In this document: piece by piece, positions 1 through 36,453 of the stretch | How positions within the stretch are numbered: position 1 is the first letter of the stretch | Layout: each line of letters opens with the position of its first letter | NCBI GenBank assembly: GCA_947625455.1 | Contig: CANQOJ010000003.1 | Span: 1-36,453, forward strand | Direction: 5' to 3' | Source of the DNA: an uncultured Clostridia bacterium | GTDB lineage: Bacteria; Bacillota; Clostridia; Oscillospirales; Ruminococcaceae | Length of the DNA stretch: 36,453 nucleotides | Notes under the pieces: generated by a model | The model's input: the letters and a program-made list of their open reading frames with translations, nothing else | Told to the model about the DNA's origin: nothing | Databases searched by the model: none | Translations under genes and position numbers: made by a program

Positions 1-411
1 GCGGGGTTTGAAGTCGGCGCTGACGATTATATAGGAAAACCGTTTCGTCCGAGGGAACTTGTCGCGCGCATAAAAAACGCAGTCCGCAAGCACGCAAGTT
101 CTCCTCAGCTCTTAAAATGCGCGAATGTCGTTATTGATACATCAAGAGGAGTGGTTACCAAAAACGGGAATGAAATTTTCCTGTCGGCGCTTGAATATCG
201 TCTGCTTATGCTGTTTTTTCTCAACAAGAATATTCTGCTGTCAAGAGACAGGATAATGGACGAACTCTGGACGGTTGCGGGGGAATTTGTCGGCGACAAC
301 ACGCTGAATGTCTACATAAAACGCCTGAGGGATAAAATTGAGGACGATCCCGCAAATCCCGCTGTGCTTAAAACAATACGCGGAATGGGTTATAAGGCGG
401 TGGACGAATGA
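1..411 (+). CDS. OmpR-family response regulator, 5'-truncated by window edge (VanR-like)
   Basis: Open in frame from base 1: AGFEVGADDYIGKPFRPRELVARI (receiver-domain end with conserved Lys) then winged-helix ...NTLNVYIKRLRDKIE...IRGMGYKAVDE; overlaps the next histidine kinase by 4 nt. Confidence 0.93.
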   Translation, partial: AGFEVGADDYIGKPFRPRELVARIKNAVRKHASSPQLLKCANVVIDTSRGVVTKNGNEIFLSALEYRLLMLFFLNKNILLSRDRIMDELWTVAGEFVGDNTLNVYIKRLRDKIEDDPANPAVLKTIRGMGYKAVDE

Positions 412-1418
412 ACAAGATAAATACCGATACAAAAATACTGCTTACTGTGCAGTTGTGCGCTTTTGCGGCGGGATTTGTTGTTTGCTTTATTATAAGCCCG
501 AAATCGGCAGTTGTGCTTTCGGTGTTTGCGGCAATATGCGTTATATCCGAAATTATTGTATTGTTAAAGCGCAGGAAAAAGCTTTCAAGACTGTGCGACG
601 AGGTAGACAAAATTCTGCACGGGATTGAAACCGTTTCATTTGAAGAATTTAAGGAGGGCGAACTTGCGGTTTTGTCCTCTGAACTTCATAAAATGACCAT
701 TAAATTAAGAGAGCAGAATTTCGCGCTTAAAAAGGAAAAACAGTTTCTGAAAGAAAACCTTGAGGACATTTCACACCAAATCAGAACTCCGCTTACAACC
801 GTTCTTGTTATACTCGGAATGTTAAGGCAGGAAATCTCTGAAAAAGAACGCACCGAACACATCTCCGAAATGTTTACTCTGCTGTCAAAAATGCAGTGGC
901 TTCTGGAAACCTTACTCAACATCTCCCGCCTTGACGCAGGGGCGGTGACGCTAAGATATGAAACCGTCAAGGCAACGGACATCATTGACTCCGCGCTGTA
1001 TCCTCTGCTTATTCCGATTGAACTTAAAAACATCACGTTATATAAAAGCGCGGCAGATGACTTAAAGCTTAATGCTGACAGGCAGTATATCACCGAAGCG
1101 CTTGAAAATATCCTTAAAAACTGCGTTGAACACACTCCCGAAAACGGTGAAATACGGATTTCCGCAGAGGAAAACAACATCTATACTCAAATCACCGTTG
1201 CCGATACCGGCGCGGGCATTCCCGAAGAAGAACTTTCGCGAGTGTTTGAAAGATTTTACCGTGGGAAAGGCTTTTCAAGCAAGGGGTACGGGATAGGACT
1301 GGCGTTTGCGAAGAAAGCTGTCGTAATGCAGAATGGGACGCTTTCCGTTAAAAATGCGCGTGAAAAGGGCGCGGTTTTTGAGATGAGGATATATAAGTCT
1401 CAACTGAAGTCGGAATAA
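408..1418 (+). CDS. Sensor histidine kinase (VanS-like), two adjacent TM helices with a very short loop (intramembrane-sensing type)
   Basis: H-box EDISHQIRTPLT, N-box ENILKNCVEHTPENG, G-boxes DTGAGIP / GYGIGLAFA; TM pair separated by only SPKS. Confidence 0.93.
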   Translation: MNKINTDTKILLTVQLCAFAAGFVVCFIISPKSAVVLSVFAAICVISEIIVLLKRRKKLSRLCDEVDKILHGIETVSFEEFKEGELAVLSSELHKMTIKLREQNFALKKEKQFLKENLEDISHQIRTPLTTVLVILGMLRQEISEKERTEHISEMFTLLSKMQWLLETLLNISRLDAGAVTLRYETVKATDIIDSALYPLLIPIELKNITLYKSAADDLKLNADRQYITEALENILKNCVEHTPENGEIRISAEENNIYTQITVADTGAGIPEEELSRVFERFYRGKGFSSKGYGIGLAFAKKAVVMQNGTLSVKNAREKGAVFEMRIYKSQLKSE

Positions 1419-1419
1419 A

Positions 1420-1447
1420 TGTAAGAAAATTGTAAGTATTTCGTAAT
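1420..1447 (+). promoter_or_regulatory. Tandem OmpR-type direct repeats (TGTAAG, TGTAAG, CGTAAT) at 11-bp period upstream of vanY-like gene
   Basis: TGTAAG at 1420 and 1431, CGTAAT at 1442; exact 11-bp spacing. Confidence 0.65.
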
Positions 1448-1476
1448 AAAAAACGAATAAAATCTTCTCCGTGAAA

Positions 1477-1485
1477 TGTTATAAT
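1477..1485 (+). promoter_or_regulatory. Extended -10 element TGtTATAAT for the VanY-like gene
   Basis: TG at 1477-1478, TATAAT at 1480-1485, activator-like repeats just upstream of the -35 position. Confidence 0.65.
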
Positions 1486-1518
1486 CAATCTGATAAAAAC
1501 ATTTGACGGAGAAGAACA

Positions 1519-2199
1519 ATGAAAAAATTCAAGAGAGTACTATTCGTAACCCTTATAATTCTGGGCATATTCATAGTTTTATTTGCGTCCGCGTCTATTT
1601 ACCTTGAATATACCCTCTCACAGCCATGCGGAGAACAGGCAATTCTTTCCGAGTGGAATTTGATACTTGTAAACAACCATTACCACATACCCAAAGGTTA
1701 TGACGTAAAACTTATGGAACTTTCAAACGGGCAGAAAATTGACGAGAGGATTTATCCCGAATTGCAGGAAATGTTTGACGATATGCGAAGCGAGGGCGTT
1801 TATCCGTTTGTAAGAGAGGGCTACCGCACAGCTGACGAGCAAAAGGCGATACTGCGCGAATTTATCGGCGACTATATGGACCAAGGCTACAGCTTGACAA
1901 AAGCTTATGAACTCACGAGAAAAGCCGCCGCGGCTGTCGGAAACAGCGAGCATCAGCTGGGCATTGCCGTAGATATAAACGCCGACCTGGACAAATGCGA
2001 AGCATGGGATGTTTACAACTGGCTTGACGCAAACGCCTGGAAATACGGCTTTATACTGCGCTATCCTCCCGACAAAACCGATATAACCGAAACAAACTAC
2101 GAGCCTTGGCATTACCGCTATGTCGGCAAAGAAGCCGCGGAGGAAATACATTCGCGAGGGGTATGCCTTGAAGAATATCTCAACTTATCTGCTGCCTGA
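1519..2199 (+). CDS. M15B-family D-alanyl-D-alanine carboxypeptidase (VanY-like), membrane anchored
   Basis: N-terminal TM segment; SEHQLGIAVDI and EPWHYRYVG zinc-peptidase motifs; RBS GGAGAAG 4 nt before ATG. Confidence 0.92.
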   Translation: MKKFKRVLFVTLIILGIFIVLFASASIYLEYTLSQPCGEQAILSEWNLILVNNHYHIPKGYDVKLMELSNGQKIDERIYPELQEMFDDMRSEGVYPFVREGYRTADEQKAILREFIGDYMDQGYSLTKAYELTRKAAAAVGNSEHQLGIAVDINADLDKCEAWDVYNWLDANAWKYGFILRYPPDKTDITETNYEPWHYRYVGKEAAEEIHSRGVCLEEYLNLSAA

Positions 2200-2229
2200 A
2201 ATTTGACTTTTATACAGTCTTAATTTATC

Positions 2230-2258
2230 TTGACATATCATATTTTTCCTGCTACAAT
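2230..2258 (+). promoter_or_regulatory. Sigma-A promoter TTGACA-17 bp-TACAAT for HAD gene
   Basis: -35 TTGACA 2230-2235, -10 TACAAT 2253-2258, spacer 17 bp. Confidence 0.8.
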
Positions 2259-2277
2259 TAAAGCAGGGGGAATTATT

Positions 2278-3018
2278 ATGACCGAAAATTATCTGATATT
2301 CACCGACCTTGACGGCACGATTATCCGCTCGGCTAAAAACCGCTCTGAAACGGACGTTGTTGTTGAAAGGAAAAACGGAGAGGCAATAACCTGCGTTTCG
2401 GAATTTGCCTTGGGAAAGCTTGCGGGTTTAAAAAACGTTGTTCCCGTTACAACGAGGAGCATTGAACAATATCTGCGCATTGAAATTCCCGATTTCAAGC
2501 CGAAATACGCTATATGTTCAAACGGCGGGAATTTGCTTATAAACGGCGAAATCTGCGGGGAATGGCACAAGTTTTCCGAAACCGAATTTGAAAAGTGCAA
2601 AAGCGAAATGGAAAACTGCCGGAAGATATTTGAAAACGATATTAACCGCAGTTTTGAAATAAGGCTTGTGGACGGGCTTTTTCTGTTTACAAAAAGCCGC
2701 TGCGTTTCAGAAACTCTGAAAAACGCAGGCGGCTTTGAAAATCTTAACTGCTTTTCCGTGGGAGAAAAAGTTTACGCATTCCCGAAAGTTTTGAACAAGG
2801 GAGACGCAGTGAAGCGTTTTATTGAACGCGAAAACTTTAACGGCAAAATCATCTGCGCGGGCGACAGCCTGCCCGATATTCCCATGCTGAATATTGCCGA
2901 TACGGCGATTTTTCCAAACGAACTTTTTGGAGTTACGGCAAAAGAAAAGCTTTGCGCGCCGAGAGAGAATTTCTGTGATTTTACCGCCGAGATGTTCAGC
3001 TGTCAGCAAGGTTTTTGA
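2278..3018 (+). CDS. HAD-superfamily hydrolase (sucrose-phosphatase-like), associated with the Ter biosynthetic cluster
   Basis: FTDLDGTII motif, GDSLPDIPML; RBS AGGGGGA before ATG at 2278; the track's TTG start at 2230 is inside the -35 box. Confidence 0.85.
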   Translation: MTENYLIFTDLDGTIIRSAKNRSETDVVVERKNGEAITCVSEFALGKLAGLKNVVPVTTRSIEQYLRIEIPDFKPKYAICSNGGNLLINGEICGEWHKFSETEFEKCKSEMENCRKIFENDINRSFEIRLVDGLFLFTKSRCVSETLKNAGGFENLNCFSVGEKVYAFPKVLNKGDAVKRFIERENFNGKIICAGDSLPDIPMLNIADTAIFPNELFGVTAKEKLCAPRENFCDFTAEMFSCQQGF

Positions 3019-4093
3019 TAATCCCGCAGGCTTTGTAGTTTTTCAGCGGGTATTCCATAACCTCAACGCCCTTTTCCTTTGCAAGCTGATATAAATGCGC
3101 TAAATGCTCGTTGTCCGAGAGGCTGTGAACGAGGATTTTCCAGGGCATTCTCCTTAAAAGCACCCTTGTTGCTTCGCCTATACTCGGCTTTATAAGGTTG
3201 ATATCATTAACGCCGAATTTCTCCGCAATCTCTCTGACTTCTTCAAGTCCTCCGCGCATATTTCCCGAACTTTTTTCAAATACGGGCAATGGTCGTTTAT
3301 AATCAAACTTGCTTTCAACGGCGTTTATAAACTCATATGTCCTGTCTTTATCGGACAATTCTTTATAAAACGCCGCACCGTGAAAATCATCTTCGCCGAT
3401 TATGTCGTTGCGCAGAAACGTCCTGCTTAAAAGTCCCGAAACAGTTGAATTAAGCAGTGAACTCGCAATCAGAAAATCATCATGCGTACCGCATTTCTCC
3501 GCCATGTACGCAGGATCTGACAGCACCGCAAGTCCCGCGTTTAATTCGGGATAATCAAACATTGCGTTTTTGAGTTCGCGCTGTATTGCGCCTTTCCCCG
3601 TCCAGCCGTCAACAAACTGTATTGATGTGGGGGAATGGCGTTTTAAGATGAAATTCAGCGCGTTTTTGTCAATGCCTTTCCCGCGGATAATTGAAATTGT
3701 GTAGTGAACGACGTCAGCGTTAAATCTGCCCTTTAAATAGCGTTTAAGCAGTACGCCCACAGATGTTCCCGCGCGGGCAAGAGAAACCAGCACAGCATCT
3801 TTGCCCTTGTCCCGATATATTCTCATAGCGCAGTCAGCTACTGCGTCCGCCGTTATCTGCGAATATAAAGCAAGCGACTTTTCATAAATTCTTAAATACT
3901 CCTCTGTCGGTTCATATTCAAGCGGTAACATCTCCGAATAATGCACTCCGCTTTGTATAAGCTTTTCGCGTTCTTCCGAGCATAAAGGTTTGACAAGTCC
4001 CGTTATGTCCTTTAAAAGTATAACTACATCATCTTCAAGATAAGTTCCAAAAATTTCAACCCACTCCCAGAAAATAAATATGTTTACACCCAA
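2996..4093 (-). CDS. StiP/PRTase_1-family protein with C-terminal PELOTA-type domain (Ter biosynthetic cluster)
   Basis: SLARAGTSVGVLLKRYL ... IQFVDGWTGKGAI (PRPP-loop-like) ... KILVHSLSDNEHLAHLYQLAKEKGVEVMEYPLKNYKACGIIK. Confidence 0.82.
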   Translation of the reverse strand: MGVNIFIFWEWVEIFGTYLEDDVVILLKDITGLVKPLCSEEREKLIQSGVHYSEMLPLEYEPTEEYLRIYEKSLALYSQITADAVADCAMRIYRDKGKDAVLVSLARAGTSVGVLLKRYLKGRFNADVVHYTISIIRGKGIDKNALNFILKRHSPTSIQFVDGWTGKGAIQRELKNAMFDYPELNAGLAVLSDPAYMAEKCGTHDDFLIASSLLNSTVSGLLSRTFLRNDIIGEDDFHGAAFYKELSDKDRTYEFINAVESKFDYKRPLPVFEKSSGNMRGGLEEVREIAEKFGVNDINLIKPSIGEATRVLLRRMPWKILVHSLSDNEHLAHLYQLAKEKGVEVMEYPLKNYKACGIIKNLADS

Positions 4094-5156
4094 CCTGCCT
4101 TAACACCCTGCACAAATCGTTCAGTCCGTCCGTGAAATCACTGTTGCTGTCGGATACCACAACGGCGTAATCATGGGGTTTCAGGTTATATATAAACGTT
4201 TCGCGGGTGCTGTCGTAAAAACTTCTTAATTTATAACCGCTGTTTATGGGGTAATCATGCGCGTTGTTTATTCCGATAGGGCTTCTTGTCGTTGAATGGC
4301 AGAGGACGTTCATTCCCTTTTCTTCAAGAATTTCGCCAAGTATAACCGCGGGATACATACACTCTTCAGTGCCTAAAACCAGAATATCTGCGCCTTTCGG
4401 AAAACTTAAAATGTTCTCTGTAATTCTGCGCACTTCGCGTTTGTAATCGCCGATTTTTACGCCCATTCTTGCGTTCGGTATTTTTTCACCGCATTCAATG
4501 ACTTCATATTCGGCGGGCTTTTCATATTCAACGGTTTCCGCGGGTGTTACCCGTATATCCTCAACCGCTTTTTCATAATCGCCAAACGGCAGTTTTAAAA
4601 GGCACTCGGTTTTTATCCCCGCATCGGAAAGCCGTTTTTCGTTTTCCTCGGAAACGCGGTTTATGACTGAAGCGGCGATAAACTCTTTTCCTGTTGCATT
4701 CGGAAATTCCGCTTTTAATTGTTCGGCAATATTTATAAGCGTTTTCCCCGTTGATATTTCATCATCAATGAAGATTATCTGAGGGGTTTTCGAGATAAAC
4801 TCACCGAGGTTTTCGGAATACAATTTTTGTTCAACTGCGTGGCTGTGTTCTTCGGAAAAATAAACAAAGTTACCCTTGAAATCCTCGCGCGTTGTATGAA
4901 TATAAACGCAGTCATCGGGAAAACATTCCGAAACCCCCGCGCCTATTGCGGTAGCGGTTTCGGCAAAGCCTATCACAAGCCTTGCAGATGGGTATTTACG
5001 AAACAGCTTTTCACCTAAAGTCCTCATCATTTCCAGAGATGTTTTTGGACTTACGGGGATATGCTTCGCCTGCAGAGGATTTACAAGAAGATAACTGCGC
5101 TTGGTATTATTCAAGCGCTTTGCTGTTTTCAAAAGTTCGTCTGACGTGTAGTTCAT
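4056..5156 (-). CDS. PRTase_2-family phosphoribosyltransferase with TRSP domain (Ter biosynthetic cluster)
   Basis: IIFIDDEISTGKTL PRPP loop; literal TRSP motif HSTTRSPIG in the C-terminal half. Confidence 0.87.
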   Translation of the reverse strand: MNYTSDELLKTAKRLNNTKRSYLLVNPLQAKHIPVSPKTSLEMMRTLGEKLFRKYPSARLVIGFAETATAIGAGVSECFPDDCVYIHTTREDFKGNFVYFSEEHSHAVEQKLYSENLGEFISKTPQIIFIDDEISTGKTLINIAEQLKAEFPNATGKEFIAASVINRVSEENEKRLSDAGIKTECLLKLPFGDYEKAVEDIRVTPAETVEYEKPAEYEVIECGEKIPNARMGVKIGDYKREVRRITENILSFPKGADILVLGTEECMYPAVILGEILEEKGMNVLCHSTTRSPIGINNAHDYPINSGYKLRSFYDSTRETFIYNLKPHDYAVVVSDSNSDFTDGLNDLCRVLRQVGCKHIYFLGVG

Positions 5157-6166
5157 TGATGTTCACCTAAAACCAACGGAGTTTCAAGATTTACGACCGT
5201 AGGTATATTGCCTTTTGGATATTCCCACGGCAGTTCATTTCCCAGAAGCCTGTTTAATGCGATTTGCGGGATATTTATTCCTGTTGAGGCGCACGAAAGC
5301 TGAAGCCCGCCCGACATACGCGGGTTGATTTCAAGAAGATACGGTCTGCCGTTTTCAAATTTAAGCTGAATATTAAGCGGCGTTTCAAGTTTTATTTCGT
5401 CAAGTATTCTTTGACAAAGCTTCATTATTTCGCCGTCAAATTTAACGTTTGAATATCTCCCGTTTTTAAATCTCGGAAGAATAATATCGCCCCGCGCTGT
5501 TCTAAGGCAGTCCGAGCTAATTTCCCCGCCGCTCAGATACGGCATAAGCAAAACGGGCGTTTCAAAATCATACTGCCGCATTATTTTAACAGCGGTTTCA
5601 TATGACACTTTCATACCCGGCGCATTTAAAAGCGCTGACAGCTTATCGACATTTTCGTCAATAACGCGAAAACTTCTTGCACCCTCGTCGGTTTCAAGCT
5701 TGTAGCAAACGCGCCCGCAATTGCTTTTAAGTTCACTGTAAGCATCTTCAAATTCCGCTGCCGAATGTGCAGTCAGCGTTTTCGGCACTATTTCGGGGAT
5801 TTTTTTGCTGAAAAACTCGTAGGTTTTCGTTTTGCTGTCCAGTGTTCTAAGCATTTTTGAATTTCTGCTGACAAGCACCTTTGTCCCTGTCCCGTCAAAC
5901 CTTTCAATATTCTCCGCAACAGCTACAAGATTTCTCCTCGGCACAAAAACGTCAATTTTATGAACTCTGCAAAATTCAACGCAAAAATCAACGTATTCGC
6001 TTTCGCTTACATTTTCGGGTTCGGTATAGCGTTCATTACAGGCTTTAAGATAAGCCATATTTGAGTTAGTCGCAGAACCTATAAATTCATACTCTGCGCT
6101 TTCACCGCGCATAAGCCCTATAAGATGATAAGCGGTACTGAACCAGTGATTGAACCAGATACGCAT
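5153..6166 (-). CDS. ATP-grasp family protein (Ter biosynthetic cluster)
   Basis: VCYKLETDEGARSF, LLMPYLSGGEISSDCL, RPYLLEINPRMSGG ATP-grasp signatures; 4-nt overlap with next gene. Confidence 0.88.
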   Translation of the reverse strand: MRIWFNHWFSTAYHLIGLMRGESAEYEFIGSATNSNMAYLKACNERYTEPENVSESEYVDFCVEFCRVHKIDVFVPRRNLVAVAENIERFDGTGTKVLVSRNSKMLRTLDSKTKTYEFFSKKIPEIVPKTLTAHSAAEFEDAYSELKSNCGRVCYKLETDEGARSFRVIDENVDKLSALLNAPGMKVSYETAVKIMRQYDFETPVLLMPYLSGGEISSDCLRTARGDIILPRFKNGRYSNVKFDGEIMKLCQRILDEIKLETPLNIQLKFENGRPYLLEINPRMSGGLQLSCASTGINIPQIALNRLLGNELPWEYPKGNIPTVVNLETPLVLGEHQ

Positions 6167-6173
6167 TTTAACT

Positions 6174-7169
6174 TCAAATCCTCTTTATTTCCGAAGAAAC
6201 TTCCTCTTGTATTCCGTAAACCTGCGCCAGCTTTAAAACTCTCTGTGCCCATTTTCCGTGGCATTTTACCTCGTTCATTCTGCTGCTGTCCGCGCTTTTC
6301 GCAACACCGCTGTTTTCATCATTCCACGAGAGTATGTTTTTAGCGTCCTCGTAGTCCGAACGAAGCGGTTTCATGGCGTTGAAGATTATAGGCAACTGCG
6401 AGGGGTGTACGGCGGTTTTGCCGATAAAGCCGTTGAGTTTGTCAAGTTCAAGTTCTTTCCTGAGTCCCCTTGCCCAAGCGTCATTGACGTCATCTCCGAA
6501 ATACTCCCACACCGCCGCCGAAACCGCATAATCCGAACCGAAAACGTTGATTATGTCCGAAAGAATATCCCTTATAACGCCTATGTCGTAGATAGTCTGA
6601 GAAGAATTTCTGCGAAGTCCGTAGAGGTTACTGAAATCATTCCCGCCTACTCTTACGTTAAGTACAAACGGCTTTATATCGTCAAGTACTGCCTTTATCC
6701 CGCAAAGCGATGAAGTTCTGTTTGAAATATCAGCCGCGGTTTTGCTTTCAATTATCGGCATTATATAAAGCCGATTTTCTCTGCCGCTATTTAAATCGGT
6801 GATGATTTGCGCATATTCTTCGGCATTTGAACCGTCGAATTTCGGCAGAATATACCCCGTCAATACCCGCTCTTTTTCGCCTAAAAGGCTGTGAATATGC
6901 AGAAGATGACGAGGCGTTCTTATCCTCACAAATACAAGCGGCAGTTTTCCCTCGTCAATCTCCGAAAGCTGTGCAACCGTGTTCACAAGGCACCTTTCCG
7001 CATACTCAAGCGCCCCGTCAAGCACGGTATCTTCTAAACACAGCGCCATTGACGTAAGGCACTTAAAACAGCCGTTTTTAATTTTCTCCGCAACTTGCGT
7101 ATTTACCGCAGGGGTATACAAAAGCCCTCCGACTTTATACGGCAAAAGGCTGTCGTCTGCTAAATTCAT
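6174..7169 (-). CDS. HpcH/HpaI aldolase / citrate-lyase-like protein (Ter biosynthetic cluster)
   Basis: LCLEDTV, PLVFVRIRTPRHL, IGKTAVHPSQLPII (CitE-like). Confidence 0.87.
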   Translation of the reverse strand: MNLADDSLLPYKVGGLLYTPAVNTQVAEKIKNGCFKCLTSMALCLEDTVLDGALEYAERCLVNTVAQLSEIDEGKLPLVFVRIRTPRHLLHIHSLLGEKERVLTGYILPKFDGSNAEEYAQIITDLNSGRENRLYIMPIIESKTAADISNRTSSLCGIKAVLDDIKPFVLNVRVGGNDFSNLYGLRRNSSQTIYDIGVIRDILSDIINVFGSDYAVSAAVWEYFGDDVNDAWARGLRKELELDKLNGFIGKTAVHPSQLPIIFNAMKPLRSDYEDAKNILSWNDENSGVAKSADSSRMNEVKCHGKWAQRVLKLAQVYGIQEEVSSEIKRI

Positions 7170-7180
7170 TTACGCTCCCT

Positions 7181-7229
7181 AAAAAAACAAAAACAGTAAG
7201 AGCCTACAAAACCACTCATAGGCTCTTAC
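7181..7229 (-). terminator. Intrinsic terminator/attenuator between terD and the downstream biosynthetic genes
   Basis: Minus strand: perfect 11-bp stem GTAAGAGCCTA/TAGGCTCTTAC (7219-7229 with 7196-7206), followed by TTTTTGTTTTTTT. Confidence 0.82.
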
Positions 7230-7243
7230 TTCATAAATTCCGA

Positions 7244-7822
7244 TTAAACGTTTACGCCGTAATTCATGCAAAGTTCTTTAAGTCCGCCCGCAAAACCGCT
7301 TCCTATGGCGTTGAACTTCCATTCGCCGTTGTGTCTGTAAAGCTCTGCGAAAACAATCGCTGTTTCTATTGAGAAATCCTCACACAGGTCATAGCGCACA
7401 AGCTCTGTGTTATTCGCCTGGTCAACAATGCGAATAAAAGCGTTTTCTACCTGCCCGAAATTCTGCGCGCGGTTTTCACAATCGTAGATTGTTACCGTAA
7501 AGGCAATTTTCTCAACATCTGCGGGAATTTTCGTCAAATCAACGACAATCTGCTCGTCGTCGCCCTCTCCCTCGCCCGTCAGGTTGTCGCCCATATGCTC
7601 AACCCCTCCGCAGGCATGCTTTAAATTTCCGTAGAAAACAAAATCTCCGTCGCTCTTGACTTTGCCGTTTGAGCCGAGTAAAAACGCCTCAGTATCAAGG
7701 TCAAACGCCGAGCCTCCCGAATATTTGTTTACGTCCCAGCCAAGCCCCACAACAAGCTTTGAAAGTCCGGGATTGCCTTTTGTAAGGTCTACTTTTTGTC
7801 CTTTAACCAAACTAACTGCCAT
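7244..7822 (-). CDS. terD: TerD-family stress protein
   Basis: [32 protein letters not shown]...[18 protein letters not shown] 7831-7836 favours the ATG at 7822 over the track start 7846. Confidence 0.93.
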
Positions 7823-7873
7823 TTTATTTTTCCTCCATATTTTCATGACGGTTTAATCCGCATTTCTATGTTG

Positions 7874-7902
7874 ATTTTACCATAAAATTCCCGCAAAATC
7901 AA
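7874..7902 (-). promoter_or_regulatory. Candidate promoter of terD operon, TTGATT-17 bp-TAAAAT
   Basis: Minus strand -35 at 7902-7897, -10 at 7879-7874. Confidence 0.6.
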
Positions 7903-8096
7903 GTGTCAAATATGGTTTTTTACCAAATTTAATGACGAAAGGTTTTCTTTTTGTCTGTTTTCACAATAAACGCCGCTTAATTTTGGAGAATATGACAAAC
8001 ATCTCCTGCCTTTTCAAATTTTGTATAAAATTGTTACAGGGAATCTATACATTATGTATAAAATCAACACGATGCAATAAAAATTTTTATAAATAC

Positions 8097-8125
8097 TTGA
8101 CAAAATTTAAAAGATATGTTAAAAT
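8097..8125 (+). promoter_or_regulatory. Sigma-A promoter TTGACA-17 bp-TAAAAT upstream of MCP gene
   Basis: TTGACA 8097-8102, TAAAAT 8120-8125. Confidence 0.7.
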
Positions 8126-8188
8126 TTAATTGATAAATTTATATCTAATATTTTTTCAGTCTATTTTCAGGTTGGAGGAAAACAGGTT

Positions 8189-10075
8189 ATGTCAAAAAAA
8201 GGTTATAGATTGAGTGTAAAAATAACGGTTATATCTTGTCTGCTGGTATTCGTAACGGCTTTGCTTTCGGCTTTGATTGCGGGATTTTTATGCGCGGCGA
8301 GCATGAGGGATATTACGTTTACGCTTGTTTCAAGCGGTACGCATACTGTCGAGGCTGAAGTAAGAGGCGAACAGGATACGCTGAAAATACTTGCGGATAA
8401 TATTATAGCAAACGGCGCGCAGAAAAATACCGACCGCATTTCTTCCCTTTGGAACGAAACAAGGCGCGATGAATATGACTTTATCGGCATTGTTGAAAAC
8501 GGCAGTATTACATGGACTACCGACAATTCCGTTTTACCGCAGGGATTTACCCCGAGAACAGGTTTGTTCTCATCTGATGACAAGCTTTTCTGCACATACG
8601 TTACGAGCGATTTGGGCGGATTTTCGTACATACTCGGTACTGACCTTGTGAAAACATCATTTGTTGATACCATAAAGGAAAAGACAAACTGCGAAATTTC
8701 GCTGTTCTTGAATGACGTGCGTTATAACACTACGATATTCAACGCTTCGGGCGACCGCATTGTAGGCGAAAAAATGAGCGCGTCCGTCTGGAAATCAATG
8801 CAGGCTGACCAGACGTTTGAAAACCGCATAGACATCAGCGGAAAGCCTTATTTCGTATTCTATGATCCCATGAAAGACGAGGACGGAAACATTATCGGCT
8901 CATATTTCGCGGGCTACACGGCTGACATCTACAACAACGCCATAGCAAGCGCGATTATCACTACGACGCTTATCTGTATCGCTATCGTAATTGTAATCGT
9001 AATAGTCCTCTTTATCATTCTGAAAGCCGACATCGAGCGTCCTATCGCGGCGCTTATCCCCGAATGTGACGACATCAAGAACATCAACCTCAACAAGGGC
9101 AACAGCGGGTTTGCATATCACAATGACGAGATAGGTCATCTTGCTGACGCGCTTATTGAGTCAAAACAGACGCTTAACTCTTATGTTCAGGATATAGTGA
9201 ACATACTTGACTCAATGGCAGGCGGCGACTTTTCAAATCAGCCGTCTATCTCCTACAAGGGCGACTTTGTTTCGATAGAAAAAGCTTTTGAACAGATACG
9301 CTCACAACTCGGCGATATTATTTCAAACGTCACGCTTTCTGCGGAAAATGTGTCCATGGGTGCGGAACAAATGGCGGAGGGCACGCAGTCGCTTGCAGAG
9401 GGCACTCAGCGTCAGGCGGCGACAATTGACGAGCTGTCCTCTACGGTATCCGGCATAAGCGAACATGTCAACAAAACCGCAGAAGCCGCGCAGACTGCTT
9501 CCGAAATCAGCATGGACTGTGCGAATATCATGCAGCAGCGCACCGCAGATATGCAGGACCTTATAAACGCTATGGATATTGTCGAGAAGAAGTCCGAGGA
9601 TATCGCAAATGTTATCAAGGCAATTGAGGATATTGCATTCCAGACGAACATTCTTGCGCTGAATGCTTCTATCGAAGCGGCTCGCGCAGGCGACGCAGGA
9701 AAGGGATTTGCCGTTGTTGCAACGGAAGTAGGTACTCTTGCGGCACGCTCTGCGGAATCCGCAAACTCAACCAGGACTATTATCGACAGCACGCTTGACG
9801 CTGTTCATGCGTCAATTGAAATCGCCCGCAAGGCTGCAAAGGCGATTGAAAACGTTACGGAAAAATCACGTCAGGCAAGCGACCTTGTAAGAGAAATTGC
9901 AACTGACGCTAATTCTCAGGCAAAAGAACTCGAACAGGCTACAATCGGCATAAACGACATAAGCAGCGTTGTTCAGCAGAACTCCTCTACCGCGCAGCAG
10001 TCTGCGGCTTCATGCGAAGAACTCTCTGCGCAGTCTAAGATTATGCAGGAACAGGTTAACAGAATGAAGGTCTGA
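8189..10075 (+). CDS. Methyl-accepting chemotaxis protein (Cache-like sensor, HAMP, signalling domain)
   Basis: Two TM segments; [42 protein letters not shown] hairpin-tip signature; RBS TGGAGGA. Confidence 0.96.
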
Positions 10076-10076
10076 A

Positions 10077-10175
10077 CTAGAGACTAGACGCATTATCCTC
10101 CTTCGTCGGATAACGCTTTAAGAGGCTAGAGGCTAGACATGGTATCCGCTTCGCGGATAATATTAAGATTGTTAG
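10077..10175. repeat. Family B (TAGAGG-type) modular repeat, copy B1
   Basis: ctagagactagacGCATTATCC..ttcg..GGATAACGC..agaggctagaggctagacatggtATCCGCttcgCGGATAAT; near-identical module inverted at 23656-23699. Confidence 0.8.
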
Positions 10176-10179
10176 ATTA

Positions 10180-10220
10180 AACGAGCGTAAACCTATCAAT
10201 GGGTTTACGCTCGTTGTTTT
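10180..10220. terminator. Probable terminator between convergent MCP and YfhO-like genes
   Basis: Perfect 14-bp arms AACGAGCGTAAACC / GGTTTACGCTCGTT, then TGTTTT; A-rich on the other side. Confidence 0.6.
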
Positions 10221-10241
10221 AAAAATAGTATCTCTAACCGC

Positions 10242-12815
10242 TTAATCTTCGGTCTCTAGTTGCTTTTTTCTACGGCGAGTTTTAATTCTGACAAGCGTCA
10301 TTACTATAAAGATAACCGCGCCGCATACTGAAGCAATAACGCCCGCAATAAAGCCGTCGGGCAAATATACAAGCTTCACCGTATGTTCGCCTTTCGGAAT
10401 GTTAAGGCAAATAAGCGTATCATTGACGGACGTGTTGATCTCGCATTTCCTGCCGTCAATATATGCACTCCAGCCCTTTTCATACGGGATTGACGTAAAC
10501 AGCGCGCAATCCTCTTTTGCGTTTACCGATAATTCAAGAGCGTTGTTTCCCGTTTTTTGCACCTCGTTTTTGGGAATTGCGGAGTTGAAATCTTTCAAAG
10601 CCGTTTCGTCAAGTACGCAGAAAATCGGCGCTTCAAATACTGCACTGCTGTTATAAAGCCTTACTTCAACCGTAACCTGTTCATTTTCCAAAAAACTTCC
10701 CAAGTACGCAACATTATGCTGAAATCCGCCGAAATAGTCGCAGACATATTCGCCGTTTACAAACAGCGCGCAGGTGTGTTCTTCGTATGTCGGGATATAG
10801 ACGTACAGCGGACCGGATTTCGGAATATCAAGCGTATACTCTGCAATTCCGTCAGCGTTTGCATTTCGCTTTTCATAACGAGTGCCGTTTTGTTTCAAGT
10901 TTTGTAGGTCGAAGTCATATTCGCGAATACGAGTGAAAAATTGAGTACGATTGCCGAGAATTGCCGAGGCTATGTTTTCCTGGCAATAAAACGGGTTTTC
11001 GTCGTCAATCTCACTGCCTATAATTTCCCTGTCCGCAAGAAACGCAATCGGCAAAGCGTCCGGATTTTCGTAAACAATGCCGTCTCTTTCGCTGTACGGC
11101 ACAAGCTTTTCGTCCTTCGACATAACATATTTTATGCCGAAAATGTCGTCGGTAAGCATTGTAGAACCGTTATATCGCGTATGCCAGTCGTACTGACCAA
11201 ACCCCAGCTGTCTCATCATTTTGAGTACATTTTCGTTATATACGCTTGAAGAAAACGAAACGCCGTAAATCCCCGCGGCTATATTGTCGTTAAACGCGCG
11301 GTGGAATGTCTTTTCAACACGGTAAAATCCGCTGTCATTTGCCTTTATCCTGTCGGCAGTTTCGCGCATTTCGATTATCTGCGGTTCATATTCCTCGCGC
11401 TTTTGATAACCGAAATCGCCGTTTATGTTAATCAGATAACTCTGCGTGTTAATAATAAGTTCAGCGCACACGGCTATCGCAATTACCGCTTTCGTCTGCT
11501 TTTTGGGGAATAGTTTTACAAGCAACGCACAAACGCCCGCGATTGCAAGCGCTGTCAGCGTAAACAGTCCGATATACTCTGCGTTTTTAAATTCCCTGCT
11601 TCTGAATGCATTTGCCGTCAGCAAAAGCGCTAACAATATAAAAAACGCTGTTCCAAAATGCCGCGCGTGAAGTTCTTTTAAGTTTTCAAATGCCTTTGCG
11701 CCCAGGATTACAAGCATGAATATCAGCAAAAAGGAGTATCTGTGTTCAAACCATACAGGCGCGCGACCGCCGTGCCAGAGGTTGTCCAAGGGCTTAAAGT
11801 ACAGTGAAAACATCAGCAATCCGCATAAAACGCCGCTTGAAATTCTCTCGCGGACGGCAACTTTTTTGCACATAAAATATAAAATTGCAAAGATAAGCGC
11901 GAATAATCCGCAGTACAAAAACGGAAGTCCGTTGTATCTCTGGCTGTCGTAAACTGTCGGGTAGAATTTCAGCAGACCGTCAAGCATATTGAAACATTCC
12001 CTAAATTCTACTCTGTCAAGACCGCCGCTTAACTTTCCCTCAAAAAGCGGCGCGACCGCGGGGACAATGATTATACCCGCCATGAATACAGCAGACGCTG
12101 ACGAAAACAGGAAAATTCCGATTTTTTGCTTTCTTAAGAACGTTTTTCTTGACGAAATAAGAAAGGCAAAATACAAAAGGGAGAAAATGCACAGCATATA
12201 ACCCGTGTAGTAATTTGCCATTATTGCGAAAAGCAGCGTCAATGTATACAGCATGAAACCGCGTTTTCTGCACATTCTCTCCAGTCCCATGATTATAAGC
12301 GGAAGCAAAGCCACAGCGTCAAGCCACATGGGGTTTATGGTATTTGCGCATGAATACCCGCACAATGCGTAACACAGCGAAAATACAACGGCGGTAAACT
12401 CGGAATACTTGCGGTGTTTCCTCAAAAACAGCGACATAGTAAGTCCCGCACAGCTTATTTTCGCAATAAGCATAACAAGAAGCCCCTCCGTTATATTTTC
12501 GCGAGGGAACAAAAGAACAATAAGATTAAACGGGCTTGCGATATAATACGCGAAAGTCCCGTAAAACCCGCCGGAAAGCGAACCGCTCCAGTTGTAAAAA
12601 AGCCCCTCTTCTCCGAAAATAACGTTTTTAAGATAGTCAAAAAAGTAAACGTATTGAGAACTGAAGTCCACCGCCAAAACGGATTTTTCTCCAAACGGGT
12701 AAATTCCGACAAACGCGTATGCCGCAAGAAGTATAACAGCGGGAATGATAAACGAAAGGATGTGGGATTTGTTCGTTGCTATAAATGTTTTGATTTTTGT
12801 AAGAATGTTTTTCAT
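10242..12815 (-). CDS. YfhO-family multi-pass membrane protein
   Basis: Many TM segments, VLAVDFSSQYVYFFDYL, NPMWLDAVALLPLI, C-terminal YIDGRKCEI...GEHTVKLVYLPDGFIAG. Confidence 0.88.
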   Translation of the reverse strand: MKNILTKIKTFIATNKSHILSFIIPAVILLAAYAFVGIYPFGEKSVLAVDFSSQYVYFFDYLKNVIFGEEGLFYNWSGSLSGGFYGTFAYYIASPFNLIVLLFPRENITEGLLVMLIAKISCAGLTMSLFLRKHRKYSEFTAVVFSLCYALCGYSCANTINPMWLDAVALLPLIIMGLERMCRKRGFMLYTLTLLFAIMANYYTGYMLCIFSLLYFAFLISSRKTFLRKQKIGIFLFSSASAVFMAGIIIVPAVAPLFEGKLSGGLDRVEFRECFNMLDGLLKFYPTVYDSQRYNGLPFLYCGLFALIFAILYFMCKKVAVRERISSGVLCGLLMFSLYFKPLDNLWHGGRAPVWFEHRYSFLLIFMLVILGAKAFENLKELHARHFGTAFFILLALLLTANAFRSREFKNAEYIGLFTLTALAIAGVCALLVKLFPKKQTKAVIAIAVCAELIINTQSYLININGDFGYQKREEYEPQIIEMRETADRIKANDSGFYRVEKTFHRAFNDNIAAGIYGVSFSSSVYNENVLKMMRQLGFGQYDWHTRYNGSTMLTDDIFGIKYVMSKDEKLVPYSERDGIVYENPDALPIAFLADREIIGSEIDDENPFYCQENIASAILGNRTQFFTRIREYDFDLQNLKQNGTRYEKRNANADGIAEYTLDIPKSGPLYVYIPTYEEHTCALFVNGEYVCDYFGGFQHNVAYLGSFLENEQVTVEVRLYNSSAVFEAPIFCVLDETALKDFNSAIPKNEVQKTGNNALELSVNAKEDCALFTSIPYEKGWSAYIDGRKCEINTSVNDTLICLNIPKGEHTVKLVYLPDGFIAGVIASVCGAVIFIVMTLVRIKTRRRKKQLETED

Positions 12816-12840
12816 ATTTTAAGTCCTTTTCTTTTAGAGG

Positions 12841-12960
12841 TAAGATGTTAGATGTAAGAGGTAAGAGTTTGAGCCGAAATGTGATTTTGCCGTTTAGAAG
12901 TAAGGGGTTAGATGTAGGAGGTAAGAGTTTGAACTTGAACGCTGTTTTGCTGATTCAGAG
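12841..12960. repeat. Family B-type sequence as a 60-bp tandem duplication (copy B2)
   Basis: 12841-12900 and 12901-12960 align without gaps: taagRKgttagatgtaRgaggtaagagtttga... Confidence 0.8.
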
Positions 12961-13215
12961 GGGTTTACGGGGCTGTTTGGCGGGGTTGTGAAATTGATGA
13001 TGGTTTATCGACAGTTTGAACAACTTTATTATAGCACAACTACTTTGCTTTGCATATTAGCAAAATCAACAAAAAAATTCTCAAAATTTGCCGAAAAATT
13101 ATGCAACACGGTGCTTGGTGATTTTGACGAAATGAAATTTTTTATCAAAAGGTAATTCCCAAACAAGTATAAATATGTTAGAATGTAGATAGCTGATTTT
13201 GGGAGGTATTGCAAT

Positions 13216-14424
13216 ATGGCAATTGAATTAAACAAAGAGAATATCGCGGGACTTATTGAAAAGGCTTTTGAAAACCATGAAATAAAGGTTTACTATCAGC
13301 CGAAATTCAGCGCGGTAAACAGCAAGATTATGGGCGCAGAGGCTTTGGCGCGCTGGCAGATGTCGGACGGGGTTATGATTTCGCCCGCTATGTTTGTGCC
13401 TTTGCTTGAAGAATTAGGGCTTATAATAGACCTGGACTGGTATGTTTTCAGAGAGGTGTGCAGGTTTATTGCAGATGAACGCAAGGCGGGCGGGAAAGTT
13501 GTCACGGTTTCATCTAACTTCTCGCGCTTTCACGCAAGAGAAGCGGATTTTACAAAAAAGCTGTCTGAAATTGCCGACGAATACAACGTGCCGAGGAAGT
13601 ATCTTGAAGTTGAGATAACCGAGTCCGCTTTAGCGTTTGAGGGAGTGGACATAATCGACTTTGTAAGTTCAATAAAGGACGCGGGTTTCGCCATTTCAAT
13701 CGACGATTTCGGAAGCGGACTTTCATCGCTTAACTTCGTAAAGGACGTTCCCGCAAGCGAACTTAAAATCGACAAATCGCTTCTTTCGCACAACTGTGAA
13801 AACGAAAAAGAGAGGATTGTCCTTGAAGCAATATTCGAGTTTGCGCACAGGCTGAATATGACCACCGTTGCAGAGGGCGTTGAAACGAAAGAACAGCTTG
13901 GTTTTCTGAGAACCTGCGGCTGTGAACTGATACAGGGATATTTATTCGCAAAGCCCATGCCCGAAGAGGATTTCAGGAATATCCTCCTGCAATCCGAGAA
14001 AACAACGGAAACCGAGGACATTTTGCTTGTTCAGTCGCCTGCTACAGCGTCACAGCTTTTGCTTGACGCGGTGTTCACGGAATATCCGCTTGTTATCATG
14101 AGCAACCTTTCTAGAAACAGCTTTTATATGATGGCATATGAAAACTTTTCAACCCGCTCCTGCCCGTCAACAGGCGTATATACCGAACTTATCGTTCACG
14201 GCGCGTCTACAATGTACCCCGACGACCAAAAGCTGTTTTCCGATACGTTTGACATAGACGACCAGATTAAGGCTTACGAAAGAGGAGAGCGCACAAGAAG
14301 AGTAGTCACGCGTCAGCTTGGAGACGACGGCATATACAGAAAAGTTGAAACTACAAACTACTATATGAAAAATCCCAACAGCGACGATATACTTGCGATA
14401 ACTCTAAGTCACGCCGTTGAATAA
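13216..14424 (+). CDS. EAL-domain c-di-GMP phosphodiesterase with C-terminal PAS-like region
   Basis: GAEALARW, EITESAL, IDDFGSGLSSL, LKIDKSL, VAEGVET, QGYLFAKPM all present; RBS GGGAGG. Confidence 0.92.
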   Translation: MAIELNKENIAGLIEKAFENHEIKVYYQPKFSAVNSKIMGAEALARWQMSDGVMISPAMFVPLLEELGLIIDLDWYVFREVCRFIADERKAGGKVVTVSSNFSRFHAREADFTKKLSEIADEYNVPRKYLEVEITESALAFEGVDIIDFVSSIKDAGFAISIDDFGSGLSSLNFVKDVPASELKIDKSLLSHNCENEKERIVLEAIFEFAHRLNMTTVAEGVETKEQLGFLRTCGCELIQGYLFAKPMPEEDFRNILLQSEKTTETEDILLVQSPATASQLLLDAVFTEYPLVIMSNLSRNSFYMMAYENFSTRSCPSTGVYTELIVHGASTMYPDDQKLFSDTFDIDDQIKAYERGERTRRVVTRQLGDDGIYRKVETTNYYMKNPNSDDILAITLSHAVE

Positions 14425-14431
14425 AATTTAT

Positions 14432-14608
14432 CAGACTGTAGATAAAGCCCCATCTACGTCGTCAGCGTAGCAGCGTTTTCCGCGTAGCGGATAATGCGTG
14501 CAGGCACAAAGCCTAGCCGCAGCCACGCTTCAGCGTTGTGCGCGAAGCGCACATTGCGGTATCTGGGACTTTCTCTACAGTCTGAGGCTTGACTTTTTAT
14601 ACAAACTG
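14432..14608. repeat. Family A fold-back element, copy A1
   Basis: CAGACTGTAGATAAAGCCCC...CTTTCTCTACAGTCTG...CTTTTTATACAAACTG; aligns with A2 and A3 end to end. Confidence 0.88.
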
Positions 14609-14631
14609 GAATAAAGATAAGGTCTGATTTT

Positions 14632-16239
14632 ATGAAAAAAACTGCAAAAAAGATGTTCTCACTGCTTATTGCTCTGACAATGACAATCTGCGGCTGTTCG
14701 GAAATTCCCGATTTGAGCGGTGAGTTTACAAATTCTGACAATTCCGACAACGAAAGTTCTATAAATTCTGCGGACTACAACGAAAGCGCGCCCGATGAAT
14801 TTGAGGTGAACAAAGCGGATTTTGTGGTAAAGCTTAACGCAGAGGGCGGGGTTTACGAAAATGCCGAGATGATTTCAGAGGGTGAGTTTGACGGCAGAGG
14901 TTATGTACGCTTTGAACAGGGCGAAACGCTTACACATATCGTAAACCCGAAAAACTCACAGCATTACCGCTTTGTACTTGCCGTGCGCTCGCAGAAAGGC
15001 GCGTCAATTAGTCTCAGCGTAAAGGACAAGACAGAGGGAATGTTCTATGTACCGCCGTATGAAGATGATGACAGCCAGAATGCGTCCGAAAAGTTTGGCT
15101 ATTCAATAGTAGACTGCGTTTATCTTGAAGAAGGGAAAAATGTGTTCAAGTTAAGCGTTGACAAGGGAACAGCTGATATTGACTATATAATAGTCGAAAA
15201 TTCCGACAAAGCCGACGCGTCATGTTACAGGACAGGCACGTCCGCGGTAAACCCCTATGCAAGCTTATCGACAGTCGGCACAATGAAATATCTTTCGGAT
15301 ATTTACGGAGATTACTCGATGACGGCGGTGAATGTTTCGGTCGGCACCAATGCGGAAGCTGACGCGGTGTATCAGCTTACGGGACGTTATCCCGCAATCA
15401 GAGGTTCAGAACTTGCGTATGCGGTTTCGGAAAATGTGGACAAGGAAAAACTGCTTGTGGACGATATTGATTTAGCTGTTGACTGGAGTAAAAGTGGAGG
15501 GCTTGTTGCATATAAATGGCACTGGTATTCTCCAAACAGACTTCGCTCGGTCAAAACAGGAGCGTTTGACCTTGCAAAAGCGTTCAAGTCCGTAAATGTC
15601 GAGGAAACAGCACTGTTAAGCGCCGAAGAACTCTCCACGCTGAATAAAGACGGATATATTTCGAGCGATTATCTGGCGTTGATAACCGATATAGATAAAA
15701 TTGCCGAAAATCTGGCAAAACTTGAGGGCGCGGCGACATTCTTTGAGCCTCTCCCAAATGCTGATTCGGGGCTTTACTGGTGGGGCGACAGCGCTGAAAA
15801 CTACAAAAAGCTTTACGCTCTTGTTTTCAACAGACTATGCAGATACCACAAGCTTACAAACTTGATTTTTGTATATACAGGCGGCAGCGGTGATTATTTT
15901 CCGGGTGCGGAATACTGCGACATAGTCGGTCAGAGCTTTTTTGAAAAATCCGACTCGTCATTCGCAGGCAGATTTTCTGCATCGGCTGACGGTTTCCCGA
16001 CAAGAAAAATGCTCGCCGTAACATCATGCGACGTTATGCCGAGCGTAGACTATATGAACCGCGACAATGCCATATGGCTCTGGACGGCGATTGAAAGCGG
16101 AAAGTATCTTATTGATGAAAACGGAGCGTTTTCGTCTGAATATAACTCCATAAACGCTCTCCGAAAAGCATATAATTCAACTCTTATGCTTACCCGTGAT
16201 GAACTTCCCGATATAAGAAATTACGCTATTTCACCTTAA
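14632..16239 (+). CDS. Lipoprotein with CBM-like N-terminal region and GH26-like domain, catalytic residues apparently absent
   Basis: MKKTAKKMFSLLIALTMTICGC lipobox; YKWHWYSPN, EPLPNADSGLYWWGD, LIFVYTGGSGDYFPGAEYCDIVG, AIWLWTAIESGKYLIDENGAF. Confidence 0.78.
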   Translation: MKKTAKKMFSLLIALTMTICGCSEIPDLSGEFTNSDNSDNESSINSADYNESAPDEFEVNKADFVVKLNAEGGVYENAEMISEGEFDGRGYVRFEQGETLTHIVNPKNSQHYRFVLAVRSQKGASISLSVKDKTEGMFYVPPYEDDDSQNASEKFGYSIVDCVYLEEGKNVFKLSVDKGTADIDYIIVENSDKADASCYRTGTSAVNPYASLSTVGTMKYLSDIYGDYSMTAVNVSVGTNAEADAVYQLTGRYPAIRGSELAYAVSENVDKEKLLVDDIDLAVDWSKSGGLVAYKWHWYSPNRLRSVKTGAFDLAKAFKSVNVEETALLSAEELSTLNKDGYISSDYLALITDIDKIAENLAKLEGAATFFEPLPNADSGLYWWGDSAENYKKLYALVFNRLCRYHKLTNLIFVYTGGSGDYFPGAEYCDIVGQSFFEKSDSSFAGRFSASADGFPTRKMLAVTSCDVMPSVDYMNRDNAIWLWTAIESGKYLIDENGAFSSEYNSINALRKAYNSTLMLTRDELPDIRNYAISP

Positions 16240-17017
16240 GTATTCTCTTGGCGTTTTCGGAAAAGATGTTTCTGCGTTCTTCGTCAGTGTACAAGGGATT
16301 AAGCATAAGTTCGCCTATATACATTGACGGCGAGCAAATGGGAAAATCCGAGCCGAACAAAAATCTTTCCGAACCGCACACGTCTATACCGTGCCTTAAA
16401 ACTCCGTGACGGAAAATTCCCGTTCCCGAAAGGTCAAGATAGTAATTTTCGCTCATCTTCATTCTTTCAAAGTGCCTTTGCGGGTTTTCGCCGTCGCCGG
16501 GGTGCGCGGCAACAAACGTCACTTTCGGGTGTTTTTTCACCATTTGGTCTATCTGGTCATTGTCAATGGTGTGGAAATTCACGACCATATCATACATCTG
16601 CGCTACGTCAAGTATCTCGTCAAACTCTTTGCACGAATAGTCCGACCATTCGCACATATACGGCACAAGTTCTCCTATAAGCCTAACGCCCTTTTTGCTC
16701 ATCTTTTCAATTTCTTCACAGCTTTCGCGTATAAACTTTGGGTGAACATGAAATCCCGGAGTGTAAAACCCGTTGTATTGTTCGGCAAGTTCAAGCGCGG
16801 TCTTGTTTGAAAGCGCTATCTTGTCCCAGAGCGTTGAACCTTCGGGAAAATCCCTTAAAAGGCTCAGCGCCGACCCGCAGATATGCGAAATACCCAGACT
16901 TTTCAGATATTCGGGCGTGTTTTCCGCCGACATACCGCAGTATTCCTTGTGCCTGCAAATATTCTCCTCGGCAGTTTTAAAAGGGTGAGTGTGAAAGTCG
17001 ATTATCTCAAATTCCAT
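16226..17017 (-). CDS. Amidohydrolase (TIM-barrel metal-dependent hydrolase)
   Basis: IIDFHTHPF, FHVHPKF, TFVAAHPGD, LFGSDFP; RBS GGAG upstream of ATG at 17017. Confidence 0.85.
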   Translation of the reverse strand: MEFEIIDFHTHPFKTAEENICRHKEYCGMSAENTPEYLKSLGISHICGSALSLLRDFPEGSTLWDKIALSNKTALELAEQYNGFYTPGFHVHPKFIRESCEEIEKMSKKGVRLIGELVPYMCEWSDYSCKEFDEILDVAQMYDMVVNFHTIDNDQIDQMVKKHPKVTFVAAHPGDGENPQRHFERMKMSENYYLDLSGTGIFRHGVLRHGIDVCGSERFLFGSDFPICSPSMYIGELMLNPLYTDEERRNIFSENAKRILKVK

Positions 17018-17033
17018 TTTTTCTTGCTCCGTT

Positions 17034-17819
17034 TCAGCGTATAAATTCCGTATCTTCACATCTTACGGTGAAATATTTAAGTTCTTCTCCCGCTAACAGC
17101 GCGTGTATCTCAAATCCGTTTTCAGCTTTGTATATCTCGTCATAAAGCCAAACCGCGCCGATTAAATCTCCGTCCTGTTCGATTATATCGGCGTTTTTGA
17201 ATATAACGCCATTAGTATCCGTAAATCCTCCCGAATTGTCAAATCTTATGACAATATCCCCGCCGTTATTTTCCACCGCCGTTATCTCGCAGTCATGCAG
17301 GCTTTCCCTCGTAAATTCCGGCATATTATCGCCGAACTCCCTTTGTTCAGCTTTTGTAAGTTCGTCCATAGCGCATTCGGTTTTCTTTTCGTTTTCATTG
17401 CAGAAATTTTCGATAAGCCATTTCACTTCGTTTGTGCAGCAGTCCAGCGCCAGCACCCTTATATCCGCTACCTTTTCAAGTATATATTGCGGAAGCGACT
17501 TTTGGAGCATTTCTATATTATATTTTTGAGCCTTTGCAAACTTTGCCTTTATATCTTCGGAGTCATATTTCGGCGGAGTAAATTTTTCGCGGGCTTTTTT
17601 GTATTCTTCTAAGTTCGGAAAATCAAGCTGGTCGAAATAGTCTTCAAACCTAGCCTTTGACGCTTCTTCGGCAATTTTAAGTTCCTCTTTTACTTTTTGT
17701 TCATATATATAACAATAAAACTCCTCCGAAAACTTCTCCGCCTTTTCATTTACCTTTAACAGCAGATGAAAACCCGTTTTCTGATTTGTTTCATACCATT
17801 CTTTAGTGCAGTATTTCAT
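17034..17819 (-). CDS. DUF4085-like hypothetical protein
   Basis: Intact ORF in operon context; MKYCTKEWYETNQKTGFHLLL..., overlaps nth by 4 nt. Confidence 0.7.
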   Translation of the reverse strand: MKYCTKEWYETNQKTGFHLLLKVNEKAEKFSEEFYCYIYEQKVKEELKIAEEASKARFEDYFDQLDFPNLEEYKKAREKFTPPKYDSEDIKAKFAKAQKYNIEMLQKSLPQYILEKVADIRVLALDCCTNEVKWLIENFCNENEKKTECAMDELTKAEQREFGDNMPEFTRESLHDCEITAVENNGGDIVIRFDNSGGFTDTNGVIFKNADIIEQDGDLIGAVWLYDEIYKAENGFEIHALLAGEELKYFTVRCEDTEFIR

Positions 17820-18463
17820 TTTCCTTTATCGCCCCTGTAAGTCATGCATAAACTATTAAGCACGCATTGTCCGCACTTCGGGTTTCTTGCGATACAAACC
17901 CCTCTGCCGTGCCATACAAGCCTATGGCAGAACAAAATCCCCTCGTTTGGAGGAATTACCTCCCGCAGTTGCTTTTCCACGGAATATGCGTCAGTACCCT
18001 TTGAAAGACCTAACTTGTTTGTAATTCGTATAACGTGAGTGTCACAGACCATTGCAGGCTTTCCGTAAAGGTCGCCCACAATCAGATTTGCGGTTTTTCT
18101 GCCTACTCCAGAAAGCTTTACAAGTTCTTCAATGCTGTCAGGTACTGTCGAATTATAAATATCCCTAAGCTGCCTGCACATTTCCACAATGTCCTTTGCT
18201 TTTGTGTGAAACAGCCCGCAGGACTGTATGTACTTTTCAACTTCGGAAACGTCAGCGTCCGCAAACGCTTCAATTGTCGGAAATCTCTCAAAAAGTGCGG
18301 GCGTGACCATATTAACGCGCTTGTCGGTGCATTGTGCAGACAAGCGCGTTGCTATCAATAATTCATGCGGTTTTTCATAAGTAAGCGCGCATTTAACCTG
18401 CGGGTATTCTTCTTTCAGAAGTTCAATTATTTTCTCCGCAAGTTTTTTCCTTGACTCAGACAT
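17816..18463 (-). CDS. nth: Endonuclease III
   Basis: LSGVGRKTANLIVGDLYG HhH, CDTHVIRITNKLGL, FeS loop CIARNPKCGQCVLNSLC. Confidence 0.95.
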   Translation of the reverse strand: MSESRKKLAEKIIELLKEEYPQVKCALTYEKPHELLIATRLSAQCTDKRVNMVTPALFERFPTIEAFADADVSEVEKYIQSCGLFHTKAKDIVEMCRQLRDIYNSTVPDSIEELVKLSGVGRKTANLIVGDLYGKPAMVCDTHVIRITNKLGLSKGTDAYSVEKQLREVIPPNEGILFCHRLVWHGRGVCIARNPKCGQCVLNSLCMTYRGDKGK

Positions 18464-18469
18464 TCCCGT

Positions 18470-19423
18470 TTAATTATCCTCTTCTTCCAAAATTCTTATA
18501 ACGCGGATTTTGAGTATATTTCTATCCTCAACTTGCAGGACAATAAGCTTTATGCCCTCGTATTCAACCGACGGAGGAACAAGTTCCCCTCCCTCCGGAA
18601 TATACCCCAGCTTGTCCGTGACAAATCCCGCGATCGTTTCATACTCGTGGTCATCGGGCAAATCAACCCCAAACTGACCGAAAACTTCTTCGGGATCTGC
18701 TTCTCCCGAAACCTCGTAGGTGTTGTCGTCAATGCGCGTTATATCGCTCTTTTCGTCGTCATATTCGTCCTGAATATTGCCCATAACCGCTTCGATTATG
18801 TCCTCAAGCGTCACAATTCCCGCAGTACCGCCGTATTCGTCAACAACAACCGCCATTCCCGCTTTCAGCTTGTTCATTGTCTTAAATATTTCAGAACATG
18901 GGCAAGCTTCGGGAATAAAACTTACATCTCTTAAAAAATCCTCAATTTTAAAATCCGAAAGGTCCTGCTTTCCGATAAGGCACAGCAGGTCTTTTACAAT
19001 AATAATCCCCACTATCTTGTCGATAGTTCCGTCATACGCGGGAATACGCGAAAATCCTAAGTCAAGCGCGGTGTAAATAAGGTCGTCGAGCGTAATCTTG
19101 TTTACGTCAACTCCTACGATAGCCGTCCTGTGCGTCATTACGTCCGCCGCGTTAAGCCCCGCAAACTCGAAGATATTGTTTATCATCTGCGCGGAATCTT
19201 CCTCAATACCGCCCTCTTCTTCGTCCTTTGCCAGCGCGTCAACAAGGTCCATTACCTCGTCCTCGGTAATGTCGGCATAATTTGCCCCAAGCGCTTTTTT
19301 AAGCAGCGCCGAAAGCCCCTTTTCAAGCCATATCAGCGGCGCTAAAAGCACCCTCGCAGTTTTGTGTTCATTCTGTTCGTTTCGTTGATTTTCCGTGCTA
19401 CTTCGGGAACCGTCAGTTTCCAT
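18470..19423 (-). CDS. CorC/HlyC-type CBS-pair protein (no DUF21 membrane domain in the ORF)
   Basis: VMTHRTAIVGVDV, FSRIPAYDGTIDKIVGIIIVKDLL, VVVDEYGGTAGIVTLEDIIEAVMGNIQDEYD. Confidence 0.88.
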   Translation of the reverse strand: METDGSRSSTENQRNEQNEHKTARVLLAPLIWLEKGLSALLKKALGANYADITEDEVMDLVDALAKDEEEGGIEEDSAQMINNIFEFAGLNAADVMTHRTAIVGVDVNKITLDDLIYTALDLGFSRIPAYDGTIDKIVGIIIVKDLLCLIGKQDLSDFKIEDFLRDVSFIPEACPCSEIFKTMNKLKAGMAVVVDEYGGTAGIVTLEDIIEAVMGNIQDEYDDEKSDITRIDDNTYEVSGEADPEEVFGQFGVDLPDDHEYETIAGFVTDKLGYIPEGGELVPPSVEYEGIKLIVLQVEDRNILKIRVIRILEEEDN

Positions 19424-19499
19424 ATAGAATATCGGAAAGGAATATTTTCTTTCTAACCTTATGTCTTACCTGAAAGTTTTTTGTTGCTTAAAGCAACAT

Positions 19500-19530
19500 G
19501 CCAGAGGTTAGAGGTAAGAGGTTAGAGTTG
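19500..19530. repeat. Family B-type short repeat, copy B3
   Basis: ccagaggttagaggtaagaggttagagttgaa. Confidence 0.6.
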
Positions 19531-19623
19531 AAAGCCAAACGTGTTTTACTTTCTGACAAACCGCTTGAATAATTTTCCTTTCCCTTTACTCCTTTCATAT
19601 AAAAATAAAATTTATTGCAGGTG

Positions 19624-20388
19624 TTATTCTCCGAAAAACAACCTCTTTCCGTTTTTGCCGGCAATTTCGATCATTTCTTCAGTCGAAACTCCCTTTATTT
19701 CAGCCATTTTCGCGGCTGTGTACCGTATCATCGAACTGTCGGAACGCTCGCCTCTATGCGGTTCGGGAGCCATATACGGACAGTCCGTTTCAAGAAGCAG
19801 TCTGTCAATCGGTATAACTTCACAAGCTTGAACCGCTTTCTTTGCGTTCTTAAACGTCAATACTCCCGTAAACCCTATATACATTCCGAGTTTAACCACT
19901 TCAACCGCCGTTTCTGCGGAATATGAAAAACAGTGCATAACGCCCCGCGGTTTATATTCCCTCAGAATTTCCATAGTTTCCGCACAGGCGTCGCGCGAGT
20001 GAATAATAACGGGCAAATCATATGTTTTCGCCATTTCAAGCTGTCTTATAAACACCCTGCGCTGAACATCTTTCGCAGGGGAGTCGTCATAGTGATAATC
20101 AAGACCTATCTCCCCCAGCGCCGTAACTTTCGGCATTTTCAGCAATTCTTCGAGCTGTTTTTCCCAGTTATCAGGCAGATTTCCCGCATCTTCTGGGTGA
20201 ATGCCTGCTGACGCATAAATCCAGTCAAACCTTTGCGCAAGTTCAATTTCTTCCCTTGACGCTTCCAAATTACAGCCTACCGCGATAATGCGCTCAACAT
20301 TCTTTTCGGGCAACGAGTTCAGCACCTGTTCTAAATCTTCGGGAAAATCCCGCTTTAAATAGTGGGCATGAGTATCGAAAATTCCCAT
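19624..20388 (-). CDS. tatD: TatD-family deoxyribonuclease/hydrolase
   Basis: GIFDTHAHY, ALGEIGLDYHYD, PVIIHSRDA, LLLETDCPYMAPEPHRG. Confidence 0.94.
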   Translation of the reverse strand: MGIFDTHAHYLKRDFPEDLEQVLNSLPEKNVERIIAVGCNLEASREEIELAQRFDWIYASAGIHPEDAGNLPDNWEKQLEELLKMPKVTALGEIGLDYHYDDSPAKDVQRRVFIRQLEMAKTYDLPVIIHSRDACAETMEILREYKPRGVMHCFSYSAETAVEVVKLGMYIGFTGVLTFKNAKKAVQACEVIPIDRLLLETDCPYMAPEPHRGERSDSSMIRYTAAKMAEIKGVSTEEMIEIAGKNGKRLFFGE

Positions 20389-20389
20389 T

Positions 20390-20692
20390 TTACTTCTTTG
20401 TCCAGTTGAAATCAGAACAGCGCTCGCCCGTTTTCAGAAATTCAGCGGAAATTTTCTTCACATCATCAAGCGACTTTGCTTCAGCAGAATATTTTTCTCC
20501 CGTATCCCTGTTAGACCAGAGAAACGTACCGCTGTTGCCGGTGAGTTCGGCTTCTAACCCCGCCGAATCCGCAAAACAGCTTACTCCGCTGAAATCTGCC
20601 GCCATACCGAAAACCTTTTCAAGCTCCGCCGCATTTCTCGCTGCGGCAACTCTGCCGTCCTTAAATGTTACTCTTGCACCTGCACAAAACAT
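20390..20692 (-). CDS. Hypothetical protein, 100 aa
   Basis: ORF with RBS AGGAG before ATG; same direction as tatD. Confidence 0.65.
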   Translation of the reverse strand: MFCAGARVTFKDGRVAAARNAAELEKVFGMAADFSGVSCFADSAGLEAELTGNSGTFLWSNRDTGEKYSAEAKSLDDVKKISAEFLKTGERCSDFNWTKK

Positions 20693-20715
20693 ATTGTTGT
20701 CTCCTTAAATTATTT

Positions 20716-21366
20716 TTAGCCGTTAAAATACGCCTGCGTAACCAGCTGTTTGGTTTCATAGCTTTCAAGCGGCAATTGTCCTCTGCCGCCGAAAAGTTTT
20801 TCCGTGTCGTTAAACGCGCTTAAAAACGAGCGTTCAAGCAGCGTTTTTTTCGACATTCCGCCTGTCGGCTCAATATTTACGCAGTCGAAAAACATCAGTA
20901 TCCGAGTTGCCGTTTCATCGGGCTGCCAGTACTCCTCGGTATTTTCTTCGGCGGGGGAATTTCCGTACATCTGCCTTAGCTGTGACAAAAGCTCTTCGGC
21001 ATACATCTTCGCGCCGACGCTCGGAACACTTCCCGAAATGACTTCGCCCTGTTTTACAAACATTGCGCGCAGAATATGACTTACGCCTTTTGTCATAAGT
21101 TCCTGCGGCGCTTTTTCGGCTTCTTCGTCAATCTTTCTGAGCGCTTCTTCGCCCGCGTTTTCCTTTTGCGTAAGATTGTTGTCGGAGTTTTGCTTTTGAG
21201 CCGAGCGCCTTGTGTAAGCAGGAGTGAACGCCGCTTCCGATTTTACAAAGCTGTCGGTATGCTCCGCCGCAAGAGTAGAACTTTTCATTTCCGTCCTGCG
21301 CTCAACCGATTTAGTAAGATTTGTTTGATTTACGGACGATATGTCCGCCATTCTTGATATATCCAT
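20716..21366 (-). CDS. Hypothetical protein (MDISRMADISSVNQTN...)
   Basis: RBS GGGGG just before ATG at 21366; the longer track ORF to 21459 extends into repeat A2. Confidence 0.75.
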   Translation of the reverse strand: MDISRMADISSVNQTNLTKSVERRTEMKSSTLAAEHTDSFVKSEAAFTPAYTRRSAQKQNSDNNLTQKENAGEEALRKIDEEAEKAPQELMTKGVSHILRAMFVKQGEVISGSVPSVGAKMYAEELLSQLRQMYGNSPAEENTEEYWQPDETATRILMFFDCVNIEPTGGMSKKTLLERSFLSAFNDTEKLFGGRGQLPLESYETKQLVTQAYFNG

Positions 21367-21407
21367 ACAGTATCCCCCTTTCTGAAGAATAAAACTATGA
21401 TTATCTT

Positions 21408-21587
21408 CAGACTGTCGATAAAGCCTCATCTGCGTTGTCAGCGTCACTGCAACAGCCACAAAGGCTAGTTGCAGTTAAGCTTCAGCGTTGAGCGCCCAGT
21501 GTTTTCCTCGAAGCGGATAATACGCGCTCAACGCGAGCATACTGAGGCTTTCTCAACAGTCTGAAATTTGATTTATTATACAGCCTG
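21408..21587. repeat. Family A fold-back element, copy A2, with 10-bp flanking direct repeats TGATTATCTT
   Basis: TGATTATCTT 21398-21407 | CAGACTGTCGATAAAGCCTCA...TGAGGCTTTCTCAACAGTCTG...TTATACAGCCTG | TGATTATCTT 21588-21597. Confidence 0.92.
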
Positions 21588-21590
21588 TGA

Positions 21591-23528
21591 TTATCTTATG
21601 GTGCTTCCGTTGGGCACATCTTTGTCTAAGAACAATACCCTCACATCATCTTCTCCCGCGTCACACGCGAGTATCATGCCCTCCGACAATTCCCCGCACA
21701 GCTTTGCGGGAGCCAGATTCGCCACAAAAACAATCTTCTTCCCGACAAGGTCCTCGGGCTTATACCACTTTGCAATTCCCGAAACTATCTGCCTGCCCTG
21801 TCTCCCGTCGTCAACAGTGAGTTTTAAAAGCTTCTTGGCTTTCGGAATTTTCTCGCAGGCGGTAACTTCTCCGCTTCTGAGTTTTATCTCGGCAAATTGC
21901 TCAATGTTTATGACATTCGCCTTGTCGAGGTCCTCGTCCTCGCGTATGGTCTTTTCGGGTTTCAGCAAGGCGTTTAGTTCGTCAATTTCCTTTTCAATGT
22001 CAATTCTTGGGAAAAGCACTTCTCCTTTCTTGACCGTAACGTCAGCGGGCAGTTTTCCGAATTTCCCTAAAACATCATATTCAACGTCCTCTGCTTTTGC
22101 GCCAATCTGCTCAAATACTTTCGGCATTGTTTCGGGCATAAACGGCAAAAGCAGCGCCGAGCATATCCTTATGGTTTCAAGCAGGTTGTACAAAACCGAC
22201 GCAAGACGCGCTTTTTTACTTTCGTCCTTGCCGAGTTTCCACGGTTCTGTTTCGTCAATATACTTGTTTGCTCTTGAAACAACTTTGAATATCTCCTCAA
22301 GCGCGCTTGACAGCCTTGCTTCTTCAACAAGCGGAGTTACCTTTTCGCAAAGAGCCTCGGCCATGCTTATAAGTTCATTGTCGAGCGGCTCTGCTTCGCG
22401 CTCTGTCGGCAGTGTACCGCCGAAATACTTGTCGGCCATTGCAACAGTTCTCGAAACGAGATTTCCGAGGTCGTTTGCAAGGTCGGAGTTTATGCGGTTT
22501 ATCATGATTTCGTTTGAGAAATTGCTGTCCGAGCCGAACGGCATATCGCGCAGTATCTGATACCTAACCGCGTCAGCCCCGTAACGCTCTGCGAGTATGA
22601 ACGGATCAATGACGTTACCGACTGATTTTGACATCTTCTGCCCGTTGAAGTTTATCCAGCCGTGACCGTAAAGCCTTTTCGGAAGCGGAATTTCAAGCAT
22701 CATCAGCATAATAATCCACACAATCGAGTGGAAACGCACGATTTCTTTCGCCGTCATGTGCATATCCGCAGGCCAGTATTTGTCGAAATCATCATAAGCG
22801 TCGTTTTCATACCCTAACGCGCTTATATAGTTAGTCAGCGCGTCAATCCAGACGTAAACAACGTGCTTTTCGTCAAACGTAACGGGAATGCCCCAGGTAA
22901 ACGACGTTCTCGAAACGCACAAATCCTCAAGTCCGGGCTTTATAAAGTTGTTCACCATCTCGTTTACGCGCGACTTAGGAGTGAGGTAGTCGGTTTCGGT
23001 GAGGAATTTTTCTATCCTGTCGGCAAAATCCGAGATTTTCAGAAAATATGCTTCTTCATGTGCGTCAATAACAGGTCTGTGACAGTCGGGACAGCACCCG
23101 TTTTCATCAAGCTGGCTTTCCGTCCAGAAACTCTCGCACGGCATGCAGTATTTGCCCGTGTATTCTCCCTTGTAGATATATCCCTTGTCGTACAGCTTTT
23201 TGAAAACGCTTTGTACGGTTTTTATGTGATAATCGTCGGTGGTGCGGATAAAGCGGTCGTTGCTAATTCCCATAACTTTCCAGAGCTTCTTGAAGTTGTC
23301 AACAATGGGATCAACATATTCTTTCGGGGTAATCCCTAAATCCTTTGCCTTTTGTTCTATCTTCATTCCGTGTTCGTCAGTGCCCGTAAGGAACATAACG
23401 TCATATCCCTGCATACGCTTGAACCTTGCGATAACGTCGCACGCAACCGTAGTATAGCAGTGACCGATATGCGGGTTGCCCGACGGGTAATAAATCGGTG
23501 TCGTAATATAAAACTTCTTTTTCTCCAT
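21591..23528 (-). CDS. metG: Methionyl-tRNA synthetase with C-terminal tRNA-binding domain
   Basis: PIYYPSGNPHIGH, CMPC...CCPDC zinc knuckle, KMSKSVGNVIDP, C-terminal EMAP-like IVSGIAKWYKPEDLVGKKIVFVANL. Confidence 0.97.
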   Translation of the reverse strand: MEKKKFYITTPIYYPSGNPHIGHCYTTVACDVIARFKRMQGYDVMFLTGTDEHGMKIEQKAKDLGITPKEYVDPIVDNFKKLWKVMGISNDRFIRTTDDYHIKTVQSVFKKLYDKGYIYKGEYTGKYCMPCESFWTESQLDENGCCPDCHRPVIDAHEEAYFLKISDFADRIEKFLTETDYLTPKSRVNEMVNNFIKPGLEDLCVSRTSFTWGIPVTFDEKHVVYVWIDALTNYISALGYENDAYDDFDKYWPADMHMTAKEIVRFHSIVWIIMLMMLEIPLPKRLYGHGWINFNGQKMSKSVGNVIDPFILAERYGADAVRYQILRDMPFGSDSNFSNEIMINRINSDLANDLGNLVSRTVAMADKYFGGTLPTEREAEPLDNELISMAEALCEKVTPLVEEARLSSALEEIFKVVSRANKYIDETEPWKLGKDESKKARLASVLYNLLETIRICSALLLPFMPETMPKVFEQIGAKAEDVEYDVLGKFGKLPADVTVKKGEVLFPRIDIEKEIDELNALLKPEKTIREDEDLDKANVINIEQFAEIKLRSGEVTACEKIPKAKKLLKLTVDDGRQGRQIVSGIAKWYKPEDLVGKKIVFVANLAPAKLCGELSEGMILACDAGEDDVRVLFLDKDVPNGSTIR

Positions 23529-23546
23529 TTTGTAGTCCTTCCCTTC

Positions 23547-23722
23547 TAGAGGCTAGAGGTTAAGAGGCTAGAGGCTAGATTATAATGAATTATTAAGATT
23601 GTTTTGAAGTTATGACAACGTAAGCAACCGGTGACTTACGCACTTTTCCTCCAAAAACAATCTGAATTATCCGCGAAGCGGACACCATGTCTAGCCTCTA
23701 TCCTCTCACTCTCCAGCTTCTA
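23547..23722. repeat. Family B fold-back repeat, copy B4
   Basis: ctagaggctagaggttaagaggctagaggctaga ... AAGATTGTTTT / AAAACAATCT ... ATCCGCgaagCGGA ... tctagcctctatcctctcactct. Confidence 0.8.
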
Positions 23723-23801
23723 TTATTATAGTACATTTTGGCTTAATTTTCAAGTGCGGAGAGGAAAAAGAAGAAAATTTTACATTTTTCATAAAAAACA
23801 C

Positions 23802-23830
23802 TTGATTTTTTTGAACATTTTTAGTACAAT
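23802..23830 (+). promoter_or_regulatory. Promoter TTGATT-17 bp-TACAAT upstream of CdaR-like gene
   Basis: TTGATT 23802-23807, TACAAT 23825-23830. Confidence 0.6.
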
Positions 23831-23933
23831 ATATTTAGGCGCAAAAAAAAGAGGGTGTAAACTGTGCAATTTGCTGATTACTCTCTTTGGGCGCGGGGTA
23901 TGAGAAGTATATTTTACGAAAGAGGTAAAAGAA

Positions 23934-25022
23934 ATGTCAAACAGGCTTTTCCAAGGCATCGTGCATCAAATGAAAGACGCGGTAAACCGAGTTGTCGGAG
24001 TTATCGACGAAAACGGCACCACTATCGCTTGCAGTGATTTGGGAAAGGTCGGGAACAACGGGAATGATTTCTTCGCTATTGAACTCTCGGATTCACACGA
24101 GGTCTTTATCCGCGAGGGATATACCTATAAGCCTTTCGGCATACACGTTAAACCCGACTATGCTGTATTTGTCGAGGGAACCGACGAATACGCGTCAAGA
24201 TACGCAAACGTAATCGCGGTGTCCTTGGCAAACATAAAGCAGTACTATGATGAAAAATACGACAGAAACAACTTTGTCAAGAATATCATTCTCGACAATG
24301 TTCTTCCCGGCGATATAAGCGTAAAGGCGCGGGAATTGCACTTCAACGGCGACATAGGGAGAGTTGTTTTCCTAATAAGCGTTGTTTCGGCGAATGATGT
24401 TTCCGCCTGCGACGTTATTCAGAACCTTTTCCCCGATAAGAACAAAGACTTTGTTTTCAATATCACCGAAAACGACATTGTTCTTGTAAAGGAAGTCAAG
24501 AACAACATTGACGTAAAGGACTTGGAAAAACTTGCAAGAAGCATTTCCGACACGCTTTCGGGAGAGTTCTTCACAAAAGTTAATATCGGCATAGGCACGC
24601 CTATTGTCGGCATTAAAGAACTTGCGCGTTCGTTTAAGGAAGCGCAGACCGCCCTTGAAGTAGGAAAAGTTTTCGACACGGACAAAAACATTGTTTCATA
24701 TGACAACCTGGGTATTGCAAGGCTTATATACCACCTGCCGACAACGCTTTGCGAAACGTTTCTGAAAGAAGTGTTCAAGAAGAACTCAATAGAGTCGCTT
24801 GACCATGAAACTCTGTTTACAATTCAGAAGTTTTTTGAAAACAGCCTGAACGTTTCCGAAACTTCGAGAAAGCTTTTCGTACATAGAAACACTTTGGTTT
24901 ACCGCCTTGACAAGATAAAAAAGCTTACGGGACTTGATTTGCGCGAGTTTGACCATGCGATAATCTTTAAGATTGCGCTTATGGTTAAGAAATACCTCGC
25001 GGCAAATCCTACTAAGTTCTGA
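23934..25022 (+). CDS. CdaR/PucR-type transcriptional regulator (C-terminal HTH_30)
   Basis: FFENSLNVSETSRKLFVHRNTLVYRLDKIKKLTGLDLREFDHAIIFKIALMV; RBS AGAGG. Confidence 0.88.
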   Translation: MSNRLFQGIVHQMKDAVNRVVGVIDENGTTIACSDLGKVGNNGNDFFAIELSDSHEVFIREGYTYKPFGIHVKPDYAVFVEGTDEYASRYANVIAVSLANIKQYYDEKYDRNNFVKNIILDNVLPGDISVKARELHFNGDIGRVVFLISVVSANDVSACDVIQNLFPDKNKDFVFNITENDIVLVKEVKNNIDVKDLEKLARSISDTLSGEFFTKVNIGIGTPIVGIKELARSFKEAQTALEVGKVFDTDKNIVSYDNLGIARLIYHLPTTLCETFLKEVFKKNSIESLDHETLFTIQKFFENSLNVSETSRKLFVHRNTLVYRLDKIKKLTGLDLREFDHAIIFKIALMVKKYLAANPTKF

Positions 25023-25106
25023 TAAAAAAGCGCGGACAGCCGCAGAACATTGCGGCTGTATTGTGCGTTTTAAGAGGATAGCAGTTATTTGGGGGAATAT
25101 AAAGAA

Positions 25107-25793
25107 ATGGTAGAAATGAAAAACGTCAACGTTCGCTATTCAAGCGGAGTTGACGCTCTTGTAGACGTAAATCTTCGCATAAACGACGGAGAATTTGTGT
25201 TTATAGTCGGGGAAAACGGCGCGGGAAAATCAACGCTTATGAAGCTTATGATGCGGGAAATTGTTCCGTCATCGGGAAGAGTTTTCGTAAACGGCTATAA
25301 CCTTTCAAGACTTAAAGGCAATAAAATCGCAAAATTCCGCCGTTCTATCGGCGTTGTTTTCCAGGAGTTCAGATTGATACAGGATTATACGGTATATGAA
25401 AACGTTTCGTTCGTTTTAAGAATTGCCGACCAGTCGGGAAAGTACATAAGACAAAGAGTGCCTTATGTGCTGAACTTAGTTGAACTTAACACCAAGGCAA
25501 AAAGCAGAACAAGAGAACTTTCGGGAGGCGAGCAGCAGCGCGTCGCGATTGCCCGCGCCCTTGCAAACGATCCCGGATTGCTTATAGTAGACGAGCCTAC
25601 GGGAAATCTTGATCCAAGACATTCGCTTGAACTTGTGGGATTGCTTAAGGAAATAAACCGCTGCGGTACAACGGTTATCATGATAACTCACGAACATGAA
25701 CTCGTGCAGTATTTCGGCGGCAGGATAATAAATTTCGACAAAGGCTCAATAACATTCGACAGAGTGATCGGAGGCAGCGATGAGGACGAGTAA
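25107..25793 (+). CDS. ftsE: Cell-division ABC transporter ATPase FtsE
   Basis: Walker A GENGAGKST, signature LSGGEQQRVAIARA, Walker B LLIVDEPTGNLD; followed by ftsX. Confidence 0.95.
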   Translation: MVEMKNVNVRYSSGVDALVDVNLRINDGEFVFIVGENGAGKSTLMKLMMREIVPSSGRVFVNGYNLSRLKGNKIAKFRRSIGVVFQEFRLIQDYTVYENVSFVLRIADQSGKYIRQRVPYVLNLVELNTKAKSRTRELSGGEQQRVAIARALANDPGLLIVDEPTGNLDPRHSLELVGLLKEINRCGTTVIMITHEHELVQYFGGRIINFDKGSITFDRVIGGSDEDE

Positions 25794-26685
25794 CGTAAGC
25801 TACCTTGTTAAAAAGGGAATAACCTCTGTCTGGAAGAATTTTGTAATGTCGTTCGCGAGTTTTTGTATTCTTCTCGTAAGTCTTTTGCAGGTAAGCGTGA
25901 CTGTACTGTTTATGCTTAATGTGAATATCATTATGAATAACATTGAAAACACAAACGAGATAACGATATACGTTAAAGACGGCGCTACGCAGGAACAAAA
26001 GGACCATATACAGGACGTTCTTGAAAAGGACGAAAATCTGACGGATATTGCATATAAATCATCTGAGGAGGCTTTGGAGGAGTTTAAGGCAACTCTTGAT
26101 GATGTTGCGGTGCTGTTTGATTATCTGCCGAAAAACCCTATGCCCGAAACATTTCTGGTGAGAGTAAAAGACCTTACAAAGATAAGTTATTCGGTAGCGG
26201 CAATATCCAGCATCGACGGCGTTGACCAGGTAAAAGCCCCGTATGAATTTGCGGCGGCGCTTGTAAACATAAGAGATACGTTTTCTATCATAATCATAGC
26301 AATGCTTGTAACGCTTATTGCGGTGAGCATAGTGGTAGTTTCAAACACCATTAGAACAAGCGTTTTTGCGCGTCGCGAGGAAATTTCTATCATGAAATAT
26401 GTCGGTGCTACAAACGGTTTTATAAAACTGCCGTTTTTTGTAGAGGGTATGTTTATCGGCGTTTTGGCGGGGTGCGCGTCATTCGGACTGGCTTGGTTTA
26501 TATACAACTCTGTTTTTTCGCTGTTCAGCGCTGAAAATTTCTCGCTGTGGCAGATGTTCGGATTTTTTAATCTCATTCCGTTTAATAAAATCATGTGGGT
26601 AGTGCTTGCGGCAAACTGCGCGGCGGGTGCGCTTTTAGGCGCTGCGGGTACGGTTATAAGCACGGGGAAATACTTAAAGGTTTAA
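25780..26685 (+). CDS. ftsX: Cell-division protein FtsX
   Basis: N-terminal TM + extracellular domain, FARREEISIMKYVGATNGFIKLPFFVEGM, overlaps ftsE by 14 nt. Confidence 0.95.
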   Translation: MRTSNVSYLVKKGITSVWKNFVMSFASFCILLVSLLQVSVTVLFMLNVNIIMNNIENTNEITIYVKDGATQEQKDHIQDVLEKDENLTDIAYKSSEEALEEFKATLDDVAVLFDYLPKNPMPETFLVRVKDLTKISYSVAAISSIDGVDQVKAPYEFAAALVNIRDTFSIIIIAMLVTLIAVSIVVVSNTIRTSVFARREEISIMKYVGATNGFIKLPFFVEGMFIGVLAGCASFGLAWFIYNSVFSLFSAENFSLWQMFGFFNLIPFNKIMWVVLAANCAAGALLGAAGTVISTGKYLKV

Positions 26686-26713
26686 AATGCGTTTGACAAA
26701 GTGAGGACTTTTT

Positions 26714-27916
26714 GTGAATAAAAAAATATCTTTGGGCGTTGCAATAAGCCTTATTGCGATAGGCTGCGCGGTTACGTTTGTATTGACGTGGACAGTGTCG
26801 CTTAACGTCTACAATTCAAAAATCAGCAACGTGGAACAATACGAGGGCGTTTATGAAAAAATAAGGCAGATGGACGCGGTCGTAAGAAACAACTTTATCG
26901 GCACATTTGACGACGACGCTGTTAAAAACGGCATCCTGAACGGCTATGTAGACGGTTTGAATGATGAAAACGCGGCGTATATCCTGCCAAACTCGTACTA
27001 TGAACAACAGCAGATTGAAAGCGGTGTTGTAAACGGCGCGGGATTTGAGGCTTATGACGACGGTTCGGGTTATCTTGTGGTTTCAAACGTGTACAAAAAC
27101 AGTTCCGCCGACCTTAACGGAATGCGTGCGGGGGATATAATCACCGAAATTGACGGCAGAAACGTTATGGCAATGGAAAGCGGAACGGCGCTTGACAGAA
27201 TTTCGGGCGCAATAGGCACCCAGCTTACGATTAAATATCTGCGCGACGGGGAAAGCTACACTGTAAACCTTATACGCCAGCAGGTTGAAATTGAGTCGGT
27301 AACCGAAGAAATGCTTGACGGAAAGGTCGGGTATATCCGCATTACTTCGTTCAATCAGAAAACTGCCGAGCAGTTTTCGCGCTCGCTGAATACGGTGCTT
27401 GAAAGTTCGCCTGTGGCGCTTGTTATAGATGTAAGGCAAAATTCGGGCGGTATTTATTCATCTTTAAAGCCTATGTTAAACCGTATATTGCCCGCGGCAA
27501 TCGCGGCTACCGCCGAATATCAGAACAAAACGAGAAAACCGCTTATTGAAACGGATTCCGAACAGCAGCTTGAAATACCCGTGGCAGTTTTGGTGGATTC
27601 CGGAACAGCGGCAGCAGCGGAACTTTTCGCTGTCGCGCTTAAAGACGAGGGCGGCGCAATTCTGGTAGGCACGCAGACAAGCGGAAAAGCCGATATTCTC
27701 ACGACATACGTTTTCCCTGACGGCACTGCGCTTACTATCCCTACGGCAAAGGTCATTCCGTCAAAGTCCGCGTCGTATGACGGGGTAGGGCTTACTCCCG
27801 ATTATGCGGTAGAACTTCCGTCGGGATTGTCAATTGCGTATCTTGAACATGAAGCGGACACTCAGCTTATAAAGGCGCTTGAGGTGCTTGTGCCCGATCC
27901 CGCTGAACCCGATTGA
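26714..27916 (+). CDS. S41-family C-terminal-processing protease homologue with PDZ domain (nucleophile position is Ala)
   Basis: GTG start; [70 protein letters not shown]. Confidence 0.9.
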
Positions 27917-27954
27917 TTACAGCAATATCATATATAAACAACAGGAGGATTTTT

Positions 27955-28443
27955 ATGAACAAACCCATTACAGTACTGACGAGAAAAGGAGAGGAAAAGC
28001 TAAAGGCTGAACTTAACGAACTGCGTTCGGTAAAAAGGCGCGAGATTGCGGAGAAAATCAAAGTCGCGCTTTCATTCGGCGACCTTTCGGAAAACAGCGA
28101 GTATGACGAAGCTAAAAACGAACAGGGCATAATCGAGTCGAGAATTGCCGAAATTGAAGCAACTCTTGCACACGCGCAGGTTATCGACGACGAGGACATT
28201 TCAACAGAAAAAGTCGGCATAGGCACGACTGTAAAGATACTTGATGTTGAAATGGACGAGGAAATGGAGTTCAAGATTATCGGCACAAAAGAAGCTGATA
28301 TAAACAACGGCAGAATGTCCGACGAAAGCCCCATAGGCGCGGCAATAATGGGCAAAAAGGTCGGAGATGTGGTTGACGTTGAAGCGCCGGTTGGTATAAT
28401 CAAGTTTAAGGTTTTGGACATCAGAAAAGAAGACGAGGACTAA
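27955..28443 (+). CDS. greA: Transcription elongation factor GreA
   Basis: [43 protein letters not shown] before ATG at 27955. Confidence 0.97.
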
Positions 28444-28449
28444 TTGTAA

Positions 28450-29964
28450 ATGACGGAAAATAACAACAACGAAGAAATTACGGAAATAACCCAAGAGGAG
28501 CTTGACGAACAGCACAGAGTGCGCCTTGAAAAGCTCAACGCACTTAAAGAAGCGGGAAATGATCCGTATAAAATAACGCAGTATCCCGTTGATATACACA
28601 ACGCCGAGATAAGAGAGCGTTTTGACGAACTTGAAAACAAGGACGTCTGCATAGCGGGGCGCATGATGACGCGCAGAAATATGGGCAAAGCGAGTTTTAT
28701 CGACATTCGCGACAGCTCCGACAGAATGCAGGTCTATGTGAGAATAGACAACGTCGGCGAAGAAGCATTTGCGGCGTTTAAAAAGTGGGATCTGGGCGAT
28801 ATTCTGGGAGTAAAGGGCTTTGTGTTTAAGACAAAGACGGGCGAAATTTCCGTACACGCAAGCGAAGTTGTCCTTTTGTCAAAGTCGCTTTTGCCCCTGC
28901 CCGAAAAATGGCACGGCTTAAAGGACAAGGAAGAACGCTATAGAAAGCGTTATCTTGACCTTATCGCAAACCCCGAAGTAAAGGATGTTTTCATAAAGCG
29001 TTCAAAGATACTGTCGGAAATAAGGAAATTCCTTGACGGTCACGGATATGTCGAGGTTGATACGCCTGTGCTTTTGCCTATAGAGATAGGCGCGTCCGCA
29101 AGACCGTTCAAGACGCACCACAACGCGCTTGATATTGATATGTACCTCAGAATTGAAACCGAATTGTATCTGAAAAGGCTTATTGTCGGCGGATTTGACA
29201 AGGTTTACGAAGTAGGCAGGATTTTCAGAAACGAGGGCATGGACGCTACTCATAATCCCGAATTTACGTCAATTGAAATGTATCAGGCTTACATCAACTA
29301 TTTTGAGATGATGGACTTAATCGAGGAGCTGTACAGAACGGTTACCCTCAATGTCTGCGGTACCGATACGGTTGAATATCAGGGAAAGCAGATAGCTGTC
29401 GGAAAACCCTGGGAGCGCCTTACCATGATAGACGCGGTGAAGAGGTATGCGGGCGTTGATTACCGCGAATGGGAAACCGACGAGCAGGCGAGGGCGTGCG
29501 CAAAGGAAAAGGGCGTTGAGGACGGCGTAAATGCAAGTTCAACAAAGGGTGATGTGCTTATTGCGTTCTTTGAGAATTTCGTCGAGGACAAGCTGATACA
29601 GCCGACGATAATCTACGATTATCCCGTTGAAAATTCACCGCTGGCAAAAAGAAAAACCGATGAACCCGCGTTTACCCAACGTTTTGAGTATTTCATAAAC
29701 GGAACGGAGTTTGGAAACGCATTCTCCGAACTCAACGATCCCATTGACCAGAAAGAGCGTTTTGTAAAGCAGGTAGCCGCAAAGCGCGCGCAGGGCGGAA
29801 ATGACGCGCAGGTCGACGACGATTTCATAACCGCGCTTGAATACGGACTTCCCCCGACTGGCGGGCTGGGATTTGGATTTGACAGACTTGTAATGCTGCT
29901 TACAAATTCCGCGAGCATTAGAGATGTGCTGTTGTTCCCGACAATGAGACCGATAAATGATTGA
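28450..29964 (+). CDS. lysS: Lysyl-tRNA synthetase, class II
   Basis: MTRRNMGKASFIDIRD, FRNEGMDATHNPEFTSIEMYQAY, GGLGFGFDRLVMLLT. Confidence 0.97.
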   Translation: MTENNNNEEITEITQEELDEQHRVRLEKLNALKEAGNDPYKITQYPVDIHNAEIRERFDELENKDVCIAGRMMTRRNMGKASFIDIRDSSDRMQVYVRIDNVGEEAFAAFKKWDLGDILGVKGFVFKTKTGEISVHASEVVLLSKSLLPLPEKWHGLKDKEERYRKRYLDLIANPEVKDVFIKRSKILSEIRKFLDGHGYVEVDTPVLLPIEIGASARPFKTHHNALDIDMYLRIETELYLKRLIVGGFDKVYEVGRIFRNEGMDATHNPEFTSIEMYQAYINYFEMMDLIEELYRTVTLNVCGTDTVEYQGKQIAVGKPWERLTMIDAVKRYAGVDYREWETDEQARACAKEKGVEDGVNASSTKGDVLIAFFENFVEDKLIQPTIIYDYPVENSPLAKRKTDEPAFTQRFEYFINGTEFGNAFSELNDPIDQKERFVKQVAAKRAQGGNDAQVDDDFITALEYGLPPTGGLGFGFDRLVMLLTNSASIRDVLLFPTMRPIND

Positions 29965-30650
29965 GGATAAAGCGAAAATCGTTTGAATTTAACCGAGGGA
30001 GTGATTATATAAAGTTTGCCATTTCATACAGTTGCGGAAAGGACAGCACTTTGGCGCTCCACAAGATGTTGGAACAAGGACATGAACCCGTGTGTCTGGT
30101 CGTTATGGTAAATGAGGAAGTAGGACGTTCCTATTTTCACGGCGCTGACAGCACAATGTTAGAGCGTTATGCAAAAGCTCTGGGACTTCCTATGATAGCC
30201 TGCCCGGCGAATGGGGAAACCTATCGGACAGCATTTGAAACAGGTTTGTCGAAGTCAAAAGCAATGGGCGCTGAAGCGGTCTGTTTTGGCGATATTGATA
30301 TTGAACAAAACCGCAAATGGGAGGAAGAACGCTGTAAAGCTGTCGGATTGTTTCCTTGTTTTCCGTTATGGCAGCAGGCGCGGGAAAAGATCGTTTACGA
30401 CCTTATTCGGCTCGGCTATAAATGCCTGATTAAAAGCATTAATCGGAGCGTTTTGCCTATGGAACTCTTGGGAACATTTGTTGATGAAACGTCAATTTCA
30501 GTTATGAAATCGGCGGGTATTGATATATGTGGAGAGAATGGAGAATACCACACCCTTGCTGTTGACGGACCGGTTTTTCGGGAACCTTTGGGATTTCAAA
30601 TCGGTGATAACATCGAATTGGGAGATTATGCGATAGCAGATATTAAATAA
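29961..30650 (+). CDS. Dph6-like ATP-pyrophosphatase (diphthine-ammonia ligase family)
   Basis: SYSCGKDSTLALHKML PP-loop, CGENGEYHTLAVDGPVF. Confidence 0.85.
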   Translation: MRIKRKSFEFNRGSDYIKFAISYSCGKDSTLALHKMLEQGHEPVCLVVMVNEEVGRSYFHGADSTMLERYAKALGLPMIACPANGETYRTAFETGLSKSKAMGAEAVCFGDIDIEQNRKWEEERCKAVGLFPCFPLWQQAREKIVYDLIRLGYKCLIKSINRSVLPMELLGTFVDETSISVMKSAGIDICGENGEYHTLAVDGPVFREPLGFQIGDNIELGDYAIADIK

Positions 30651-30796
30651 TAAAGAAAGAACAACACAAAAGCAGCGAGAAAATTAACGGGTGCCTTAGT
30701 TCCTTGAAAGAGGAATGAACCTTTTTGTTGCTGACAAATTCTGTGAGCATAAGTTTTGCTGTTCCAGACAATGTGCCCTGTTGGCAGTTGACCATC

Positions 30797-30890
30797 TAGA
30801 GGCTAGAATTTAAGAGGCTAGAGTTTTGACGAAAGGCAAACAACCTTTCCATTCAAATTCTAACCTCTTACTTCTAAAAGCGCAATTTAG
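30797..30890. repeat. Family B fold-back repeat, copy B5
   Basis: TAAGAGGCTAGAGTTTTGA...GAAAGGcaaacaaCCTTTC...TTCAAATTCTAACCTCTTA. Confidence 0.8.
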
Positions 30891-30910
30891 AATTTTCAGG
30901 AGGATTAAAT

Positions 30911-31111
30911 ATGGATAATTTCGAGTATAAAGTGGTCGTATATGATACAAAAGGTTTTGGGGGCGGAATTGTTGAGTCAAATCAGCTTGAAATCCAACTC
31001 AATGCTCTTGGTCGTGACGGGTGGGAGATGGTAAGCTGTACTTCTACAAACCAAGGTTATGGTGCATCCAAAAGCGTAGTTTTTATATTCAAGCGCAAGA
31101 AGAACGGATAA
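30911..31111 (+). CDS. DUF4177-like small protein
   Basis: FEYKVVVYD...LNALGRDGWEMVSCTS...VFIFKRKK; RBS AGGAGG. Confidence 0.8.
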   Translation: MDNFEYKVVVYDTKGFGGGIVESNQLEIQLNALGRDGWEMVSCTSTNQGYGASKSVVFIFKRKKNG

Positions 31112-31213
31112 ATTCCCGTTTGCCATGCCGTCAGTAAAAACCGAATACATAAAGACCGACAAATTCAGCAGGCTTGAAAACCTGCCGAAATTGTCATTAT
31201 ATGGGAGAATGGA

Positions 31214-31621
31214 ATGATCAGATATGCCGATATTCAGGATTTACCTGTTTTAAAGGAGAATGACAAGCATATTTCCGAAGCTGAATTGAGGAATATCATT
31301 CCTGCAAAGAGAGTTTTTGTCATGCATAAGGACGATAACTTTACAGGGTGGCTGCGGTTTGGGTTGTTTTGGGATAATATTCCGTTTATGAATATGCTGT
31401 ATATTTTGGATAGGTATAGAAGAAAAGGGTATGGAGCGGAACTTGTTTCATTTTGGGAAAAGGAAATGGCGAAAGAAGGATATACCCGCGTTTTAACATC
31501 TACTCAGTCAGACGAACAATCTCAGTTTTTCTATCGAAAAATCGGTTATACCGAATGCGGCGCACTTTTGCTGCCGAAAGAACCGTTGGAGATGTTCTTC
31601 ATCAAGGATTTAAAGAGCTAA
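31214..31621 (+). CDS. GNAT-family N-acetyltransferase
   Basis: MLYILDRYRRKGYGAELVSFWEKEM, SQFFYRKIGYTECG. Confidence 0.9.
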   Translation: MIRYADIQDLPVLKENDKHISEAELRNIIPAKRVFVMHKDDNFTGWLRFGLFWDNIPFMNMLYILDRYRRKGYGAELVSFWEKEMAKEGYTRVLTSTQSDEQSQFFYRKIGYTECGALLLPKEPLEMFFIKDLKS

Positions 31622-31742
31622 ATTCCCGCCCAGAGGCGGACTTCTTACGAAAGGCAAACAACCTTTCCGCTCTTACTGCATACTGTACATTGTCCACTGT
31701 CAACTGACAACGCAACCGTCAGTTGACAAATTTCCGCGTGCG

Positions 31743-31777
31743 AATGGTTGACCTGCAACCATTGTTTTTGCTATGAT
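31743..31777 (+). promoter_or_regulatory. Promoter TTGACC-18 bp-TATGAT with overlapping perfect palindrome AATGGTTG/CAACCATT, candidate operator of XRE regulator
   Basis: Palindrome arms 31743-31750 and 31756-31763 cover the -35 at 31748-31753; -10 at 31772-31777. Confidence 0.7.
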
Positions 31778-31808
31778 GATAATATCAAAAACAAAGGAGG
31801 TCTTGCTT

Positions 31809-32438
31809 ATGAATATAGCAGACAGGATACAATTTCTTAGAAAATCCAAAGGAGTATCGCAGGAAGAACTTGCGGAAAAGGTTGGCGTTTCCCGACAGGC
31901 AGTTTCTAAATGGGAAAGTGAACAAAGCACTCCCGAATTAGAAAACATTATTATAATGAGCGACTTTTTCGGGGTAACGACAGACTATATCCTAAGGGGT
32001 ATTGAGCCGGAGTCGAGTGATAATAAAGAGCAACAAGGCAGAAAACTTGCAGGCAATATCCTTTATATCGTTTCAACAGCAATTGTTTTTATAGGACTTT
32101 TTTGTGCTTTCTGCGGATACGGATATGCAGAACATTCAATGACGGCTGTGTGGAGTTCTATGATCATTCAGGCGGTCGGTATAGTTTGTTATGGTATCGG
32201 GAAAGTATTGTCGTCAAAAAAAGCTCCGTTTTGCGTTGATTTGCTGAATATAACAGGCGTCGCCTTTATGCCTGTTTCTATGATCACAGGATATATTTCA
32301 GAGCGTATATTACACTATGGAGGAATTACTCCTTATCCGCGAGATATTATCCATTTATTGATATTCGGCGTAGTGTTCGCTGCGCTCATAATTATTAGTT
32401 ATAATATCTTAAAAAAGAAAAGAAATTTATCACGCTGA
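31809..32438 (+). CDS. XRE-family HTH regulator with C-terminal membrane domain
   Basis: IQFLRKSKGVSQEELAEKVGVSRQAVSKWESEQSTPEL then TM segments; RBS GGAGG before ATG at 31809. Confidence 0.9.
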   Translation: MNIADRIQFLRKSKGVSQEELAEKVGVSRQAVSKWESEQSTPELENIIIMSDFFGVTTDYILRGIEPESSDNKEQQGRKLAGNILYIVSTAIVFIGLFCAFCGYGYAEHSMTAVWSSMIIQAVGIVCYGIGKVLSSKKAPFCVDLLNITGVAFMPVSMITGYISERILHYGGITPYPRDIIHLLIFGVVFAALIIISYNILKKKRNLSR

Positions 32439-32586
32439 CGGTTTGGATATCCATTTATTTGTCATCAGAAAGCGCGTGTGTTGTACAGTATTCGGTTATG
32501 GTGTATTATGCCCTTTGGGCAAAACGCTGAGGTGGACATTTTTAGAAAAGGCAATAATCAAGTCGACATTGAAAAGGAGTTACAAA

Positions 32587-33261
32587 ATGGGACTATTTGA
32601 CAAATTCAAGAAGAAACCCGATAACAGCCAAGAGAACAAAAACAATGAACTCAAAGCGTCAGGCTGGGACGCTATAACCGAATTGTGCGAAAAGGCATAT
32701 CCCGACCAGAAAAATCCTAAACATTACGGCACGGTGGTGAGCTATCGTTTTGGCGGCAACGATCCGCTTGACGGTATCAGTGTGTATGACGGCGGAGATT
32801 ATTGGCATTTTGTAACTTACGGTTTATCCGAATTGTATGAAAAAGAATCGGATATAAAAGAAATCAGCGGATATGGCATGGAGTATACTTTTAAGCTGAA
32901 AAAAGACAACTACGAAAACGAAGAAAACGAGATACGCTGTATATGCGGTATCTTACAGTCTATTGCATTACTTACATTTAACCAAGGCGAGATTTTTAAT
33001 GTTTATGAATGCTTATATACAGGACAAACGGTAGGCATAGACAGCGGGAAAAAATCCAATATTACAGGATTTATTACAGTGCCGGACGATAAATTCCCCG
33101 AAATTGCTGACACGCCAAACGGCAAAATGTGTTTCGTTGAGTTTATAGGCGTAACAGACAGCGAGTTAAAAGCAATCCGCAATAAAGAAATCAGCGAAAA
33201 GGAATTGTTTGAAAAATTGGGCAGTGATATAACGGATTATAACCGAAAAGCTGTTATATAA
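32587..33261 (+). CDS. Suppressor-of-fused (SUFU)-domain protein
   Basis: DPLDGISVYDGGDYWHFVTYGLSELYEKES...GYGMEYTFKL; RBS AAGGAG before ATG at 32587. Confidence 0.85.
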   Translation: MGLFDKFKKKPDNSQENKNNELKASGWDAITELCEKAYPDQKNPKHYGTVVSYRFGGNDPLDGISVYDGGDYWHFVTYGLSELYEKESDIKEISGYGMEYTFKLKKDNYENEENEIRCICGILQSIALLTFNQGEIFNVYECLYTGQTVGIDSGKKSNITGFITVPDDKFPEIADTPNGKMCFVEFIGVTDSELKAIRNKEISEKELFEKLGSDITDYNRKAVI

Positions 33262-33299
33262 ATTCCCGTAACCATTTGAAAGAAATAGGAGGAATTATT

Positions 33300-33515
33300 A
33301 TGGCATTTTTTACACCGGTACTATTGTTACGCAGAAAAGTAATCGTAAAACGGTTGATTGCTTGCGGTGCGACCTCGGAAAAAATGGCAAAAACATTGGC
33401 TGAAGCAGGCGTGATCAATCCTAACGGTTTCGGTCGATTTACGCAGAAACTCGTAGAAATGGGAACGATACATATGACTTCCGACGGCAGATATTATGTA
33501 TCAGGCTGTCGATAA
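33300..33515 (+). CDS. Small hypothetical protein (wHTH-like), C-terminus altered by repeat A3
   Basis: RBS AGGAGG before ATG at 33300; last codons TCA GGC TGT CGA TAA lie in A3. Confidence 0.75.
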   Translation: MAFFTPVLLLRRKVIVKRLIACGATSEKMAKTLAEAGVINPNGFGRFTQKLVEMGTIHMTSDGRYYVSGCR

Positions 33516-33680
33516 AGCCCCATCTGCGTCGTCAACGGCACAGCGTTTTCCGCCGCAGGCGGATAATGCGTGCAGGCACAAAGCCTAGCCGTAGCACCGT
33601 TTCAGCGTTTTGCGCTCGCGCATAATGCGTGCATCTGAGGCTTTCTCGACAGCCTGAGGTTGGACTTTTTATACAGTCTG
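33502..33680. repeat. Family A fold-back element, copy A3, with 7-bp flanking direct repeats TATGTAT
   Basis: TATGTAT 33495-33501 | CAGGCTGTCGATAAAGCC...GGCTTTCTCGACAGCCTG...CTTTTTATACAGTCTG | TATGTAT 33681-33687. Confidence 0.92.
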
Positions 33681-33710
33681 TATGTATGAAAACTTTTTTA
33701 AAATAATGAA

Positions 33711-33752
33711 ACCCTTGAAAAAAATTGAACCTTTTTCAAGGGGTATTTTTTA
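33711..33752 (+). terminator. Intrinsic terminator
   Basis: ACCCTTGAAAAA...TTTTTCAAGGGGT followed by ATTTTTT. Confidence 0.75.
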
Positions 33753-33914
33753 CATAAAATGCCAACCCAAAGAAGAAATTTTGTCAAAAACCTACAGAAA
33801 ACCCGCAGATAAAACCCAAAAGATTTTAGTTTCTGCATAAAAAGAAGTTTACAAAAAGTTTAAATTCGGGTGTTAAAATTAAAATTAGCAGAAATATAAC
33901 TAAGGGTGATTTTT

Positions 33915-34775
33915 ATGAAAACAGGACTAATTCTTGAGGGCGGAGCGGTTCGCGGAATATTCACGGCGGGCGTTCTTGACAGACTTATGGACGCGGGGAT
34001 TTATTTCCCGTATGTTATAGGTGTTTCAGCAGGCGGCGGAAATGCCATGAGTTATGTTTCAAGGCAGAGCGGACGCACAAAGGATATGCTTAATGTTCCG
34101 CGTTCGCAGTCTTATTACGGTTTCAGACAGTTTCTGGGAACGGGAAAGATAATAAACCTTGACAAGATGGTTTATGAATACCCGTTCAAGCAGTTCCCGT
34201 TTGATTTTGACACATATTTCCACAGCGGAATTGAAACAGAGTATGTCTGCACCTGCTGTGAAACAGGAGAAGCGGAGTATTTTTCCGAGGGAAGCGATAC
34301 TGAAAGACTGCTTAAAATCACAAAGGCTACGTGTTCTGTGCCTATGCTGTGCGATCCTGTTGAGATTGACGGAAAGCATTATCTTGACGGCAGTATTGCG
34401 GACTCTATCCCGCTTGAACATGCTCTGCAAAAGGGTTGTGATAAGCTTGTCGTTGTTCTTACAAAGCCAAGCAGCGACACACCGCCGACTGATTACAAAA
34501 AATTCCACGCGGTGATACACCAGATGTACAAACGTTTCCCGAAGTTTGAAGAAGCGTGCATGACGAGAGTTGAACGTTACATAGAAAATGTTGAACTTAT
34601 GAACAGGCTTGAAGATGAGGGGAAGATATTTGTATTCCGCCCGTCACTCCCCGCTATATCCAAGTTTGAAAAGGACAGTGAGAAAATCGACGAGTCATAC
34701 AACGACGGCTATATGCAGGCGGAAAATAAATTAGGACAACTGCTTGACTGGATGGGCGTTAAGCTGGTAAGCTGA
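33915..34775 (+). CDS. Patatin-like phospholipase
   Basis: LILEGGAVRGIFTAGVLD, GVSAGG nucleophile elbow, YLDGSIADSIPL. Confidence 0.93.
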   Translation: MKTGLILEGGAVRGIFTAGVLDRLMDAGIYFPYVIGVSAGGGNAMSYVSRQSGRTKDMLNVPRSQSYYGFRQFLGTGKIINLDKMVYEYPFKQFPFDFDTYFHSGIETEYVCTCCETGEAEYFSEGSDTERLLKITKATCSVPMLCDPVEIDGKHYLDGSIADSIPLEHALQKGCDKLVVVLTKPSSDTPPTDYKKFHAVIHQMYKRFPKFEEACMTRVERYIENVELMNRLEDEGKIFVFRPSLPAISKFEKDSEKIDESYNDGYMQAENKLGQLLDWMGVKLVS

Positions 34776-34800
34776 AAAAACGTTTGACAAGGGGGAAACC

Positions 34801-34948
34801 CTGCTAGAGGTTAGAAATCAAGAAGTTAGAGGCTAGAGTTGAAGCTAAAACAAGGTTTAAAAATGAAATCTTGTTTTAGTCTAAACTCTAGCCTCTGGCT
34901 TCTTAAAGCGTTATGCGCGTAGCGCATAATGCGTCTAACATCTAGCAG
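34801..34948. repeat. Family B fold-back element, copy B6, 15-bp terminal inverted repeats
   Basis: CTGCTAGAGGTTAGA ... TCTAACATCTAGCAG (14/15); inner arms AAGAAGTTAGAGGCTAGAGTT / AACTCTAGCCTCTGGCTTCTT and CTAAAACAAG / CTTGTTTTAG. Confidence 0.88.
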
Positions 34949-35929
34949 TAAATATCTTTTCCGCAACATTCCTGTCGTGAATGACTGCCCTGTCAAATTC
35001 CGTCAGCTTTTCAAGGGCAAACTCGACACTGCCCTCAATTGCCGCCGCGCACATCAGCATATATGCCAAAACGCACACCGAAGCAAAAAACCTGCAGTTG
35101 TCCTCAATGCTTTCATCTTGAAAACAAAACGGCATTTTGAGTTCAAACAGGAAATTCAACGCAAGATTTCCGAAAAAGTACTTCGGGAAAATTTCTGCGC
35201 CGTTTGACAGCTTTTCACGGTCGGGTTTACCGTTTGTGAGTATTGCCGAAAGTGCGTTGCTATTTCCGAAAATATCCGAGTACAGCTTTGCCGATTTATC
35301 TAAGTCAATTTCAATCCCCGCAGCGGCAACCAGATTTTCCTCAAAAGTCCGTTTTTTGTCCGACAGGATATTGTACATCTTGCTGAAAATCTCATTTCTT
35401 GAACGTAATGCAGGATTAGCCTTGAACTCCTCTTCGCCCTCGCACAAAACCGCGCTTAAAATGACTTCATTTCCGTCCACCCTGACCTGCTTTTCGCACA
35501 TTTCGAGCGCATATTCGTCATTCAAAAGCATTCTTGCGATTTCGGGACAGCTTGCACTGCAGCACCTTGTCATAACGGCATTGTTGAAAACCGAAATTCT
35601 CGGATAAATACGGCAGGTGTTTGAAATAAATTCCTCGCCGAATGCCCGCTGTATTGAACACAGCGAGTTTTCCGCGAGGAAAGGACATTTCCTGTCCGAA
35701 AGATTTAAGTTGTATAAAACGCCGTTGTATTCGGGAATTTTGAGCATCTCAAACGCGCTTTCAACCTTTTTGCGCATTTCTTCCGACAAATCAAGAGCGC
35801 ACAGCTTTTTGTATTCATCATCAAGCCACACAAGGCTTTCCCAGCCGTTGCAGCAGTTGTTTTCGCAGCTTGCTCCTCTGCACGAAAATTCCCGAAAATA
35901 TTTCGGCTCTCTTATTATGTAGTATCCCA

Positions 35930-35930
<1 letters not shown>
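34935..35930 (-). CDS. FliB-like (flagellin lysine-N-methylase family) Cys-rich protein
   Basis: FSCRGASCENNCCNGWE, CPFLAENSLCSIQRAFGEEFISNTCRIYPR, CCSASCPEIARMLL. Confidence 0.85.

Positions 35931-36453
<523 letters not shown>

Follow-up and report, generated by a model that had tools for sequence, protein, structure and literature searches.

The locus examined here raises the question of what a protein with the fold of a carboxyl-terminal processing protease (CTP) does behind ftsE and ftsX when its nucleophile appears to be missing. The window, i.e., the whole 36,453-nt stretch of DNA that was analyzed, has the layout ftsE-ftsX-S41-greA-lysS, with all five genes on the + strand. ftsE (25089..25793; ABC_tran, 127 bits, and synteny in relatives) overlaps ftsX (25780..26685; Pfam FtsX_ECD and FtsX over their cut-offs), and after a gap of 28 nt follows the gene of interest (26714..27916), which has a GTG start preceded by GAGG and encodes a 400-aa S41/CTP-type pseudo-protease. 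Downstream are greA (27955..28443; GreA_GreB domains), with an AGGAGG ribosome site ahead of its ATG, and lysS (28450..29964; tRNA-synt_2 and synteny); greA lies 3′ of the S41 gene across the whole genus. A PucR/CdaR-like regulator is encoded upstream of ftsE (23934-25022). Its C-terminal parts visible in congeners are 96-100% identical, compared to about 54-60% for the S41 protein in the same genomes, an unusually strong conservation for a regulator.

The window protein belongs to the S41 family by a wide margin (Peptidase_S41, PF03572, 119 bits against a Pfam cut-off of 24). A PDZ domain (residues 108-190; 27035..27283, placed by Pfam) precedes the S41 core, with PDZ_2 (PF13180) and PDZ_6 (PF17820) both over cut-off. 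A CtpB_N-like start (PF22694) scores 15 bits, below its threshold of 27, and the curated CTP-protease model TIGR00225 (prc) scores 167 bits, under its 218.6 cut-off. The sequence begins with a hydrophobic membrane anchor at about residues 7-31 (26732..26806), a region where the low-confidence predicted model has a helix (residues 7-37). That model, generated from a nine-row alignment, has a mean pLDDT of 45.5, and the PDZ domain is its sole well-modelled part, mostly at pLDDT 67-91. By sequence, the best PDB relatives are Pseudomonas aeruginosa CtpA and Bacillus subtilis CtpB, the latter a member of the CTP-B subfamily (S41A) that resembles the window protein in its transmembrane anchor, its PDZ and S41 core, and perhaps, given the sub-threshold score, its N-terminal start. 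B. subtilis ctpB likewise adjoins ftsEX. Escherichia coli Prc/Tsp has longer N- and C-terminal domains and matches the window protein only weakly in sequence. The CTP fold is retained in the window protein, as are its PDZ domain and a conserved C-terminal helix.

We next turn to its active site. CtpA and CtpB use a Ser-Lys-Gln triad (PMC8764530). In MAFFT alignments of 149 orthologues, taken from 200 related genomes of which most are probably MAGs, the serine-nucleophile column holds Ala300 in the window protein (GCA, 27611..27613). The catalytic Lys column holds Lys325 (AAA, 27686..27688), 25 residues further on, and the third triad position (Gln, at Lys+4) is Leu329 (CTC, 27698..27700). The preliminary description had reported the Ala, and the Lys kept at the same spacing, from a 34-residue segment that is present in the protein as quoted; the alignments bear out both readings and add the Gln position, the half-degenerate sister species, and the recurrence across the family, none of which it mentioned. 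The Ser-Lys spacing is the same in E. coli Prc/Tsp (S452 and K477). Compared to CtpB, with Ser309, Gln338, and Arg168, the window protein has Ala300, Leu329, and Ser164. The best PDB match, the engineered S302A variant of P. aeruginosa CtpA, carries a GSAAAAE loop that resembles the GTAAAAE of the window protein; here, however, the substitution is natural and is accompanied by loss of the Gln.

A substitute Ser close by was considered as the nucleophile and rejected: Ser323 (in TSGK) is Gly or Ala in 3/5 of the species with Ala300, and position 299 holds either Ala or Glu. The alignment of orthologues, which the preliminary description had proposed as a check, places no different Ser at the nucleophile position, and nearby Ser residues are unconserved among the Ala species. 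A sequencing or assembly error at this codon is excluded, as the Ala is common to five species (G000, G023, G042, G006, and G013) and to four separately named MAG records (L096-L099), the latter possibly the same assemblies as the G-numbered genomes. With neither the nucleophilic Ser nor the Gln of the triad left, the window protein should not cut peptides. Its proteolytic inactivity is well supported by sequence, and we infer inactivity in vitro. Engineered Ser-to-Ala CTPs of P. aeruginosa (PMC8764530) and Helicobacter pylori (PMC12749690) show no cleavage.

Among the orthologues that follow ftsEX in related Clostridia, the Ser loss is fixed in five species, each of which carries both Ala300 and Leu329. 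Four sister species are half degenerate: Ser and Lys are kept, but the Gln is replaced by Val and the second Gly of the GG motif by Glu. The nine species form a fully supported group, within which the DNA tree neither supports nor excludes a single clade of the five Ala species; most other members of the genus have an intact Ser-Lys-Gln. Pairwise dN/dS (NG86) is 0.038-0.16 among the five Ala species vs 0.04-0.20 among active congeners, values that are approximate as many dS estimates exceed 1. This constraint rules against pseudogene decay in the window group. Within the genus, the active-site changes thus probably came stepwise while the constraint on the protein stayed strong. Separate active-site changes are seen in two other members of the genus in which the catalytic Lys is Arg and the Ser and Gln are kept (L031 and L036), and in one with Leu for the Gln (L042). 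A backup CTP was also considered and rejected, since no second S41 gene besides the window gene was found in the 93%-complete source genome. An unlinked CTP with intact Ser-Lys-Gln is present in three other genomes with a Ser-less protein (G061, G074, and G092), and most such genomes are without one. Given the loss of Ser and Gln, its fixation in several species, the strong purifying selection, and the FtsEX synteny, the proposal of a pseudo-CTP in the ftsE-ftsX operon stands, and the window protein is very probably a genuine pseudoenzyme.

The PDZ domain also differs from that of CtpB. The column that corresponds to substrate-sensor Arg168 of CtpB, mapped via alignment to the PDB relative and followed by column count, is Lys or Arg in 38/40 class-level homologues, variable in this order, and Ser, Ala, or Thr across the whole genus of the window. 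As the sensor residue is not Lys or Arg in the genus, PDZ ligand gating may differ from that in CtpB, and this distribution suggests that a change in gating may have preceded loss of the nucleophile.

The explanation that we favor, with a modest degree of confidence for the account as a whole, is that the window protein descends from an active CtpB-like CTP, is membrane-anchored outside the cytoplasm, and serves as a non-cleaving, peptide-binding part of FtsEX-controlled wall remodelling. In CtpB, the S309A substitution leaves intact both peptide binding at the PDZ domain and adoption of the active conformation (PMC3808539); a natural Ser-to-Ala CTP could therefore act as a ligand-responsive switch without cutting. 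The window protein would hold or gate a partner, for instance an EnvC-like M23 hydrolase or the extracellular domain of FtsX. We put the chance that it is an FtsEX-related scaffold or switch at about even. The more specific idea of the preliminary description, in which the protein would scaffold a septal hydrolase, is a plausible conjecture. Partner binding and a role in division are what we infer from this body of comparisons.

Gene order bears on the FtsEX connection. FtsX is encoded directly upstream of the S41 gene in all 42 congeners for which upstream DNA could be read. Elsewhere in the order, the gene for an EnvC-like coiled-coil M23 protein separates ftsX from the S41 gene (ftsE-ftsX-coiled-coil M23-S41), and greA and lysS often come next. 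In the genus of the window the M23 gene is gone from the ftsEX operon. Genome G000 encodes two tandem coiled-coil M23 proteins of 459 and 448 aa on contig C144 (L163; - strand, positions 1304-4170 counted on the reverse complement), and on visual inspection their Zn motifs are intact; the operon's M23 gene was apparently relocated and duplicated in this genus. With two M23 genes elsewhere in the genome, a hydrolase partner is available, though not adjacent to the S41 gene. Departure of the M23 gene as the cause of the Ser loss was rejected, as most congeners with the same arrangement keep Ser-Lys-Gln. Ser-less and other lineages showed no clear difference in M23 chemistry (Zn motifs in 22/24 vs 62/66) or in the C-terminal tails of the proteins.

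The FtsEX synteny may reflect co-expression and not shared function. The protein would then be a ligand- or peptide-binding envelope protein unrelated to FtsEX, as are the S41-fold retinoid-binding modules of IRBP, and the operon would serve only for expression. Retinol-binding protein 3 is a recognizable non-CTP relative of the window protein, and no ftsX was found in the fetched upstream DNA in a few Ser-less genera (L074, L087, and L123), both consistent with such a role. However, of the 28 proteins from other genera that lack the Ser, 22 have FtsX and M23 immediately upstream in the fetched DNA, and one more has FtsX alone. We consider a role apart from FtsEX unlikely.

The favored reading, a non-cleaving part of FtsEX-controlled wall remodelling, also draws on the recurrence of Ser loss in the family, a large one of uncultured gut Clostridia. 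The Ser is absent from 33/149 orthologues, replaced by Gly, Ala, Cys, Tyr, Gln, Arg, Leu, or Phe, and at least 25 of the 67 sampled genera of the family have a Ser-less member, a share counted among the matches listed and probably an underestimate. When the motif columns are left out of tree building, the tree requires a minimum of 17 changes, though strongly supported branches force only 6 of these. Three of the sampled genera have no readable species with the Ser (19/19 Ser-less in g16, 14/14 in g62, and 5/5 in g42). Another family of the same order, f24, is Ser-less in 3/3. Across 40 families elsewhere in the class, no protein without the Ser or Lys was found in a set that, being made up of best matches, leans towards conserved proteins.

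To see what erodes in these proteins, we took the columns near-invariant in the active members and compared them across these 28 proteins from other genera. Leaving the Ser itself aside, the catalytic and oxyanion columns are 59% retained, whereas 22 further conserved columns reach 94% (Fisher p of about 1e-23, which overstates the significance as rows are not independent). The Lys is kept in 11 of the proteins, the Gln in 19, and the N-x-G-G positions (243, 245, and 246) in 16-19, and structural positions, D239, R241, E303, G319, T322, G324, G359, and D382 among them, are kept in 28/28. The alignment thus gives a clear direction of erosion, in which catalysis is lost and the fold retained.

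Recurrent loss might instead reflect relaxed selection only, with proteolysis no longer needed and the gene drifting towards loss. Consistent with this, tip branches are longer in the Ser-less proteins outside the genus (median 0.67 vs 0.40), the entirely Ser-less g42 is looser in its constraint (dN/dS 0.38-0.62), and some members of the family lack any S41 match (the well-assembled G105, G107, and G116, and the less complete G064), indicating that the protein is dispensable in places and can be lost outright in the family. In the window group, by contrast, dN/dS is about 0.1, there are no stops or frameshifts, and the structural columns are intact, and g16 and g62 have stayed Ser-less over 19 and 14 species at low close-pair dN/dS (about 0.05-0.25). 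For the window group this explanation is already largely refuted, and we regard it as improbable overall.

Equally doubtful to us is that the site has been re-chemistried, i.e., that it uses another nucleophile or carries out a different reaction. Some FtsEX-linked CTPs have Cys-Lys-Gln for Ser-Lys-Gln, a pattern that spans five species of g16 (L224, L226, L228, L230, and L232) and two other genera (L064 and L105), and these members are possibly cysteine-type CTPs and still enzymes. Three further g16 species (L225, L229, and L231) share Glu, Asp, and Thr at the Ser, Lys, and Gln positions, a hint that the site has become fixed in a new role. The retention of Lys325 in the window group also agrees with a changed chemistry. 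However, Ala is no nucleophile, no conserved Ser or Cys is nearby in the sequence, and the Gln is gone in the window group.

B. subtilis CtpB activates sigma-K signalling (PMC3808539), and two genomes with Ser-less proteins (G059 and G085) have no Spo0A or SpoIVB match, but loss of an ancestral CtpB sporulation task is a very improbable reason for the loss of proteolysis and is contradicted as a general cause of Ser loss by the Spo0A_C and SpoIVB/S55 matches in 5/5 Ala-group genomes and in most other Ser-less genomes.

A non-cleaving partner of FtsEX would have parallels in known systems. The FtsEX effectors EnvC, CwlO, PcsB, and RipC are, like the window protein, extracytoplasmic proteins encoded with FtsEX. 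EnvC itself has a degenerate LytM domain. The window protein differs from these effectors in having an S41 fold and not a LytM, CHAP, or NlpC fold, and hydrolase activation by it would be conjectural. Proteases that have lost catalysis and been repurposed are known in MamO of magnetotactic bacteria and CspC of Clostridioides difficile (PMC4794232, PMC6636752), although these belong to other protease families and pathways than the window protein.

Work on CTPs has treated them as proteases, with wall enzymes as targets for trimming or degradation. In the open-access literature searched, we found no description of CTPs that are encoded in ftsEX operons and inactive. An FtsEX-linked CTP, usually single-copy, whose catalysis was lost at least about 17 times under selection amounts to a natural separation-of-function experiment. 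Such recurrent loss under selection suggests that the protein has a task other than cutting, one that probably lies in FtsEX-controlled wall remodelling, and in about one third of the sampled genera of the family the annotation as an S41 peptidase is wrong. We tentatively propose, as a possibility that falls short of our favored account, that the FtsEX-linked CTP has two functions, with a structural FtsEX-related role that is ancestral and outlives catalysis and with side branches that re-chemistry the site (Cys-Lys-Gln; Glu-Asp-Thr). If this is true, the recurrent family-wide loss would reveal a general non-proteolytic role for CTPs in division.
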